From assembly GCA_002838185.1 (NCBI GenBank), contig CP017948.1:310001-374000 (forward strand): a stretch of DNA of 64,000 bases. The letters are read 5' to 3'. The stretch comes from Tenericutes bacterium MO-XQ. Its GTDB lineage: Bacteria > Bacillota_I > Bacilli_A > Acholeplasmatales > Acholeplasmataceae. The notes beneath the pieces were generated by a model, which was not told the DNA's origin, did not search any database, and saw only the letters and a list, made by a program, of their open reading frames with translations. This document shows positions 1 through 64,000 of the stretch, one piece after another; within the stretch, counting starts at the first letter, position 1, and each line of letters begins with the position of its first letter. Position numbers and translations under genes: made by a program.

Positions 1-2190
1 CAAGATATGGTACTTGGTAACTACTACTTAACCATTGAAGAAAAATTTGAACGTGAGTTTAAAGGATATCGTGCCGATATCAGATTAGAAGAACATCATC
101 AAAAACATAGAAATGAAGGACATTTCTTCATGGACTTTGATGAAGCATATCTAGCATATCAACACGAAGAAATTGGTCTTCACACAAGAATCTTTGTGGA
201 TCCAAGATCAATCAATCAAAAGTTCACTGCAGAACAATTAAACAAATATTTATTAACAACGTTAGGAAAACTTATTTTTAACAGAATATTACCTCCAACG
301 TTCCCATATTTAAATGAACCAACATTAGAAAACTTAGAAGAAAAAACACCTGATAAGTATTTCATGGAAAAAGGAACTAACCCTAAAGACTTCTTGTTAA
401 ACTCAATCGTTCCATCACCATTTAAGAAAAAATTCTTATCACAAATTATCGCTCAAGTCTTTAAGCAATTACAAATTTCTGAAACATCTAAGATGCTAGA
501 TAGACTTAAGGATTTAGGATTCAAGTATTCTACTGTTGCTGGTATTACCGTATCGTTTGCAGATATTAACGTCTACTCTAAGAAACAAGAACGTATTGAG
601 CAAGCAAATGCTCAAATCGAACAAATCACAGAGTGGTATGAAGATGGTATGCTTACAGATAACGAACGTCGTGACTTAGTTATTAAAGAATGGCAAGATG
701 CTCGTGATGAGATTCAAACAGGCTTAATGGCTGAATTTGATGATGATAACAACATCTACATGATGAGTGACTCTGGTGCGCGTGGTAATGCATCAAACTT
801 CTCGCAACTTGCTGGTATGCGTGGACTGATGAATAACCCTAAGGGTGAAATTATTGAAGTTCCAGTACAAGCATCGTTTAGAGAAGGTCTAACCGTATCT
901 GAATTCTTTATCTCTACCCATGGTGCGAGAAAAGGATCTACCGATACAGCGCTTAAGACTGCGGAATCAGGATATTTAACACGTCGTCTAGTTGACGTAT
1001 CACAAGATGTGATCGTTGTTGATGAAGACTGTGGAACTGAACGTGGTGTTGTAATGAGTGCTGTGATGGATGATACAAAAGAAATCGTTCCTTTATACGA
1101 CCGTATCGTTGGACGTTATGCATCTAAAGATGTATATCATCCAAAGACTAAGGCATTATTAGTATCTAGAAATGATTTAATCACAGAAGAACTTGGCGCA
1201 GAAATCATTAAAGCAGGCATTGAAGCGTTAGAAATTAGATCTAACCTTACATGTAACTCTGAAAATGGCGTATGTGCTAAATGTTATGGTAGAAACTTAG
1301 CGACTAATACAAAAGTTGAAGTCGGTGAAGCTGTTGGGGTTGTTGCAGCACAATCTATTGGTGAACCAGGGACTCAGTTAACCATGAGAACCTTCCATAC
1401 CGGTGGGGTTGCCTCTGCATCAGATATTACCCAAGGTCTTCCACGTATTCAAGAGTTATTTGAAGCTAGAAACCCTAAAGGGAAAGCCATATTAACAGAA
1501 GTTGATGGAAAAGTTAAATCTGTTGATCGTCAACGTGGTGGATCATCGATCATTACCATTGTCGATTCACAAGATAAAGAACATAAATACACCATTGATC
1601 CAAACGTTGAATCACTTGTTAGAAAAAATGCAAGCGTAAAAGCTGGCCAAAGATTAACACTTGGTTCAATTAATCCTAAAGAATTGTTACGTATTAAGTC
1701 AACTGAAGCAGCGCAAACATACATCTTAGAAGAAGTTCAAAAAGTTTATCGTGCTCAAGGTGTTGAGATTTCAGATAAGCATATTGAATTAATCATCAGA
1801 CAAATGTTAAGAAGAATTACGGTTGTTACAGAAGGGGATACAGATTTACTTCCAGGTACTGAAGTTTCTATTTCTGAATTCAAACGTGAGAATAAAAAAG
1901 CATTTGCGGCTATGAAACGTCCAGCTGTTGGTCGTCCAATCTTATTAGGTATTACAAGAGCATCACTAAGAAGTGACTCATTCTTATCAGCAGCATCATT
2001 CCAAGAAACAACTAGAATCTTAACGGATGCAGCAATCAAAGGTAAGACTGATGAATTACACGGCTTAAAAGAAAATGTTATCATCGGTGGATTAATCCCT
2101 GCTGGTACAGGTATTTTAAGAGATAAATACTTCGATTATGATCGCTCAAATACTTCTTATGAAGAAGAGGATGACGATTTCGAGTTTTAA
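1..2190 (+). CDS. rpoC: RNA polymerase beta' subunit, C-terminal part (5' end outside window)
   Basis: Largest catalytic subunit of RNA polymerase. The reading frame is open from base 1 (QDMVLG...), so the N-terminal half lies upstream of the window. Visible landmarks are the bridge-helix region with [20 protein letters not shown], the trigger-loop region [16 protein letters not shown], and the second zinc site formed by the Cys of DCGTERG plus the cluster [13 protein letters not shown]. It ends at the usual C-terminal tail with an acidic end (EEEDDDFEF). A strong terminator follows 30 bases after the stop, so this is the last gene of the rpo operon. Identification is secure. Confidence 0.98.
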
Positions 2191-2220
2191 ATAATCTTTT
2201 AAGGCAGATAAAAAATAATC

Positions 2221-2260
2221 AAAAAGTGCATTTGAGGTTTTCTCAAGTGCACTTTTTTTG
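2221..2260 (+). terminator. Intrinsic terminator of the rpoC operon
   Basis: The hairpin AAAAAGTGCA...TGCACTTTTT has an inner TGAG/CTCA extension and is followed by seven T. It lies just after the rpoC stop. Confidence 0.9.
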
Positions 2261-2431
2261 CTTCGTTATAAATATTATATGTACTTTTATTTTTTATCAT
2301 GATAAAATACAATTAATTAGTTTTTTAGTTTTTCAGGGGTGGAATATTCATATAATTTAAAATATCATGAGCGCTAAGCATGTATTAGTTTGAGTTTGTA
2401 AATGGTATGAATAAAAAAGAAGACATGCAAA

Positions 2432-3094
2432 ATGACAAGTAATAAAAGAGAAAAGAAATTTCCATATTTAATCTTCATACCTTTTTTTGGACCATATATT
2501 TCAATGATGATTTTACATGCCTCCAAAATGAGTAAATATCCCAAACTGAAGCTTATTTTTTTAAAATATATGATTATTTCTGTGTTAAGTATGACAGTAT
2601 TAACCTTACTTGGTGATTTGATATTTGGATCACTACAAAATGAGCTATTAATGATACTTGCATTAGTGTTTGAACTTATTATAATTGCAGTCGTGGTAAG
2701 TGCGACTTACTTATATATTTATAAGAATGAGATATATCCTATGATAGAGCATGGGCAAACTATGGATAATGAAGACTTACTTAAACAAAATGATAGTAGA
2801 GTATATCAACCACATTTTACAATTTACTTATTTATACCAGTGATAGGGGTAATAATTGGATATATTAACAATTATAATCACAACCCAAATAAAAGTATTG
2901 GCAAATTATTGATTACATTTTTGTTTTTAATTGTATCTAGTGTAGTTTTTATTACTATTAGTATATATGTTCCTATACTATCAAACTCATTTAACCTTAA
3001 TATTGGAGATGATTTAATAGTGATTATCTATGTGATAATGACTACAATCGTCAATGATATCATATTCTTATTGCATAGAAAAATTACATATTAA
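2432..3094 (+). CDS. Multi-pass membrane protein of unknown function with an internal duplication
   Basis: I do not recognise the family. The 220-residue protein has about six hydrophobic segments. Two similar halves can be read: FPYLIFIPFFGPYISM near residues 10-28 and FTIYLFIPVIGVIIGY near 125-142, each followed by a basic loop and another hydrophobic helix, which suggests tandem duplication of a two- or three-helix unit. The Shine-Dalgarno sequence is weak (AGAAG about 10 bases upstream). The 12-codon frame beginning at 2407 overlaps this start but has no ribosome site. The gene is AT-rich and sits in an accessory patch after the rpoC terminator. Confidence 0.6.
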   Translation: MTSNKREKKFPYLIFIPFFGPYISMMILHASKMSKYPKLKLIFLKYMIISVLSMTVLTLLGDLIFGSLQNELLMILALVFELIIIAVVVSATYLYIYKNEIYPMIEHGQTMDNEDLLKQNDSRVYQPHFTIYLFIPVIGVIIGYINNYNHNPNKSIGKLLITFLFLIVSSVVFITISIYVPILSNSFNLNIGDDLIVIIYVIMTTIVNDIIFLLHRKITY

Positions 3095-3153
3095 CAGCAA
3101 TATTAATTTATTGAAGGTTATTATAAAGTATAATGACGGAGGATAATTTTTAG

Positions 3154-3621
3154 ATGAAACCAGACAGTATATTTTATGAAGATACAAAAAAAGCAAAACA
3201 GTATGTCTTAATACTTACTTTAATATTTTATATTGGCTTCATAGCTGGACTGATTGCGATTGTTGTCTATCATATAGTTAAACCTGCACATTTACTTGAG
3301 ACATATCAACCAAATGGAGAAGAATTTGTAGCTACTTTTCTATGTTTCTTCTCTGCAATTTATTTTAATATTGTGCTTGTGAAAGCAAAAAATTTAAACC
3401 AGGCTATTTGTATAGGCGTGAATGAAATCAACTTCAGAGTTAATGATAAGCAATTTAAATTTAACACCCAAGATTTATTGGGTTATAGAGTAATAAAAAA
3501 ATATGCATTTCACAAAGAGTATATACTGTTATTTAAGCATGATCAAAAATTACGCATGGTATCAAGTAAAAAGAAAAGTATAGAAAATGTTTTAAACATC
3601 ATTATTAATGAAAATAAATAA
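3154..3621 (+). CDS. Small membrane protein with a possible PH-like cytosolic domain
   Basis: 155 residues. Two hydrophobic segments (about residues 18-42 and 60-78) are followed by a soluble tail of alternating beta-like stretches (GVNEINFRVNDKQFKF...LLGYRVIKKYAFHKEYILLF). This layout resembles bacterial PH-domain membrane proteins, but the assignment is by appearance only. A good ribosome site, GGAGGA, lies about 10 bases upstream. The gene at 47093-47584 has the same plan of two helices plus a beta-rich tail. Confidence 0.55.
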   Translation: MKPDSIFYEDTKKAKQYVLILTLIFYIGFIAGLIAIVVYHIVKPAHLLETYQPNGEEFVATFLCFFSAIYFNIVLVKAKNLNQAICIGVNEINFRVNDKQFKFNTQDLLGYRVIKKYAFHKEYILLFKHDQKLRMVSSKKKSIENVLNIIINENK

Positions 3622-3639
3622 GTCCTTAATAGTGCATAA

Positions 3640-3774
3640 AAAATTCATTTTGATTCTTTAATCCATACTAATCCACCAGGTTCATCGAAAAAATTACTAT
3701 ATGAGACTGGATCGGGAGTATGGATATATTCACCAAATCATTATAACACTTTTATATATTTAGGAGTCGTATAA
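3640..3774 (+). pseudogene. C-terminal remnant of a barnase-like ribonuclease toxin
   Basis: An open stretch of 44 codons with no start codon, opened by a TAA at 3637. Its end reads KKLLYETGSGVWIYSPNHYNTF, with the last motif NHYNTF. Barnase-family ribonucleases end in a matching pattern (R-I-L-Y, a tight turn, W/I-Y, then D-H-Y-x-T-F), where the His is the catalytic general acid. The rest of the toxin is missing. It stops one base before the start of a barstar-like gene, whose ribosome site lies inside it. The family call is from remembered motif similarity, not a search. Confidence 0.6.
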
Positions 3775-3775
3775 C

Positions 3776-4414
3776 ATGAATAACGTAAAAAATATAAATT
3801 TTAATATATATGATAATCAAGAACAAGCAATTAAAGAAAATTTCAGAGATAATTATAAAAACATATTAGTGAGTTGTAAAATAGATACAATTCATGAATT
3901 TCATGAAACATTTGGAAAAGCTTGTGATTTTAATGATGGGACAGGAAAAAACCCAGACGCTTTTATAGAAACATTCACTGAAGATACAGTGCATATTCAC
4001 GATGGGAACGATTTGGGATTAAATCTTGTATTACTAGACATAGATGAATTTTTCTCGGATTCTGATATAGATTTTCATAATTATCTTCGTTTGATTTTTG
4101 GAAGCATGCGAGTTTTGAATTCAGATAAAATTTGGGTTTCATCATGGGATAGATTTGCTTTGGATTGTAGATTGGCTATGGTAACTAAAGATTCTGATAC
4201 TATAAAGCAAATAAATAAAGTAGTTAATGATTTAAACAATGATGAAAATATAAATCATAATATACGATCATTATCAGAGGTTGGTGTATCAGATTTTGAT
4301 ATTCATATATTTGGAAAGACACATAGATATAGTGAGTATTTTAAAAATGTAGACCAAGATTATGTAGAAAATCACAAAGCTTGGCCAAAGATTCAAATCA
4401 CGATAAAGTATTAA
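3776..4414 (+). CDS. Barstar-like immunity protein (probable)
   Basis: 212 residues, acidic, no signal peptide. Residues about 32-100 match the barstar pattern: a short strand, then DTIHEFHETFGKACDF, GTGKNPDAFIETF (compare barstar's helix followed by G-x-N-L-D-A-L-x-D-x-L), then a strand with a hydrophobic-acidic pattern. Barstar itself is about 90 residues, so the C-terminal half here is extra and unrecognised. The start follows AGGAG at 3762-3766. It comes directly after the barnase-like remnant, the order expected of a toxin-immunity pair. The inferred role is inhibition of a secreted or contact-delivered RNase; with the toxin broken it may be an orphan immunity gene. Confidence 0.6.
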   Translation: MNNVKNINFNIYDNQEQAIKENFRDNYKNILVSCKIDTIHEFHETFGKACDFNDGTGKNPDAFIETFTEDTVHIHDGNDLGLNLVLLDIDEFFSDSDIDFHNYLRLIFGSMRVLNSDKIWVSSWDRFALDCRLAMVTKDSDTIKQINKVVNDLNNDENINHNIRSLSEVGVSDFDIHIFGKTHRYSEYFKNVDQDYVENHKAWPKIQITIKY

Positions 4415-4495
4415 GAAGCATTAACAACCGATAATATCGTTTTTAATGCAGGGTATATACTGTTTTATGTCAATAAAGTTGACAAAAAGAGTTAG

Positions 4496-4523
4496 AAACC
4501 TTCATTTATTTGAAGGTTTTTTT
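4496..4523 (+). terminator. Intrinsic terminator
   Basis: Stem AAACCTTCA / TGAAGGTTT with a 6-base loop followed by a T-run. It separates the barstar-like gene from the next operon. Confidence 0.85.
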
Positions 4524-4554
4524 AAATGAAAACGCTAGACATGCACGTTGCATA

Positions 4555-4583
4555 TTGACTTAACAGCATTTTTTGTTTACAAT
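4555..4583 (+). promoter_or_regulatory. Sigma70-type promoter of the serine palmitoyltransferase-like operon
   Basis: TTGACT, 17-base spacer, TACAAT. The predicted start leaves a leader of about 100 bases. The leader contains an inverted repeat AAAACAC (4613-4619) / GTGTTTT (4641-4647) and overlapping TATAAT-like boxes at 4647-4657 that could be a second promoter. Confidence 0.75.
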
Positions 4584-4690
4584 GGTATATGTTCATTAAA
4601 ATGAAGATTTTAAAAACACGAGATTTCAGTCAAAAATAAGGTGTTTTATAATATAATAGATTTAAGCGCTTTTTGAAATGAGGAGAATAT

Positions 4691-5878
4691 ATGGATTTAT
4701 TTAAAAAATGTTATGATTACGATGACGCAAAAAAAGCTAGGGAACATGGATATTATCCTTATTTTCATGTTTTAAATACAAAACAAGATACAAGAGTTGT
4801 GATGGAAGGTAAAGAGATGATTATGATTGGCTCTAATAACTACCTTGGACTTGCATCACACCCAGAAGTGATTGAAGCAGCTGTAAAAGCTACTGAACAA
4901 TACGGAACTGGTGTATCAGGATCTAGATTCCTAAATGGAACACTAGATTTACACATTCAATTTGAAAAAGAGTTAGCAGAATTCTTAAATAAAGAAGATG
5001 CTACCATTTTTTCAACGGGATTTCAATCAAACTTAGGTATCATTTCAGCAATCGCTGGAAGAAATGATATTATTTTCTCTGATAAAGAAAATCATGCATC
5101 CATCTATGATGGTACAAGATTATCATATGCAGAAGTAGTAAGATATAACCACAACGATATGGAAGACTTAGAAAAGAAGTTAGCTAAAGCTGATCCTAAT
5201 AAAGGAAAACTTATCTTAACAGATGGTGTCTTTTCAATGAGTGGTGATATCGCAAACCTACCTGAAATCGTAAGACTTGCAAAACAATATGGCTCAAGAG
5301 TCATGGTTGATGATGCTCACGGTCTAGGTGTTATGGGTGAACATGGTAGAGGAACTGCAGAACATTTCGGATTAGAAAAAGAAGTCGATATCATTATGGG
5401 TACTTTTTCTAAATCACTTGCAAGTTTAGGTGGATATGTTGCTGCTGAAAAGGATGTTGTTGATTATATTAGACATAAATCAAGACCATACATCTTCTCT
5501 GCTGCAATTCCAGCTGCAAACGCTGCAGCTGCCCTTACAGCACTTAGAATCTTAAAAAGAGAACCAGAACGTGTAAAAGCTTTAAGTGATATCTCTGATT
5601 ATATGAGAGAAGGCTTAAAGAAACGCGGGTTAGAACTTAGACCATCAAGAACACCAATTATTCCAATTTATACATATATGCCAATTAGAACCATGGTTGC
5701 ATGTAACCAATTATTTGAACACGGTGTTTATGTAAACCCAGTGGTTCCACCTGCAACTCCAATTGGTGAATGTTTAATTAGAACAAGCTATACTGCAACA
5801 CACACAAAAGAACAAATGGATGAAGCTATAGATAAAATTGTAGAAGTATTAAAAGGATTGGAAGATTTTAATGAGTAA
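4691..5878 (+). CDS. Serine palmitoyltransferase-like alpha-oxoamine synthase
   Basis: PLP enzyme of the alpha-oxoamine synthase family, 395 residues. It would condense L-serine with a fatty acyl thioester to give a 3-keto sphingoid base. Motifs seen: IMIGSNNYLGLASHP near residue 45, GTGVSGSRFLNGT near 75, FSDKENHASIYDG, the PLP aspartate in VDDAHGLGVMG, and the PLP lysine K241 in GTFSKSLASLGGY. That last motif is the SPT-like form found in Bacteroidetes; glycine C-acetyltransferase and BioF usually read G-T-L-G/S-K-A-x-G. The N-terminal YYPYFHVL...QDTRVVM also matches bacterial SPT. Ribosome site GAGGAG. It is first in an operon and overlaps the next gene. Alternatives are Kbl or BioF, but no biotin or threonine-degradation genes are adjacent. 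Confidence 0.8.
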   Translation: MDLFKKCYDYDDAKKAREHGYYPYFHVLNTKQDTRVVMEGKEMIMIGSNNYLGLASHPEVIEAAVKATEQYGTGVSGSRFLNGTLDLHIQFEKELAEFLNKEDATIFSTGFQSNLGIISAIAGRNDIIFSDKENHASIYDGTRLSYAEVVRYNHNDMEDLEKKLAKADPNKGKLILTDGVFSMSGDIANLPEIVRLAKQYGSRVMVDDAHGLGVMGEHGRGTAEHFGLEKEVDIIMGTFSKSLASLGGYVAAEKDVVDYIRHKSRPYIFSAAIPAANAAAALTALRILKREPERVKALSDISDYMREGLKKRGLELRPSRTPIIPIYTYMPIRTMVACNQLFEHGVYVNPVVPPATPIGECLIRTSYTATHTKEQMDEAIDKIVEVLKGLEDFNE

Positions 5879-6677
5879 ATCAAAAGTAATTGTCATCACA
5901 GGAGCATCATCAGGTATTGGTCTTGAAGTGGCTAAACATTTAACCGAAAAAGGACATCGTGTATATGGTGTTGCAAGATCTAAAATACATGATAAATATA
6001 TTCGAAGTATTCAAGCAGATGTGACTGATTATGAACAATTAAAACAAGCATATCAAGATATTTTTGATATCGAAGGCAAAGTTGATTGTTTAATCAACAA
6101 TGCAGGTATCGGTATATCTGGATCCATTGAATATACAGACATCGTTGATGCAAAATATATGATGGATGTTAATTTCATGGGTGTCTTTCATTCAACAAAG
6201 GCAATGCTGCCTTATCTTAAGAAAACAAAAAAATCAAAATTAATTAACGTCAGTAGTGTCGCAGCAAGATTATCTATCCCTTTCCAAGCATTTTATAGCA
6301 GCTCAAAAGCTGCAATCAATGCTTTTACAGAAAGCTTACGTATAGAGTTAGCACCTTTTCACATAGAGGTGTGCAGTGTCATGCCTGGAGATATTCGTAC
6401 TGGATTTACTAAAAATAGAAAGAAAAATCCATATGAAGGCGATGATTATCAAAAAAGAGTGGATAAATCCGTTGGTGTCATGGAAAAAGATGAACAAAAC
6501 GGTATGGATCCTATCTTAGCAGCAAAAGTGATCAATAAATTAATCAATAAAAATAAATTACCATTATATAAAACGATTGGCTTTAAGTATAAAGTATTTG
6601 TGTTATTACAAAAAGTATTACCAACAAAGTTTGTAAATAACATCGTCGGCATGATTTATGGTTTTAAAAAGGGGTAA
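5871..6677 (+). CDS. Short-chain dehydrogenase/reductase, candidate 3-ketosphinganine reductase
   Basis: 268-residue classical SDR. It has the NAD(P)-binding motif TGASSGIG at residues 10-17, NNAG near 80, and a catalytic Ser (NVSSVAAR) followed by Y-S-S-S-K. The C-terminal about 60 residues form a hydrophobic, basic tail (FKYKVFVLLQKVLPTKFVNN) that could lie on the membrane. Its ATG is 8 bases inside the end of the SPT-like gene, so the two are translationally coupled. An SDR is the chemistry needed next in sphingoid-base synthesis, hence the substrate guess; the fold alone does not show the substrate. Confidence 0.7.
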   Translation: MSKSKVIVITGASSGIGLEVAKHLTEKGHRVYGVARSKIHDKYIRSIQADVTDYEQLKQAYQDIFDIEGKVDCLINNAGIGISGSIEYTDIVDAKYMMDVNFMGVFHSTKAMLPYLKKTKKSKLINVSSVAARLSIPFQAFYSSSKAAINAFTESLRIELAPFHIEVCSVMPGDIRTGFTKNRKKNPYEGDDYQKRVDKSVGVMEKDEQNGMDPILAAKVINKLINKNKLPLYKTIGFKYKVFVLLQKVLPTKFVNNIVGMIYGFKKG

Positions 6678-6680
6678 AAA

Positions 6681-7304
6681 GTGAAAGAAAATTTAATTCA
6701 AATTGTAAAAGCAATCCTATCCGGTATCTTAGTAGGCATCGGTGGGATTTTGTATGTAAGTTCATCAAACCAAATCGTTGGATCTGTGCTGTTTAGTTTT
6801 GCGTTAATCCTTATTGTAGAAAGAGGATATAACCTTTTTACAGGAAAAGTAGGATATTTATTACCTTATAAAAAAGGTCATTTTAAATTACTCATGCAAA
6901 CACTTTTAGGAAATATGGTTGGTATATTGTTTGCAGCAGGGTTATTCTTATTATCAGGAAAAGATGGAGCAATCACACACGCAGCAGAAATATTCGATTA
7001 TAAGTTAACACAAATGTGGTATGAAACTTTAGTTCTAGCAATCTTTTGTGGGTTTATGATGTATTTAGCTGTTGATAGTTATCATAAGCTTAAAAATCCA
7101 GGTGCTTCTTTATTAGTCGTCATCTTTGCAGTTTCGATATTTATCGTTGCAGGCTTTGAACATAGTATTGCAGATATGTCTTACTTAGTACTATCAAAGA
7201 CATTTACACTAGAAGCATTCTTATTCATACTCGTTGTATTAACAGGTAATATGATTGGTGCAGTGATCTTAAATTTATTGAATCATTACATAAAAAGCGC
7301 ATAA
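6681..7304 (+). CDS. Formate/nitrite transporter (FNT) family channel
   Basis: 207 residues with six hydrophobic helices. The first half reads SGILVGIGGILYVSSSN, the second carries GFEHSIADMSYL, the FNT hallmark that includes the conserved pore-lining His. The start is GTG, preceded by AAGGGG with proper spacing; no better ATG exists. It is third in the operon with the SPT-like enzyme, three bases after the SDR stop. Family members move small monovalent anions such as formate, nitrite, hydrosulfide or lactate/acetate. The substrate here cannot be read, and the link to lipid synthesis is positional only. Confidence 0.8.
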   Translation: MKENLIQIVKAILSGILVGIGGILYVSSSNQIVGSVLFSFALILIVERGYNLFTGKVGYLLPYKKGHFKLLMQTLLGNMVGILFAAGLFLLSGKDGAITHAAEIFDYKLTQMWYETLVLAIFCGFMMYLAVDSYHKLKNPGASLLVVIFAVSIFIVAGFEHSIADMSYLVLSKTFTLEAFLFILVVLTGNMIGAVILNLLNHYIKSA

Positions 7305-7319
7305 GTGCTTTTTATTTTT
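7292..7319 (+). terminator. Intrinsic terminator overlapping the FNT stop codon
   Basis: AAAAAGCGC, loop ATAA, GTGCTTTTT then A and six T. The loop contains the TAA stop of the preceding gene. Confidence 0.8.
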
Positions 7320-7366
7320 TATATAAAGTGGTATATTTAAATCAAAATATAACCACGGAGGGTTTC

Positions 7367-8032
7367 ATGAGAATTAGAAGATCTACATTATCACTTTTGG
7401 TGATTGTTGTTGTTGTGATTGTTTCAATATTTATAGTTAAAAGAACAATGGATTCTGTTTATGGTGATTCACTTGAAATTGCGATTGCTGTTATTGGTGC
7501 TGCTTTAGTGATTTATCAACTGAGTAAAGATCATCAAATAACAAAAGCTGAATTTATTTATAACTTGAACCAGTCTTTTTCTGAGAACAAAAACATCGAA
7601 GATATTTACAACAAGCTAAAAAAAGATCGTGATGAAGCATATAAGTTTACTAAAGAAGATGGAAGAAAAATGGGAGACTACGTCATGTTCTTTCAAATCA
7701 TGGAGTATTTGATTGCTAATGGTCTAATCTCAATGGATATGGTAGATCATATCTTCGCAAATAAGTTCTTCATTTTTATGCATCATGAAAAAACATGGAC
7801 ATATCAAACACAATATGACGGCATCAATCTTCCATTAATTCATTTATATGTCAGATGGTACAACTATAGAGTTCAAAAAAATCAAAATATTTTATATGAT
7901 GAATATGTGATTGCTAATAATGAGTCGTATTTTATACCTTTTACTGATAAAAAAGGTAAAAAAACCATTTCATATAATTCTAAAAAGATTCCTTTATGCC
8001 CAAAGAAACAACACGTAGATGATCAATCCTAA
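7367..8032 (+). CDS. Membrane-anchored protein of unknown function
   Basis: Start set at ATG 7367 because GGAGGG lies 5 bases upstream; an in-frame ATG at 7328 has no ribosome site. 221 residues: a basic N-terminus, one long or two short hydrophobic segments (about residues 8-25 and 34-52), then a soluble helical domain with EDGRKMGDYVMFFQIMEYLIANGLI. The spacing of hydrophobic and acidic residues suggests a helical bundle on the inner face of the membrane. I do not recognise a named family. It stands alone between a terminator and the str promoter. Confidence 0.6.
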   Translation: MRIRRSTLSLLVIVVVVIVSIFIVKRTMDSVYGDSLEIAIAVIGAALVIYQLSKDHQITKAEFIYNLNQSFSENKNIEDIYNKLKKDRDEAYKFTKEDGRKMGDYVMFFQIMEYLIANGLISMDMVDHIFANKFFIFMHHEKTWTYQTQYDGINLPLIHLYVRWYNYRVQKNQNILYDEYVIANNESYFIPFTDKKGKKTISYNSKKIPLCPKKQHVDDQS

Positions 8033-8080
8033 AATTTATGTAAAAATCTTAAAAAAGTGAAGAAAATAAACCCAAAATCA

Positions 8081-8109
8081 TTGACAATTAACTTAACTTA
8101 TTATATAAT
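8081..8109 (+). promoter_or_regulatory. Consensus promoter of the str operon
   Basis: Perfect sigma70 consensus: TTGACA, 17-base spacer, TATAAT. It is the best promoter match seen in the window, as expected for rpsL-rpsG-fusA. Confidence 0.93.
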
Positions 8110-8115
8110 TAAAAC

Positions 8116-8230
8116 GCTGTGTGAAATACACAAAGAACGACTATATATTTTGGCTCTATTAAGCCAAAAATATTTTTTAGAAGAAAAAATGAAACACATG
8201 GATATGTGTTAAAGGAAAGGAGAACAAGCA
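8116..8230 (+). promoter_or_regulatory. Structured 5' leader of rpsL with three hairpins
   Basis: The leader of about 115 bases holds hairpin 1 TGTGT (8118-8122)/ACACA (8128-8132), and hairpin 2 with GGCT/AGCC extended by U-A pairs (8148-8169) and followed by TATTTTTT, which looks like a terminator. Hairpin 3, AACACAT/ATGTGTT with loop GGAT (8193-8210), ends just before the ribosome site. TGTGT of hairpin 1 can also pair with ACACA of hairpin 3, so alternative folds exist. Autogenous control or attenuation is inference. Confidence 0.5.
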
Positions 8231-8644
8231 ATGCCTACAATTCAGCAACTTGTAAAAAAAGGAAGAACATCTAAAAAGTACAAATCAAAATCACCTGCTC
8301 TAGGTTATGGATATAACAGTTTACAAAAGAGCGAAAGTGATTACACTTCACCACAAAAACGTGGGGTATGTACTCGTGTTACGACAATGACACCTAAGAA
8401 ACCTAACTCAGCTTTACGTAAATATGCACGTGTTCGTTTAAGTAACCAAACAGAAGTTACAGCTTATATTCCAGGAATTGGACACTCTTTACAAGAGCAT
8501 AGTGTGGTTCTAATCCGTGGTGGTCGTGTTAAAGACTTACCTGGTGTACGTTACCACATCGTACGTGGAACACTTGATACTTCAGGTGTAGCAAATCGTA
8601 TGCAAGCACGCTCTAAGTATGGAGCAAAACGCCCAAAGAAATAA
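8231..8644 (+). CDS. rpsL: 30S ribosomal protein S12
   Basis: 137 residues, the normal bacterial length. It contains the decoding-site loop [17 protein letters not shown] and the C-terminal [17 protein letters not shown]12 sits at the decoding centre of the 30S subunit; the lysine of PKKPNSA is the wild-type residue at the classical streptomycin position. Strong ribosome site AAAGGAGA. First gene of the str operon, driven by the consensus promoter at 8081. Confidence 0.98.
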
Positions 8645-8697
8645 TAAATAAAAAATTCAAACATTAAGAATCGAAAGAAAGGAAGTAGGTGAACTAA

Positions 8698-9168
8698 ATG
8701 CCACGTAAAGGACATATCGTAAAACGAGACGTTTTACCAGATCCAATTTACCAATCAAAATTAGTAACACGTATCGTGAATACAATTATGGTTGACGGTA
8801 AAAAAGGAACAGCTCAAAGTATTTTATACGGAGCGTTCAACCGCGTTAAAGAAGTTACAGGACGCGAGCCAATTGAAGTATTTAATGAAGCATTAAATAA
8901 CATCATGCCGGTATTAGAAGTTCGTTCACGCCGTATCGGTGGACAAAACTATCAGGTACCAACAGAAGTTAGACCTTCAAGAAAAACAACATTAGGATTA
9001 AGATGGTTAATCAATTACGCAAGATTACGTAATGAGAAAACTATGGAAGAAAGATTAGCGAAAGAAATCATAGATGCATCACAAGGATTAGGTGCTGCTG
9101 TGAAGAAACGTGAAGATGTACACCACATGGCTGAAGCAAATAAAGCATTTGCTCACTATCGCTGGTAA
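8698..9168 (+). CDS. rpsG: 30S ribosomal protein S7
   Basis: 156 residues, standard length. Typical S7 segments are [22 protein letters not shown] near the start and the central [17 protein letters not shown]. It nucleates assembly of the 30S head by binding the 3' domain of 16S rRNA. It lies 53 bases after rpsL and 18 bases before fusA in the conserved str order. The ribosome site is AAAGGAAGTAGG. Confidence 0.98.
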
Positions 9169-9186
9169 TAAAGGAGATTTAAAATT

Positions 9187-11259
9187 ATGCCTCGTGTATT
9201 CCCATTAAATAAAGTGCGTAATATCGGCATTATGGCCCATATTGACGCCGGAAAAACAACAACGACTGAACGTATTCTATTCCACACTGGTAGAATTCAT
9301 AAACTAGGTGAAGTTCACGATGGTGCAGCTACAATGGACTGGATGGCTCAAGAACAAGAGCGCGGTATTACGATTACTTCAGCTGCTACAACAGCATTCT
9401 GGAAAGATCATAAAGTTAATATCATTGACACTCCGGGTCACGTTGATTTTACAGTAGAAGTATCTAGATCACTTCGTGTGCTTGATGGTGCTGTTACAGT
9501 ACTTGATGCCCAAGCAGGCGTTGAACCTCAAACAGAAACAGTTTGGAGACAAGCTACAGAATATAAAGTACCAAGAATTGTTTATGTAAACAAAATGGAC
9601 AAAATAGGAGCGGATTTTGCTAGAGCAATCAAGACGATTCATAATCGTTTAGGTGTAAAAGCAGTCCCTATCCAGTGGCCAATTGGTGCTGAAGCGGATT
9701 TTGATGGTATCATTGATATCATTGAAAAGAAAGCTTACCATTACGATGGTAATGCTGAAGAAGTCGCTACAGAAATTGAGATACCTGCACATTTAGCTGA
9801 CATCGTAGAAGAAAAGAGAATGGAACTGATTGAAGCGGTTGCTGATTTTGATGAAGAATTGATGATGAATTACCTTGAAGGTGAAGAAATCACTAATGCA
9901 GAAATCAAAGCAGCAATTAGAAAAGGAACTTTAGCAGTTAAATTCTTCCCAGTTATTTGCGGAACTTCATTTAAAAATAAAGGTGTTAAAATGATGTTAG
10001 ACGCTGTTATTGATTATTTACCAGCGCCAACAGATGTACCTGCGATTACAGGTCATAATTCAGATGGTGAAGAAATTCAAAGATTTTCAAATGATGACGC
10101 ACCATTTACTGCATTAGCATTTAAAGTTATGACTGACCCATATGTAGGACGTTTAACATTCTTTAGAGTATATTCAGGTTCTATTAAAGCTGGATCATAC
10201 GTTCAAAACACAAATAAAGATAATAAAGAAAGATTTGGTCGAATTCTGCAAATGCATGCAAACCACCGTGAAGAAATCGCAGAAGTTTTCGCTGGTGATA
10301 TTGCAGCAGTAGTAGGCCTAAAAAATACGACAACTGGAGACACACTAGCTATGGAAAAAGATGATATCATCTTAGAATCTATGGTGTTCCCAGAGCCAGT
10401 TATTAACGTTGCTATCGAACCTAAAACAAAACAAGATCAAGAAAAGATGAATGTTGCGTTAGTTAAACTTGCTGAAGAAGATCCAACATTTAAGACATTT
10501 ACAGACCATGAAACAGGTCAAACAATTATTGCTGGTATGGGTGAACTTCACTTAGATATTATTGTAGACCGTATGAAACGTGAGTTTAAAGTTGAAGCAA
10601 ACGTTGCTGAACCTCAAGTATCATATCGTGAAACAATTAGTGAAGAAGCTGATATCGAAGCTAAATTCGTTAGACAATCAGGTGGTCGTGGACAATACGG
10701 ACATGTTGTGATCAAGTTTGAACCAAACCCTGGTAAAGGATTTGAATTCGTTGATAAAATTGTTGGTGGTGTCATTCCAAGAGAATACATTCCATCAGTA
10801 CTTAAAGGTTTAGAAGAAGCACTTCCAAATGGTATCATTGCCGGTTATCCAGCAATCGATATTAAAGCGACTCTACATTATGGTTCATACCATGAAGTCG
10901 ATTCATCTGAAATGGCATTTAAAATCGCAGCTTCTATCGCTTTAAAAGATACAAAAACAAAAGCTTCACCAGTCTTATTAGAACCAATCATGGACGTTGA
11001 AGTTGTTGTTCCAAATGAGTATGTAGGTAACGTTATTGGTGATATTACATCAAGACGTGGACGTATGGAATCTCAAGAAACGAGAGGAAATGCAGCAGCA
11101 ATCCGTTCATTCGTTCCACTTTCAGAAATGTTTGGTTATGCAACATCACTTCGTTCAAATACGCAAGGTCGTGCAAACTTCGTGATGCAATTTAGTCATT
11201 ACGAACGTACTCCAAAATCAATTATGGAAGAAATCATGAAAAAGCGCGGTGTGAATTAA
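9187..11259 (+). CDS. fusA: Elongation factor G
   Basis: 690 residues. GTPase that drives translocation on the ribosome. G1 motif [12 protein letters not shown] near residue 17, switch [14 protein letters not shown] for guanine specificity, then the EF-G domains, with domain IV carrying GGRGQYGHV. Preceded by AAAGGAG. Third gene of the str operon; the gap before tuf contains a second promoter. Confidence 0.98.
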
Positions 11260-11268
11260 TTCACTTGC

Positions 11269-11297
11269 TTGCAAAATAAAAGGATTTAATATACAAT
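11269..11297 (+). promoter_or_regulatory. Internal promoter in front of tuf
   Basis: TTGCAA, 17-base spacer, TACAAT, in the 91-base gap between fusA and tuf. It would allow extra tuf transcription beyond read-through from the str promoter. Confidence 0.6.
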
Positions 11298-11350
11298 AAG
11301 TATGATGAAATAATAAAAAAAATCAATTAAAAATAGGAGGAACCATTAAA

Positions 11351-12535
11351 ATGGCAAAACAAAAATTTGAAAGAACAAAACCACATGTTAACATTGGTAC
11401 AATCGGCCACGTTGACCATGGTAAAACAACTTTAACAGCTGCTATTACTACAGTATTATCTAAAAAAGGATTAGCAGATATTAAAGATTATGCATCAATT
11501 GATAGTGCTCCAGAAGAAAAAGAACGCGGTATTACAATTAATACAGCACACGTTGAATATGCTACAGAAGCTCGTCACTACGCACACGTAGACTGCCCAG
11601 GACATGCTGACTATGTTAAGAACATGATCACAGGTGCAGCTCAAATGGACGGCGGTATCTTAGTTGTATCAGCTGCAGACGGCCCTATGCCACAAACTCG
11701 TGAACATATCTTATTATCACGTCAAGTTGGTGTACCTAAGCTAGTTGTTTTCTTAAACAAAGCTGATATGGTTGATGATGAAGAATTATTAGACTTAGTT
11801 GAAATGGAAGTTCGTGAATTATTATCAGAATATGACTTCCCAGGTGATGACATTCCTGTGATCCGTGGATCTGCACTAGGTGCATTAAACGGTGAAGAAA
11901 AATGGGTTAGCGGTATTGAAGAATTAATGGAAGCTGTTGATAGCTATATCGATACTCCAGAACGTCAAACTGACAAACCATTCTTAATGCCAGTTGAAGA
12001 CGTGTTTACAATTACAGGTCGTGGTACAGTTGCTACTGGACGTGTTGAACGTGGACAAGTTAAAGTTGGTGACACAGTTGAAATCGTTGGTTTAACAGAT
12101 ACTAAATCAACAGTTGTAACTGGTGTTGAAATGTTTAGAAAATTATTAGATTACGCAGAAGCTGGAGATAACATCGGTGCATTACTTAGAGGTGTGAGCC
12201 GTGATCAAGTTGAACGTGGTCAAGTATTAGCTAAACCAAAATCAGTAAACCCACACTTCAAGTTTGAAGCACAAGTTTACGTATTATCAAAAGAAGAAGG
12301 TGGACGTCATACTGCATTCTTCTCAAACTATCGCCCTCAATTCTATTTCCGTACAACTGACGTTACAGGTGTAATTACACTTCAAGAAGGTACAGAAATG
12401 GTTATGCCTGGTGATAACACAGTGATGATCGTTGAATTGATTCACCCAATCGCTATCGAAGAAGGAACTAAGTTCTCAATTCGTGAAGGTGGACGTACAG
12501 TTGGTGCTGGTTCAGTAGTTAAAATTCTTGAATAG
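11351..12535 (+). CDS. tuf: Elongation factor Tu
   Basis: 394 residues. Delivers aminoacyl-tRNA to the ribosome. G1 [14 protein letters not shown] near residue 19, [29 protein letters not shown], and C-terminal [14 protein letters not shown]. Ribosome site AGGAGGA. Codon use is strongly biased to frequent codons, as for highly expressed genes. It ends the str operon at a clear terminator. Confidence 0.98.
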
Positions 12536-12552
12536 TATTTAACAAACATTTA

Positions 12553-12580
12553 AAAGAGGCGTTTGCCTCTTTTTTTGTGC
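12553..12580 (+). terminator. Intrinsic terminator after tuf
   Basis: AAAGAGGC, loop GTTT, GCCTCTTT followed by further T. Confidence 0.9.
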
Positions 12581-12631
12581 AGTTTTTTCATGTAAAATAA
12601 GGTGAGTATAAAAAACATTAAAGGAATAGTC

Positions 12632-13822
12632 ATGAACGCAAGAAAATTATACATATTTCAAGTTGCTATTTTAAATTTAGCGATGACGATGATGATGACT
12701 GCAGCAATTGTTTATCGAATAGACTTAGCAAAACTTGAACCCTATCAACTGATATTACTTGGTACAGCACTGGAGATCGCAGTGATTTTTTTTGAGGTGC
12801 CTACTGGAGTAGTTGCGGATAAATATTCAAGAAAACTAAGTGTTGTGATTGGCTATATGATTATAGGACTAGGTTTTTTTGTTGAACTTTTGACACTTAA
12901 TTTTATATGGATATTCATAGCACAGATCATTTGGGGCTTCGGATATACCTTTATTAGTGGTGCGCTTGATGCATGGGTTTCTGATGAAACCGATAATATC
13001 GGTATAGAACATACCTATATTGCCGCAAACACAATCAGTAAAATCATGACCATTGTCGGGATTATAGGTGCTTTTGGATTAGGTCTTATCGATATTAGAC
13101 TTCCAATGCTTATCAGTGGATTGTTATATGTTGGTTTAAGTTTATTTTTAATGGTTATTATGAAAGAACATGCCTTTAAAAAGGAGATGAATCATTCGAT
13201 GATTCATCAGTTTAAACTTGGTCTAAAACATATCTTTAAACATCCGATGTTAAGGATTTTTGTTATAACAGCATTTTTATTAGGATTATATAGTGAAGGG
13301 ATTGATCGTCTAGAAGAATTTATTATTTTAGATAAAGTGGATACTACAATTTTTAGTAACCTACCTTCCATATATATTGTTTCAATGATGCATATGATGA
13401 TGGCTATTTTAGGTGTGATTATGTTACTCATTGTTAAAAAATATGTAAAAGAAGGTATAAAAACTTATCAGTGGTTCCTAGCGTTAATTTTACTGATGAG
13501 TTTAGGTCTATTTGTATTTGCATATATGGGAAATCCATATCTATCACTTTTAGGGTTCTTCTTTTTTAGAATGACAAGACAAGGGATTGACCCACTATAC
13601 ACCAGCATTCAAGCTAGAGAGGTACCTTCAAACATTAAAGCAACCGTGATGTCCACATTTGGTCAAATCGATGGTATCGGTCAAATATTAAGTGGTATTT
13701 TAATGACAACCTTAGCGTTTGTATTAGGTACACAAGCGATATTAACTGTAACAGCTACGATTTTATTAGGGGTAGCATATACGATTTTCTTAATGATTAG
13801 AAAGATAAAAACAACCCCATAA
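12632..13822 (+). CDS. Major facilitator superfamily transporter, substrate unknown
   Basis: Start placed at ATG 12632, after AAAGGAA, rather than the upstream in-frame GTG 12602. 396 residues with about 12 hydrophobic helices. The MFS loop 2-3 signature is visible as EVPTGVVADKYSRKLSVVIG near residue 55. A long central loop with a basic stretch (MKEHAFKKEMNHSMIHQFKLGLKH) separates the two halves. It looks like the drug/metabolite exporter type, but the substrate cannot be deduced. Single gene followed by its own terminator. Confidence 0.8.
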   Translation: MNARKLYIFQVAILNLAMTMMMTAAIVYRIDLAKLEPYQLILLGTALEIAVIFFEVPTGVVADKYSRKLSVVIGYMIIGLGFFVELLTLNFIWIFIAQIIWGFGYTFISGALDAWVSDETDNIGIEHTYIAANTISKIMTIVGIIGAFGLGLIDIRLPMLISGLLYVGLSLFLMVIMKEHAFKKEMNHSMIHQFKLGLKHIFKHPMLRIFVITAFLLGLYSEGIDRLEEFIILDKVDTTIFSNLPSIYIVSMMHMMMAILGVIMLLIVKKYVKEGIKTYQWFLALILLMSLGLFVFAYMGNPYLSLLGFFFFRMTRQGIDPLYTSIQAREVPSNIKATVMSTFGQIDGIGQILSGILMTTLAFVLGTQAILTVTATILLGVAYTIFLMIRKIKTTP

Positions 13823-13848
13823 TTTTCACAATTTCATAAAAATATGTT

Positions 13849-13872
13849 AAAGAGGTAATTTTCCTCTTTTTC
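13849..13872 (+). terminator. Intrinsic terminator after the MFS gene
   Basis: AAAGAGG, 7-base loop, CCTCTTT and T-rich tail. Confidence 0.75.
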
Positions 13873-13917
13873 TTATGAAATATGTTAAAATATATAGTAT
13901 CAAAAAGGAATGATAAG

Positions 13918-14694
13918 ATGATTGTAGATACACACTTACATTTAAATACAGAAGAGTTTAAAGATGATTTAGATCAAGTGATCAAAAACGCAAATGATCA
14001 AGATGTAAAAAAACTGATTGTGATTGGTATGGATCATAAAACAAGCAAACAAGCGATTAATATCGCAGAAAACCATGAAGGTGTTTATGCATCTGTTGGT
14101 CTTCATCCAGGATATGTGGATGAAGGGGATGATCCAGAGTTTATCCATCAATATGTGAACCATAAAAAAGTGGTTGCGATTGGTGAAACAGGACTTGATT
14201 TTTATTGGACAAAAGAAAATAAAGATCTTCAAATCAAAAGATTTGTAGAACATATTGAGTTATCTATTAAATATCATCTACCTTTAGTGATACACACAAG
14301 AAATTCTTTTCAAGAAACATATGATTTGTTAAAACCATATGAAGGAAAAGCATTTGGTGTCTTTCATTGTTTCTCATCAGATTTAGAAGATGCGAAAAAA
14401 GCGATTGATTTGGGATTTTATATTGGTATCGATGGACCGATTACTTTTAAAAATCCAAAAGAACTATTACCTATTGTAGAAAACATTGATTTAAAACACA
14501 TTCTAATAGAAACAGACAGTCCTTATTTAGCACCAACACCTTTTAGAGGAAAAAGGAATGAACCAAAGTATCTAGTAGAAGTTGTAAAAAAAATAGCTGA
14601 AATTAAAAACATGACAGAAGAAGAAGTTAAAGAAATCACAACAAGAAATGCACATCAATTATTTAAATTAGGAGGCATGAATCATGAAGACTAA
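13918..14694 (+). CDS. tatD: TatD-family metal-dependent deoxyribonuclease
   Basis: 258 residues from ATG 13918, which follows AAAGGAA; this start gives the canonical opening MIVDTHLHLN with the metal-binding His-x-His. Further metal ligands are in AIGETGLDFYW (Glu), VIHTRN (His), FHCFSS (His) and ETDSPYLAP (Asp). TatD proteins are TIM-barrel nucleases implicated in DNA repair and turnover. It overlaps the following htrA-like gene by 11 bases, so the two are co-translated. Confidence 0.93.
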   Translation: MIVDTHLHLNTEEFKDDLDQVIKNANDQDVKKLIVIGMDHKTSKQAINIAENHEGVYASVGLHPGYVDEGDDPEFIHQYVNHKKVVAIGETGLDFYWTKENKDLQIKRFVEHIELSIKYHLPLVIHTRNSFQETYDLLKPYEGKAFGVFHCFSSDLEDAKKAIDLGFYIGIDGPITFKNPKELLPIVENIDLKHILIETDSPYLAPTPFRGKRNEPKYLVEVVKKIAEIKNMTEEEVKEITTRNAHQLFKLGGMNHED

Positions 14695-15766
14695 AAAGCT
14701 TATATTATCCATTTTAACCATTTTATTATCACTCACCTTAATTGGGTGCACAATTGAAACAAGAGCGGTAGAAACTTATGTTTCACCATCAACAGAAGAG
14801 CAATTAAGAATCGATATGATTGCAGATGTATTGCCATCTGTAGTTGCGGTTGTTACAGAAACTGGACATGGCTCAGGGATTATTTATAAATCAGAACCAG
14901 TTGAAGGTGTCACTGATATGAACAGATATTACATTATGACCAATAATCATGTTGTTGAAGATGGTGGCGAAATGAGAATTTATTTCGGACCAAGTCAAGA
15001 TGATATTGCAGTCAAAGATTATCAAACATATCCACTTTTTGATGTTGCGGTTGTAAGAATTGAAACAACAAGAACATTAAGAGTGCATCCGATTGCACCA
15101 ATTGATGATAATGTGATTACTGAAATCATCAAGGGTCAAGAAGTTGTTGCGATTGGTACACCAAGAGATTTAGTTTATTTTAATTATGTAACTACTGGTG
15201 TTGTCAGCATGACAACATTCGCATATGAAGGTATTAATGGTTTGGCTTTAATGCATGATGCTGATTTAAATCCTGGAAATAGTGGTGGACCACTATTCAA
15301 TTTAAACGGTGAAGTGATTGGTTTAAATGTTGCCAAAATTGTAGATGTGCAAACAGCTGATGGAGTTATTCCTGCAGATGGATTAAATTATGCACTTAAC
15401 ATCAACAAGTTAGCACCAATCATTAGAGGATTTTTAGATGAAAATTATACTGAAGTTGTACGTTCACCTAAACTAGGTGTTACCGTTCAAGAAGTTGATG
15501 TTTTCTTAGAAGAAAATAGTGCTTCATTATTACCATCAAATCCAGTTGGTGTTGTTGTTATAGGATTTGATTTAACAAGAAATGCACACCTTGTATTAGA
15601 AGAATATGATTTGATTGTTGAGATGAATGGAAACACTATTACATCGATTGCAGATCTTGCTGCTGAACTTGAAGGGGCTGATTTTGGTGACACACATCAA
15701 GTAACAGTTATGAGAAAAGTTGGTAGTATATTTGAAGAAATCACAGTAACTATTACACTATCATGA
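14684..15766 (+). CDS. HtrA/DegP-like serine protease, predicted lipoprotein
   Basis: 360 residues. The lipoprotein signal ends in LTLIGC with the lipid-modified Cys at 22, so the protease domain should be outside the membrane. Catalytic triad by position: His89 in TNNHVV, Asp120 in LFDVAVVRI, Ser200 in DLNPGNSGGPL. Residues about 265-360 form one PDZ-like domain (LGVTVQEVD...EEYDLIVEMNGNTITS). Typical Gram-positive HtrA proteins have a transmembrane anchor; lipid anchoring here is unusual but fits a wall-less cell. Role: surface protein quality control. Overlaps pncC by ATGA. Confidence 0.88.
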   Translation: MKTKKLILSILTILLSLTLIGCTIETRAVETYVSPSTEEQLRIDMIADVLPSVVAVVTETGHGSGIIYKSEPVEGVTDMNRYYIMTNNHVVEDGGEMRIYFGPSQDDIAVKDYQTYPLFDVAVVRIETTRTLRVHPIAPIDDNVITEIIKGQEVVAIGTPRDLVYFNYVTTGVVSMTTFAYEGINGLALMHDADLNPGNSGGPLFNLNGEVIGLNVAKIVDVQTADGVIPADGLNYALNINKLAPIIRGFLDENYTEVVRSPKLGVTVQEVDVFLEENSASLLPSNPVGVVVIGFDLTRNAHLVLEEYDLIVEMNGNTITSIADLAAELEGADFGDTHQVTVMRKVGSIFEEITVTITLS

Positions 15767-16224
15767 TCGCAAAAAAAGTGTTTGACAAATGTCTAGATAA
15801 AGGCTTAACTATAGCATTTGCTGAAAGTATGACTGGTGGGAATTTATCTTTTCAAATGATTCAAAATCAAGGATCATCTAAAGTTCTTTTAGGCAGTATT
15901 ATCGCATATCATAAAGACTTAAAAAGAGCTTTACTTAGTGTGGATCAAAAAGATATAGATGAGTATTCTGTCGTCAGTCAAAGAGTTGCTGATCAAATGG
16001 CTTTAGGGATACACAATCATACAAAAGCAGATCTTTGTGTTTCAATCACAGGAAATGCTGGACCAACTTTAGATATAAATACAGAAAAAAAAGAAACTTT
16101 TATTGCGATTTTATTTCAAGAAAAAATACATCAATATCATCTTGATTTAGATGCAAATGATCGTATGAAAAATATTGAAGATGCAACAAAATTTGTTTAT
16201 CAAAAAATAGAGGAATTACTCTAG
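15763..16224 (+). CDS. pncC: CinA C-terminal-type nicotinamide-nucleotide amidase
   Basis: 153 residues matching only the C-terminal amidase domain of CinA: ESMTGGNLSFQMIQNQGSS near residue 16, YSVVSQRVADQMA, and the SITGNAGPT motif. Stand-alone PncC hydrolyses NMN to NaMN and ammonia in pyridine nucleotide salvage. The MoCF-like N-terminal half of full-length CinA is absent, which is common for PncC. Its ATG shares bases with the TGA of the htrA-like gene. Confidence 0.85.
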   Translation: MIAKKVFDKCLDKGLTIAFAESMTGGNLSFQMIQNQGSSKVLLGSIIAYHKDLKRALLSVDQKDIDEYSVVSQRVADQMALGIHNHTKADLCVSITGNAGPTLDINTEKKETFIAILFQEKIHQYHLDLDANDRMKNIEDATKFVYQKIEELL

Positions 16225-16244
16225 AAAAAATATAGTTTTAATCA

Positions 16245-16273
16245 TTGTAATAAATGATATATTATGATATAAT
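16245..16273 (+). promoter_or_regulatory. Promoter of rpsF-ssb-rpsR
   Basis: TTGTAA, 17 bases, TATAAT with an upstream TG (TGATATAAT, extended -10). The 60-base leader before rpsF (16274-16334) can form a small stem TAAGA/TCTTA. An S6:S18-type autogenous site is possible but not demonstrated. Confidence 0.75.
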
Positions 16274-16334
16274 AACTTGGCGTAAGATAATCCTTGTCTT
16301 ATCAAAGACCATAGACCAGAAGGAGGTGGAACAG

Positions 16335-16622
16335 ATGAAAAAATACGAAATTATGTATATCATCCGTCCAACTGTAGAAAGCGAGAACATCAAAAAAATT
16401 GTTAATAACTTTAACGAAATTTTTGTAAACTACAATAGTGAAGTTCAAGAGCTTAAAGAGTTGGGGCTAAAAGACTTAGCTTATGAGATAGAACATCACA
16501 AAAAAGGCTATTACGTTTGGTTGCTTGCTAACGCAACTCCAGAAGCAATTGCTGAATTTAACCGTGTCGTAAGAATAACTGAAGAAGTTATTCGCTTCAT
16601 TGTTGTAAAGGAAGGCGAGTAA
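16335..16622 (+). CDS. rpsF: 30S ribosomal protein S6
   Basis: 95 residues from ATG 16335, which follows a near-perfect AGGAGGTG; longer frames starting upstream lack a ribosome site. Opens [12 protein letters not shown], as S6 proteins do, with [18 protein letters not shown] in the middle. S6 binds S18 on the 30S platform. First gene of the conserved rpsF-ssb-rpsR trio; the next gene starts one base after its stop. Confidence 0.96.
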
Positions 16623-16623
16623 T

Positions 16624-17064
16624 ATGATTAATAAAGTGATTTTAGTAGGAAGAATAACCAAAGATCCAGAACTCAAATCTACACAATCAAATATTAACTT
16701 TGTAAACTTTACAATTGCTGTAAATCGTCAATTTACGGACCAATCAGGCGAAAGACAAGCTGATTTTATTCAATGTATCGTATGGAGACGACAAGCAGAA
16801 AATTTAGCACGCTTTATTAAAAAAGGTGCATTACTTGGTGTCGAAGGTCGCATTCAAACAAGAACGTATGAAGCAGACAATGGCACACGCTATATCACAG
16901 AAGTCGTTTGTGATTCCGTACAGTTTTTAGAAAATAAGGGTGATCAATCACCTTCTGATTACATGGAACAACAATCACCTGAAACTGATTATAGCAATGA
17001 TGACAGCGATGAGTTTTATGAAACATCAAAACAACTTGCTGCTGAAGAAGATCTACCATTTTAA
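16624..17064 (+). CDS. ssb: Single-stranded DNA-binding protein
   Basis: 146 residues. OB fold at residues 1-105 ([39 protein letters not shown]), then an acidic flexible tail ending in EEDLPF, the partner-binding tip (canonical D-D-x-P-F). It coats single-stranded DNA and recruits repair proteins through that tip. The spacing inside the operon (1 and 11 bases) is as in Bacillus. Confidence 0.96.
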
Positions 17065-17075
17065 GGAGGAGAACT

Positions 17076-17312
17076 ATGCAAAACAATAGACGTGGCGGTT
17101 TTAAAAGACGTCGTAAAGTTTGTTATTTTACACAAAATAAAGTTGAACATATAGATTTTAAAGATGTAGAATTACTAAGACGATTTATTACTGACCGTGG
17201 TAAGATTTTACCAAGACGTGTAACTGGCACATCAGCTAAATGGCAACGTCCATTAGCAGTAGCTATTAAAAGAGCACGTCATATGGCATTACTACCATAT
17301 GTAAAAGACTAA
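17076..17312 (+). CDS. rpsR: 30S ribosomal protein S18
   Basis: 78 residues. [20 protein letters not shown] and [18 protein letters not shown] are standard S18 segments; the single Cys corresponds to the zinc-ribbon-like first Cys of some S18 forms without its partners. Strong ribosome site AAGGAGGAG. Last gene of the trio. Confidence 0.97.
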
Positions 17313-17321
17313 TCAATAAAC

Positions 17322-17350
17322 AAAAATGCTGCAATCCGCAGCATTTTTTT
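17322..17350. terminator. Terminator between rpsR and the convergent DUF3021 gene
   Basis: AAAAATGCTGC, 5-base loop, GCAGCATTTTT with eight T on the plus strand. The A-run on the left makes it usable in both directions. Confidence 0.88.
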
Positions 17351-17760
17351 TATGATTTATTTTGGTTCTCGATGAGTTTATTTAAATCATCCACCTGTTT
17401 TTTATATTTTCTAGAAACAATCCATAATACAATACCGTAAATAATCCCAATGATGATCATGATAATGTAGATTAGACTAGATAGTCTAAATAAATAATTA
17501 CCATAAACATTTCTAATCACAAGAATACCTGGTATAAGAATGAAATATCCTAGGATAACATTTAAAATGCTGTTTCCTTTTTCGAGTTTAAATAGCCATA
17601 AGGTTAGACTCACAAAGGCTGATACAACAAAGATGCCATAAGAAATTCTTGCGAAAGGTAATGTGACATCAAATCTTCTAACAACAATTAAAGAAAGTAG
17701 AAGGAATAATATACTCATGAAGAAAAAGACTTTTAAGTAAATTCTCATGTATTTTTTCAT
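17350..17760 (-). CDS. DUF3021-type four-helix membrane protein
   Basis: 136 residues with four hydrophobic helices and a basic N-terminus. It lies directly after a LytTR regulator gene, overlapping it by four bases (ATGA). This size, topology and position are typical of DUF3021 proteins, which in Firmicutes are cotranscribed with small LytTR regulators and are thought to control them. The family call rests mainly on context. It is the last gene of the minus-strand operon. Confidence 0.7.
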   Translation of the reverse strand: MKKYMRIYLKVFFFMSILFLLLSLIVVRRFDVTLPFARISYGIFVVSAFVSLTLWLFKLEKGNSILNVILGYFILIPGILVIRNVYGNYLFRLSSLIYIIMIIIGIIYGIVLWIVSRKYKKQVDDLNKLIENQNKS

Positions 17761-18203
17761 TGAGATGTTCCTCCTAATTTTTCTTTTAAGTTTTTTACAT
17801 ACATTCTTGATACGATGAGGTGTTTGTTATTGAGAAGGATTGCTTCCATACGACCATTAATGTGTGATTTAAAGCTTTTTATTTTTTTAGTATTAACGAT
17901 TGTGGACTTATGAACTCTGATAAATGGTGTTTTAGATAACATCTCTTCCAATTGATAAAGTTTTAGATCCGTTTGATAGGTATTTTCTTTTGTATAAACA
18001 CTGACCTCATGACCGTATGCATCGATATAATAAATATCTTTAGTTGGTACTTTAAATTGTTTATCATCTTTTTTTGCAATGATGACCATATCGAAATAGG
18101 TTAAAGCATTTTGGATTGCTTTAACCTCTTCGTTTTCATCTTTGCATTTGATGATAATTTCAGTTTCATTTAAATCTGGATGCTTTTCTACATAAATCTT
18201 CAT
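17757..18203 (-). CDS. LytTR-domain DNA-binding regulator
   Basis: 148 residues. The C-terminal half is a LytTR domain: VPTKDIYYIDAYGHEVSVYT, then LEEMLSKTPFIRVHKSTIVNTKKIKSF and NNKHLIVSRMYVKNLKEKL. No receiver domain is present, so it is the small, non-response-regulator class usually held in check by a membrane partner. Its operon is preceded by paired 9-base direct repeats (18810-18839) with the spacing LytTR proteins bind, so autoregulation is likely. Confidence 0.9.
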   Translation of the reverse strand: MKIYVEKHPDLNETEIIIKCKDENEEVKAIQNALTYFDMVIIAKKDDKQFKVPTKDIYYIDAYGHEVSVYTKENTYQTDLKLYQLEEMLSKTPFIRVHKSTIVNTKKIKSFKSHINGRMEAILLNNKHLIVSRMYVKNLKEKLGGTSQ

Positions 18204-18212
18204 GTGACTTCC

Positions 18213-18746
18213 TTATTCATTTAATAGTATGGTTTTTATAGTAACAAGTTCATCGTATGCTTTTTCAAGTAAAACGAGTCTATAAGTCATAATGGTTTCA
18301 ATTTTTGATTTTAAAGTTTCAATCTCTTCATCAGATAATTGATCAAATTGTCCATAATAAGGTTCGATTAATGTTTCGATAGAACCAATAGTATTTTGGT
18401 ATCCTTTTCTATATTTTCTTACCTCTAATAATGAGATTCTTAAATATATTTTTTGTTGTTGGGATAATGTGCTGTAATCGCCTTGATATTGGTCTTTAAG
18501 TTCAATGATTAAGGCTACTTCAGATTGGATCAATGCTTTATACGCATCAATTTCAGTTTTTAAGACTTGGAGTTCATTTTCTGGAAGGTTTTCTTCAGTA
18601 GCTGTGATTTCATCTGATAGAAGTATCACCTCTCCTGAGATTTGGTCCATCTCTATAAGTTCTTCATTTTTAAATGATTGAACTAACCAAACTGTGCTTA
18701 AGACACCTAAAGTAATTATAAAAATATACATAACTTTTAATTTCAT
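18213..18746 (-). CDS. Membrane-anchored coiled-coil protein of the LytTR operon
   Basis: Start set at 18746 because AGGAGG (18755-18760) lies 8 bases before it; an upstream in-frame ATG at 18773 places that ribosome site inside the gene. 177 residues: one transmembrane helix (KLKVMYIFIITLGVLSTVWLV) and then a mostly helical, charged extracellular or cytosolic segment rich in Glu, Leu and Ile with coiled-coil character. No known family recognised. First gene of the operon, 9 bases before the LytTR gene, so it may be a signal-sensing partner. Confidence 0.65.
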   Translation of the reverse strand: MKLKVMYIFIITLGVLSTVWLVQSFKNEELIEMDQISGEVILLSDEITATEENLPENELQVLKTEIDAYKALIQSEVALIIELKDQYQGDYSTLSQQQKIYLRISLLEVRKYRKGYQNTIGSIETLIEPYYGQFDQLSDEEIETLKSKIETIMTYRLVLLEKAYDELVTIKTILLNE

Positions 18747-18809
18747 TTTCATATCCTCCTTTGATGACTCCATATTAACAAATCAGAAGGATGATGTTAT
18801 AAAATGTTT

Positions 18810-18839
18810 CGTAAGATGCAAAAATTATGACGTAAGATG
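18810..18839 (-). promoter_or_regulatory. Candidate LytTR operator: two 9-bp direct repeats with 12-bp spacer
   Basis: CGTAAGATG occurs at 18810-18818 and again at 18831-18839, separated by exactly 12 bases, so the repeats fall on the same DNA face two turns apart. On the operon's sense strand the boxes read CATCTTACG. A -10-like TATAAC lies at 18796-18801 downstream of the proximal box. Two 9-bp repeats with 12-13 bp between them is the established architecture of AgrA/ComE/LytTR sites. Confidence 0.6.
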
Positions 18840-18916
18840 TATTTTTCTATATTTTATCATAAAAAATCACAGAAGAAACAAATTTCATTTTCATGCGTTT
18901 ATGGCTTTATTATTGA

Positions 18917-18945
18917 TTGAAAAACACATGTATTATTGGTATAAT
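18917..18945 (+). promoter_or_regulatory. Promoter of gdpP-rplI
   Basis: TTGAAA, 17 bases, TATAAT with TG one base upstream (TGGTATAAT). The transcript start would lie only about 15 bases before the gene. Confidence 0.75.
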
Positions 18946-18966
18946 ATGATAAAGTAGGTGATCCAT

Positions 18967-21402
18967 ATGAAACGTTGGATTTTATTAACTGGTGTGGTGA
19001 TTATTTTAGGATTCAGTATTTATCTTTACTGGCCTTATTTTTCTTTTGAATCAGCACAACAAATCTTTAGCTTTATTTTTCTATTTATCAGTGTAGTTAT
19101 TGTGTTTGCAGGTATTTATATTAGTTTAAACCAACAAACAAGACAAAAAATAAGAACACTTCAAAATAGATTGTCTATGTGGACAAAATTATCATACCAT
19201 GTAAATCAAGTAGGAGATGAAGTTTTTAATGAACTTCCTATTGGTATTCTTGCATGTGATGAGACTTTTGAAATCAAATGGGCAAATCCACATGCGACTC
19301 ATATTTTTGATCAAAAAATTGCAGGTCGTCAATTAAAAGACTTAAATGAAAAACTATATACACAAGCAACAAGTAATAAAATAAAGTTTATGATTGAAGT
19401 TGGTGATGATATTTATGATGTCACCTATCGTCCAGATTTTAATTTCTTTTATTTGTTTAATGTCACTGAAAGAGAACATATATCTAAAAAGTATATGGAG
19501 CAAATTCCAGCGTTAGGTATTATTTATTTAGATAACCTAGATGAAGCATTAGCAGCGTTAGATGTTTCTGAACAATCATCTTTAAAGGGTGAATATTTAG
19601 CAGCAATTAATGATTGGGCACATCTTTATGATGGGTATTTAAAACCATATGCAGATGAGCGCATCTTTTTAATGTGTTATCGTAAAGATTTAGAAAAAAT
19701 GATTGAAAATAAATTTGAGATATTAGAAAAGATCAGAGATATATCAAATCAGAGTAAAGTCAGAGTATCGATATCTATGGGGATTGTTTCATGGAATATC
19801 GATTATGAATCACTTGGTGTATATGCACAAAATGCTGTAGAACTTGCTGAAAAACGTGGTGGAGATCAAGTTGTTGTAAACATCCAAGATCAAAAAATCA
19901 GTTATTTTGGTGCAAGAAATGATACATCTGCTAAAAGCTCTAGAGTTGGCGTTAGAATCAATGCACAAACGATTAAAGACTTTATCGACAATTCAAGTAA
20001 AGTTTTCATCATGGGCCATAACCAAGCCGATATGGATGCATTTGGGTCGATGATCGCTTGTTATCACATGGCAAAAGCATCTAATAAACCAACCTATCTC
20101 ATTATCGATCATGATAAGCTAGATCGAACAACACAAAAAGTTGTTGATATTGTTAAAGACGATGTTAAAGATTTAATGGAACATATGATTTCATCAGAAG
20201 ACTCATTAGAATTATTTGATGATCAATCGGTGTTAATGATTTTAGATACACAATCGCCAAAGATTATTATGAATGATCAAGTGTTATCAAAAACAGAACA
20301 AATCATTGTCATTGACCATCACCGTGTTGGTGATGAAGGATTTAATGCGATGTTTTCGATTATTGAACCATCAGCATCATCAACCATTGAACTTGTGATG
20401 GAACTCTTAGGTTTTTATAATATGAATGAAGAAATTCATATTACACCAAAAGAAGCAACCATGATGTATGCTGGTTTAATTGTTGATACAAATAATTTCA
20501 CATATCGTACAGGATCAAGAACATTTGAAGTTGCAGCACAACTTAAAGATTTGGGTGCTGACACATCAGAAGTTAAGACATGGCTTAGAAAAGATTATTT
20601 AAGAACCATGGAAATTAACAAACTTTTAAATGATGTTGAAATATTTATGGATCATTTTGCGTTTGTGATTACCAAAGACATATATGATGATAGAATATTA
20701 CTAGCGCAAGTTGCTGATGCAGCACTTCAAATTAATGATATTGATGCAGCATTTGCAATTTCTAGAATGGATGATGACACCGTAGGGGTCAGCGCTAGAA
20801 GTTTCCAAAAAGTCAATGTACAAGTTTTATTAGAAAATATCGGTGGTGGTGGACACTTTAGTGTTGCTGCTGCACAAGTTAAAAATAAATCCATCAAACA
20901 AGTGGTGGACGAGTTAAAGAACATCATAGAATTAGAATACGCACAAGGAGGAGATCTCGTGAAGGTCATATTATTAGAAGATGTAAAAGGTAAGGGTAAA
21001 AAAGATCAAGTGATCGATGTTGCAAATGGATATGGTCAATTTTTGGTCAATCAAAAGAAAGCATTGCTTGCAACTGATGAAAACCTTGCAGTTTTAGAAA
21101 AACAAAAACAAGAAGCTTTAGAAGAAAACCAAAGACATATTGCATTAATGAAATCACTTAAGAATGAAATTGATGGCAAAAAGGTAACATTAAAGATTCA
21201 AATCGGTCAAGATGGAAAAATGTTTGGTGCGATTACAACAAAACAAATTGTAGAAGCATTTGAACAAGAACATCATATCTTAATTGATAAGAAAAAAGTA
21301 GAACTTCAATCTGAAATTAACTCTGTAGGCATTTATACTGCATTTGTTACACTCAATAAGGATATTAAGGCACAATTTGAAGTCCATATCGTAGAAAAGT
21401 AG
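18967..21402 (+). CDS. gdpP: GdpP c-di-AMP phosphodiesterase fused in frame to ribosomal protein L9
   Basis: 811 residues from ATG 18967 after AGGTGAT. Order: two transmembrane helices (1-60), a PAS-like region (70-150), a degenerate GGDEF domain (150-310), a DHH phosphoesterase with GHNQADMDAFGS near 350 and VIDHHRVG near 449, DHHA1 with GGGGHFSVAAAQV near 625, then a complete L9 (about 665-811). GdpP cleaves the second messenger c-di-AMP. In Bacillus gdpP and rplI are separate neighbouring genes; here no stop codon divides them. An internal ribosome site and GTG at the junction may also yield free L9. Next gene is dnaB, as in Bacillus. Confidence 0.9.
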   Translation: MKRWILLTGVVIILGFSIYLYWPYFSFESAQQIFSFIFLFISVVIVFAGIYISLNQQTRQKIRTLQNRLSMWTKLSYHVNQVGDEVFNELPIGILACDETFEIKWANPHATHIFDQKIAGRQLKDLNEKLYTQATSNKIKFMIEVGDDIYDVTYRPDFNFFYLFNVTEREHISKKYMEQIPALGIIYLDNLDEALAALDVSEQSSLKGEYLAAINDWAHLYDGYLKPYADERIFLMCYRKDLEKMIENKFEILEKIRDISNQSKVRVSISMGIVSWNIDYESLGVYAQNAVELAEKRGGDQVVVNIQDQKISYFGARNDTSAKSSRVGVRINAQTIKDFIDNSSKVFIMGHNQADMDAFGSMIACYHMAKASNKPTYLIIDHDKLDRTTQKVVDIVKDDVKDLMEHMISSEDSLELFDDQSVLMILDTQSPKIIMNDQVLSKTEQIIVIDHHRVGDEGFNAMFSIIEPSASSTIELVMELLGFYNMNEEIHITPKEATMMYAGLIVDTNNFTYRTGSRTFEVAAQLKDLGADTSEVKTWLRKDYLRTMEINKLLNDVEIFMDHFAFVITKDIYDDRILLAQVADAALQINDIDAAFAISRMDDDTVGVSARSFQKVNVQVLLENIGGGGHFSVAAAQVKNKSIKQVVDELKNIIELEYAQGGDLVKVILLEDVKGKGKKDQVIDVANGYGQFLVNQKKALLATDENLAVLEKQKQEALEENQRHIALMKSLKNEIDGKKVTLKIQIGQDGKMFGAITTKQIVEAFEQEHHILIDKKKVELQSEINSVGIYTAFVTLNKDIKAQFEVHIVEK
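20945..20961 (+). promoter_or_regulatory. Internal ribosome binding site and GTG start for L9
   Basis: AAGGAGGAG (20945-20953) is followed 5 bases later by GTG at 20959, in the same frame as gdpP and at the exact L9 N-terminus (MKVILLEDVKGKGKK). It is a stronger Shine-Dalgarno than that of gdpP itself. Confidence 0.75.
20959..21402 (+). CDS. rplI: 50S ribosomal protein L9 from an internal start within gdpP
   Basis: 147 residues, the full normal length of L9: N-terminal rRNA-binding domain (VILLEDVKGKGKKDQVIDVANGYGQFLVNQ), the long connecting helix (KQKQEALEENQRHIALMKSLK) and the C-terminal domain. L9 binds 23S rRNA near the L1 stalk. Because free L9 must enter ribosomes while the fusion is membrane-bound, internal initiation at GTG 20959 is the likely source. 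Proteolysis of the fusion is an alternative. Confidence 0.7.
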   Translation: MKVILLEDVKGKGKKDQVIDVANGYGQFLVNQKKALLATDENLAVLEKQKQEALEENQRHIALMKSLKNEIDGKKVTLKIQIGQDGKMFGAITTKQIVEAFEQEHHILIDKKKVELQSEINSVGIYTAFVTLNKDIKAQFEVHIVEK

Positions 21403-21411
21403 GATTTAATT

Positions 21412-22764
21412 ATGGCAAAAAGTTTACCCTATCATAAGGAAGCTGAACAATCGGTATTAGGTGCAATTTTCTTAGATCCTAAAATCATTGTATCAGTCAT
21501 GGACCAATTAGATAATGATGATTTTTTTGAGCAACCCCATATTATGATCTATCAAGCGATGAAAGATCTTTATCAAGATAATCATAAAATTGACTTTGCA
21601 AGTGTTGCATCAAAACTTGAACAATCTCAAAATCTAGCAAAAGCTGGTGGTATGAAATATATCATTGATTTAGCTGATTTTGTCCCATCGACTGCTCATA
21701 TTGAAACGTATATTGATTTAGTTAAAGATGGATCTTTAAAAAGACAAGTCATTCATCTTGCTGGAGAAATATTAGAAGAAGGATATAAAGGTGATACAGA
21801 AGCAACCGATTATATCACGATGGCAGAAGAGAAAGTTTTTGCACTTGCTCAAAAAAGAAAGACATCCGCTTTTGCGATTATGTCAGAAGTTATTAAAGAA
21901 GTTAAAGAAAAAACAGAAAGAAATAGAAATAAAAAAGGCGGTATTACCGGCCTTCATACTGGATTTGAAAATTTAGATAGATTAACTGCTGGTCTTCAAC
22001 CTGAAGAACTGATCATCTTAGCTGCTAGACCTTCAATGGGTAAATCTGCATTTGCGATGAATCTAGCTTTAAATATTGCTAAACACAATAAAGAAGGTAA
22101 AGCTGGCGTTGCGATTTTCTCTTTAGAAATGAGTAATGAGCAATTAGCAGCAAGAATGCTTTCCACAGAAGCAAACGTTGAAAACAATAAGATTAAAACC
22201 GGAAATTTAACTTCTAAAGAGTGGCAACACTTAGAAGGTGGGATTCAATCTTTATCACTTTTACAAATTTCTTTTGATGATTCTGCAGGTGTCAATGTTG
22301 CTGATATTAGAGCAAAATGTAGAAAACTAGCTCAAGAAGGCAAACTTGATTTCGTCATTATTGACTACTTACAGTTAATTAAAGGTGATGAAAGATCAGG
22401 AAATAGACAAGAAGAAGTCGCAAAAATCTCAAGAAGCTTAAAACAAATGGCTAGAGAATTAAAGATTCCGATTTTAGCATTATCACAATTGTCACGTGAA
22501 GTTGAAAAACGTGAGGATAAAAGACCTGTTCTTGCCGATTTAAGAGAATCTGGATCTATTGAACAGGATGCCGATATCGTTATGTTCTTATATCGTGGTG
22601 ACTATTATATCCATGATCCTGAAAAGAAAACAGGTGATGTTGAATTAAGTATCGCGAAGAACAGACAAGGTATGGCAGGGATTAGATTAAGCTTTAGATT
22701 TGATACTGAGTATTCAAGATTTACTGCTAAAGAAGAACGAGAAGAAGAACTTTATAGAGATTAA
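21412..22764 (+). CDS. dnaB: Replicative DNA helicase
   Basis: 450 residues. N-terminal DnaB domain starts LPYHKEAEQSVLGAIFLDP. The RecA-like C-terminal half has Walker A ARPSMGKSAFAMNLA near residue 205, Walker B FVIIDYLQLI near 320 and the LSRxVExRxDKRPVLADLRESGSIEQDADIV block in pieces. Hexameric 5'-3' helicase at the replication fork. It lies 9 bases after rplI; this linkage is conserved in Firmicutes. Terminator follows. Confidence 0.97.
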   Translation: MAKSLPYHKEAEQSVLGAIFLDPKIIVSVMDQLDNDDFFEQPHIMIYQAMKDLYQDNHKIDFASVASKLEQSQNLAKAGGMKYIIDLADFVPSTAHIETYIDLVKDGSLKRQVIHLAGEILEEGYKGDTEATDYITMAEEKVFALAQKRKTSAFAIMSEVIKEVKEKTERNRNKKGGITGLHTGFENLDRLTAGLQPEELIILAARPSMGKSAFAMNLALNIAKHNKEGKAGVAIFSLEMSNEQLAARMLSTEANVENNKIKTGNLTSKEWQHLEGGIQSLSLLQISFDDSAGVNVADIRAKCRKLAQEGKLDFVIIDYLQLIKGDERSGNRQEEVAKISRSLKQMARELKIPILALSQLSREVEKREDKRPVLADLRESGSIEQDADIVMFLYRGDYYIHDPEKKTGDVELSIAKNRQGMAGIRLSFRFDTEYSRFTAKEEREEELYRD

Positions 22765-22777
22765 TAATAAATACTTT

Positions 22778-22815
22778 AAAGGTTGATGCAAATTAGGCGT
22801 CAACCTTTATTTTTA
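22778..22815 (+). terminator. Intrinsic terminator after dnaB
   Basis: 12-bp stem AAAGGTTGATGC / GCGTCAACCTTT (one G-U pair), followed by ATTTTT. Confidence 0.85.
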
Positions 22816-22900
22816 GTAATAGCTAAAAAGATATTGTAAAAACCAAAGTATAATGTTAGAATATAGTTAGAAAGTAAGAAAGTAGGAAATAGGTGAGATT

Positions 22901-23185
22901 ATGATCATAGAGTTAAGAAAAAAATCACAAGTCACAATACCTAAAGAAGTTGTTGATGAGTTAAACTTACAAGAAGGCGATCATCTTGATGTTTCTGTAA
23001 AAGATGGAGTCATTGTGATTGAACCAGTAGCAGTTTATTCCAAAGCATATATTGAGAAGTTAGAACAAACAGTATTGAGATTAAATGAAGAAACTTCTGA
23101 ATATAAGATTGGTCCATTTAAAACTGTTGAGGAAGCAATTGAATATTTGGAAACTTCAGAAGAAGATTCACAGAAAAATGAATAA
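22901..23185 (+). CDS. SpoVT-AbrB-fold antitoxin
   Basis: 94 residues. Residues 1-45 are a swapped-hairpin AbrB/MazE DNA-binding domain: KKSQVTIPKEVVDELNLQEGDHLDVSVKDGVIVIEP. The C-terminal tail is acidic (ETSEEDSQKNE) and likely wraps the toxin. It precedes a RelE-fold toxin gene by 8 bases. It should neutralise the toxin and repress the pair's own promoter. An AGGTGAG ribosome site precedes the ATG. Confidence 0.85.
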   Translation: MIIELRKKSQVTIPKEVVDELNLQEGDHLDVSVKDGVIVIEPVAVYSKAYIEKLEQTVLRLNEETSEYKIGPFKTVEEAIEYLETSEEDSQKNE

Positions 23186-23193
23186 AAATAATT

Positions 23194-23457
23194 ATGTATG
23201 AAATACTGTTCTCATCTCGATTTAAAAAGTCTTTTTCAAAATTACACGAACAAGAAAAAAAGACATTCTATAAGAAATTGTCTATTTTTATCAAAGATCA
23301 TAGACATCCAAGTTTAAGAACGAAAAAGATTAGAGGTAGTAAGATTTTATTTGAATCTAGCATTAACATGTCTATAAGAGTGATATGGACTTATGAGAAT
23401 GAAACTCTTATCTTATTGTTAGATATAGGGCATCACGATATTTTAAATAAGTTATAG
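23194..23457 (+). CDS. RelE/ParE-superfamily toxin
   Basis: 87 residues, basic. Matches the short mRNA-interferase fold of the YafQ/RelE group: YEILFSSRFKKSFSKL at the start, RTKKIRGSKILFESSINMSIRVIWTY in the core strands, and LLLDIGHHDI at the end with the conserved His pair. It likely cleaves mRNA on the ribosome. Paired with the upstream AbrB-type antitoxin, a less usual pairing than MazE-MazF. Substrate and activity are inferred from family only. Confidence 0.8.
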   Translation: MYEILFSSRFKKSFSKLHEQEKKTFYKKLSIFIKDHRHPSLRTKKIRGSKILFESSINMSIRVIWTYENETLILLLDIGHHDILNKL

Positions 23458-23506
23458 CACTAAGCCATCAAATCACTTATTTTCATTAAGTATGATATAT
23501 AAAAAA

Positions 23507-23533
23507 AAGTCTACCGCAGTAGACTTTTTCTTT
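23507..23533. terminator. Bidirectional terminator between the toxin gene and dps
   Basis: AAAAGTCTAC, loop CGCA, GTAGACTTTTT. A-run and T-run on both sides serve the two convergent transcripts. Confidence 0.88.
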
Positions 23534-23542
23534 TTAAAATCA

Positions 23543-23977
23543 TTATCTAATTGTTGCAGAAAGCATCCAAATGTGTTTTTCAAAACTTGACATTGTACCG
23601 ATAACTAAGTCAGCAGTAACTTCGTCGCCTAAGCCTTGAGAAATTTCTAGAACTTCTTTTAATTCAGCATGGATTAATTTGATGTCATCTAAAATATGTT
23701 TAACCATATCCATAGCATCTTCTTTACCACTAGCTTCTTTTAATGAAGTTGTTTCTAAGTAAGCTTTCATGTTTGATAATGGTTTACCACCAATCATTAA
23801 TAATCTTTCAGCGAATGCATCATATAACTCATTCATTTCGTCATATAATCCTTCGAATTTTTCATGTAATTGATAAAATTGTGGTCCTTCTACATACCAA
23901 TGATAGTGATGTAGCTTCGTAAAAAATACACTTAAGTTTGCAACTTGTTTGTTTAAAACCTTATAAAGTTTTTCCAT
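23543..23977 (-). CDS. dps: Dps-family ferritin-like DNA-protection protein
   Basis: 144 residues. Ferroxidase ligands are visible at His26 (HYHWYVEG), His38 (LHEKFE), Asp53 and Glu57 (YDAFAERL); the spacing 12, 15, 4 is that of Dps proteins. Dodecameric cages oxidise and store iron with hydrogen peroxide. Monocistronic on the minus strand, with a ribosome site AAAGGTG. The promoter contains a perfect 7-1-7 palindrome, which suggests Fur/PerR-type control. Confidence 0.92.
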   Translation of the reverse strand: MEKLYKVLNKQVANLSVFFTKLHHYHWYVEGPQFYQLHEKFEGLYDEMNELYDAFAERLLMIGGKPLSNMKAYLETTSLKEASGKEDAMDMVKHILDDIKLIHAELKEVLEISQGLGDEVTADLVIGTMSSFEKHIWMLSATIR

Positions 23978-24013
23978 AATAATTTTACACCTTTCCTTTC
24001 TTTTTCTATATAA

Positions 24014-24042
24014 ATTATACCACTATTTATTATAAATAACAA
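24014..24042 (-). promoter_or_regulatory. dps promoter with 7-1-7 palindromic operator
   Basis: On the minus strand TTGTTA (24042-24037), 17-base spacer, TATAAT (24019-24014). The palindrome TATTTATTATAAATA at 24024-24038 lies across the spacer and the edge of -35. Fur/PerR boxes are 7-1-7 inverted repeats (PerR consensus TTATAATnATTATAA). The regulator assignment is inference. Confidence 0.55.
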
Positions 24043-24111
24043 ACCATGTGCTTTATTGATTCTAGTAGAAAAAATTCTAATTTTATGGTAATATAATTAG
24101 CAGGTGATAAT

Positions 24112-25179
24112 ATGTTTGATAGACTAAAATTGATAGAAAAACAATATAAAGAGATACAAGATAAATTAGCAAGTGGTACTTTAGAAGTTAAAGAAATGAC
24201 AGAACTTTTAAAAGAATCTGCTGGTATTCAAGAAACTGTAGAAACTTTTCAAACCTATCAAGAAAAAGAAAATGAATTAAATGATTTAAAAGAAATGCTT
24301 GAGTTAGAAGAAGATGATGATCTCATTCAAATGGCTGAAAAAGAGATTGAAAAACTCGAAGCATTTTTAGAAAAAACTGAAGAACGATTAAAAATCTTAT
24401 TACTTCCAAAAGATCCCAATGATGACAAAAACGTTATTTTTGAAATCAAAGGTGCTGCTGGTGGTGATGAAGGCAATATCTTTGCTGGTGATTTATTTAG
24501 AATGTATGCAAAATATGCAGAATCTAAAAACTGGAAGATTGAAATCTTAAATGCTATGGAAGGTGCAATGGGTGGTTATACATCCATTGAATTTATGATA
24601 TCTGGTAAGCTTGTGTATTCATTTATGAAATATGAATCAGGAACACACCGTGTTCAGAGAGTGCCAGAAACAGAATCTCAAGGTAGAATTCATACCTCAA
24701 CAGCAACCGTCCTTGTTATGCCAGAAGCAGAAGAAGTTGAAGTTGATATTAGTTGGAATGATATCCGTTTTGATACATTTAACTCGAGTGGTCCAGGTGG
24801 ACAATCAGTAAACACAACTAAATCAGCTGTAAGACTTACGCACATTCCAACAGGCATTGCTGTAAGTTGTCAAGAAGGTAAATCTCAACACGAAAACAAA
24901 GATAAAGCTTTTAGATTACTTAAAACAAGAATCTATGATCAGTTCTTAGCTGAACAAGCAGCTAAAGAAGATGCGGAAAGACAAGCATTAGTTGGTAGAG
25001 GGGATAGAAGCGAGAAGATTAGAACGTATAATTATCCTCAAAATAGAGTTTCTGACCATCGTATTGGCTTAACACTACAAAGACTTGATGCTATTATGGA
25101 AGGCCGCTTAGATTTGATTTTAGAGCCTTTATTAAATGAATTCCAAAAACGTCAATTAACTGGAGAATTAACTAAGTGA
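24112..25179 (+). CDS. prfA: Peptide chain release factor 1
   Basis: 355 residues. Catalytic GGQ is in NSSGPGGQSVNTT near residue 230, and the codon-recognition tripeptide region precedes it. RF1 reads UAA and UAG. The gene itself ends in TGA, one sign that UGA is a stop here. It is followed with overlap by prmC, which methylates the GGQ glutamine. Confidence 0.96.
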   Translation: MFDRLKLIEKQYKEIQDKLASGTLEVKEMTELLKESAGIQETVETFQTYQEKENELNDLKEMLELEEDDDLIQMAEKEIEKLEAFLEKTEERLKILLLPKDPNDDKNVIFEIKGAAGGDEGNIFAGDLFRMYAKYAESKNWKIEILNAMEGAMGGYTSIEFMISGKLVYSFMKYESGTHRVQRVPETESQGRIHTSTATVLVMPEAEEVEVDISWNDIRFDTFNSSGPGGQSVNTTKSAVRLTHIPTGIAVSCQEGKSQHENKDKAFRLLKTRIYDQFLAEQAAKEDAERQALVGRGDRSEKIRTYNYPQNRVSDHRIGLTLQRLDAIMEGRLDLILEPLLNEFQKRQLTGELTK

Positions 25180-26024
25180 CATATGAAAAACTCTTAAGGT
25201 TTTCTGAAAAGGAAGCATTAAAATATGATAAAGAAATTGAAGCTGTCAAGCTTCTTTTAATGGAACTTTCAGGACTTGATCCTCATGAGTTCTTTTTAAA
25301 CTTGAAATCTGATGTTGATGATCAGTTTTATGACTTTTTCTTAAGTAACCTTTATAAATATTTAAAAGAAGATGTACCAGTTCAGCATTTAATTGGTTAC
25401 TCATACTTTTATGGATATAAATTTAACGTATCAAATGATGTTTTAATTCCAAGAAGTGAAACTGAACAACTTGTTGAAGAAGTTTTATATTTATACGATA
25501 ACTACTTTGAAGGTAAAGATGTTAAGGTGCTAGACTTAGGTACAGGAAGTGGTTGTATTGGAGTAACTTTATCATTAGAAGAAAAACATATGGATGTCAC
25601 CATCAGTGACATAAGTTTAGAAGCTTTAGAGGTTGCTAAAAGCAACATCAAAAAGTTAGGATCTAATGCTGAATATCTCCATAGTGATTTATTTGATAAC
25701 ATCACAGGAACATTTGATATCATCGTATCAAATCCACCGTATATTCCTAATGAAGAAGCTTTAGAAAATATCGTAAAAAAAGAACCAAATGTCGCACTTT
25801 TTGGTGGCGTTTTGGGTACAGATTTTTATAAAAAGATATTAGAAAACATTAAGCCTTTTTTAAAGAAAAAAGCTTTGATCGCATTTGAACATGGATATCT
25901 ACAAAAAGAAGATATCAAGAAATTTGTTGAAATGTATTTACCAGATGCAATCATCTTACAAAAAAAGGATTTACAACAAAAAGATAGATTTACTTTTATT
26001 GGTTTAGGAGGTGTTTTATCTTGA
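25176..26024 (+). CDS. prmC: Release factor glutamine N5-methyltransferase
   Basis: 282 residues. SAM-dependent methyltransferase of the GGQ glutamine of release factors. SAM motif LDLGTGSGCIGVTLS near residue 120 and the catalytic NPPY in IVSNPPYIP near 188. The start is GTG 25176, overlapping the prfA TGA; the next in-frame ATG would delete the N-terminal helical domain. Ends in TGA, overlapping the next gene. Confidence 0.94.
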   Translation: MTYEKLLRFSEKEALKYDKEIEAVKLLLMELSGLDPHEFFLNLKSDVDDQFYDFFLSNLYKYLKEDVPVQHLIGYSYFYGYKFNVSNDVLIPRSETEQLVEEVLYLYDNYFEGKDVKVLDLGTGSGCIGVTLSLEEKHMDVTISDISLEALEVAKSNIKKLGSNAEYLHSDLFDNITGTFDIIVSNPPYIPNEEALENIVKKEPNVALFGGVLGTDFYKKILENIKPFLKKKALIAFEHGYLQKEDIKKFVEMYLPDAIILQKKDLQQKDRFTFIGLGGVLS

Positions 26025-26590
26025 TGTATGAAGGCGATTTAATCATATTACCTACAGATACCGTTTATGGTCTTGCTGCAAAGTTATATGATGATAAAGC
26101 ATTAGAAAAAATTTATAAGATTAAAGGTAAAAAACAATCTAAACAAATTCCTGTATTAATCTCTTCAGTCGATCAGTTAAAAGATATTTGTATCATGAGT
26201 AAATTTGCATCAGAACTTGTGAAAAAATACTGGCCAGGTGCACTTACGATTGTTTTAAAAACAACCCCAGAACACTTCGAAAAAACAAAAGAAGAGACAC
26301 TAGCTGTACGTATGCCTAAACATCCAGTAGCATTAAAACTTTTAGATACATATGGACCTTTAAAAGTGACTAGCTTAACTGATGAAGAAGGTAAACCGAT
26401 TGAAAGCATTAGACTTATTGAAAAAAACTTCAAAGATAAAGTAAAAGATATTTATCCTCAAGGACATATCCCCAAAAGTGATATTTCATCAACAGTTATA
26501 GATTTAACTTCTAGGTCTATAAAACTGATTAGAAAAGGTGAAATCACCCTTGAAGACATAGAGGCTTTTAAAGACAGTCTTAAGCGATGA
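26024..26590 (+). CDS. YrdC/Sua5-family threonylcarbamoyl-AMP synthase
   Basis: 188 residues from ATG 26024; AGGAGG at 26006-26011 precedes it and a TTG at 26021 is the alternative. Contains LPTDTVYGLAAK, KIKGKKQSKQIPVLI, and KKYWPGALTIVLK, hallmarks of the YrdC fold that makes threonylcarbamoyl-AMP from Thr, bicarbonate and ATP for tRNA t6A37. This is the short form, like TsaC, without the Sua5 C-terminal domain. In Bacillus ywlC likewise follows prfA and prmC. Confidence 0.9.
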   Translation: MYEGDLIILPTDTVYGLAAKLYDDKALEKIYKIKGKKQSKQIPVLISSVDQLKDICIMSKFASELVKKYWPGALTIVLKTTPEHFEKTKEETLAVRMPKHPVALKLLDTYGPLKVTSLTDEEGKPIESIRLIEKNFKDKVKDIYPQGHIPKSDISSTVIDLTSRSIKLIRKGEITLEDIEAFKDSLKR

Positions 26591-26625
26591 TAACATTTTC
26601 ATTGTAAAAAACGACAACATTATCA

Positions 26626-26653
26626 AAAAGTTCCATGTTTATGGGACTTTTTT
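26626..26653 (+). terminator. Intrinsic terminator after the YrdC-family gene
   Basis: AAAGTTCCAT, loop, ATGGGACTTT with T-run; one G-U pair. Confidence 0.8.
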
Positions 26654-26710
26654 TATATAAAAATATAAAAAATGATATATAATATAAAAGGTTATGAAAT
26701 GAGGAAAAAT

Positions 26711-28528
26711 ATGAAAATTAGAAATATAGCAATTATCGCACACGTTGATCATGGGAAAACAACACTTGTAAATCAACTTTTAAAAGAAAGTGAAAGATAT
26801 GATATGCATCAAGTGTTAAACGACCGTGTTTTAGATAGTAACGATATAGAAAGAGAACGTGGGATTACGATTCTTGCAAAAAATACAGCGATTATCTATA
26901 AAGATTATCGCATCAATATCTTAGATACACCAGGACATGCAGATTTTGGTGGAGAAGTTGAACGCATCATGCATATGGTTGATGGTGTGCTTTTACTCGT
27001 AGATGCTTATGAAGGCGTAATGCCACAAACAAGATTTGTCTTAAAAAAAGCTTTAGAAGCTAAATTATTACCTATTGTAGTTGTTAATAAAATTGACCGT
27101 CAATTTGCAGATATCAGCCGTACAGTCAATGAAGTTTATGACTTATTTATCGATTTAGGTGCAGATGAACATCAATTAGAGTTCCCAGTATTATATGCAT
27201 CAGGTTTACAAGGTTTAGCAAGTTATGAACCTATCTTACAAGCACACATCAGAATGGAACCTATCTTAGATACCATCATCAAAGAGATTCCAGAACCTAA
27301 TCAAGATAGCGATAAACCATTTTTATTTCAACCAGCATTAATTGATTATAATGACTATGTTGGTCGTATGGGTATTGGTAAGATTTATCAAGGGCAAGTG
27401 TCAGTTAATGATACAATCAATTGTTTAAGATTAGATGATTCTATCATTGAATTTAGAGTTCAAAAAATCTTTCAATCGATGGGATTAGAAAAAGTAGAAG
27501 TTGAAACAGCTTATGCAGGAGATATCGTCTCTATTGCTGGACTTCCTGATGTTCATGTAGGTGAAACATTTACACAACTTGGACATCATCAACCACTACC
27601 ACATTTGCATATTGATGAACCAACCGTGCAGATGACATTTTTAACAAACAATTCACCATTTGCAGGTCAAGAAGGCAAACATGTCACAGCTTCAAAAATT
27701 GAAGATCGTTTATTTAAAGAAACACAAAAAGATGTCAGTTTAAAAGCCAACCGTATTGGTAATACTGAACAATGGATAGTCTCTGGTAGAGGAGAACTCC
27801 ATTTAGGCATCTTAATTGAAAATATGAGAAGAGAAGGTTTTGAATTTCAAGTTTCAAGACCAAGAGTCATTGTTAAAGAAATCGATGGCATTAAACATGA
27901 ACCATACGAAGAAGTTCAAATCGATTGTCCACAAGAATCGATGGGTACAGTCATCGAAATGATGGGGGATCGTAAAGGTGAGCTCGTATCCATGAATCAA
28001 CTTGGAGATTATGCACGTATTCAGTACATCATGCCATCAAGAGGATTAATCGGATTTATGACACAATTTTTAACCGCAACCAAAGGTTATGGTATTTTAT
28101 CACATATCTTCTTAGACTACCGTCCAATGGTTTATGAAACAGTAGGTAACAGAAGAAGTGGATCATTAGTTTCACTAAATCAAGGCATGACAACTGCTTA
28201 TGCGATTGGTAGATTAGAAGATAGAGGTATTATGTTTGTTGAACCAAGAGAAAAAGTATACGAAGGTATGATTATTGGTGAAGCCAATAAAGATAGTGAT
28301 ATGGTCGTAAACGTCACTCAAGAAAAGCAATTATCAAACATGAGATCTGCTGGTAAAGATTCAACAGTGGTCTTAAAAAAACCTAAACAAATGAACTTAG
28401 AAGCATGTCTTGCATATATCAATGATGATGAACTCATTGAGATTACACCAAAGACCATTCGCTTAAGAAAACAAATCTTAAAAGCAAACGAAAGAAAAAA
28501 AGCATCTTACGGGACAACTAAAGCTTAA
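26711..28528 (+). CDS. typA: Ribosome-associated GTPase TypA/BipA
   Basis: 605 residues from ATG 26711, after GAGGAA. G1 [15 protein letters not shown], switch II DTPGHADFGGEVER, NKIDR. The C-terminal BipA-specific domain includes MPSRGLIGFMTQFLTATKGYG and SGSLVSLNQGMTTAYAI. A translational GTPase needed for 50S assembly and growth in cold or stress. Monocistronic. Confidence 0.95.
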   Translation: MKIRNIAIIAHVDHGKTTLVNQLLKESERYDMHQVLNDRVLDSNDIERERGITILAKNTAIIYKDYRINILDTPGHADFGGEVERIMHMVDGVLLLVDAYEGVMPQTRFVLKKALEAKLLPIVVVNKIDRQFADISRTVNEVYDLFIDLGADEHQLEFPVLYASGLQGLASYEPILQAHIRMEPILDTIIKEIPEPNQDSDKPFLFQPALIDYNDYVGRMGIGKIYQGQVSVNDTINCLRLDDSIIEFRVQKIFQSMGLEKVEVETAYAGDIVSIAGLPDVHVGETFTQLGHHQPLPHLHIDEPTVQMTFLTNNSPFAGQEGKHVTASKIEDRLFKETQKDVSLKANRIGNTEQWIVSGRGELHLGILIENMRREGFEFQVSRPRVIVKEIDGIKHEPYEEVQIDCPQESMGTVIEMMGDRKGELVSMNQLGDYARIQYIMPSRGLIGFMTQFLTATKGYGILSHIFLDYRPMVYETVGNRRSGSLVSLNQGMTTAYAIGRLEDRGIMFVEPREKVYEGMIIGEANKDSDMVVNVTQEKQLSNMRSAGKDSTVVLKKPKQMNLEACLAYINDDELIEITPKTIRLRKQILKANERKKASYGTTKA

Positions 28529-28574
28529 TAACTTATGTGATATCATCGTTTTTAAAAGGATATAACATATATTA

Positions 28575-28583
28575 TGTTATAAT
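28575..28583 (+). promoter_or_regulatory. Extended -10 promoter of the rpiB-upp-atp operon
   Basis: TGTTATAAT, an extended -10 element, in the AT-rich gap before rpiB. No clear -35 box is present. The surrounding bases form an ATATATTA/TAATATAT dyad. Confidence 0.5.
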
Positions 28584-28613
28584 ATATATTGAGTCAAAAC
28601 TAAGGAGGTTTCT

Positions 28614-29060
28614 ATGAAAGTAGCCATTGGCAGTGATCATGGAGGATATGAATTAAAAGAATTTTTAAAGTCATATTTCAAAGAAAATAACGTAGCATTT
28701 GATGATTACGGAACGCATTCTAAAGAGTCCGTAGATTATCCTGATTTTGGGAAAAAAGTTGCACATGCAGTTCTAACAAACGCTTATGATTTTGGGATTG
28801 TCATTTGTGGAACAGGGATTGGAATTTCGATTGCAGCTAATAAAGTTAAAGGGATTAGAGCAGCACTCGTCTATAATGAAGAAACTGCAAGACTTGCTAA
28901 AGAACATAATAACGCAAACATTATTGCACTCGGTGGAAGAACAACTTCTAATGAAGATGCAGTTAAAATTGTTAATGCGTATATGAAAGCAGTCTTTGAA
29001 GAAAGACATCAAAAAAGATTAGACAAAATTAGAGAAATCGAGGGCGCTTCACATGAGTAA
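28614..29060 (+). CDS. rpiB: Ribose-5-phosphate isomerase B (RpiB/LacAB family)
   Basis: 148 residues. [20 protein letters not shown] at the start and [22 protein letters not shown] contain the catalytic Cys region and anomeric-ring His/Arg positions of RpiB. Interconverts ribose 5-phosphate and ribulose 5-phosphate, feeding PRPP for the uracil salvage enzyme downstream. AAGGAGG ribosome site. Overlaps upp by 8 bases. Confidence 0.93.
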
Positions 29061-29679
29061 GTTAGTTGTATTAAACCATCCTTTAATTGACCATAAGATG
29101 GCAAGAATCAGAGACAAGAACACTGGAACAAAAGAATTTAGAGAATCTGTTTCAGAAGTTGGTGGACTGATTACTTATGAAATCACAAGAGATTTTCAAA
29201 CCGTAGAAAAAAAGATTGAAACACCGATTTGTGAAATGACTGCAAAAGAGTTAGAAAAACAAATCGTGATTGTTCCGATTTTAAGAGCTGGATTAGGTAT
29301 GGTAGAAGGTATTCACAATATCATTCCAACAGCTAAAATCGGTCATATAGGACTTTATAGAGATGAAGAGAGCTTAGAACCTCAAGTCTACTATGCAAAG
29401 TTTCCTGAAGTCATAAAAGACAGTGTAGTTTTAGTCGTTGACCCGATGCTTGCAACAGGTGGCTCAGCATCTAAAGCTATTGAAATTATTAAAAAGACAG
29501 GCGCAACTGATATTAGATATGTAGGTCTTGTTGGATGTCCTGAAGGCGTTAAACGCATACAAGAGGATCATCCAGATGTTGCGATCTATTTAGCAGCAAT
29601 GGACTCTCATTTAAATGAAGTTGGTTATATTGTTCCTGGTCTTGGAGATTGTGGGGATCGTTTGTTTGGAACGAAATAA
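29053..29679 (+). CDS. upp: Uracil phosphoribosyltransferase
   Basis: 208 residues. PRPP-binding loop [17 protein letters not shown] near residue 130 and the C-terminal [10 protein letters not shown] characteristic of Upp. Converts uracil and PRPP to UMP. In Firmicutes upp commonly lies just upstream of the atp operon, as here. Confidence 0.96.
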
Positions 29680-29701
29680 ATTCGAAAAAAGAAGAAGAAT
29701 C

Positions 29702-29914
29702 ATGATGACATATACAATCGTCATGCAACTTATCTTCTCAGTTATAGGTTTATCAGTATTAGGGATATATATCGGAAGAAAACTAGATCCTGAAGGCGAC
29801 TTAGCTACTTATTTAGCAGCTCTAGGATTGTTTTTAGGAGTTTTTGTCGGATTTATGACTTTATTACAATTTATTAAAAGTGAGGAAAGATATGAAAGAC
29901 GTAAGCGTCATTAA
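29702..29914 (+). CDS. atpZ: AtpZ/AtpQ-like small membrane protein
   Basis: 70 residues with two transmembrane helices separated by a short loop (GIYIGRKLDPEGDLATYLAALGLFLGVFVGF). It sits directly before atpI, the place of atpZ, whose product with AtpI is proposed to form a cation channel or assembly factor. The start is taken as ATG 29702; the frame can be extended into upp but that overlap is out of frame and unlikely. Confidence 0.7.
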   Translation: MMTYTIVMQLIFSVIGLSVLGIYIGRKLDPEGDLATYLAALGLFLGVFVGFMTLLQFIKSEERYERRKRH

Positions 29915-30320
29915 TTTAATCGCACTTGGATATTCACTATTACTTGCTTTAGTATCATTCATCTTTTTTAGAGAATATGCTGTATGGGCAGTCTTAGGTA
30001 GTGCAACAGCACTATTTAACCATTCATTAACGATTAGATTAACCAAACAAAAATTTAATCCTGTGAAACTCGCTTACCATTTGGTGTTAAGATTTGTGAT
30101 GTATGTCATTATGATTGCATTTGCATATTTTGATCAAAGAGCAAACGGCACAGATGAACTCACAAGAGTATTTATATTTTTACTTTTAGGATTCTCATCG
30201 ATTAGAATAGGTATACTAATCTATGCAACACCGCCTTTTAAAGCACATAGATTAAAAGATGATACCGATAATATTGTTCCTTATGATGATGAAGAGGAGG
30301 ATGATGAAGATGATAGATAA
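29892..30320 (+). CDS. atpI: ATP synthase protein I-like
   Basis: 142 residues from ATG 29892, which follows GAGGAA. Four transmembrane helices and a very acidic C-terminal tail (DDEEEDDEDDR) that contains the next gene's ribosome site. AtpI proteins assist c-ring assembly. Identification is from topology and position; the sequence is poorly conserved in this family. Confidence 0.7.
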   Translation: MKDVSVINLIALGYSLLLALVSFIFFREYAVWAVLGSATALFNHSLTIRLTKQKFNPVKLAYHLVLRFVMYVIMIAFAYFDQRANGTDELTRVFIFLLLGFSSIRIGILIYATPPFKAHRLKDDTDNIVPYDDEEEDDEDDR

Positions 30321-30990
30321 TATCATAGATTATATTTTAAATTTACCTGTGTATTTTATAACATCGTTAGGCATCATTTTATTCTTAATCATTTTGAGTA
30401 TATGGGTAGGAAGTTATGTTTCTAAATTAGATGTTAGAGATAAACCAAATAAGTTTGTAACAGTGATTATACAGTTTATTGATTTCTTTAATTCATATGT
30501 TAAAAGTTATATCGGTAAACATTGGAAGTTTGTTACACCTATTGCCTTAACACTAGCATTATACGTAGCGATTTCTAATATGAGTGGTATCTTTGGATTA
30601 GAAGCACCAACAAAATTTACTGCAATTACATTTAGTTTATCGATTATATCGTTTTTTGTAGTTCAGATTACAGGGTTTATTTCTCAAAGTTGGAAACATT
30701 TCTTAGGGATTTTCCAACCGATTTGGATTTTATTCCCATTAAACATTGTGAGTGAATTCACACCAATCTTATCCATGGCACTGCGTTTATTCGGTAATAT
30801 CGTCAGTGGCTCAGTGATTTTATTACTCGTCTATAAACTCACAGGATGGGCTTCAGTGTTGGTCGCACCAGCATTCCATGTGATCTTTGATATTGGATTT
30901 GGACTGGTTCAAACACTGGTATTAGTTTTATTAACAATCATCTTTGCATCAACTAAAATCAATGAAGATGATTTAGGTTTTGAAAATTAA
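30310..30990 (+). CDS. atpB: F-type ATP synthase subunit a
   Basis: 226 residues from ATG 30310, 9 bases after GAGGAGG. Five to six helices; the essential stator arginine lies in SMALRLFGNIVSGSV near residue 160. It forms the ion half-channels facing the c ring. Overlaps the end of atpI. Earlier in-frame ATGs fall before or inside the ribosome site. Confidence 0.93.
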   Translation: MIDNIIDYILNLPVYFITSLGIILFLIILSIWVGSYVSKLDVRDKPNKFVTVIIQFIDFFNSYVKSYIGKHWKFVTPIALTLALYVAISNMSGIFGLEAPTKFTAITFSLSIISFFVVQITGFISQSWKHFLGIFQPIWILFPLNIVSEFTPILSMALRLFGNIVSGSVILLLVYKLTGWASVLVAPAFHVIFDIGFGLVQTLVLVLLTIIFASTKINEDDLGFEN

Positions 30991-31031
30991 AAAATAATAT
31001 ATAAAATATAAAAAATAAAGGAGATTATATT

Positions 31032-31313
31032 ATGTTCGAAATATTTAATGTATTAATTCCAAATATTATGGAAGTTGTAGCGAATGAGTTCTTTAGAAGC
31101 GGTATGGCATATATTGGTGCTGGTATTGCGGTAACAACTGGTTTTGGTACTGGTATTGGTCAAGGGATTGCTGCTGCAAAAGCTGTTGAAGCTGTTGGAC
31201 GTCAACCAGAAGCTGCAGGTAAAATCACATCAACCATGCTTATAGGACAAGCGGTTGCTGAAACAACAGGTTTATACGGTTTAATCATTGCGTTCATATT
31301 AACAGGAAAATAA
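31032..31313 (+). CDS. atpE: F-type ATP synthase subunit c with sodium-binding signature
   Basis: 93 residues, two transmembrane helices and a loop with GRQPE. The ion-binding residues are Gln44 (GTGIGQG), Glu77, Thr78, Thr79 and Tyr82 ([11 protein letters not shown]). In the sodium-translocating synthases of Ilyobacter and Propionigenium the ligands are Gln32, Glu65, Ser66, Thr67 and Tyr70; spacing here is identical, with Thr for Ser. Proton-type c subunits of Bacilli lack the Gln and the S/T-T pair. The N-terminus is about 12 residues longer than usual. GGAG ribosome site. Confidence 0.95.
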
Positions 31314-31334
31314 TAAAAAAGGGATTGATGATTT

Positions 31335-31868
31335 GTGAATGAAGTATTTGATCAAATAACTGAAATCGTCGAAAGTGGATTGTATTCTATTCAAAATACT
31401 CCTGAAATCGTCGTCTTAAATATACTTGCCCTACTCGTTTTATTATTTTTCGTTAGAACGTTTCTATGGAAAAAGGTAAGTTTATATTTAGAAAAAAGAC
31501 AAGAAGCTTTATCTGAAGCAATGGATCAAGCTGACGAAGAAAGAAGAGTTGCTAAGTCTTTACAAGAAAAAGCAATCAAAGAATATGAAGGCATGAAGGA
31601 AGAAACAAGACAGTTAAAAGAAAGACTAACTCAAGAAGCATATAAAGAGCAAGAAAAACTCATTACAAGTGCTAAAGAAGAGGCAAAAAGACGTCTTGAA
31701 CAAGCTGAAAAAGACATTGAGTATGAAATTGCTCAAGCAAATGAAGAAATCAAACAATCGATTAAAACGGTTGCGTTTTCTGCTGCATCTAAGATTGTAA
31801 AAAGAGAAATCAATGAATCCGTTCATCAAGATATCATCGATGAGATATTAAAAGAAAGCGAAGTATAA
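31335..31868 (+). CDS. atpF: F-type ATP synthase subunit b
   Basis: 177 residues, GTG start. N-terminal membrane helix (ILALLVLLFFVRTFLW near residue 35) followed by a long charged coiled coil, the peripheral stalk. AGGG lies about 12 bases before the GTG, so initiation may be modest. In the standard position between c and delta. Confidence 0.94.
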   Translation: MNEVFDQITEIVESGLYSIQNTPEIVVLNILALLVLLFFVRTFLWKKVSLYLEKRQEALSEAMDQADEERRVAKSLQEKAIKEYEGMKEETRQLKERLTQEAYKEQEKLITSAKEEAKRRLEQAEKDIEYEIAQANEEIKQSIKTVAFSAASKIVKREINESVHQDIIDEILKESEV

Positions 31869-31871
31869 TTT

Positions 31872-32378
31872 ATGAGACAGTTTGCTAAAGCACTGCATCA
31901 TATTGCGCTAGAAAAGAATAAGTTAGATGTTTTAAGTTATCAGTTTGATGAACTTAGAGATCTTATCAAAGAACATCCAACATGGTTAAAGATGGTGGAT
32001 TCTCCGATGTTATCTAACAAGGAAAAAGAAGCTAAAATTGATGAACTCGGATTTGATCCAACTTTTTTGGCTTTTATTAAAGTTTTATCAAGTAAACATT
32101 ACATGCAATATATTGATGAAATATATGATGAATGGATACACTTAGTAAGAACGACTCAAAAGATTGCACATCTTCATGTTTATTTGGCAAAACCTATGAC
32201 AAAAATACAAGAAGAAAAATTAATGCAAACATTAAAACCAAGATTCAAAAATCAGACAATTTCTTTACATAAAACAATTGATCCTTCTTTAATTGGTGGT
32301 ATTAAAATTACCCATCAAGGACAAGCATTAGACCGATCAGTTGCACGTGAGTTAGAAGAATTGTTTACAACGATTTAA
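31872..32378 (+). CDS. atpH: F-type ATP synthase subunit delta
   Basis: 168 residues. Starts [13 protein letters not shown], as delta subunits do (normally YAxAL/YAKAL), and ends [25 protein letters not shown], the conserved C-terminal motif. Links the peripheral stalk to F1. No clear ribosome site; probably coupled to atpF, which ends 3 bases upstream. Confidence 0.92.
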
Positions 32379-32391
32379 GGTGGTGACAACA

Positions 32392-33897
32392 TTGTCAAAA
32401 ATAAAAATCAAAGAAATGACTGAGGTCATTAAAAAGCAAATAGAATCATTTGAACAAGACGTCAAACTTGAAAATATTGGTAAAGTTTTATCAGTAGGTG
32501 ATGGGATTGCGATTGTTTATGGTCTTCAACAAGCGATGATGGGTGAACTTTTAGAATTCCCACACGGTGTTAAAGGGTTAGTATTTAACTTAGAAGAACA
32601 CAACGTTGGTGTTATTCTTTTAGGTGAATCTAACTTAATTAAAGAAGGCGACATGGTTAAAACAACTAAACGTATTTTTGAAGTGCCAGTAGGTGAATCA
32701 TTATTAGGTAGAGTTGTAAATCCATTAGGAGAACCACTTGATGCACTTGGTTCAATTAAAACAGAAAAGAAAATGCCTGTTGAAAAGAAGGCAAGAGGTG
32801 TTATTGATAGAGGATCTATTAATGCATCTATGGAAACTGGTATTAAAGTGATTGATGCCCTTGTTCCTATTGGACGTGGACAAAGAGAGTTAATTATTGG
32901 CGATAGACAAACTGGTAAAACAACGATTGCAGTTGATGCAATTCTAAACCAAAAAGGTAAAGATGTTGTTTGTATCTATGTTGCGATTGGTCAAAAAGAT
33001 TCAAGTGTAACTGCACTTGTAGAGTTATTCAAAAAACATCAAGCTATGGATTACACTATTGTTGTTAATGCAGGTGCCTCTAAAGAAGGTACATTACAAT
33101 ATCTTGCACCATTCTCTGGTGTAACGATGGCAGAGTATTTCATGGAAAAAGGCAAAGATGTTTTAATCGTTTACGATGATTTATCAAAACATGCGGTTGC
33201 TTATCGTGAGTTATCATTACTCCTTAGACGTCCACCAGGAAGAGAGGCTTACCCTGGAGATGTATTCTATCTTCATTCAAGATTATTAGAACGTTCTGCG
33301 AAGTTAAATAAAGAACTTGGCGGAGGGTCTATTACAGCATTACCGATTATTGAAACAAAAGCTGGAGATATTTCAGCATACATTTCAACAAACGTTATTT
33401 CAATTACAGATGGTCAAATCTTCTTAGAAGCAGAATTATTCTATTCAGGTATTCGCCCAGCGATTAATGCCGGATTATCAGTGTCACGTGTTGGTGGGGC
33501 TGCACAATGGAATGCCATGAAGAAAGTTGCTGGTACACTAAGAATTAACTTAGCAAACTACCGCGAATTAGAATCATTTGCACAGTTTGGTTCTGATTTA
33601 GATCAATCAGCTAAGCGTCGTCTTGAAAGAGGTAGAAAAACAGTTGAAATGTTAAAACAAGATGTTCATGAACTTGTTGATATGCCAACACAAATTGTGA
33701 TTATTTATGCACTTTCAAAAGGTATGATCGATGATTTAAATCTAGATCAAGTCAAAGCACTTGAAAAAGAAATCATGCAAGGGTTACGCATGAATGATTT
33801 GGGTCAAAAGATTAAAAAACATCTTGATGAAACAAAAAAAATACCAGAAGATAAGGATCTAGAACAATTTATCAACGGATTAAAGAGGTTGATATAA
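32392..33897 (+). CDS. atpA: F-type ATP synthase subunit alpha
   Basis: 501 residues. The start is set at TTG 32392, 8 bases after AAGGTGG, because the product then begins (M)[16 protein letters not shown], aligning with other alpha subunits; GTGs at 32380 and 32383 overlap the ribosome site. Walker [14 protein letters not shown] near residue 170, and the alpha signature [14 protein letters not shown]. Confidence 0.96.
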
Positions 33898-33898
33898 G

Positions 33899-36523
<2,625 letters not shown>

Positions 36524-36539
36524 AAAAAGAGGTGTTTAT

Positions 36540-36746
36540 ATGTTAGAACAACTCATTTATTTCTCATCACTATTTATTTTCTTTGCGATTAACTTAAGAA
36601 TATTAAGGGCACTGCATATTGAAAATAAGTTTGAGAAATTTAAGATATGGGAAATTAAAGCTGCATACTTTTTAGTCAGTTTAGGATTAGCCCATTTACT
36701 TGCAGAAATCATGGTTAAATTTTCTAACTTTTTAGATTTCATATAA
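36540..36746 (+). CDS. DUF1146-like small membrane protein
   Basis: 68 residues with two hydrophobic helices. The position just after atpC and the motif INLRILRALHIENKFEK...WEIKAAYFLVSLGLAHLLAEIM match the DUF1146 (YwzB) family found at this place in Firmicutes. Function unknown. Ribosome site AGAGGTG. Last gene before the operon terminator. Confidence 0.75.
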   Translation: MLEQLIYFSSLFIFFAINLRILRALHIENKFEKFKIWEIKAAYFLVSLGLAHLLAEIMVKFSNFLDFI

Positions 36747-36771
36747 GACGTAGAAATACGTCTTTTTTTTG
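36745..36771 (+). terminator. Intrinsic terminator of the atp operon
   Basis: AAGACGTA, loop GAAA, TACGTCTT followed by T; 8-bp perfect stem. Confidence 0.92.
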
Positions 36772-36783
36772 CAATGATAATTT

Positions 36784-37857
36784 GTCAATTCAAGTGCAAC
36801 GCATCATAGTGCTCATTGATTACTTCTAATGGAGTTTTAAAGTTGATACATTTTCTTGGTCTATTATTCAAACGATTTAATACTTCATTAACTTCATGAT
36901 GATCAGTTTGTGACAAATCCATTCCTTTTGGATAATATTCTCTTAATAAACCATTTGTATTTTCATTAGTTCCTTTTTGCCATGCACAATAAGGATCAGC
37001 GAAATACATCTGACAATTTAACTTCTCTTCAATCTCTTGATATCTAGAAAATTCTTTTCCACGGTCACATGTTATTGTTTTTACAAGTTCCGATGGAAAC
37101 TGTGATAATAATTCAATCATCGCAGCCGTGACATTCTCACTTGTCCTATCGGGCAACAGTTTAACAAGATACAGTCTTGATTTACGTTCAACTAATGTGA
37201 CAAAACAGTATTTACTTTTGCGCTGATGATTAAATCTTCCTGATTCAACTGTATCAGCTTCCCAGTGACCTATGGATTGTCTTTTATAAACTTCTTTAGG
37301 CCGTTTTTTTATCGGTTTACCAATATTGAATCGGCCTCTTGTTTCTGCAGGTCGTTTAAACTTGCCTTTACGTCTTAATTTTGTCATATTTCCTTTGTTA
37401 AGATATTTCTTATGGATCCATCTATAAATAGTTGAAAAACAGGGGATTTTTTCAGGTTGTCCTTTATCTCTCATAGCTATTTGTTCTGGAGACCATTGTT
37501 GATTCAATTTGCTTTCAATATACTCTTTGATGATTGGTGATATTTTTACCTTTCTATGGCTATTGATTCGACGTTTGTTGTATTTTTTTTGTGCGACATG
37601 AGGTAAGTATTTGTAACGATATCCACATGAATTTCTCTTTAACTCTCTAGATATCGTACTAGGACTCCTCTTTACTGCTTTACTAATCTGTCTAATACTC
37701 ACGCCTGATAACCATAACTGATATATACATGTTCTTTCTTCTATGGTAAGATGTATGTAGTTCATAGTTTCTCCTTTTGTGTTTGTTTGGTCACTTACAT
37801 TATAAAGGAATCTATGAACTTTTTTGATTTTTATTTAGTGTTGCACTTGTAATTATA
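36784..37857 (-). mobile_element. IS30-family insertion sequence
   Basis: Imperfect terminal inverted repeats: AATTCAAGTGCAAC at 36787-36800 and GTTGCACTTGTAATT at 37840-37854 (core CAAGTGCAAC/GTTGCACTTG identical). One transposase gene fills the element. Exact ends and target duplication are not clear. It sits between two terminators, between the convergent atp operon and yigZ. Confidence 0.85.
36785..37765 (-). CDS. IS30-family transposase
   Basis: 326 residues, full length. N-terminal helix-turn-helix HLTIEERTCIYQLWLSGVSIRQISK and SPSTISRELKRN. DDE catalytic residues are in HWEADTVESG, TCDRGKEFSRY and KGTNENTNGLLREYYPKG. Cut-and-paste or copy-out transposition of the surrounding element. 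The C-terminus runs into the left inverted repeat. No frameshift or stop, so the element may be active. Confidence 0.95.
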   Translation of the reverse strand: MNYIHLTIEERTCIYQLWLSGVSIRQISKAVKRSPSTISRELKRNSCGYRYKYLPHVAQKKYNKRRINSHRKVKISPIIKEYIESKLNQQWSPEQIAMRDKGQPEKIPCFSTIYRWIHKKYLNKGNMTKLRRKGKFKRPAETRGRFNIGKPIKKRPKEVYKRQSIGHWEADTVESGRFNHQRKSKYCFVTLVERKSRLYLVKLLPDRTSENVTAAMIELLSQFPSELVKTITCDRGKEFSRYQEIEEKLNCQMYFADPYCAWQKGTNENTNGLLREYYPKGMDLSQTDHHEVNEVLNRLNNRPRKCINFKTPLEVINEHYDALHLN

Positions 37858-37872
37858 AATTATCCAATAAAA

Positions 37873-37893
37873 AAAACTCAACACTTGAGTTTT
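37873..37893 (-). terminator. Terminator of yigZ
   Basis: AAAACTCAA, loop CAC, TTGAGTTTT; on the minus strand it is followed by a T-run. Confidence 0.8.
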
Positions 37894-38499
37894 CTAAATT
37901 TTAATCCATAAAGTTTCAAATGGTAAGGATTCAATAGATTTAAACTGATGCTTGATTTCATCAAACACTGATATATCTTTCTCTTTAAAATAGATCTGAT
38001 AGGATACATCTTCTAAATACACTTTATCTTTAATGATAGAGATGTCTTCTAAGATGTGATCGACTTTAGAAATTAAGGCATAATCAAAAGTGATTTTATA
38101 TCCTTCCATTTCCTTTTTTTCATAAAAGGTAGCTGTCTTTAAGACTTCTGAAGTTGCTTTGGCATAAGCTCTAATTAAACCACCAGCACCCAGTTTAATC
38201 CCACCAAAATATCTCACAACAACACATAACACATTGGTGATATTATTGTGCTTTAAAACTTCTAAAATTGGAATTCCAGCTGTTCTTTGTGGTTCACCAT
38301 CATCGCTAGATGTCGCATGTTCAAGCCCTTCTCCGTATAATGAAGCACTACAGTAATGATTGGCTTTTGGAAACATCATTTTCGCTTCTTCAATTAAATC
38401 TTTGATATTTGATGGATCATCAAGTGGAAAAAGAATGCCTATGAAAATAGACTTATCAATTACTATTTGATGTGTTATTATTTCCTTAATATAATTCAT
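37894..38499 (-). CDS. yigZ: YigZ/IMPACT family protein
   Basis: 201 residues. IMPACT domain: KSIFIGILFPLDD, then GEPQRTAGIPILEVLKHNNITNVLCVVVRYFGGIKLGAGGLIRAYAKA in two blocks, followed by a C-terminal domain of the YigZ type. The exact role is unsettled; family members affect translation and peptidase control. Single minus-strand gene, ATG close to a GGTGATGC ribosome-like site. Confidence 0.9.
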   Translation of the reverse strand: MNYIKEIITHQIVIDKSIFIGILFPLDDPSNIKDLIEEAKMMFPKANHYCSASLYGEGLEHATSSDDGEPQRTAGIPILEVLKHNNITNVLCVVVRYFGGIKLGAGGLIRAYAKATSEVLKTATFYEKKEMEGYKITFDYALISKVDHILEDISIIKDKVYLEDVSYQIYFKEKDISVFDEIKHQFKSIESLPFETLWIKI

Positions 38500-38545
38500 A
38501 GCATCACCAAAAACATTATAACATATTTATAAGCTTATACTTTTT

Positions 38546-38554
38546 TGATATAAT
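38546..38554 (+). promoter_or_regulatory. Extended -10 promoter of degV
   Basis: TGATATAAT, with TTTATA 17 bases upstream of the hexamer. Confidence 0.55.
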
Positions 38555-38583
38555 AAACATAGTCTAAATTTTTGGAGGAAGTT

Positions 38584-39435
38584 ATGGGAAAAAGAATCGT
38601 TGTTGATACATCAACTGGTGGACTTGATTATTATCCTTTTCATCACGATATTAAAATATTAAGAATTAAAGTCTTTATTGAAGATCAAGGATATCTTGAT
38701 GGTAGTGAACTTAAAGCAGATGAGTTTTATAGTATCTTAAGAGAAAGACCAGAACTGATCCCAAGAACATCACAACCTTCTATTGGTGATGTCATTGAAT
38801 TTTTTGAAAACTTATATCAAGAAGGATATGATGAGTTTTATGTGACAACCATTTCATCAAAGTTAAGTGGTACACATAATGTGATTAAACTTGCTAGTGA
38901 AGAACTTAAAGATAAGATGAACATTCATGTTTTTGATACATTAACCGTATGTTTTTCTGAAGGATTATTTGCACTTGATGCAGAAAAAATGGTTAAAGAA
39001 GGCAAGACTTTTGCGGAAATAGATCAACATCTAGAAGAAAAAAGAAAACATAACACCATCTTTTTTGCAGTAGATTCCCTATCTTATCTAGTTAAAAATG
39101 GAAGATTATCCAATGCCCAAGCATTTGTGGGTAAACTTTTAAAGATAAAACCAATCTTACAAGTCCAAGAAACAGGACATATTGTATCGATTGAAAAAAT
39201 CAGAAACATCAAAAATGCATTATCATCTATCGCAAGCAAAGTGAATGCTTATGCAAATGGACGTCCATTTGATGCATATATATTATATACAGGTAATCCA
39301 AAATTAAAAGCACATTTCATTGAAACACTAAAAACAGAACTTGGTTTAGAAAATCTATATGAAGCGCCATCAACACCAGTGGTTGGTGCACATATCGGAC
39401 CAGATGTTATCGGTGTGGGTATCTTTTTAAAATAG
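38584..39435 (+). CDS. DegV-family fatty-acid-binding protein
   Basis: 283 residues from ATG 38584, after GGAGGAA. EDD fold: VDTSTGGLDYYPF, IPRTSQPSIGDVIEFFE, SSKLSGTHNVIK, VDSLSYLVKNGRLSNAQA, TPVVGAHIGPDVIGVG. DegV/FakB proteins hold a fatty acid for phosphorylation by FakA before phospholipid synthesis. A second copy lies at 60734. No kinase gene is nearby. Confidence 0.88.
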   Translation: MGKRIVVDTSTGGLDYYPFHHDIKILRIKVFIEDQGYLDGSELKADEFYSILRERPELIPRTSQPSIGDVIEFFENLYQEGYDEFYVTTISSKLSGTHNVIKLASEELKDKMNIHVFDTLTVCFSEGLFALDAEKMVKEGKTFAEIDQHLEEKRKHNTIFFAVDSLSYLVKNGRLSNAQAFVGKLLKIKPILQVQETGHIVSIEKIRNIKNALSSIASKVNAYANGRPFDAYILYTGNPKLKAHFIETLKTELGLENLYEAPSTPVVGAHIGPDVIGVGIFLK

Positions 39436-39459
39436 GACAGATGACTGTCTTATTTTTTT
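39434..39459 (+). terminator. Intrinsic terminator after degV
   Basis: AGGACAG, loop ATGA, CTGTCTT followed by ATTTTTTT; overlaps the degV stop. Confidence 0.75.
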
Positions 39460-39509
39460 AAATGCTATAAAAAATACTGATTTCTTGGTATAATATAACA
39501 GGTGATAAC

Positions 39510-40658
39510 ATGAGTACATTAAAAACAGCAAAAAACGTTTTATTTGAATTAAAAAAAGCAGGATATGAAGCATATATAGTAGGTGGTGCAGTTAGAGACC
39601 ATCTTTTAAAGATGCCTTCTAATGATATAGATATCACAACAAATGCTAAACCATTTGAGGTGAGTAAAATATTTAGAACGATTCCTACAGGTATCAAATA
39701 TGGAACTGTAACAGTTTTATATAAAACCGAGAAATTTGAAGTAACCACATATCGTATTGACGGGACTTATACAAATCTACGTCATCCAGATCAAGTCACT
39801 TATAGTGATTCAGTCATCGAAGATGTTAAAAGAAGAGATTTTACAATTAACGGTCTATTAATGGATGAAAGACTTCAAGTCATTGATCATGTGGATGGGA
39901 GAACTGATCTTAAAAACAAGATGATTCGAACGATTGGTGATCCAAAACAAAGATTTGAAGAAGATGCTTTGCGTATGCTAAGAGCATTTTACTTTCAATC
40001 TAAACTGGGGTTTCAAATTGAAAAAGAAACTAGAAATGCTATTGAAGATTTAAGAGAAAACTTAAATAATGTTTCATCTGAGCGAATCTTAAATGAAATG
40101 ATCAAAATCATTCAAGGACCACATGCTAAAAAAGCATACAAATCCATGGTAACAACCAAAGTTCATGAAGTTCTACCTGGACTTAAAAAAGGGTTAGAAT
40201 ATATTCAAAACATGGAAGAGATGCCATTTGTTGATCCATTTTTCATTATGTGTTTTGCGTTAAATGATGGAGTGATTCCAAAAGCTTGGTCATTTTCAAA
40301 TAAACATAGACATCGTTATCAACAAGCAGCAACCCTAGCTAATATGAAACCTGAATTTGATGCATATATATTATATACATATGGTCTTGATTTATGCTTA
40401 ACAGCTAATAAAGTAAATCATATGCTTGGTAGATCAGAAAACTTAAGATCAGAAATCGAACAAACATATAAACATTTACCAATTCAATCTGAACTTGATC
40501 TTAAACTTAGAGCAACCGAAATCATGCAAATCACAGGTAAAAAAGCTGGTGCATGGCTTAAAGATATCCAACAAGAAATGGTACTTAAAATATTAAAAAA
40601 CGAATTAAAGAATGATAAAGATATGTTAAAATCATATATCATAGAACATGTAAAGTAG
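39510..40658 (+). CDS. cca: CCA tRNA nucleotidyltransferase
   Basis: 382 residues. Class II nucleotidyltransferase head: AYIVGGAVRDHLLKMPSNDIDITT with the metal-binding D-x-D, RRDFTINGL, and the flexible-loop/templating region EDALRMLRAFYFQSKLGF. Adds or repairs the 3' CCA of tRNAs; many tRNA genes in this group lack an encoded CCA. AGGTGATA ribosome site. Next gene starts 9 bases after the stop. Confidence 0.93.
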   Translation: MSTLKTAKNVLFELKKAGYEAYIVGGAVRDHLLKMPSNDIDITTNAKPFEVSKIFRTIPTGIKYGTVTVLYKTEKFEVTTYRIDGTYTNLRHPDQVTYSDSVIEDVKRRDFTINGLLMDERLQVIDHVDGRTDLKNKMIRTIGDPKQRFEEDALRMLRAFYFQSKLGFQIEKETRNAIEDLRENLNNVSSERILNEMIKIIQGPHAKKAYKSMVTTKVHEVLPGLKKGLEYIQNMEEMPFVDPFFIMCFALNDGVIPKAWSFSNKHRHRYQQAATLANMKPEFDAYILYTYGLDLCLTANKVNHMLGRSENLRSEIEQTYKHLPIQSELDLKLRATEIMQITGKKAGAWLKDIQQEMVLKILKNELKNDKDMLKSYIIEHVK

Positions 40659-40667
40659 GTGAATCAC

Positions 40668-41588
40668 ATGCAATTATTAGAAAATGAATTATATAAAATG
40701 ATTGGTAAAGTTGAAAGTATTAATACAGGCGCTCACTTTGCAAATACAACCATTTTAACTGAAGAAAACGAACATATTAATATTAAATTAGATTTTGAAC
40801 AACTTGGAGATATTAAATCAGGAAAAATCTATGAATTTACAGCTTTAGCAGTCGTTAAACTTGAAGATGAGCTCATCTTAAAGCTTAAGTCTTTAAAGCC
40901 TGTAGAAGAGGTATTAGAGGCTAAAGAGTTGTCAAAACTGCTCAATCACTTTTATACATACGCACCAATTCCAATGTTAGAGATTAAAGAGGGTATTGAA
41001 TCGTATTTAGACCAAATATCAAATCAAGTGTTATTAGATATTACAAAAACTATTTATAAGAAATACGAAAGAATATTTTATATGCATCCAGCAGCAACCA
41101 AGTTCCATCATGCATATGTTGGCGGGTTAAGCTATCATACATTTACAATGTTAAAACTGATTGATCCTTTTATAACAGTTTATCCTTATTTAGATAAAGA
41201 TCTTTTATATGCAGCAACCATTCTTCATGATATGTCAAAAATCACTGAAATCAGTGGTGTTGATGGAGAATATACTAAAGAAGGATTGTTAATCGGACAT
41301 CTTGTCATGCAAACTCTTGATATCGATGAAGTTGCAAAAAAACTTGGTTATAAAGATAAAGAAGAAGTTCTATTATTAAAACATATGATCTTATCACATC
41401 ACGGCCAATTACATTTTGGATCTCCTAAAAAACCACAAACAGGAGAAGCATTACTGTTATGGTTTATTGATACGATTGATTCTAAATTTACTGTATTAGG
41501 TGAAGTATTAGAAGATACAGCTGAAGGACAGTTTACACAAATGGTGAGTGTCCTTGATAAAATGAGATTTTATAAGCCAAAGAAATAA
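40668..41588 (+). CDS. yhaM: 3'-5' exoribonuclease YhaM (OB plus HD domains)
   Basis: 306 residues from ATG 40668, after TAGGTGA. N-terminal OB-like domain (INTGAHFANTTILTEEN...), then an HD domain with AATKFHHAYVGGLSYHTFTM, AATILHDMSKI and LILSHHGQLHFGSPKKPQTGEA. YhaM trims single-stranded RNA ends, mostly in Firmicutes. Cotranscribed with cca and followed by a terminator. Confidence 0.9.
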   Translation: MQLLENELYKMIGKVESINTGAHFANTTILTEENEHINIKLDFEQLGDIKSGKIYEFTALAVVKLEDELILKLKSLKPVEEVLEAKELSKLLNHFYTYAPIPMLEIKEGIESYLDQISNQVLLDITKTIYKKYERIFYMHPAATKFHHAYVGGLSYHTFTMLKLIDPFITVYPYLDKDLLYAATILHDMSKITEISGVDGEYTKEGLLIGHLVMQTLDIDEVAKKLGYKDKEEVLLLKHMILSHHGQLHFGSPKKPQTGEALLLWFIDTIDSKFTVLGEVLEDTAEGQFTQMVSVLDKMRFYKPKK

Positions 41589-41631
41589 GCACAATATACA
41601 CTTATAGATAAATCTGAAACATAAACATAAG

Positions 41632-41663
41632 CTAGGGCATTAATATAATGTTCTAGTTTTTTT
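41632..41663 (+). terminator. Intrinsic terminator after yhaM
   Basis: CTAGGGCATT, 5-base loop, AATGTTCTAG (10 bp, two G-U pairs), then seven T. Confidence 0.85.
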
Positions 41664-41755
41664 AATTTCATATATGAAGTCTCAGCTGGATTGGTATGGA
41701 AATTAAACAGTGGGTTATGATACCATATGCATAGAGAATGAAAGGAATAATAACT

Positions 41756-42100
41756 ATGCCAAGCAACAACAGTAAGTACTCACAAGAAATGAGAGAGAAA
41801 ACCGTTAAGTTCATTCTTGATTCAAAAAAGTCAGCGACGTCAGTTGCAGAAGAACTTGGTATTGATGTGAACACGGTCTGTAGATGGGTAAGAGACTATA
41901 GAAGAAAAAACAATTTACCATCATACGCAGAAGAAAAAGGAATAGTAAAAAGAGAATACAAAAGAAAAGATGAAAAAGATCTTAAGATAAAAGAACTAGA
42001 AAAAGAACTCAAACAAAAGAACAAACTTCTAGAGGAAGAGAAAGAGAAGGTGGAGATCTTAAAAAAATCCCTGCGCATCTTTACGGAACATCACGAATGA
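41756..42100 (+). CDS. IS3-family OrfA (helix-turn-helix)
   Basis: 114 residues from ATG 41756. Helix-turn-helix SYSQEMREKTVKFIL-type region: residues about 5-50 with SATSVAEELGIDVNTVCRWVRDY, then a charged leucine-zipper coiled coil (LKIKELEKELKQKNKLLEEEKEKV). Binds the IS ends. A seven-A run at 42061-42067 near its end is in the right phase for -1 frameshifting into orfB; orfB also has its own ATG overlapping the orfA stop as ATGA. Confidence 0.9.
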   Translation: MPSNNSKYSQEMREKTVKFILDSKKSATSVAEELGIDVNTVCRWVRDYRRKNNLPSYAEEKGIVKREYKRKDEKDLKIKELEKELKQKNKLLEEEKEKVEILKKSLRIFTEHHE

Positions 42101-42975
42101 AATATGAAGCGATTCATGAATTGACCTCGGAACATAGCGTGAGGAAGATGTGCATCGTATTAAGAGTAAAAGAACGAGGCTACTATCAATGGCTGAAACA
42201 AGAAAGACGAAGAAACGAGAAAAAACAGACAGAGATAGGATTAATACAAACAGTAACAAAAACATTTCATGACAGTAAAGAAGTCTATGGAAGTAGGAAG
42301 ATCCACAGAAAATTAACAAATAAAGGATATGAGATAAGCGAATACAAAGTACGCCAAATCATGCGTCAAAACGGGTTGTATTCGGTTATTAGAAAGAAAT
42401 ATAAGGCATATTCATATAAGAAGCTAAATACAAGATATTCTAAGGATTTATTAAGACAAAACTTTAGACCTGAAGAACCAAACAAAGTATGGGTAAGTGA
42501 CATTACCTATGTTAAGACTACTTTAGGATGGTATTACCTAGCCTGTGTTATGGATTTATATAACCGAGAAATCATCGGATATGCATCCAGTAAGCATATT
42601 GATACTGAATTAGTAAAAAGAGCAGTAGGAAACGCCATTGCAAAATATCCCAATGTGGAATGTACAATATTCCACAGTGATAGAGGCAGTCAATACGCGA
42701 GCTCTGGACTCAAAAACATCCTAGAAGAGAATGGGATGATACAAAGTATGTCTAGATCAGGATGTCCATTTGATAACTCATGTATTGAAAGTTTCTTTGC
42801 ATGTCTAAAGAAAGAATGTATCTATAGAAAACAATATGTAAATCCATCTGAAGTAGATATGGATCTCTTTGAATATATTGAACTATTTTATAACAGAAAG
42901 AGAATGCATTCTTACTTGAATTATCTTTCTCCAATAAGTTATAGAATTCAAAATAAGGCTTTTATATCAGCCTAA
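42097..42975 (+). CDS. IS3-family OrfB transposase (DDE)
   Basis: 292 residues from ATG 42097; the frame is open back to the A7 slip site at 42061, giving an OrfAB fusion. DDE motifs: WVSDITYVKTTLGWYYLACVMD, IFHSDRGSQYASSG and CIESFFACLKKE. Ends RMHSYLNYLSPISYR, the typical rve C-terminus. Intact, so possibly active. Confidence 0.94.
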   Translation: MKYEAIHELTSEHSVRKMCIVLRVKERGYYQWLKQERRRNEKKQTEIGLIQTVTKTFHDSKEVYGSRKIHRKLTNKGYEISEYKVRQIMRQNGLYSVIRKKYKAYSYKKLNTRYSKDLLRQNFRPEEPNKVWVSDITYVKTTLGWYYLACVMDLYNREIIGYASSKHIDTELVKRAVGNAIAKYPNVECTIFHSDRGSQYASSGLKNILEENGMIQSMSRSGCPFDNSCIESFFACLKKECIYRKQYVNPSEVDMDLFEYIELFYNRKRMHSYLNYLSPISYRIQNKAFISA

Positions 42976-43053
42976 TGAATGATATAATTCTATGTATAAA
43001 GATGCATTAATAAATACTGTTAAAAATTCTACTAATCCAGAAAGGTATTAATC

Positions 43054-43545
43054 ATGAAAAAGACCATATTATTTTTATTTTTAATAACATTCAGTTTAAT
43101 ATTAACGAGTTGCATAGATTACTCGAATTACAAAGATGTTAAAATACCTGATGAAAATATAGGCACCGTAAAGATACCTAACCATTGGGAGTTTAAAGTT
43201 ATTGATGATTGGATACAGATAATAGATACAGAAAAAGATGAAATCATAGGTATACAATGGGATAAAGGTTTATATTATTATGTGGGTACGGTTTTATATG
43301 ATGAAAGATTATTTAACCCATATTTTGATGATTATGAGCGTGTGAAAAGTGACTTAAAGAGCGGCAATTCAAATGGTGCTCAATGGGGAGATAATACATG
43401 GGAAATGTCTAGTATTTCATATGATTATAAGTTTTTGCTATTCAATGGTTCAGAAGATAGCTCTTATAATATTCGAATCATTATGATTGATAATTCAATA
43501 GAAGATAGTGTTTTAAGCGATATTGCAAAGTCATACAAAAGATAA
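43054..43545 (+). CDS. Predicted lipoprotein of unknown function
   Basis: 163 residues. Signal peptide with lipobox LILTSC (Cys23). The mature part has an alternating strand pattern (IGTVKIPNHWEFKVIDDWIQIIDTEKDEIIGIQW) and many aromatic residues. No family recognised. It starts 13 bases outside the right end of IS3 copy 1; its AAAGG ribosome site is just beyond the inverted repeat. Given the toxin remnants nearby, an immunity lipoprotein is possible. Confidence 0.6.
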   Translation: MKKTILFLFLITFSLILTSCIDYSNYKDVKIPDENIGTVKIPNHWEFKVIDDWIQIIDTEKDEIIGIQWDKGLYYYVGTVLYDERLFNPYFDDYERVKSDLKSGNSNGAQWGDNTWEMSSISYDYKFLLFNGSEDSSYNIRIIMIDNSIEDSVLSDIAKSYKR

Positions 43546-43643
43546 CATCAAAAGTTCTCAAAGTTTAGTTTCGCATACTAAACTGTACTTGTGTTAAATG
43601 TGACTAAACATTATGGGATTCATTGAATCGAATCTTTAGACTG

Positions 43644-43673
43644 AGGAGTGTTGAAAGTAACATTCCTTTTTTG
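43644..43673 (+). terminator. Intrinsic terminator
   Basis: AGGAGTGTT, loop GAAAGT, AACATTCCT then TTTTT; 9 bp with one G-U. Confidence 0.75.
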
Positions 43674-43719
43674 ATGTTTAAAAAAATTAAAAATTTAGTG
43701 ATTCCACATTATGTCATAA

Positions 43720-43932
43720 GTGCTTCATATACTTGTGTATATAGAGGTGTTGAAACATCTGAAAAAAGAAAAATTCAACAAAATAAAAGTTAAAACTTAT
43801 GCTTCTGCTTATTATAAAGATGAAGAAGATAAAACTATTCAAAAAATAGTTTTAAAACTCATAGAAAAAGAAATAGAGGGCAAGGTTTCAAGTGATGAAG
43901 CAAGCAAACAACATAACAGCACTTTATTGTAG
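43720..43932 (+). CDS. Small basic hypothetical protein ahead of a serine recombinase
   Basis: 70 codons, GTG start, uncertain. Lys-rich and helical (KKEKFNKIKVKTYASAYYKDEEDKTIQKIVLKLIEKEIEGKVSS). It overlaps the recombinase gene by about 38 bases. Small genes often precede large serine recombinases in conjugative elements and transposons, but I do not recognise this one. Better starts may exist near the AGAGGTG at 43742. Confidence 0.35.
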   Translation: MLHILVYIEVLKHLKKEKFNKIKVKTYASAYYKDEEDKTIQKIVLKLIEKEIEGKVSSDEASKQHNSTLL

Positions 43933-45500
43933 GTTATCCAGAGATGATGATTACAACGGTGATAGCTTAAGTATTAAGAATCAAAAGGAAATGTTAGCAG
44001 AGTATGCAATAGTTAATGGCTTTGAAAATCATGAATTTTATGTGGATGACGGATATTCAGGGACTTCATTTGAAAGACCTGATTTTGGAAGATTACTAAG
44101 TGATATTGAAAAGGGAAAAGTCGGTACGGTTATTACTAAAGATCTTTCAAGACTAGGTCGTAATTATTTGAAAACTGGTTTCTACATTGAATCTTACTTT
44201 CCAAAGCACAACATTAGATTTATCGCGATTAATGATAGTGTTGACAGCAACAAAGAATCTAATGACTTCACACCATTTAAAAATATCATTAATGAATGGT
44301 ATGCCAAAGACATCAGTAAGAAGATTAAATCAGCATATCGTTCTAAGGCATTAAAAGGTGAATTTACCGGTCCTTATGCACCATATGGCTATAAGAAAGA
44401 TCCCGAGAATAAATATCACTTAATCATAGATTTAGAAACATCCCCTATTATTAAAAGAATCTTTGATTATGCATTAGACGGTCTTACATCTTTTAAAATA
44501 GCAAGTCTCTTTAAAAAAGAGGGCATTTTAAAACCTAGAGCCAAAATGATGAAGGACTTAGGAAAGTATGTTTCTGAGAAGTTTGTTAAATATCCCTATG
44601 ACTGGAGTCAACAAACAATCTTTAGCATTTTAAAAATCAGAGAATACTTAGGACATATTGTCTGTAATAAAAATACATCCAAATCATTTAAAGATAGAAG
44701 TCTAATCAAGTTACCTAAAGATGAATGGATAGAGGTTAAAAATATGCATGAATCAATCATTGATGAAAAAACATTTGATGAGGTTCAAAAAATCATTTCA
44801 GTTAAAAAGAAGAAGTTAAAAGATGCAGACGAACCACAAATCTTTATTGGACTACTGAGGTGTCCAGATTGTGGCAGAACACTATCATTTAAAAGAACTA
44901 AGGATAGAAAGAGTTATGGACAATATGCATGTACAACATTTAGAACTTTTGGCAAGTCTTATTGTTCGATGCATTACATTAGTTATAAGAATTTATATAA
45001 TGTTGTTTTAGATGATATCATAGCACATATCAAACAAGGTAATCTAAACGAAAAAGTGTTTCTAAGTCAAATCCAGGAAAAAGATAACAGTAACATTAAA
45101 AACGTATTGCACAATTGAAAAATGAAATATCATTTAATCAAAAACGGATTCAAACTTTGGATGTAGTCATCAGCAAGTTATACGAGGATCACGCTATCGA
45201 TAAAGTAGATGATAAAAGGTTTAGAAACTTACTTAAAGGGTATGAAGAGGAACAAGAAAGTTTAAAAATGAGCAATGAAGAAAAAACAAACAGGATTATT
45301 GAAGCAAGTTCAAAGACAAAAAACGCTAATCAGTTTATGAGTATTATTAAAAATATACAGATATCAAGGAACTTGATTCAAGAATATTAAATGAATTCAT
45401 TGATAAGATAATTGTTCATGAACCAGATTATGAAGAAAATGTGAGAAAGCAACAAGTTGATATTCATTATAAGTTTATTGGTAAGTTAACGACAGAATGA
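43895..45500 (+). pseudogene. Large serine recombinase broken by two frameshifts
   Basis: N-terminal resolvase domain ITALYCRLSRDDDYNGDSLSIKNQ (catalytic Ser in the YCRLS region), VDDGYSGTSFERPDF and KDLSRLGRNYL; recombinase domain with APYGYKKDPENKYHLIID; zinc ribbon CPDCGR...YACTT. The frame breaks in the five-A run at 45098-45102 (protein would continue KRIAQLKNEISF), and again in the five-A run just before TAT at 45354 (would continue YTDIKELDSRILNEFIDK), ending at TGA 45498. Adding one A at each place restores one continuous protein. Relative of the TnpX/Tn4451 and ICE recombinases. Confidence 0.85.
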
Positions 45501-45574
45501 GCAATTTTGTCGTTTTGACTTTATAATAGATAGTTTAACTGCTATAATTAGGGTGAATTAAGTCATAAATACTG

Positions 45575-46183
45575 ATGTTCCTATATTTATACAACACTCC
45601 AGTGATGTATGTAGATAATACCGGAACATTACCAGAATGGATAGAAGATATAGGTAGATTTTTTTGTGGGGCTATAATAACTTTATCAGCAATTGTTTTA
45701 ACGACAACAACAGTTTTACTGTTATTAATTCCTGGTGCAGCATCTGTTCCGCTATTTACATTAAATATGGCTGCCTATGGAGCTATGTTAATGCTTTCAC
45801 CATTTAGTGGGAAAATAAAATCAGATATGAGTAATATAGGATGGAATCCATTTAATGATGATGAATCATTAGTACTTTCATCTAGCAATATATCATTTTA
45901 TAAAAGTGTGTTTGTTATAAGATACGGTGGTAAATCAACAATAGGAGGGGGCATTTCATTTTTAGTGATTGGTATTGGACGCGGAGAGACTAGACTTTCT
46001 ACTGTAAGACATGAATATGGACATCACAAACAACAGCGACTACTAGGACTAGGATTATATACTCCAGTTGTAGCAATACCATCTTTGATTAGCGCAGCAA
46101 CATCATCTAATAATACGCATTCAAATCGATGGTATGAAAAATGGGCAACTAATTGGGGTAATCGTGGTTTTATATGGTGGTAA
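45575..46183 (+). pseudogene. C-terminal remnant of an Rhs-type polymorphic toxin with a metallopeptidase-like end
   Basis: 202 codons. It opens with YLYNTPVMYVDNTGTLPEW, which resembles the end of Rhs cores (N-x-Y-x-Y-x-x-N-P-V-x-x-x-D-P-x-G), so the long repeat region is missing upstream. A hydrophobic segment follows (residues about 32-75), then a toxin-like tip with TVRHEYGHHKQQRLLG, an H-E-x-x-H zinc protease pattern, and NRWYEKWATNWG. The ATG at 45575 lacks a ribosome site, so it is probably not expressed as such. A lipoprotein gene follows after 41 bases. Family call is by motif memory. Confidence 0.6.
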
Positions 46184-46224
46184 TTATAAAAAGAGAATAA
46201 ATTTATCAAAAAGGAGTTGAAAAC

Positions 46225-46749
46225 ATGTTTAAAGTAAAGAAAATGCTTATGTTAATAGTCACAATTATATTAGGAGTACTATTAGTCTCATGCGATTACT
46301 CATATTACTTATACTATAATTCTGATGGTACTGATTTATTTGTTGACAAAGATGTTAGTAGTATTGAGTTGATTCAATATGAAAACATTAACACTCGTAA
46401 TAATCCATTAGATAAAGAAGATTTTGACATAAGAAAGCTAGAAGTATTAGAAACGCTTCAAAGTGATTACATGGAAAGTTTCGTTTCAGAACTATCTCAA
46501 ATAGGTGGATTATCTGGAAAATATGAAGAAAAAATCAGTTCACCACTTGGAATGGGTATTAGAATTATTTATGAAGATCAAAGTTTTACGATTACAACCA
46601 TAACTATTATTGATGAAGTAGAAACAGTTTTTATGGGTGATTATAATCAAAATGAAGAACTTGATATGTATTTAGGTATATCATGGCAAGAGATGATTGA
46701 TGATTTTAAAGAACTCATCAACTCATATTTTGTCACACAATATAGTTGA
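46225..46749 (+). CDS. Predicted lipoprotein, possible immunity protein
   Basis: 174 residues. Signal peptide ending LLVSC (Cys23), then a Tyr-rich linker and an acidic, beta-rich domain (SSPLGMGIRIIYEDQSFTITTITIIDEVETVF). Strong AAGGAG ribosome site. It sits right after the metallopeptidase-tipped Rhs remnant, the position of an immunity gene; a surface lipoprotein would suit protection from an extracellular protease. No family recognised, so the role is inference. Confidence 0.55.
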   Translation: MFKVKKMLMLIVTIILGVLLVSCDYSYYLYYNSDGTDLFVDKDVSSIELIQYENINTRNNPLDKEDFDIRKLEVLETLQSDYMESFVSELSQIGGLSGKYEEKISSPLGMGIRIIYEDQSFTITTITIIDEVETVFMGDYNQNEELDMYLGISWQEMIDDFKELINSYFVTQYS

Positions 46750-46887
46750 TTTACAGGGAACATGCCGAATTTGTTTAAATGTTACTCAATGCTCTAAAGT
46801 TTAAAAATAGATCAATTCAGGAATTCCTTAAATAATAGGTATTTTTGTTAATTAATTTTGGTATTTGTCTATATTTTTTTCTTCTGA

Positions 46888-47088
46888 AATATATCGAGTG
46901 AGAATGCATCTTTTTTTGGATTATTGGGATTTTTAAACAAGTTTACCGAAGCAATTTACATTTCTGAAATTAGTGTCGGAGCTACAGCTTATTTTGAATC
47001 GATGCCTACACTGAATTTTCATAAATACAGAAGAACAAGATATACACAAAAAATTATAGATATAACTGATTATGATTGGGGATGTTAA
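46888..47088 (+). pseudogene. Orphan C-terminal coding fragment
   Basis: About 66 codons open after a TGA, without start or ribosome site: includes FGLLGFLNKFTEAIYISE, ATAYFESMPTLNFHKYRR and ends TDYDWGC. Amino-acid composition is protein-like and it directly overlaps the start region of the next gene. It may be a third displaced toxin tip; I cannot name the family. The remainder of 46750-46887 shows nothing. Confidence 0.35.
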
Positions 47089-47092
47089 TTCA

Positions 47093-47584
47093 ATGAAGAA
47101 AAATGTGTTTAGAGTCTTTGCAATAGAAACTATTATAATTTTTATTTACTTCTTGATGTCTATTGTTTTATATGTTTGGTTTTTAATTGATGCAACAGAT
47201 TATGAGCTAAATAGATTAGGAATTATTTTTACAATAATGTTTGTATGCTTACCACTTATCTTGTTTATCTGGAGTTTTTATACAAAATGGCCAACAATTG
47301 AACTTGATGAAAATGGTATAAAAAAATATCTATTTCATAAAGAACTAGTTTCCATGGATTGGAACCAAATTGAAGATATTAAAAAATTCAGATCAGGTTG
47401 GGTTGAATGGATTTTTATTTCATCGTCAAAGATGGAATCTAGTTCTATGAACAAGTTGAAGAAAAGAAAAGACACCATATATTTTTATGAATCAGAGAGA
47501 GCCAAAAAAATATTTTTAGATAATATACCTCAAAATATTAAAGACATTTATGAAAGCAAACCTACTAATCGGGCAGAAATATAA
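47093..47584 (+). CDS. Small membrane protein with possible PH-like tail
   Basis: 163 residues from ATG 47093 (an in-frame ATG at 47072 adds 7 residues and overlaps the previous fragment). Two transmembrane helices (about 8-30 and 45-67), then a beta-rich tail WPTIELDENGIKKYLFHKELVSMDWNQIEDIKKF, which looks like the PH-like fold of bacterial membrane proteins. The plan is shared with 3154-3621, another gene next to a toxin remnant. Confidence 0.55.
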   Translation: MKKNVFRVFAIETIIIFIYFLMSIVLYVWFLIDATDYELNRLGIIFTIMFVCLPLILFIWSFYTKWPTIELDENGIKKYLFHKELVSMDWNQIEDIKKFRSGWVEWIFISSSKMESSSMNKLKKRKDTIYFYESERAKKIFLDNIPQNIKDIYESKPTNRAEI

Positions 47585-47871
47585 GCATTAGTTGTATTGG
47601 GATTTTATGATTACATCAGTGATATATGTTGTTTAAGTAACGATTTTCCAAGTCAGATATTTACATTTTTTCTATTACACCTACAATTTATGTCCTTTCT
47701 CAAATAGAATGATAACGTGATTATATGTGGTTATGGTTGGATGAGAAGTTGGAGGTCCTATTTTTTGGTGAGTTGATCATGATTACACATTGTAATAAAA
47801 TAATCTGATTAGATAATTAAAGAGTAACATTTATAAGTGATAAATAGAAAAAGGTAAAGAATTTTTTAAAG
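47585..47871. other. Intergenic stretch with no recognisable gene
   Basis: 287 AT-rich bases between the membrane-protein gene and IS3 copy 2. No open frame of note, no ribosome site leading to a frame and no convincing terminator was seen. Confidence 0.6.
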
Positions 47872-47916
47872 TGGACCCAATGTCAAGGACACTTTAAAAA
47901 AAGGAAGTAATATTAA

Positions 47917-48861
47917 TTAAGGTGTAGATTCCTTTAGAGGAATTTCACCTTTTTGTTTTGTTATTAGTAAATCTCTGTATTTGATAGGTGGTAATCTATC
48001 CAATTTTCTTTGTGGTTTATAGTTGTTGTAATAGTCCAGAAAATGATCTATCTTCACTAATGCTTGTTCGATTGTTTCACAATCACTCAGATCTACATGA
48101 TCTTTGTACGTTCCAAAGAAAGATTCTATTGGAGCGTTGTCCCAACAATTCCCGCGACGTGACATGGATTGTGTTATTTTGTACCTACTAAGAAAGTCTC
48201 CAAAGTCATTTGATGCATAATGACTTCCTTGATCTGAATGAATGATCATATCATTGTTCTCGTCAAATAATGGATGCTTTGTTAGGTTATCTAGCGTTTC
48301 CATCACGAAATCCATTCTAAGCGATGTTGATGCTGCTCTTGCGACTATTTCCCCTGTTTGGCTATCCTTGATTGCTGACAGGAATCCTCGTCTGTTCTTT
48401 CTCCCAAAACTGAAATATGTTATGTCTGTTAAAAGAACTGCGAATGGTCTTCCTGGTTTGAAATTACGCATCACATGGTCTTCATGTATATGATGACCTT
48501 TTATACTTTTAGCCATTCTTTTATATGGATTGGCCTTTCTAATCGGACAAATAATCTCGTATTTTCTCATGACTCGTTGTATTCTTTTACGATTCATGAT
48601 GATTCCATATTCGTTTAAGAGAAAATCCTTGATTTCTCTTGATCCTTTCTTGTAACCTTTAAACTTGTATACTTCAATAATTAAATCTAGTAAGGCTTGA
48701 TCCTCTTCCTCACGGATTTCTCTTCGTTTAATTGCTTTAGGACTGAAATAATTGTAATATCCACTTCTAGATACCTCAGCTTCATCACATAAGAATGTAA
48801 CCATTCTTGTGTAACCATTCTCATCGATGATTTCTTTGATTAATTCATAGATTATTTGTGT
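47917..48861 (-). CDS. IS3-family OrfB transposase (copy 2)
   Basis: Frame open from the slip site at 48861; an internal ATG at 48804 gives 295 residues. Pre-ATG segment reads IIYELIKEIIDENGYTR and joins EVSRSGYYNYF. DDE motifs: LTDITYFSFGRKNRRGFLSAIKD, IIHSDQGSHYASNDF, and DNAPIESFFGTYKDH. No ribosome site precedes the ATG, so -1 frameshifting from OrfA is the likely route. Confidence 0.93.
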   Translation of the reverse strand, partial: TQIIYELIKEIIDENGYTRMVTFLCDEAEVSRSGYYNYFSPKAIKRREIREEEDQALLDLIIEVYKFKGYKKGSREIKDFLLNEYGIIMNRKRIQRVMRKYEIICPIRKANPYKRMAKSIKGHHIHEDHVMRNFKPGRPFAVLLTDITYFSFGRKNRRGFLSAIKDSQTGEIVARAASTSLRMDFVMETLDNLTKHPLFDENNDMIIHSDQGSHYASNDFGDFLSRYKITQSMSRRGNCWDNAPIESFFGTYKDHVDLSDCETIEQALVKIDHFLDYYNNYKPQRKLDRLPPIKYRDLLITKQKGEIPLKESTP

Positions 48862-49289
48862 TTTTTCTTGCTTTTGGGTGTATACACGCCCCTTTCTATC
48901 ATGTCTAACTTTTTTTGGAAATCTAGTTGTACCTCCAAAAACTTAATCCTAGCTTCTTTTCGTTCTAGTTGCTCTTCTAGGCTTAATTCTCTTTCCAATG
49001 GTCTCCCTGATAATCCTTTTCGCGTGTCTTGTAGTCCCATTATTCCAGATTTTTTATATGCTATTTTCCATCTATCTAACGCTTTTTGTGCTCTTGTTCG
49101 ACCAATAATTGTTAGATCAAATCCTGCCATCTCAAATATTTCAGTGCTCAGAAATCCTTCTTCTGATTTTGCTATTGCGAACTGTTTGAGTTCATCGCTG
49201 TATGTTATTCCTTTTGATCCAACTCGTTTTACATACTTGTTTTGTTTTAATATCTCTATTTCTTGCTCTGTGAATAGTTTTTTACTCAT
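48852..49289 (-). CDS. IS3-family OrfA (copy 2)
   Basis: 145 residues. Contains a helix-turn-helix region (ITYSDELKQFAIAKSEEGFLSTEIFEMAGF), the RTRAQKALDRWK block and a coiled coil (SLEEQLERKEARIKFLEVQLDFQKKL). Ends KSKKKHK at a six-A run (48861-48866 on the minus strand) followed by C, a plausible -1 slip site into orfB. GAGGTGA ribosome site before the ATG. Confidence 0.9.
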   Translation of the reverse strand: MSKKLFTEQEIEILKQNKYVKRVGSKGITYSDELKQFAIAKSEEGFLSTEIFEMAGFDLTIIGRTRAQKALDRWKIAYKKSGIMGLQDTRKGLSGRPLERELSLEEQLERKEARIKFLEVQLDFQKKLDMIERGVYTPKSKKKHK

Positions 49290-49374
49290 TGTTCATCACC
49301 TCTCTTTATTAGTATACAAAAAAAGAACCTAAAAATAGCTTCCTTTTTTCAAAGTGTCTATTTTATAGGTTCCA

Positions 49375-49542
49375 TTTTATTTCAATCTTAACCTTTTTTC
49401 TTTTGTTTATGTTTACCAGGGTTCTTCTATTATTAGGCTCAAATCTCAATAAGCCAAAATAGATTGGAGAGAGTATGAAAGATTAGAAGCATCTGCTTAC
49501 TGTCACTTTAATCAGTATCGAATTTAATTTTTTTATTTAATG
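49375..49542. other. Short spacer with a 24-codon coding-like scrap
   Basis: Between IS3 copy 2 and the next terminator. The plus strand at about 49457-49528 reads AKIDWREYERLEASAYCHFN and stops at TAA without a start. It could be the last residues of a lost gene, or chance. Confidence 0.25.
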
Positions 49543-49569
49543 CAAAAAAAAGACCACCGAAGTGGTCTT
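49543..49569 (-). terminator. Intrinsic terminator of the PrsA-like gene
   Basis: On the minus strand AAGACCAC, tetraloop TTCG, GTGGTCTT followed by eight T. Very stable hairpin. Confidence 0.92.
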
Positions 49570-49577
49570 AATCATAA

Positions 49578-52541
49578 TTAATTTCCGTTTAAGATATCTA
49601 AGATACCGCCGAATAATGCTTCATAGTTAGTGTCATAAACGCCACCGTTTTCTGAAAGCATGTATCCATGCATTTGACGTAAGTTGATTTCTCTGATTGT
49701 GTCTAAACGAGCACCATCAGCTGAATCACTAAAGTCAACGTCATCTAATAAGCTAAAGATTAATTCTCTTTGCATATAAGTACCTTGATAAACAGTTAAT
49801 ACTGGTTGTAAGTAACTTGTTACAGCAGTTTGAACATTTGTTGGAAGTTCAACACCTTCATCAGATAATGAACCTAATAAATAGTATTTGATTTGTCCAG
49901 CAGTTAATGTTTCTGAATCACTGTTATAAACATTGATTGTTTCATCATCAGCTAATACATAATCGCCATCTTCATCGTCTGCTTCATCGTAGATTGCAGA
50001 AGTAGTTGCGCCTATTCTATTTGCTAAAATGAAATGATATCCGAATGATGATTTAACAAGTTCTAACTCAGTTTCAGTGATTGCATTAGATGTATTTACC
50101 CAAGCATCATAGAAATCTAAGTATGGGAATAATGAATCATCATCTTCCATATCAATTAGAATGTCATGAATTGCCATTGCACGATCATAGAATACTTCGT
50201 CTAATACTGATGAACCAGTAATAAAGTTAGATTTGTTCGTTACAGCAGAAGTAATGTCTTCAAACTTCAAGTAGAAACCTAATTGACGGTATTCTGCCCA
50301 TACGCTTTCAAGTGTGTAATCATATGGTGGAATTGAACTACCAATTTGGATACGTCCTGAATTGTTAAAGTCATTAGCGATAGCGTTTAAGCCTTCTTTC
50401 ATGCCTCTATATAATCCAATACGTGAATAAACTAAATCGATTAAATCAATTAATCCATTGATCACTTCTGTTTGAGAAGCAGCATCTAATGTGTCTAAGT
50501 ATTCTTGAGGATCATCTGGAGTACCATCACCATTTTGGTCAAAGTATACAAGTAAGTGACTTACTGTAATTGATTCAAAGTTGTTATATTGTCTTTCTGC
50601 TAATGTAGCAAAACTTGAGAATATATCATCATTTCCGAAATGTACTTCATAATCTTCTAAATATTGTTGTCTTAATGCAGGATATACATATAAGTTATTG
50701 ATTGCTTCTTGGTTTGATCTTGAACCAAATGCAGTTAATAAGAAGTTTTGTCTACCCATGCTTGCTGGATAACCAGAAGATGCGAAGTTGTCTGATGAGA
50801 ATTGTGAAATGATATTTTCGAATTGTTCTGTATAATCATCTAAATCAGCATCTGATACAGTATATACATCACTTGCTTCAAAATATTTGTTAGCTAACAT
50901 GTCTAATGCTAAGTTGATACCATAAGATGCTTCTAGTTTGTTATAGAAATCTTCAACAGTAATTTCGATATCGCCAACTTTAGCAACTACATCACCAGTT
51001 TCGTTTTTATCTGAACCATCATAACCATAACTTTGGTCATAAAATACTCTAACGATTGGATCAAAAATATCTAAAGTTTGTTCATCATATAATTCAGTAA
51101 CTTTTGCAGTTACATAATTATCTGTTAATTTAGATTCTAATAATTCATTTTTCATTTCAGCTTTGATATCTAAAGCTTCAGTAGAATCATCAAAAATTTC
51201 AGCATCTGGATTTTCAGGATCTTCAACTAAAATACCTTCTTCAGTTTCGCTTTCATCATCTAATTTAAATACTAAATAACGAGCGTTACCGAATGTTTGA
51301 ATTCTTGATGAATAAGGTTTACCATCAGCAGTGTCATCTGGATCTTCCATATCAGCTTCTGCGATTAACGTATCATAGATATGACTTCTAAGGCTTGTAT
51401 TGATGTCTGTTAAGTCGTCATAAGTATAAGTTGTTGTATAATCATTGCCATCGCCGACGATTGAAACACCATCAGTGTCAAGTTTGATTGGTGCTGCTGG
51501 GTTTAATAAGTTGTAAATTTCAATGAACTTAGCTTTTACACCTTCTGGTAAAAGTTTAATATCAGAGAAACCATCAGCTCTATCAGTATTGATAATATAA
51601 GCTTTGTAGTAATCTTCATAATCTTGAACAGTGAGCATGTCACGATCTTCAAGATCAACGCCTAATTTAGAAGTTAGTTCTAAGTCATCTAAAATGTCTC
51701 TTACATGAGCATAGTCAGGACTATCTAAATCAATATAACCAGGATTACCTTCTAAGATTCTAATGTCTGGTAATTCATACCAGAAACCTTTTGAATCAGA
51801 TTTTAATCCTACTTGATATAAAGCAGCGTTTGCTTCGTTTAAGTTAATGAAGCGAACAACTAATGCATCTACATCATATTGACCTTCTTTGTTAGCTTTG
51901 TAATAAGATACGATGTCTTCATCTGCAATATAAGCATCACTTTCTTCATCGTTAACTTCTTCATCTAATAATGTTTTAGCATAAGCTCTTTGAGCAACTC
52001 TTAAAGCATAACGATCTAACATGAAGTCTAGTGTATGATATCCAGTGAATGGATTTTCCTCAGTTTGTGCTAAACCAAGTAATGCATCAATAACATCTTG
52101 AATAACCATGTTGTTATCAAGTAAGTATACAGAGTCTGCATATCTTTCGATATTTCTAATGTACAATTCTGGGTTTTCATCATAAAGGTTTTGTAAGTCC
52201 TCTAATTCTGTTGATCCATGAATTGCTTGATTGACTGTGTCATCAAGATAACCAACTAGGGTTTCATCTCCATTAGCAAGTTTTGCTTCTGCATCTTCGA
52301 TATATGTTTTAAATAATTCTTCGTCAACCATAGTTGCTAAAGTTGATGCGCCTTGCATACGAAGTTGATCATATAATTCTTTTTCTGTAATAGTTATATC
52401 TCCATATGTTAGATAAACATTATCATCTGATAAGTTTCCATATGGTGTTTTTTCACTGCCAGAACAAGCAGCTAATGTTAGAACACCTGCTGCTACGAGC
52501 ACAAGTAGCGCAAATCTTCTAATATTTTTTAATTGATTCAT
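49578..52541 (-). CDS. Very large PrsA/SurA-like foldase lipoprotein
   Basis: 987 residues, acidic. Signal peptide with lipobox LTLAAC (Cys26), so it is anchored outside the membrane. Two SurA/PrsA-type N-terminal modules open with VYLTYGDITITEKELYDQL near residue 43 and VVAKVGDIEITVEDFYNKLE near 517. A parvulin-like rotamase seems split: ITVSHLLVYFDQ near 657 and SSFGYHFILANRIG near 832, with about 170 residues between. DQNGDGTPDDP inside it resembles a calcium loop. PrsA proteins are usually 280-350 residues. Likely role: folding of secreted proteins. Catalytic activity is doubtful because the rotamase core is interrupted. Confidence 0.75.
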   Translation of the reverse strand: MNQLKNIRRFALLVLVAAGVLTLAACSGSEKTPYGNLSDDNVYLTYGDITITEKELYDQLRMQGASTLATMVDEELFKTYIEDAEAKLANGDETLVGYLDDTVNQAIHGSTELEDLQNLYDENPELYIRNIERYADSVYLLDNNMVIQDVIDALLGLAQTEENPFTGYHTLDFMLDRYALRVAQRAYAKTLLDEEVNDEESDAYIADEDIVSYYKANKEGQYDVDALVVRFINLNEANAALYQVGLKSDSKGFWYELPDIRILEGNPGYIDLDSPDYAHVRDILDDLELTSKLGVDLEDRDMLTVQDYEDYYKAYIINTDRADGFSDIKLLPEGVKAKFIEIYNLLNPAAPIKLDTDGVSIVGDGNDYTTTYTYDDLTDINTSLRSHIYDTLIAEADMEDPDDTADGKPYSSRIQTFGNARYLVFKLDDESETEEGILVEDPENPDAEIFDDSTEALDIKAEMKNELLESKLTDNYVTAKVTELYDEQTLDIFDPIVRVFYDQSYGYDGSDKNETGDVVAKVGDIEITVEDFYNKLEASYGINLALDMLANKYFEASDVYTVSDADLDDYTEQFENIISQFSSDNFASSGYPASMGRQNFLLTAFGSRSNQEAINNLYVYPALRQQYLEDYEVHFGNDDIFSSFATLAERQYNNFESITVSHLLVYFDQNGDGTPDDPQEYLDTLDAASQTEVINGLIDLIDLVYSRIGLYRGMKEGLNAIANDFNNSGRIQIGSSIPPYDYTLESVWAEYRQLGFYLKFEDITSAVTNKSNFITGSSVLDEVFYDRAMAIHDILIDMEDDDSLFPYLDFYDAWVNTSNAITETELELVKSSFGYHFILANRIGATTSAIYDEADDEDGDYVLADDETINVYNSDSETLTAGQIKYYLLGSLSDEGVELPTNVQTAVTSYLQPVLTVYQGTYMQRELIFSLLDDVDFSDSADGARLDTIREINLRQMHGYMLSENGGVYDTNYEALFGGILDILNGN

Positions 52542-52674
52542 TGTGTGTTCACTCCTTCAATTGTTTCATACAAGCAAGTATAATATAGCATTTTTTAGGG
52601 TATAAATGCAACCACTTTCATTTTATTTTATAATATCACATATTTTTATGTTAAGATAATAGAAGGTGATAGGC

Positions 52675-53445
52675 TTGGAAATATATGTTTTAGCCAGTGG
52701 ATCGAAGGGCAATATGACCTACTTAAAAGTAGGACATATTAAATTGTTTGTAGATGCTGGGATAAGTTATAAGAAAATTAAAGAAAAAATGATGAATTAT
52801 GGGGAAGATTTAAATGAGGTAAAAACCCTACTTTTGACCCATGAACATTCAGACCATACCATTGGATTAAAAATGTTACTCAAGCATCATGTGATTACAG
52901 ATGTTTATATGACAAAAGGTACAATGGATGGGTTAGCTGTAGATGTTAAAGAAATGATTCCTCATATCCATGTCATTAAGTCTGAAGATCACTTTAATCT
53001 TTTAGATCTTGATATCCAAACATTTATGATCTCTCATGATGCAAATGAACCTGTTGGGTTTGTTGTAAAACATGGAGATAAAAAAGTCTGTTTTGTCAAT
53101 GATACAGGATATGTTGATCAAGCATATTATGAGCTATTAACAGATGCTGATTGTTACTTACTTGAAGCCAATCACCATCCTACAAAACTCATGCAGTCAT
53201 TAAGACCTTTTTTGCTTAAGAAAAGGATTTTAGGAGAAAAAGGACATTTGTCAAATGATGATGCTGCATGGCTTGTTAATGCACTTGCAAAAAACAAACC
53301 CACAAAATGGATTGTGACACATATTTCAGAAGACTGCAACTCCATTTTAGATATAGAAGAATCAATCGTAAAAATCTTTGATGATCCTACGAAAGTCGAG
53401 GTTTTTTATGCGACTAAAGAAGGTCTTGAGGTTGTTAAGATATGA
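52675..53445 (+). CDS. walJ: WalJ/YycJ-like metallo-beta-lactamase-fold hydrolase
   Basis: 256 residues from TTG 52675, which follows GAAGGTGAT and gives the canonical opening EIYVLASGSKGN; a GTG at 52666 overlaps the ribosome site. Metal-binding HEHSDHTIGL near residue 58 and later His/Asp in NDTGYVD and EANHH. YycJ proteins are exonuclease-like and linked to DNA repair. Followed with 4-base overlap by rlmH, the same neighbourhood as in Bacillus. Confidence 0.88.
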   Translation: MEIYVLASGSKGNMTYLKVGHIKLFVDAGISYKKIKEKMMNYGEDLNEVKTLLLTHEHSDHTIGLKMLLKHHVITDVYMTKGTMDGLAVDVKEMIPHIHVIKSEDHFNLLDLDIQTFMISHDANEPVGFVVKHGDKKVCFVNDTGYVDQAYYELLTDADCYLLEANHHPTKLMQSLRPFLLKKRILGEKGHLSNDDAAWLVNALAKNKPTKWIVTHISEDCNSILDIEESIVKIFDDPTKVEVFYATKEGLEVVKI

Positions 53446-53885
53446 TTAAATTAATTGTTGTTGGAAAAATGAATCAAAAATATCTTAATGAAGGCATTAA
53501 TTACTATAAAAAACAAATACCTGGTGGATTAGAAATCATTGAGATTAAAGATGAAAAAGATGAAAGTGGCATGTCAGTTGAAGGTGAACGTATTTTGAGC
53601 AAAGTAAAACCTACTGATGTTTTATGTGTACTTGCGATTAAAGGCAAAATGATGGACAGCGAAGCATTTTCAAGTTATATTGAACATGTACAAACGTATC
53701 ATCAAGGAGATTTGGTATTTGTCATAGGTGGATCTTATGGATTAAGTGATGCTGTTTACGAAAGAGCAAATCAAAAGATTTCTTTTTCAAACATGACATT
53801 TCCACATCAATTGATGAGATTAATTTTAGTTGAACAAATTTATAGAGCCTTTATGATTATGAAAAACCATCCATATCATAAGTAA
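53442..53885 (+). CDS. rlmH: 23S rRNA pseudouridine-1915 N3-methyltransferase
   Basis: 147 residues, slightly shorter than the usual 155-159 because of a short middle region. SPOUT fold with FVIGGSYGLSDAVYERANQKISFSNMTFPHQLMRLILVEQIYRA, the SAM-binding knot. Methylates pseudouridine in helix 69 of 23S rRNA. ATGA overlap with walJ. Confidence 0.94.
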   Translation: MIKLIVVGKMNQKYLNEGINYYKKQIPGGLEIIEIKDEKDESGMSVEGERILSKVKPTDVLCVLAIKGKMMDSEAFSSYIEHVQTYHQGDLVFVIGGSYGLSDAVYERANQKISFSNMTFPHQLMRLILVEQIYRAFMIMKNHPYHK

Positions 53886-53896
53886 GGGGGAAGTAT

Positions 53897-54541
53897 ATGG
53901 TAAAGAAAAAGTATATTTTTTGGGATTTTAACGGTACAATCCTAGATGATTTAAAATTGTGTCACACAATTTTAAATGAAATGTTAGAAGATGTTGATCG
54001 AAAAACAGTCACATTAGAAGAATATTTAAATATCTTTGATTTTCCTGTTAAAAACTATTATGCAAAAGTTTATGATTTAGATGAAACACCTTTTGAAGAA
54101 CTCTCAAAGACATTTATTTCTAAGTATCAACCAAGAAGTTTAAATGAATCACTTCATGATGGTGTCTTAGATGCAATGTTTTATTTCCAATCTTTAGGAA
54201 TCAAAAATGTGTTATTATCTGCATCAGAACAAAACAATTTAGAAGCACAAGTTAAACATTTTCAAATTGGACATTATTTTGAAGCTGTATTAGGTACAGA
54301 TAATGTGCATGGTGAAAGCAAGATTGATGTCGCTAAAGCGTATGTAAAAGCACATAAAATCAATCCGAAAGATGCTGTCATGATTGGGGATACACTTCAT
54401 GATGCTGAGGTTGCACAAACTTTAGGATTTGATGTGATTTTATACACAAAAGGTCATCAGCATAAAGATCGACTTAAAACATATCTAACCATAGATCATT
54501 TCTATGAGTTATCTAGAATTATATTTAAAAAAGAAAAGTAG
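53897..54541 (+). CDS. HAD-superfamily phosphatase, phosphoglycolate-phosphatase-like
   Basis: 214 residues. Nucleophile Asp10 in FWDFNGTILDD; the second position of the usual D-x-D is Asn (D-F-N-G-T), seen in some PGP-like members. Later motifs: LLSASE, GESKIDVAKAYV (Lys) and MIGDTLHDAEVA. Cytosolic small-molecule phosphatase, substrate unknown. Its TAG stop overlaps the left inverted repeat of IS3 copy 3, so the native C-terminus may be slightly altered. Confidence 0.85.
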   Translation: MVKKKYIFWDFNGTILDDLKLCHTILNEMLEDVDRKTVTLEEYLNIFDFPVKNYYAKVYDLDETPFEELSKTFISKYQPRSLNESLHDGVLDAMFYFQSLGIKNVLLSASEQNNLEAQVKHFQIGHYFEAVLGTDNVHGESKIDVAKAYVKAHKINPKDAVMIGDTLHDAEVAQTLGFDVILYTKGHQHKDRLKTYLTIDHFYELSRIIFKKEK

Positions 54542-54558
54542 ACCAGGTTGAAATGATA

Positions 54559-54604
54559 AGATGTTAGTAGACACACAAAAAAGTCTACTAGCATCTTTTT
54601 TATG
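54559..54604 (+). terminator. Strong terminator inside the left end of IS3 copy 3
   Basis: 15-bp stem AAGATGTTAGTAGAC / GTCTACTAGCATCTT (one G-U) with 9-base loop and T7. Located between the inverted repeat and orfA, so it would block transcription entering the element from outside. Confidence 0.9.
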
Positions 54605-54630
54605 TTTAAATATAAAGGGAGGTATTGAAG

Positions 54631-55014
54631 ATGGGAAGACCAAAAGGAACACCTAACAGAAAGCCTATGAGATACTTTACTAAAGATGAGAAATATGAAT
54701 ATGTGAAAATGATTATTGAAGGTGAGATCAGTTTAACACAACTATCGAAGAACAACGATTTATCTTTAGGTATGTTATCCACTTGGGTAAAGAGATATCA
54801 GGAAGGAGGTATTGAAGCGCTCGAAAATAAAAGAAAGCCTGGCAATCCACTGTCGAAGTATCTAAGGAGAAAGTCACTCACACCTACGGAACAACTTGAA
54901 TATGAGAATATGAAATTAAAGATAGAAAATGAACGCTTAAAAAAAGGATACTCCACAGAGGAGGTGATGGTCATAAGACGAAAAAGATCATCCAAAAAGA
55001 ATACGAAATCATAA
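54631..55014 (+). CDS. IS3-family OrfA (copy 3)
   Basis: 127 residues from ATG 54631, after AAGGGAGG. MGRPKGTPNRKPMRYF opening, helix-turn-helix SLTQLSKNNDLSLGMLSTWVKRYQEGG, then a coiled coil (TPTEQLEYENMKLKIENERLKKG). A seven-A run at 54939-54945 followed by GG is in phase for -1 frameshifting into orfB, with AGGAGGTGATGG a short distance downstream (54959-54970). Confidence 0.92.
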   Translation: MGRPKGTPNRKPMRYFTKDEKYEYVKMIIEGEISLTQLSKNNDLSLGMLSTWVKRYQEGGIEALENKRKPGNPLSKYLRRKSLTPTEQLEYENMKLKIENERLKKGYSTEEVMVIRRKRSSKKNTKS

Positions 55015-55871
55015 AATTATTAAGTAATAATTATAATGTTAAAGGATTATGTCGTTATATGGAAGTATCGAGATCTGGTTATTACAAATGGATAAAAAGA
55101 AAAGGCCAGTTAAACCAATATGAAATCAATAGAAAAGACTTAACTGCACTACTTATTGAAATGCATGAAAAACATTCTACATGGGGATATAGACATCTAG
55201 CTGATCAAATTAGAAAAGAAACTGGATGGATATTTTCAGACCTCTTAGCACACAGGTGCTGTAAAGCTGCAGGGATTAGATCAACAGCAAGAAAACATTA
55301 CAACCCACCAGGTGAAGAGCATGAAATTTATCCCAATCTTATTGGGAAGAACTTCACAGCATCGAGACCCTTCGAAAAAGTCTGTACAGATACCACAAGT
55401 TTTTATCATAAAAGTATCAAATATGATTGGAACATCTATCTTGATCTATACAACAATGAAATCATAAGTTATGATTTAAGGATAAGCAAATCAGGACATG
55501 GTGCGAAAAATCATTATAGTGCGTTAAAACGCTTCTTAAAAACTAAAGAAAAAAGAGGATATAAAAGCCAGGTAACGATTCTCCACTCGGACCAAGGCGC
55601 AATATATACCTCCAGAGCATTTAATGCTCACTTTGATTCTACCATAAAACGTTCAATGTCGCGTATAGCAACACCAACAGATAATCCAGTTTTAGAATCA
55701 ATTAATGGTTGGATTAAAGATGAACTGATGATTGATTTTAATATGAAATACAGCGAAGATATACAACAAACGATCAAAGATTATGTTAAATACTATAACG
55801 AAACAAGAACAGCTTATGCCCTAAAATACAAAAGCCCAGTTCAATATCGAACTGAGCAATTATTTAACTAA
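54945..55871 (+). CDS. IS3-family OrfB transposase (copy 3), expressed by -1 frameshift
   Basis: Open from the slip site at 54945; the segment KTKKIIQKEYEIIKLL is conserved in this family and lies before the first ATG at 55059, so translation must begin in OrfA. DDE motifs: CTDTTSFYHKSIKYDWNIYLDLY, ILHSDQGAIYTSRAF and PVLESINGWIKDEL. Ends with KYKSPVQYRTEQ. Intact. Confidence 0.92.
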   Translation, partial: RILHRGGDGHKTKKIIQKEYEIIKLLSNNYNVKGLCRYMEVSRSGYYKWIKRKGQLNQYEINRKDLTALLIEMHEKHSTWGYRHLADQIRKETGWIFSDLLAHRCCKAAGIRSTARKHYNPPGEEHEIYPNLIGKNFTASRPFEKVCTDTTSFYHKSIKYDWNIYLDLYNNEIISYDLRISKSGHGAKNHYSALKRFLKTKEKRGYKSQVTILHSDQGAIYTSRAFNAHFDSTIKRSMSRIATPTDNPVLESINGWIKDELMIDFNMKYSEDIQQTIKDYVKYYNETRTAYALKYKSPVQYRTEQLFN

Positions 55872-55922
55872 TGTTTTTTTAGTGTCTACAAACTCTTTAC
55901 TATTTCAACCAGGTCTACTTTT

Positions 55923-57536
55923 TTATATGATATAGAATAATAATAATGATAACGATGATATATAAAAGATAAATAGATAATTTGCAGTTTCGAAAGTCAT
56001 CTGAAATGATCTGATCACTTGAACAGGCTTATAATCTTTATCGATATAGTATTTAAAGAGTATATACCCAATGCCAATATATATGATGTAATCTAGCCAT
56101 GCTTTTAGATCAAATAGCTTAACATAAGATAAATCTAAGCCATAGATCAGTTCGCCAATGGGTTTGTAAAAAATACCTATACCGATACATAATAAACCAA
56201 TAGTGATGATGGATACAAACTGTTTAGCATCTTTTCGCTTTTCAAGATCAACTTTTTTCCCAAATAATATTTGTGAAAACTTAATAAAAGAAGTAACAGT
56301 TCCAACATTGACCAATGTGTATAATAACATTTTGAAAGGTTCTGCTTTAAAACTATACTTAATAAGTGTTTTAGACACATACCCATTAAAAAATGGTGCA
56401 CCACTAATCGATAACATACCAATAATCAAGAAAATAGATGTGATTGGCATGGATCTAAAAACCCCTCTAATCGCATAAATCTTTTTCGTCTTATACTCAT
56501 ATATGATTAATCCGGCACAAAGAAATAGTAAAGACTTAAATAATGCATGATTAATAATATGCATAAGTCCACCAGTAAAAGATAATCCATATCCAAAAGA
56601 TAACCCCATCATCATGAGTCCAATTTGAGATATGGTATGATGTGCGAGTATTTGTTTTAAATCTTTTTGAACTAAAGCTAGAATAACCCCTGCAAGAGCT
56701 GTTAATGCACCAATATAAAAGAACACTTCAGTCATATGATATGTATCATAACCAAACATATAGACATGAATTCTTATGAATAAGTATAATCCACCTTTAA
56801 CAAGTAATCCAGAAAGTAAAGCTGATAAAGAAGTATAAGCAACGCCGTGTGCTTTAGGCAACCAAGTAAATAGAGGGAATAACGCAGATTTAACACTGAT
56901 TCCAGAAATCATTAATACGTATGCGAGTTTTACCATTTGATGGTTTTGGTGTAACCCTATATTTTCTTGTAAGTAACTGATATTAATAGAACCATAAGTG
57001 TAATATAAAATGATAATACCAATTAAGAAAAACATCGCACCTAATGTGTTTAATAGTAGATAATAGATGGCAGCTTTTAATGAAGGACCATTTTTCTTAT
57101 AAGAGATTAAAATGGTAATTAATACAGTGATGAGTTCTAAGAAGATAAATAAGTTAAATAAATCATTTGTTTGTAAAAATGCTAAAAATATACCTTCTAA
57201 AAACATTAAGAAAAATAAATATTTGTGATAGATGCGATTTGTTTTATATGTGTAAAATAAAACAGAAGTCCACATGAATATAGATAAACCGATAAATGTA
57301 AGAGATAATGTATCATTTTTTAAGGTTATCGCAAACTTATCATCCCATCCACCTAAAACAATATAAGCTACATTTGGATTTTGTGTGTAATGATACACAT
57401 ATAATCCAAATAAAGTTGCGAGTATCAGTTGAGATAAAAACACAATAGATGTTACATGCTTGTTTTTAACCAAGTAAATGATAATACCCGTAAAAATGGG
57501 TATAAAAATAAAGAATACAGGAAATAATTCTACCAT
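55923..57536 (-). CDS. mrpD: Mrp-type antiporter subunit D (proton-pumping NuoN/MbhH-like)
   Basis: 537 residues, about 14 helices. Proton_antipo_M core with the conserved TM5 Glu in FLELITVLITILISY, TM7 Lys in SGISVKSALFPLFTWLPKAHGVAYTSLSALLSG, and HHTISQIGLMMMGL. The only antiporter-like large subunit in the operon. Last gene of the minus-strand operon; the IS3 copy 3 right end is 3-5 bases after its stop, so any native terminator is displaced. Confidence 0.9.
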   Translation of the reverse strand: MVELFPVFFIFIPIFTGIIIYLVKNKHVTSIVFLSQLILATLFGLYVYHYTQNPNVAYIVLGGWDDKFAITLKNDTLSLTFIGLSIFMWTSVLFYTYKTNRIYHKYLFFLMFLEGIFLAFLQTNDLFNLFIFLELITVLITILISYKKNGPSLKAAIYYLLLNTLGAMFFLIGIIILYYTYGSINISYLQENIGLHQNHQMVKLAYVLMISGISVKSALFPLFTWLPKAHGVAYTSLSALLSGLLVKGGLYLFIRIHVYMFGYDTYHMTEVFFYIGALTALAGVILALVQKDLKQILAHHTISQIGLMMMGLSFGYGLSFTGGLMHIINHALFKSLLFLCAGLIIYEYKTKKIYAIRGVFRSMPITSIFLIIGMLSISGAPFFNGYVSKTLIKYSFKAEPFKMLLYTLVNVGTVTSFIKFSQILFGKKVDLEKRKDAKQFVSIITIGLLCIGIGIFYKPIGELIYGLDLSYVKLFDLKAWLDYIIYIGIGYILFKYYIDKDYKPVQVIRSFQMTFETANYLFIFYISSLSLLLFYII

Positions 57537-57865
57537 TATTTATCTCCTTTCAAAATGACTTTCCATTCAATACTTCCATAATGATGGAAAATCTTTATAC
57601 ATAGCATAAGTGCTAAAGAAGTAATGGTTGATCCAATAACGATGGTTGTGATCATCAAAGCTTGTGGGATAGGATCTACAATCTCTATGCCTAAGCTAGA
57701 TAAAATAGGAATCACTCCACCTTCATAAGCTCCTAAATTTAAAAATAAGAGTATCGTTCCAGCTTCAACAATTGTGATGCAAAAAACAGATTTAATGATG
57801 TTTTTACTTACAGATAAGCCGTAGATACCAACTAAGATGACAATAAAGGATAAGATTGGATTCAT
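57536..57865 (-). CDS. mrpC: Mrp-type antiporter subunit C (NuoK-like)
   Basis: 109 residues, three helices. NuoK/MnhC pattern: IVILVGIYGLSVSKNIIKSVFCITIVEAGTILLFL with a buried Glu, and DPIPQALMITTIVIGSTITSLALML. It shares one base with mrpD. Small membrane subunit contacting the D subunit. Confidence 0.9.
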   Translation of the reverse strand: MNPILSFIVILVGIYGLSVSKNIIKSVFCITIVEAGTILLFLNLGAYEGGVIPILSSLGIEIVDPIPQALMITTIVIGSTITSLALMLCIKIFHHYGSIEWKVILKGDK

Positions 57866-57866
57866 A

Positions 57867-58586
57867 TTATCTGCCCTCCTTTAAAAATGCTGTAAAGATT
57901 GCGACTAAACCTAAGGATACTTTCGCTCCAATCAAAATGTTCATTAGGGTTAAGAAGATTGCTTTTTGATCAAGAGAGGCATCTAGTCTAAAGAAGTTTG
58001 TAAAGAGAACACCTCTGGTTAAATAAGACAGAGAAGCGGTTAATACTAAAACAATAAACAATATCTTTTCGATGGTTAAAACTACATGAACGTTTACTGT
58101 TTTTGTGATATCAATATAATATAAAATCAAAATTGCGGTTGCAACAATCGCTCCACCTTGAAATCCTCCACCAGGAGATAAATGACCATTGACGATTACA
58201 TAAATACCAAACAGTAACATGATTGGATATAAGAGTCTACTAAATGTGATAAATAGTTCTGGTGTTTTTTGTTTATCTAGCATGAAAGTTGCATTTTTCT
58301 CATCAATGGAATGTTCTGAAATAAGCATCACACCGGCAACTGCAATTAATAAGATTGCAGCTTCAAAGATACTATCAAAGAGCCTGTAATCTAAATAGAT
58401 GCCCGTCACATAATTATAACTTCCGGTATCTTGAAAGCCATTGGCATAATAAAATAATTTTCCATCATCATTATAAATCGTACTAAAATCACTTATCGAA
58501 GTGATAAATACAAACAAGATAAATCCGAGTAATAAAACTAAAGATATACGTCTAATCAATGGACTCACCTTCCTTAAATGTAACAA
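57867..58586 (-). CDS. mrpB: Mrp subunit B fused to an MbhE/MrpA-C-terminal-like helix pair
   Basis: 239 residues. The N-terminal about 100 residues resemble MbhE (YVTGIYLDYRLFDSIFEAAILLIAVAGVMLI), a piece that in classical Mrp is the end of MrpA. The C-terminal MnhB domain has VNGHLSPGGGFQGGAIVATAIL. Overlaps the upstream gene by 35 bases. In Bacillus mrpB encodes only the second part. Confidence 0.85.
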   Translation of the reverse strand: MLHLRKVSPLIRRISLVLLLGFILFVFITSISDFSTIYNDDGKLFYYANGFQDTGSYNYVTGIYLDYRLFDSIFEAAILLIAVAGVMLISEHSIDEKNATFMLDKQKTPELFITFSRLLYPIMLLFGIYVIVNGHLSPGGGFQGGAIVATAILILYYIDITKTVNVHVVLTIEKILFIVLVLTASLSYLTRGVLFTNFFRLDASLDQKAIFLTLMNILIGAKVSLGLVAIFTAFLKEGR

Positions 58587-59100
58587 TTTCTATGAAGTCA
58601 AGGTGAAATGTCTTTTTGATTAAATGATCCATAAGTATAGAGCTTTGTTTTCCTTTTAAGATAAATTTTTGCTTATCGTGATCATAAGATATGATTAAAT
58701 CAACATTTAAATCTTTTGTCAAAGCTTCATCTGAACCCTTAATGTCAGAACATACATTCATTTTTAAATGATTATCATCCACAAAACTCGTTAGAACTTC
58801 ATAGAGTTCTATGTTTTTCTCATCAATCGTCTCATCAAGTTCATTGTGATCAACTCGATCTAAAACAATAAACTCTCCTTGTCTAGATATACTGATGACA
58901 TAAATTAATGGGATAATCGCAGAACCAATAGCAACTTCAGCAATTGCTACATCTGGTGCTTGATTCAAAACATATAAAGTTGCAGCTACTAATCCAAAAG
59001 AAGAAATGTAGATAATGATTGTAAAGTTTTCTTTATGAAATACTATGGCTATCGCAATAATAATCAAGAGTATTTGTAATAATGTAGGAATGATTGTCAT
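58552..59100 (-). CDS. MbhD-like (DUF4040) antiporter subunit with soluble tail
   Basis: 182 residues. Residues 1-75 are three helices with the DUF4040/MbhD motif VLNQAPDVAIAEVAIGSAIIPLIYV, matching the C-terminal part of MrpA. Residues about 76-182 are a soluble, acidic alpha/beta-like domain (NVCSDIKGSDEALTKDLNVDLIISYD...) that I do not recognise and that is not part of usual MbhD. The large NuoL-like N-terminal part of MrpA is absent from this operon. Confidence 0.8.
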   Translation of the reverse strand: MTIIPTLLQILLIIIAIAIVFHKENFTIIIYISSFGLVAATLYVLNQAPDVAIAEVAIGSAIIPLIYVISISRQGEFIVLDRVDHNELDETIDEKNIELYEVLTSFVDDNHLKMNVCSDIKGSDEALTKDLNVDLIISYDHDKQKFILKGKQSSILMDHLIKKTFHLDFIEIVTFKEGESID

Positions 59101-59402
59101 CTTTGATCTACCTCCATTTCTTTTAAAGGTACGCCAATTAAGTATGCTGATCTTATATTGACATGAGAACTGATTGGATTGGTGATAATCAAGAAAATAA
59201 TTAAGATGAATAAACGGATACCATATTCAAATTGCCAAGATGCAAAAATAAGTGCGAATAGTACTAAAAAACTAGCAACTGTATCGATGGTTGCAGCTGT
59301 TAGTATTCTTGTGTATAGGTTTTTAAGTGCGAATATGGCTATCATACCAAAGATGATAAAGAACCAGGATATGATTAAAATGATATATGCAACAACATTC
59401 AT
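59097..59402 (-). CDS. mrpG: Mrp-type antiporter subunit G
   Basis: 101 residues, three helices. MnhG pattern GMIAIFALKNLYTRILTAATIDTVASFLVLFALIF and NPISSHVNIRSAYLIGV, where the usual reading is N-P-x-S/A-A-H-x-x-x-R-A-A. ATGA overlap with the next gene. Confidence 0.88.
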   Translation of the reverse strand: MNVVAYIILIISWFFIIFGMIAIFALKNLYTRILTAATIDTVASFLVLFALIFASWQFEYGIRLFILIIFLIITNPISSHVNIRSAYLIGVPLKEMEVDQR

Positions 59403-59674
59403 TTTTCTCTACCCCCAGCCATAATGAACTTAGAAAGTAAAGTCATAGTTAGAAAACCAATGATACCGTATGAAATCGCTATATCAAGCAAAATAAGACG
59501 ATCTGTATAGATTGCATATAACGCAATAAACAAAACAACTTTTGCTGATATTAAGTTTAACATTAAAATTTTATCCCAAAGTGTTTTAGAATAAATAAGT
59601 CTAATAAAAGATAAAATCATTGCAACCACAAGTATGAATAATGTGATTAAGATAAATATATTAATTGTTGTCAT
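59399..59674 (-). CDS. mrpF: Mrp-type antiporter subunit F
   Basis: 91 residues, three helices. MnhF pattern RLIYSKTLWDKILMLNLISAKVVLFIALYAI...LLDIAISYGIIGFL with the conserved Asp in the D-x-A-x-x-Y region. Overlaps both neighbours by a few bases. Confidence 0.88.
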   Translation of the reverse strand: MTTINIFILITLFILVVAMILSFIRLIYSKTLWDKILMLNLISAKVVLFIALYAIYTDRLILLDIAISYGIIGFLTMTLLSKFIMAGGREK

Positions 59675-60170
59675 CTTCGTTTACCTCTTTAGATAGCAAG
59701 TATTTTTCAAATCGATCTCTTATGGGTTTTGCCAGTGTTTCATGATCAGTTTTTGGATCAGCTAATACCATTACAAATATGGTCTTATCAATCACTTCAA
59801 TACTAATAGTTCCAGGTGTTAAAGTAATCGAGTTAGCAACGATTGCAACTTGAACATTGGTTAAATGTTCTAAAGAAATTTTAAAGACCACAGGTTCATA
59901 CTTTTGTTTAATTAGATTGATTACATATAAAATAGAGGATCTAAATATTTCATAAAAAAGAATAAAAAAATAGATGAAAAGCTTCGTGATTTTAATCCCT
60001 TTAAATCGAAAGCCATTTTCATCATATAAAACCTCATATGTAAATAAGGATACTAAAAAAGAAATCGTCACACCAAAAACAATCGTTCTTATTTCAAAAT
60101 TGAAATTAAATAAGAACCATAGCATTAGCATGACGATAAAAAATTTTAATCTAGTGATTATATTTTTCAT
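59661..60170 (-). CDS. mrpE: Mrp-type antiporter subunit E
   Basis: 169 residues from ATG 60170, 10 bases after GGGAG; an ATG at 60179 is too close to the ribosome site. Two N-terminal helices, a third near residue 60, then a soluble domain with VAIVANSITLTPGTISIEV, the MnhE motif. First gene of the operon. Operon order E-F-G-(MbhD)-(MbhE+B)-C-D. Confidence 0.9.
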   Translation of the reverse strand: MKNIITRLKFFIVMLMLWFLFNFNFEIRTIVFGVTISFLVSLFTYEVLYDENGFRFKGIKITKLFIYFFILFYEIFRSSILYVINLIKQKYEPVVFKISLEHLTNVQVAIVANSITLTPGTISIEVIDKTIFVMVLADPKTDHETLAKPIRDRFEKYLLSKEVNEDDNN

Positions 60171-60202
60171 CTTGATCATTCTCCCAAATGATTTTTGTTA
60201 TT

Positions 60203-60231
60203 ATTATACCATACCCAATTTATGTTGATAA
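60203..60231 (-). promoter_or_regulatory. Promoter of the Mrp-type operon
   Basis: Minus strand TTATCA (60231-60226), 17 bases, TATAAT (60208-60203) with TG one base upstream (extended -10). Confidence 0.65.
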
Positions 60232-60292
60232 CCGGAAATGATGTATAATAAATCTTTAAAATATGATATCATAAAATAAAAAGGAGTTTCCT

Positions 60293-60724
60293 ATGAAAAA
60301 CAAAACAAAAACATTTTTTAAAGGATTTAAAGAATTTGTTACAAAAGGTAATATTATAGACCTCGCTGTTGCGTTTATCATTGGTGCTGCATTTCGTGCA
60401 ATCATCACATCTTTAGTCAATGATATCATCATGCCTTTGGTTGCATCGTTAACTGGTGAACAAAACTTTACTGATCTCATGTGGGTAATTAATAATGCAG
60501 AAGTTAGATATGGTGCTTTTATTCAAGCAATCGTTGAATTTTTAATCATTGCTTTTAGTATCTATGCTGCAATCACACTTGTTGTTAGAAGAAAACAATT
60601 CTTAGAAAGAGTTGAAAAAGAAAGTGCTCCAAAAGAGGAAGAAGTTAAAGAAGTAGTAATACCAGAAGATATAAAACTTTTAACTGAAATTAGAGATCAG
60701 TTAAAACAAATGAAAAAAGAATAA
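60293..60724 (+). CDS. mscL: Large-conductance mechanosensitive channel
   Basis: 143 residues. N-terminal FFKGFKEFVTKGNIIDLAVAFIIGAAFRAIITSLVNDIIMPL covers the S1 helix and pore-lining TM1 with the glycine-rich constriction. TM2 is IQAIVEFLIIAFSIYAAI and the C-terminal helix is charged. Opens under membrane tension to release solutes, important in a wall-less cell. AAAAAGGAG ribosome site; 9 bases before degV. Confidence 0.95.
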   Translation: MKNKTKTFFKGFKEFVTKGNIIDLAVAFIIGAAFRAIITSLVNDIIMPLVASLTGEQNFTDLMWVINNAEVRYGAFIQAIVEFLIIAFSIYAAITLVVRRKQFLERVEKESAPKEEEVKEVVIPEDIKLLTEIRDQLKQMKKE

Positions 60725-60733
60725 GGGGTTTAT

Positions 60734-61591
60734 ATGAAAAAAGTTGCGATTTTAACATGTAGTAATGCTGGACTTGATTACCTAGATTATCCAAAAGATA
60801 TTCGTATTTTAAGATCTGTTATCCATTTTAGCTCAGATGATAAAGTCTATAATGATTACATTGATATGGATGCGAAAACATTTTATGAAAGAATAAAAAA
60901 AGATCCTAATGATATTCCAAAGACATCATATGTATCGATTGGTACAATGATTGAAAATTTTGAAGAACTTGAAAAAGAAGGGTATGAAGAAGCATTAGTC
61001 ATCGTCATTTCTTCTGAGTTAAGCGGATTATATGAAGCTGTTAAAAGAACTGCAAGTGAAGTTAACATTAAAGTGACTGCATTTGATTCAAAAACTTTAG
61101 CTTATGGTGAAGCATACATGGTTTTAGAGGCTCATAGACTTGCAGAAGAAGGCAAATCGGTTGCTGAGATTATTCCTCATCTCGAAAAAATTAGGGATAA
61201 TGATATGATCTATTTTGCAGTAGATACACTTTTATACCTAGTTAAAAATGGACGCTTATCAAAGCTTCAAGGTACATTAGGAACCATGCTTCAAATGAAA
61301 CCTGTGCTATTTATTGGTGAAAGTGGAAAAGTAGAAACCCTAGAAAAAATTAGAACAACTTCCAAAGCACATAAACGTGTATTAGAAAAATATATCGAAG
61401 ACACTAAAGGTAAAAATGTCATCACCTATATTTCTCATGCACATGCTGATGAATATGTTGCTTGGTTTGTTGAAAAGATTAAAGAAGAGTTCCCTGAAAG
61501 AGAAATCGTTGTAGCTTATTTAACACCAGTTGTTGGTGCACATACAGGACCTAAAGGTATTGGTATAGGATACATCTTATTAGATAAATAA
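60734..61591 (+). CDS. DegV-family fatty-acid-binding protein (second copy)
   Basis: 285 residues. Same fold as the copy at 38584: TCSNAGLDYLDYPKDI, SYVSIGTMIENFEEL, SSELSGLYEAVKR, VDTLLYLVKNGRLSKLQG, TPVVGAHTGPKGIGIG. The opening motif is CSNAGLD, in place of D-S-T/S-x-G-L-D. Different DegV/FakB copies select fatty acids by chain or saturation. Cotranscribed with mscL. Confidence 0.87.
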   Translation: MKKVAILTCSNAGLDYLDYPKDIRILRSVIHFSSDDKVYNDYIDMDAKTFYERIKKDPNDIPKTSYVSIGTMIENFEELEKEGYEEALVIVISSELSGLYEAVKRTASEVNIKVTAFDSKTLAYGEAYMVLEAHRLAEEGKSVAEIIPHLEKIRDNDMIYFAVDTLLYLVKNGRLSKLQGTLGTMLQMKPVLFIGESGKVETLEKIRTTSKAHKRVLEKYIEDTKGKNVITYISHAHADEYVAWFVEKIKEEFPEREIVVAYLTPVVGAHTGPKGIGIGYILLDK

Positions 61592-61616
61592 AAAAAAGTG
61601 CCGAAGCACTTTTGAT
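61592..61616. terminator. Bidirectional terminator between degV and the HAAS gene
   Basis: AAAAGTGC, loop CGAA, GCACTTTT. The minus-strand side has the longer T-run and a TTCG loop. Confidence 0.85.
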
Positions 61617-61641
61617 TGGGTTGATTATGTCAGCCCTTTTT

Positions 61642-62601
61642 TTATGCATTTTCTATGATTGCAACCACTGGAATTAACAAGAATGCAATCCAAGAGATTT
61701 CAAATAACCCAAAGAAATGACCTAAACTGTAAAAGATAATGACTGCAATAAAAGGCATAAATGGTGTTAGTTTTCTTGGTTTATCATATAAGAAGATAGC
61801 TGTCATTGGGATCAATAAGAAAACCATCCATGAGTAAACCCACCCATCTGCGAAATATCCAAGTAAGAAGAATGTTGCAATTGCACCAACAATAACTAAA
61901 GTAAAGATTATTGCGTTTTTTCTCTTTAATGGATTTTTAACAACAAGCTCAAATTTCACTTCAGCATAATATAACATGACAACTAGTGGAAGTAAAAAGC
62001 CAAATGTACCAGTCATAAAATCATCTTGAGCATATCCCATATATAAATAGAATGCGATTGCGATTAAGATAGATGATATCATTAATGTTTTTTTAACAGC
62101 ATCTTTTTCATACACAAGTGCAGTAATTGGAATCATCAAAAAGATTAACCAAGCTGGATTCCAATAATTAGTATATGTGCCAACAAGAATAAATGTAATG
62201 ACAGCTACAAATGGGGATAATGCAACCACTTTCTCTTGTTTATCAGTACTTAAAATAATCGCAGTAATCGGAATAATCAAAAAGATTAGCCATGTTGGAT
62301 GCCAAATATCAGTTGACATACCAATAATCATAAACACTAAAACTGCAAAAAATGGAGATAACGCAATAAACTTATGTTTATATCTTTTAACTTGCTTCAT
62401 ATGTAATGTATCTATTAGTTCATGATAAACCTGGTTAGGATCACCTAATAAATTATATACATCATCATCTGATAAACCTCTTTCAAGGGCATCATCATAC
62501 ATGCTTTCATAATCACTTAAGACATCTTTGATATCTATTTCTAATACTTCGTGATTATGTAAAACCTCTCTTAATTCTTTTAAATAATTAGTTTTGTTCA
62601 T
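61642..62601 (-). CDS. HAAS-domain membrane protein with four tandem helix-pair repeats
   Basis: 319 residues. Residues 1-70 look like the HAAS/DUF1700 helical domain (NKTNYLKELREVLHNHEVLEIDIKDVLSDYESMYDDALERG in part), common in proteins paired with PadR regulators. The rest is membrane helices in four repeats with the cores WHPTWLIFLIIPITAI, WNPAWLIFLMIPITAL, VYSWMVFLLIPMTAI and EISWIAFLLIPVVAI. Overlaps padR by 14 bases. Function unknown; HAAS proteins are thought to sense or respond to envelope state. Confidence 0.75.
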   Translation of the reverse strand: MNKTNYLKELREVLHNHEVLEIDIKDVLSDYESMYDDALERGLSDDDVYNLLGDPNQVYHELIDTLHMKQVKRYKHKFIALSPFFAVLVFMIIGMSTDIWHPTWLIFLIIPITAIILSTDKQEKVVALSPFVAVITFILVGTYTNYWNPAWLIFLMIPITALVYEKDAVKKTLMISSILIAIAFYLYMGYAQDDFMTGTFGFLLPLVVMLYYAEVKFELVVKNPLKRKNAIIFTLVIVGAIATFFLLGYFADGWVYSWMVFLLIPMTAIFLYDKPRKLTPFMPFIAVIIFYSLGHFFGLFEISWIAFLLIPVVAIIENA

Positions 62602-62914
62602 TGAAATGACCTCCTACGATATTAAATACCCCTTCTAAAAATGATTTCCATTCATCTAAAGATTCATTTAATCTTTGTTTTCCTTGTTCTGTAATTTGAT
62701 AATATTTTCTAGGTGCTCCTAGACTTGTTTGTTTCTCATATGTTTTAAATAAATGTTGAGCTGTTAATCTTCTTAATATAGGATAGATTGTATTTTCATT
62801 AACATCGATGTCTTTTGCAAGTCTTTCGATGACTTCAAATCCATACATATCTTTTTCATCTATGACATATAAGATACACATTTCGAGTATGCCTTTTTTG
62901 AGTTGAGTGTTCAT
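62588..62914 (-). CDS. PadR-family transcriptional regulator
   Basis: 108 residues. Winged helix: KGILEMCILYVIDEKDMYGFEVIERLAKDIDVNENTIYPILRRL and SLGAPRKYYQITEQGKQRL, the PadR signature, followed by a short dimerisation helix (PadR-s1 subfamily). It heads a two-gene operon with the HAAS protein and should repress it through the boxes just upstream. Strong AAGGAGG ribosome site. Confidence 0.93.
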   Translation of the reverse strand: MNTQLKKGILEMCILYVIDEKDMYGFEVIERLAKDIDVNENTIYPILRRLTAQHLFKTYEKQTSLGAPRKYYQITEQGKQRLNESLDEWKSFLEGVFNIVGGHFNEQN

Positions 62915-62925
62915 AAAATCCTCCT

Positions 62926-62975
62926 TACTGTGTATTACACACTACTAATATATCACGGTACTGTGTAAAACACAA
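62926..62975 (-). promoter_or_regulatory. padR promoter with two 16-bp operator boxes
   Basis: Boxes TACTGTGTATTACACA (62926-62941) and TACTGTGTAAAACACA (62959-62974), 33 bp start to start, each containing a GTGT/ACAC dyad. Minus-strand promoter TTGTGT (62975-62970), 17 bases, TATATT (62952-62947). The upstream box covers -35; the other covers the start site. The arrangement suits autorepression. Confidence 0.65.
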
Positions 62976-63064
62976 TACCTAAAATACACTTTTTTTATTT
63001 TTTAAATCTTGTCTTTTTATTTTTATTATGATACTATACTAACAAATAGATGAGGTAGATATCT

Positions 63065-63115
63065 ATGAAAAATATGAAAAAGGCTGTTTATTACTATTAC
63101 GTATATTTGATATAA
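63065..63115 (+). CDS. Tyrosine-rich leader peptide
   Basis: 16-residue frame MKNMKKAVYYYYVYLI, stop TAA at 63113. It has a good ribosome site, GAGGT, 8 bases before the ATG. Five of the last eight residues are Tyr (codons TAT TAC TAT TAC ... TAT, 63089-63106). It lies 126 bases before a DAHP synthase gene. The layout matches amino-acid leader peptides such as those of pheA or his, where a stalled ribosome controls termination. Confidence 0.75.
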   Translation: MKNMKKAVYYYYVYLI

Positions 63116-63209
63116 GGACTGCTTTTTGTGGCATTCCTTTTTGACAATGTGAAGGAACAGCCAAATCATGATTAAACAATCATCCTTGGGGTTCCTCAGG
63201 GATTTTTTT
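63082..63209 (+). promoter_or_regulatory. Candidate tyrosine attenuator: competing hairpins and intrinsic terminator
   Basis: Terminator: 9-bp stem 63182-63190/63195-63203, loop GTTC, then seven T (63203-63209). The segment AAGGAACAGCC (63152-63162) can pair three ways: AACAGCC with GGCTGTT (63082-63088, directly before the Tyr codons), AAGGAA with TTCCTT (63134-63139), or AGGAAC with GTTCCT (63191-63196, inside the terminator). A ribosome stalled on the Tyr codons would cover GGCTGTT and so could favour the antiterminator pairing. The mechanism is inference; the pairings are read directly. Confidence 0.65.
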
Positions 63210-63240
63210 ATTTTTCAAGTATCCAAAAGGAGATAAGACT

Positions 63241-64000
63241 ATGATTATTAAAATGAAAAAGGATTCAACAAAAAAACAATACCAGAAATTGGCAGAGTTT
63301 TTAAAGAGTAAAAATTTAGAAATTAGAGATGTGAGTAGTGAGTTTGTCCATATATTTGGGATCATTGGAGATACATCCTCTTTTGAACCTGTAGACTTAT
63401 ATGCTTTTGAAGGAGTAGATGAAGTCACTAGGGTGTCAACACCGTTTAAAAAAGCATCGAGAAGTTTTAAAAAAGAAGATACCGTCATAAAGTTAGAACA
63501 CGGTATTGAAATCGGTAAAGATCAGTTTGTAATGATGTCTGGTCCTTGTTCAGTTGAATCATATGAGCAATTAAGAACGGTTGCTAAGGTCGTCAAACAA
63601 TCAGGAGCACACATTTTAAGAGGTGGTGCTTATAAACCTAGAACATCTCCATATGCTTTTCAAGGACTCGGAGAAGAAGGGTTACAAATATTAAGAAAAG
63701 TAGCTGACGAGTTTGAATTGTTGGTTGTTACTGAAATTCCAAGTTCTGATTTGCTTCCTTTATTTGAAAAATATGTAGATGTCATTCAAGTTGGTGCTAG
63801 AAACATGCAAAACTTTGAATTATTAAAAACTTTAGGTAAATCAACAAAACCGATTTTACTAAAAAGAGGATTATCCGCAACTGTTGAAGAATGGTTGATG
63901 AGTGCAGAATATATCATGAGTGGTGGAAATGAAGAAATCATCTTATGTGAAAGAGGTATTCGCACTTTTGAAAAATACACAAGAAATACACTTGATATAT
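63241..64000 (+). CDS. aroF: 3-deoxy-7-phosphoheptulonate (DAHP) synthase, 3' end outside window
   Basis: 253 residues visible, open to the window end. The N-terminal about 75 residues form a ferredoxin-like regulatory domain as in Thermotoga-type DAHP synthases; in that enzyme this domain gives feedback inhibition by Tyr and Phe. The barrel begins with [14 protein letters not shown] and has [41 protein letters not shown] and [11 protein letters not shown]. First step of the shikimate pathway: PEP plus erythrose 4-phosphate. Strong AAAAGGAG ribosome site. Controlled by the upstream leader. A shikimate pathway is itself notable in a mollicute. Confidence 0.93.

Follow-up and report, generated by a model that had tools for sequence, protein, structure and literature searches.

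The MrpA-less arrangement of a sodium/proton antiporter has its precedent in P. furiosus, where a stand-alone Group 3 Mrp is encoded by mrpEFGBB'CD without mrpA (Haja and Adams 2021, PMC8415708). That study describes the system as unique in lacking an energy-input module, places it beside two other Mrp sets of the same organism, and relates that cells become sensitive to acidification once it is deleted and that coupling is probably to Na+ (PMC8415708). Group 1/2 Mrp (Bacillus, Vibrio and Dietzia; PDB 7qru, 6z16 and 7d3u) includes a MrpA with an N-terminal channel, while the Mrp half of MBH and MBS (PDB 6cfw and 6u8y) is encoded in the order A-B-C-D-E-F-G-H alongside redox and NuoH-type subunits. 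Schemes for Mrp and complex I disagree over which large subunit drives the cycle; in the sections consulted of one such account, the model for Bacillus Mrp centres on a histidine switch in MrpA (PMC9568556). The locus described here extends this stand-alone kind to a widespread lineage of bacteria, its reduced gene set being common to many wall-less bacteria and clostridia. Our literature search, conducted mostly at the level of titles and abstract openings, found no description of this bacterial set.

Gene content of the operon

Seven open reading frames on the minus strand, at 55923-60179 of the window (the whole 64,000-nucleotide stretch of DNA that was analysed), form the series mrpE-F-G-mbhD-(mbhE+mrpB)-C-D, as the initial annotation had read it. 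Adjacent genes overlap by 14, 4, 4, 35 and 1 bases, with a single 1-base gap. The operon comprises mrpE (59661-60179; 172 aa; PF01899, MNHE, 1.6e-23), which has orthologs in sister genomes, mrpF (59399-59674; 91 aa; PF04066, MrpF_PhaF, 1.1e-10), mrpG (59097-59402; 101 aa; PF03334, PhaG_MnhG_YufB, 8.3e-16), the gene for an MbhD-like subunit (58552-59100; 182 aa; PF13244, MbhD, 3.4e-17 over residues 10-74), an MbhE+MrpB fusion (57867-58586; 239 aa; PF04039, MnhB, 2.4e-20), mrpC (57536-57865; 109 aa; PF00420, Oxidored_q2, 1.2e-16) and a mrpD-like gene for the single antiporter subunit (55923-57536; 537 aa; PF00361, Proton_antipo_M, 2e-58). Chance matches are excluded because each of the seven proteins passes its curated Pfam cut-off, with E-values from 1e-10 to 2e-58; MrpG barely exceeds the TIGR01300 cut-off as well (63.3 against 63.1 bits).

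Homologs of MrpB, C, D, E, F and G thus occur together, the gene criterion for an Mrp (CPA3) system. The predicted absence of mrpA also held. Profile searches located no mrpA in the operon or in the rest of the genome, nor any MrpA with the N-terminal channel domain of Group 1/2 systems, and the operon contains one large antiporter-like subunit. With mrpD only, no mrpA and two MrpB-type parts, it corresponds to the stand-alone Group 3 definition given in the consulted part of PMC8415708. It shares with the P. furiosus system its gene content and order, the lack of mrpA, a single D and the lack of an adjacent redox module, a likeness drawn at the level of the gene set. It differs in being of a bacterial lineage and in the extra soluble domain of its MbhD; moreover, the Mycoplasmatota loci encode MbhE and MrpB as one fused protein and the clostridial loci as two. 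Its gene order is also unlike that of Group 1/2 Mrp.

The span first assigned to the operon, 55923-60231, includes upstream DNA at 60180-60231. A candidate sigma-70-type promoter lies there on the minus strand (60203-60231; TTATCA-17-TATAAT with TG), but the consensus scan that yielded it gave 39 sites against 44.0 in shuffles, leaving it without statistical weight. Rfam searches for a riboswitch gave no match in the window, and none across 59500-60800 when E-values as high as 1 were allowed; the same type of search in six related loci returned just unrelated RNAs.

A separate D clade and an extended MbhD

We built one tree from 86 rows, having omitted 16 of 102 as partial, redundant or very long, and a second from 37 of the 102. 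In these trees D forms a separate clade (support 100/100), apart from Bacillus MrpD, MrpA, MbhH and MbsH. It likewise falls outside the Bacillus-type MrpD clade (100/100), where a Group 1/2 assignment would place it. With no mrpA elsewhere in the genome, neither of the two findings that the initial annotation had named as refuting it occurred. A tie of D to MbhH is tentative, at a tree support of 66/21. MbhH and MbsH are the best PDB sequence matches of D, and MBH/MBS chains are also the best solved matches for C, F, MbhD and the E+B fusion, yet the trees give D no specific tie to Mbh.

The AlphaFold2 model of D (pLDDT 91) superimposes on 7qru_D with a Z score of 44.9 and an rmsd of 1.8 over 464 residues, and both the fold and the proton-path residues are those of Group 1/2 D subunits. 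Residues K216, H230, K247, H326, H330, K334, F338 and K389 are identical in all 59 clade members compared, and E134 is kept in 57, with Asp in the other two. The histidine switch of MrpA/ND5 is absent from D. D ends in a TM-short helix-TM extension (477-536), which is missing in the MbsH-type rows compared; its terminus falls at the same residue as in its closest orthologs.

The MbhD-like subunit consists of three TM helices (residues 1-74), including Glu55, which is invariant in 35 rows, and an added soluble domain of ~100 residues (76-175; AlphaFold2 pLDDT of the subunit model, 87). In a test against CbnR, a PBP2-type fold, the extension aligned with a VIA-align Z of 6.8 and an rmsd of 2.5 over 78 residues; Foldseek returned no match under 0.001, and one of 35 members has an SBP_bac_3 match (0.018). 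These matches are no more than suggestive of a PBP2-like ligand-binding fold. NCBIfam PRK07377.1-4 covers residues 8-172 of the window protein and matches 26 of the 35 members. Both trees place Acetoanaerobium on the deepest branch of the D clade, and its MbhD is short, at 97 aa. An extended MbhD as an exclusive trait of the D clade was ruled out, since the MbhD/DUF4040 subunit of a cyanobacterial Mrp (L126, on an Acaryochloris plasmid) has the same length, 182 aa, and likewise carries a soluble extension; that system, unlike the operon, has two D-like subunits, and its extension cannot be aligned in sequence to that of the window protein.

Among the small subunits, MrpC Glu34 occupies the position of MbhG Asp37 in alignments to 6u8y_G and 6cfw_G, a position that is Gln in most clostridial rows. 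Asp71 and Glu75 of the MbhE+MrpB protein correspond in alignment to D792/E796 in the MrpA of A. flavithermus, and its best PDB match is 6u8y_E (MbsE), likewise an E+B fusion. MrpF has Asn40 at a site occupied by Asp in the four PDB chains matched (MrpF/MbhB/MbsB), the Asp being a proposed Na+-path residue in Bacillus-type Mrp. The Asn is found in all 39 window-type rows; as a private mark of the D clade it was ruled out by its presence in L109 and L111. The MrpF Asn, the Gln of most clostridial MrpC and the missing histidine switch were counted against an antiporter reading.

Proposed function

Of the alternatives raised initially, a minimal stand-alone antiporter is favoured, its function being read from sequence. 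We consider it likely that the operon encodes a Group 3 Mrp antiporter that lacks MrpA and is sufficient by itself, of the same kind as the stand-alone system of P. furiosus; its activity, and the direction and stoichiometry of exchange, are predictions. By analogy with solved Mrp/MBH structures, one proton path would run through D by way of E134/K216, K247-H330-K334 and K389, and Na+ would pass MbhD Glu55, MrpC Glu34 and MbhE Asp71/Glu75, with E134 of D coupling the two. Having one proton path where a two-channel Mrp has two, the complex would be expected to move fewer protons for each Na+. The P. furiosus deletion work suggests that Na+ would move inward and H+ outward, holding cytoplasmic pH during fermentation, and that running in reverse may top up the Na+ gradient. 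The ion setting also favours this reading: the c subunit of the F-type synthase (31032-31313) shows GQG...AETTGLY, which we take to be the Na+-binding signature, and RnfC and V-type ATPase genes are present.

A broader synthesis is tentative, and we would rather doubt it than rely on it. D would represent a third antiporter-subunit lineage that joins the core of an MrpD to a reduced end of the NuoL/MrpA type (TM15, a short lateral helix and TM16) and stands in for MrpA as well as MrpD; with a single path each for protons and Na+, exchange would be near-electroneutral, the cytoplasm-facing soluble domain of MbhD would act as a ligand- or ion-sensing switch lobe, and Izemoplasma lineages would then have freed D as a lone gene.

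It is unlikely, on balance, that the complex works mainly in the opposite sense, with the proton gradient expelling Na+ and so conferring sodium tolerance, as in Bacillus. In its favour, marine or halophilic organisms are among the named carriers (Haloplasma, Thermohalobacter and Maledivibacter), and a V-type ATPase could be the source of the proton gradient. Against this, the F-type synthase looks Na+-driven by the signature of its c subunit. If the exchange ratio is close to 1:1, a single proton path would also have little force to set against a Na+ gradient directed inward. Further, the P. furiosus analogue is reported not to extend the range of Na+ concentrations over which the organism grows (PMC8415708).

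Relation to other complexes

As the initial annotation stated, no redox (hydrogenase/quinone) module lies within or beside the operon, either in the window or at the corresponding place in related genera. The genome does, however, encode a complete MBS/complex-I-like complex at 1.81-1.82 Mb, 1.45 Mb from the operon. NuoB, C, D, H and I or hydrogenase genes are present at that locus and absent from 55923-60179, and its two MBS-type large subunits are, with the window D, the three PF00361 proteins of the genome. This complex, together with the closeness of D to MbhH and MbsH among solved structures, could point to an antiporter module that serves the distant redox complex as a spare or exchangeable half. 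We regard that as highly improbable: the redox complex already has its own E, F, G, D, E+B, C, H and H' set, and one genome (G004) has the redox complex and no operon.

The distribution of the operon bears on the same question. Ten of 61 searched genomes encode a full-length window-type D, and in five of them (G001, G003, G012, G013 and G025) the operon supplies the sole PF00361 protein. The same is true of five of 11 further genomes, including the Haloplasma contractile and Thermohalobacter berrensis records. A partner complex is thus rejected as a general requirement by G001, G003 and eight other genomes, and the suggestion that the operon is a fragment working alongside another complex is unsupported. 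All seven genes are present in 36 of 64 scanned loci, and no second antiporter gene lies downstream in the 27 of these 36 that have at least 4 kb of downstream sequence, a weak 229-aa minus-strand ORF in L069 having been set aside in the count. The operon is complete and conserved, and it depends on no second antiporter-like subunit. Since several bacterial genomes encode no PF00361 machine besides it, MrpA-less exchange and its stoichiometry can be tested there directly, without the background of a sister complex, making the operon a natural test of the minimum number of parts for a sodium/proton exchanger. Further Mrp-type sets coexist with it in its own genome and some others, and there cross-talk may occur.

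An IS3-like transposase pair, outside the system, occupies the gap behind mrpD (54625-55871, plus strand; ORFs 54625-55014 and 55059-55871), but loss of mrpA or of a second D through its insertion is rejected as extremely improbable, given that the gene set is identical in the 36 complete loci, that the window D ends where its closest orthologs end, and that in the one-contig genome of a sister species (G003) the same seven genes lack the IS, D having the length of the window D and lying 25 bases from the gene that follows. In that sister species the operon is whole, free of the IS, and supplies the only antiporter-like protein, which shows that it is not a remnant.

A complete operon and a separate redox locus

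The window carries an mrp gene set that is complete, conserved and autonomous, with its proton-path residues intact. Its seven open reading frames lie on the minus strand (60179 to 55923), overlap or sit one base apart, and match the Pfam families MrpE, MrpF, MrpG, MbhD, MnhB, NuoK-like MrpC and Proton_antipo_M (PF00361), each above the curated cut-off; among the NCBIfam matches shown, MrpG barely passes one cut-off and the remaining six of the seven proteins fall under every one. The 239-residue protein combines MbhE and MrpB, resembling MbsE of the MBS complex. The initial annotation had described these seven genes correctly, but 52 bases of its span are upstream DNA. Truncation of the operon by the IS3-like pair at 54625-55871 is ruled out by the IS-free locus of the sister species (G003), where the same genes follow in succession, 25 bases separate the stop codon of D, the PF00361 subunit, from the next gene, and D is 91% identical to the window protein across all 537 residues; the pair is a mere neighbour. 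Divergent from mrpE, across a 113-base gap, is a reading frame (60293-60724) that resembles the MscL channel, and this pairing also occurs in genomes G001 and G003.

A genome-wide family search of the source genome (2.16 Mb, two contigs, completeness 100% as a tool figure, contamination 6.92) found three PF00361 and two MnhB proteins. Those not encoded by the window operon, two PF00361 proteins and one MnhB, lie together in one redox locus at 1.81-1.82 Mb, bearing out the view that no mrpA lies elsewhere. This locus contains 13 genes, E-F-G-MbhD-(E+B)-C-H-H'-NuoH-NuoB-NuoC-NuoD and a gene for a 669-residue protein with ferredoxin-type, Fer4_20 and pyridine-nucleotide-oxidoreductase domains; H' matches MbsH' across almost its full length (7.5e-68). 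By gene content it is an MBS/complex-I-like redox complex carrying its own Mrp half. The complete 13-gene set (L004:2969-13696) suggests that this Acholeplasmataceae genome encodes a ferredoxin/NAD(P)H-linked ion pump.

Distribution of the operon and of lone D genes

Across 61 genomes (the source genome and 60 relatives), full-length or nearly full-length window-type D was found in ten, with only a broken partial match in an eleventh, G035. It is the sole PF00361 protein in five of the ten carriers (G001, G003, G012, G013 and G025), and G003 is a one-contig genome that is 99% complete. Within the same genus, G004 has the redox complex and lacks the seven-gene operon, and both are missing from G002. 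Loci from a public contig scan led to eleven more genomes. A single D is the only PF00361 protein in five of these (Thermohalobacter berrensis, Haloplasma contractile, Candidatus Petromonas tenebris and the genomes of loci L081 and L093), and two to four such proteins occur in the other six, which include Peloplasma aerotolerans (G067, which, judged by its contig and coordinates, is identical to G019 among the first 61 genomes).

The contig scan, queried with nine D orthologs, yielded 64 loci. Under the sorting rules applied, all seven genes are present in 36; D and some partners, with at least one gene missing, in 8, mostly at contig ends; and D without C in 17, three of which start at a contig end (L062, L080, L102). 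The last three (L109, L111, L113) represent different systems, each having several large subunits; in Blautia (L111:2564-12000) one set of small subunits accompanies four consecutive large antiporter-like subunits. In Acetoanaerobium noterae the set comprises eight genes, and its MbhD is short. In a phylum sample of 392 genomes, the D profile matched 20 at 1e-60, the weaker matches including other D types, and 11 of the 20 at 1e-200 or better.

Izemoplasma-type genomes carry lone D-type genes (L074, L077, L078, L082, L086-L089, L092, L095, L097, L100, L103), unaccompanied by further mrp genes within the stretch examined. These retain the proton-path residues, and in an 86-row tree 14 orphan D rows group together (SH-aLRT 99) inside the operon D clade. 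One full window-type operon directly follows an additional window-type D and a 115-residue protein (L075:9968-11966); L088 encodes a relative of the 115-residue protein (29%, 2e-11) a few genes behind its lone D. Behind a two-D Mrp set in G030 (L035:1-8142) come two genes, for proteins of 280 and 466 residues; the latter is 35% related to the 669-residue redox protein, hinting at a possible redox-linked Mrp.

Group 3 Mrp without mrpA has been defined, and a stand-alone form described in P. furiosus (PMC8415708); the kind is therefore already known. As far as literature searches go, what is new is the broad bacterial lineage of the stand-alone Group 3 form, window-type D as sole antiporter-like gene in ten genomes (5/10 and 5/11), a separate D clade bearing a short end helix, and the lone D genes of Izemoplasma-type genomes.

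Phylogeny and predicted structure

In a 37-row tree, 13 window-type D rows form a single clade (support 100/100) on a long stem of 1.28 changes per column, and Bacillus-type MrpD and MrpA form two separate clades (100/100 each). The 86-row quick tree concurs, uniting 50 window-type rows (SH-aLRT 100); both trees were built without the stand-alone D of P. furiosus. Because these clades are separate, D lies outside ordinary Bacillus Mrp, as had been proposed. The proposed tie to archaeal Mbh was not recovered as a grouping, the backbone being without resolution. The earliest branches within the clade are Acetoanaerobium and the clostridial rows; Haloplasma diverges next, ahead of the Izemoplasma-type and Acholeplasmataceae rows, an order expected under vertical descent with losses.

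The AlphaFold2 model of D (pLDDT 91) superimposes on Bacillus MrpD over residues 2-467 (Z 44.9, rmsd 1.8) and on complex I NuoL over residues 2-521 (Z 42.1, rmsd 3.0). Its extra end is modelled as a helix (477-498), a short helix (503-510) and a further helix (515-536); it is present in 8/8 aligned clade members and absent from the compared MrpD, own MbsH-type and first-D rows, while H', D2 of G006 and NuoL extend further. In the MbhD model (pLDDT 87), three transmembrane helices match MbhD (Z 11.7 over 74 residues) and residues 76-175 form a beta-alpha domain, which by the positive-inside rule would face the cytoplasm. Lobes of LysR-type and solute-binding proteins match this domain best, with Z scores of 6 to 6.8, possibly background level; no Foldseek match reached 0.001.

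Proton-path residues and proposed ion coupling

Residues K216, H230, K247, H326, H330, K334, F338 and K389 of D are identical in 59/59 clade members; E134 is conserved in 57, the other two having Asp. By alignment to 7qru_D and 6z16_D, E134/K216/K247/H330/K334/F338/K389 correspond to MrpD E137/K219/K250/H333/K337/F341/K392 (numbering from PMC9568556 and PMC7419157). MrpD Phe393, said in the former to help block a periplasmic route in Bacillus MrpD, is replaced by Ser, Thr or Ala in 58/59 members and by Asp in one. The His of the MrpA/ND5 motif SAYLH/SALLH was absent from the aligned clade rows examined, which instead have H230, as do MbhH, HyfB and HyfF. For the predicted Na+ path, all 35 MbhD rows compared share Glu55, and MbhE Asp71 and Glu75, invariant among nine orthologs, align by matched ranges with D792/E796 of A. 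flavithermus MrpA. MrpC Glu34 occupies the position of Asp37 in MBH but is replaced by Gln in Haloplasma and most of the clostridial rows. The MrpF Asp38 site is Asn in 39/39 window-type rows, which would speak against the Na+ path being a simple replica of the Bacillus one.

We infer that D would hold one proton path, with E134 as the point of coupling to Na+ near MrpC, MbhD and MbhE. The Bacillus model (PMC9568556) moves 2 H+ per Na+ via MrpA and MrpD; because the window set has a single channel, fewer H+ per Na+, perhaps one, would be expected by analogy. Among tested systems, P. furiosus Mrp comes closest; the account of it (PMC8415708) gives Na+ as the likely ion, describes protection against acidification at the cost of Na+-driven ATP synthesis, and proposes operation in both directions. 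By analogy, the window operon most likely plays the same role.

RnfC and V-type ATPase genes are present, and the window encodes an F-type ATP synthase (30259-36523). Its c subunit reads GQG...AETTGLY, which we take to be a Na+-binding signature. Behind these genes lies a transposase-like reading frame (36785-37765), the second such in the window and IS30-like by eye.

Follow-up and report, generated by a model that had tools for sequence, protein, structure and literature searches.

The region in front of aroF in Tenericutes bacterium MO-XQ raises the question of which signal, read by which RNA device, decides whether a DAHP synthase operon is transcribed. The window, that is, the whole 64,000-nucleotide stretch analysed here, belongs to a 2.16-Mb Mollicute genome in the same family-level group (f1) as Acholeplasma laidlawii. 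It closes inside aroF (63241-64000; plus strand, as are all features below unless stated otherwise), which extends past its end. The operon order is aroF-tyrA-aroB-aroA, then aroE and aroC, with the names beyond tyrA taken from reading the translations; the second gene, tyrA, was assigned by domain search to prephenate dehydrogenase, on the Tyr branch. The initial annotation had placed a 16-residue Tyr-rich peptide, a ribosome site and a terminator between promoter and aroF, and all of these parts are present in the sequence.

The leader peptide gene (MKNMKKAVYYYYVYLI, 63065-63115) has 16 codons, from an ATG at 63065 to a TAA stop at 63113-63115. It contains the control codons TAT TAC TAT TAC GTA TAT (63089-63106), comprising four tandem Tyr codons (63089-63100) and one more (63104-63106), and is preceded, 8 nt 5' of the ATG, by the ribosome binding site GAGGT (63052-63056), for which a Shine-Dalgarno pairing energy of -6.9 kcal/mol was computed. 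The open reading frame, whose translation is predicted, would thus place a short run of Tyr codons before genes that make Tyr. By eye, a promoter-like sequence consists of TTGTCT (63009-63014), 17 nt, and TACTAT (63032-63037) with an extended TGA; this candidate (63009-63037) is not among the matches of a consensus promoter scan, and is backed by conservation of TRTGATACTAT across the loci of relatives. Downstream of the leader, a stem at 63182-63203 has nine pairs and a four-base loop, followed by a U run (ATCCTTGGG GTTC CTCAGGGAT plus U run), with 37 nt between its end and aroF. Of 200 shuffled versions of the leader RNA (63040-63215), 199 fold less well than the real sequence (z -3.07). An Rfam scan of the window and the relevant loci returned neither a T-box (RF00230) nor any other match at this element, a result that counts against a known riboswitch or T-box at this site.

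Several folds compete within this RNA. Segment 1 (GGCTGTT, 63082-63088) can pair with AACAGCC at 63156-63162; segment 2 (AAGGACTGC, 63114-63122), which overlaps the leader stop codon, can pair with segment 3 (GGCATTCCTT, 63130-63139), and segment 3 with either segment 2 or segment 4. Segment 4, the switch strand (GAAGGAACAGCC, 63151-63162), provides one half of the antiterminator with 63151-63158 and the partner of segment 1 with 63156-63162. Its antiterminator partner, GTTCCTC (63191-63197), covers the terminator loop and 3' arm, the pair being written GAAGGAAC/GTTCCTC. Segment 5 (63182-63190) is the 5' arm of the intrinsic terminator, and segment 6 (63195-63203) with the U run (63204-63209) makes up its 3' half (63195-63209). 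The set of pairings is therefore 1:4, 2:3, 3:4, segment 4 with the terminator (the antiterminator, ‘4:6’) and 5:6, and the switch strand has three mutually exclusive partners, GGCTGTT, GGCATTCCTT and GTTCCTC. The initial annotation had given three partners to 63152-63162; all three pairings hold, for 63151-63162, with the amendment that the partner in the terminator starts within the loop rather than being the 3' arm itself. Its claim of exclusive folds is confirmed, and its list lacked one hairpin that the switch needs, 63114-63122 with 63130-63139 (2:3).

We consider it highly probable that the aroF-tyrA-aroB-aroA... operon is controlled by ribosome-mediated transcription attenuation at this element, with charged tRNA-Tyr as the signal. 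When Tyr is scarce, the first ribosome would stall on the tandem Tyr codons, hiding segment 1 and exposing segment 2; the 2:3 hairpin would then form, leaving segment 4 free to pair with the GTTCCTC stretch of the terminator, whereupon RNA polymerase would read through. When Tyr is ample, the ribosome would reach the stop codon, which adjoins segment 2, and, parked there, would cover that segment, so that segments 3 and 4 would pair, the terminator would form and transcription would end before aroF. On an untranslated leader, the 1:4 pair would form and with it the terminator. Comparison between genomes supports the Tyr-rich leader, the terminator, the antiterminator and the 1:4 and 3:4 pairings as parts of this putative device; we infer the sequence of events, and that tRNA charging rather than free tyrosine is sensed.

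To place the element in its wider context, we compared aroF loci among relatives, 50 of 61 of which have the gene. Upstream regions were also taken from the named genomes of A. laidlawii (L061), A. oculi (L064), Izimaplasma (L062) and strain zrk7 (L079), and further loci came from the genus containing A. laidlawii and from another family, f16. The full layout, defined as a Tyr-rich leader, a hairpin with a U-rich 3' flank, a switch strand, a terminator and aroF, occurs at 45 loci with 44 distinct leaders, which span several genera and at least three family-level groups of Mollicutes. A. laidlawii itself carries the element (L061, L169); the aroF of genome G141 is identical across the 253 residues compared, and its leader region is the same as that of L061. 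Across 296 genomes of the class, a covariance model matched in 15, every one before aroF; 14 of these are aroF leaders already in the set, and the sole new match (G245, in another family) likewise lies before aroF, with a YYY leader. According to the initial annotation, its reading would fall if homologous loci lacked the Tyr codons or the terminator; in the sequence half of that test, both are kept before aroF in all 44 distinct leaders. The full layout is absent from the loci L028-L030 of family f3, and the other f16 members examined (L185-L190, L193-L195) have no such leader before aroF, the upstream gene there apparently running up to aroF.

Some loci depart from the common geometry. In L191 and L192, the switch strand reads CUACC and may pair with GGUAG in the 5' arm of the terminator instead of with the 3' arm, a possible third arrangement of pairings. 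In L168 and L177 (leaders MATLHTAYYYSIVTQRECYGRPFSS and MTLFNQTYYYPIVTQEECYGRPFST), the stop codon lies past segments 2 and 3; a finishing ribosome would there cover the switch strand, and the geometry may differ while the logic holds.

Because the genera differ in sequence yet keep the pairing, we compared duplex energies within each genome with those between genomes (own against cross; 17 genus-level groups, 50,000 permutations). None of the 50,000 permutations was as good as the real assignment for 1:4, none for the antiterminator 4:6 and 24 for 3:4, compared with a non-significant 20,337 for an upstream control region; as the groups are partly related to one another, these counts are not strict probabilities. 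In the antiterminator, 29 cells are changed on both sides, the covariation score exceeds all 500 shuffles, and slid versions all score lower; these compensatory changes argue for a predicted antiterminator that excludes the terminator. The terminator is retained in every leader locus although its sequence varies. For the 2:3 hairpin, the same test (24,207 of 50,000) gave no covariation support, because segment 3 is nearly invariant, with CATTCCTTTT identical in 28 of 28 sequences (alignment A1); this hairpin rests on conservation and folding. On a MAFFT alignment, counts for 3:4 and 5:6 showed no excess over shuffles, in part for the same reason, and RNAalifold recovered the terminator stem only partially, since no single consensus can accommodate folds that compete and segments that shift position; the own-against-cross duplex tests were therefore chosen. 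The 1:4 pairing is weak in L006-L008, and in the distant family f16 taken alone the pairing tests are only suggestive.

The effect of the ribosome was modelled in the first 28 sequences by masking its footprint and contrasting the ensemble restricted to the terminator fold with that restricted to the antiterminator. In all 28, a ribosome stalled at Tyr codon 1 or 2 shifts the balance towards the antiterminator when set against one at the stop position, with a mean gain of about 4 kcal/mol; measured against free RNA, a stall at the second Tyr codon has this effect in 26 of 28. In these models, ribosome position thus appears to shift the balance in the right direction. In most species, however, a stall still leaves the terminator with the lower free energy (mean about -4 kcal/mol), and kinetics must therefore account for part of the switching. 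In the window's own genus the stalled state ranges from near-parity to an antiterminator advantage (about -1 to +6 kcal/mol), and the antiterminator comes out ahead only in some members of that genus and in one relative. For the window sequence, a stall at the last Tyr codon brings the value back to -8.6.

Codon counts point to tyrosine as the signal, not PHENYLALANINE. At least two Tyr codons occur in all 44 distinct leaders and tandem Tyr codons in 42, the remaining two having Tyr at alternate positions. Tyr accounts for 172 of 615 residues (28%, against 6.1% expected from base composition; P about 1e-64) and, with one leader per lineage, for 49 of 190 (P 4e-18); both P values treat residues as independent though the leaders are kin, and so overstate certainty, the one-per-lineage figure being the fairer. 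TAT (101) and TAC (37) are freely interchanged, which indicates that the amino acid is kept and not a base string. Tyr does not rank with the most frequent residues in either alternative reading frame.

The main rival on the choice of amino acid comes from the literature. The element is very likely uORFC-13-1, matched here by its text description (RNA Biol 2021, PMC8632094), a motif reported from Acholeplasma and environmental sequences only, 24 in all and exclusively upstream of aroF, with a promoter, a ribosome site, a short ORF and an adjacent intrinsic terminator. Its aroF-only position, uORF and adjacent terminator recur at our A. laidlawii and A. oculi loci. From the U run, its authors suggest phenylalanine, such that a delay in adding Phe at a run of U-rich codons would control the terminator (PMC8632094). 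A Phe codon is indeed present in several leaders (A. laidlawii, MFINQAYYYFYQM), and the experimentally tested aroF leader of Corynebacterium glutamicum, AroR, answers to Phe, as summarised in PMC11802643. Against this, Phe is not enriched among the distinct leaders (7.2% vs 6.1%, P 0.16) whereas Tyr is, and many leaders, among them all of those in the window's genus, have no Phe at all. The U-run reading, an interpretation by those authors and not a sequence trait that defines the motif, therefore does not carry over to the present set; on codon counts we reject phenylalanine sensing, to which we attach a very small probability.

Two further readings accept the Tyr codons and differ on what they do. 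Free tyrosine could arrest the nascent peptide inside the ribosome, as tryptophan does with TnaC, instead of uncharged tRNA stalling it; arrest of this kind is known for other leaders (TnaC; PMC8429421). The RNA folds alone cannot separate such arrest from the sensing of tRNA charging. Arrest peptides, however, depend on fixed residues, and those flanking the Tyr run vary (AVYYYYVYLI, FSYYYYYQK, TYRYHNL, YYYPS); moreover, with the parts in this order, stalling by abundant tyrosine would switch a biosynthetic operon the wrong way, making arrest very unlikely. Alternatively, the leader might report general slowing of ribosomes, for instance by antibiotics or poor translation, with its Tyr content incidental. 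Modelled antitermination in the window sequence is in keeping with this, being about equal for any stall from codon 4 to codon 12, a plateau without a peak at Tyr that drops after the Tyr run. Yet nothing in the peptide is conserved apart from its Tyr codons, and tyrosine is a product of the operon, so we regard general slowing as highly improbable. In the model, structure determines where stalling would work, and the codons which amino acid would count. Sensing of charged tRNA-Tyr remains the preferred reading.

Under that reading, the position of segment 1 differs between lineages. In most genera it immediately precedes or overlaps the first Tyr codons (GGCUGUU; UUUUCCUAUUA in f5; GCCCUC in L183). 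In Acholeplasma, and judged by pairing also in L020, L022 and L024, its equivalent is found at the ribosome site or start of the leader, where a ribosome stalled at Tyr would not cover it. At the ribosome site, A. laidlawii pairs GGUCACAUU:AAUGUGACC, and the A. oculi counterpart, GGUAACAU:AUGUUACC, is a compensatory change relative to it; L024 pairs GGUUAC:GUAACC. Our guess is that 1:4 limits re-initiation of the leader in the Acholeplasma type. We tentatively propose, at somewhat below even confidence, a Tyr-specific attenuator with two architectures, in which the switch strand of Acholeplasma and some relatives would both shut off leader initiation and pick terminator or antiterminator, making the attenuator self-limiting.

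The initial annotation called Tyr leader attenuation of DAHP synthase unusual, a fair remark: the window's genome has 13 T-box matches, one of them upstream of tyrS, so that a single cell may have two kinds of RNA device that monitor tRNA-Tyr charging. A related family has a T-box before aroF itself. The aroF T-box belongs to genus g20 of family f3, where it lies directly before the gene (L040, 1007-1232; L053, 1808-2038, minus strand; L054, by eye), with a specifier that resembles UUC (Phe) in a by-eye reading. As to the enzyme, the regulatory domain noted earlier is there, in the form of the ferredoxin-like domain PF18152. The Thermotoga-type DAHP synthase also has a ferredoxin-like domain, and from this likeness the first step of the pathway is probably feedback-controlled as well.

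Two observations on the genome context stand apart from the switch. Between the tyrS T-box (L153, 3720-4500; G000:C1, about 1579219-1580000, minus strand) and tyrS, an apparent IS200/IS605-type transposase insertion was seen by eye, and may have broken or altered T-box control of tyrS. Divergent from the aroF leader, a minus-strand neighbour (62588-62914) resembles a PadR-type regulator by eye (region 62588-62981). The sequence before it, GTGTATTACACACTACTAATATATCACGGTACTGTGTAAAACACAATAC (62930s-62980), has repeated half-sites, with similar ones in the same place in several relatives, and these may be the operator of the PadR-like gene.

Among known systems, the element resembles the E. coli trp, pheA and pheST attenuators in its tandem control codons, mutually exclusive hairpins and intrinsic terminator, and differs from them in the amino acid. 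Its segment order (1:4, 2:3, 3:4, 4:6, 5:6) also differs from the 1:2, 2:3, 3:4 scheme of E. coli trp. T-box leaders likewise sense tRNA charging via antitermination, but they read uncharged tRNA directly, without a leader peptide. The aroR leader of C. glutamicum aroF, reportedly from Neshat et al. 2014, is close in being a leader-peptide attenuator of a DAHP synthase operon, in an actinobacterium. It has Phe-Tyr-Phe codons and answers to Phe, not Tyr (PMC11802643). The His-leader attenuators predicted for some Firmicutes (PMC9413887) share the leader-peptide principle and a Gram-positive lineage, and concern histidine genes in other taxa. In the openly accessible literature searched, we found no Tyr-responsive leader attenuator, and the name uORFC-13-1 in no other paper.

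The locus was thus very likely catalogued in 2021, with phenylalanine then the suspected signal; the passages on uORFC-13-1 give no antiterminator or switching scheme (PMC8632094). Compared with that description, the present analysis points to Tyr, to a spread over several genera from three or more family-level groups, and to competing folds. New here are the Tyr assignment, the proposed anatomy of the switch, its two putative architectures, the wider distribution and the contrast with T-boxes in the same genomes. A published orphan uORF motif would thereby gain a concrete amino-acid assignment, and tyrosine would join the amino acids sensed by leader-peptide attenuation. Ahead of the same gene, some families of Mollicutes appear to have a leader peptide and another has a T-box, and T-boxes serve other genes of these genomes; this clean evolutionary comparison bears on why bacteria choose one sensor of tRNA charging over another.
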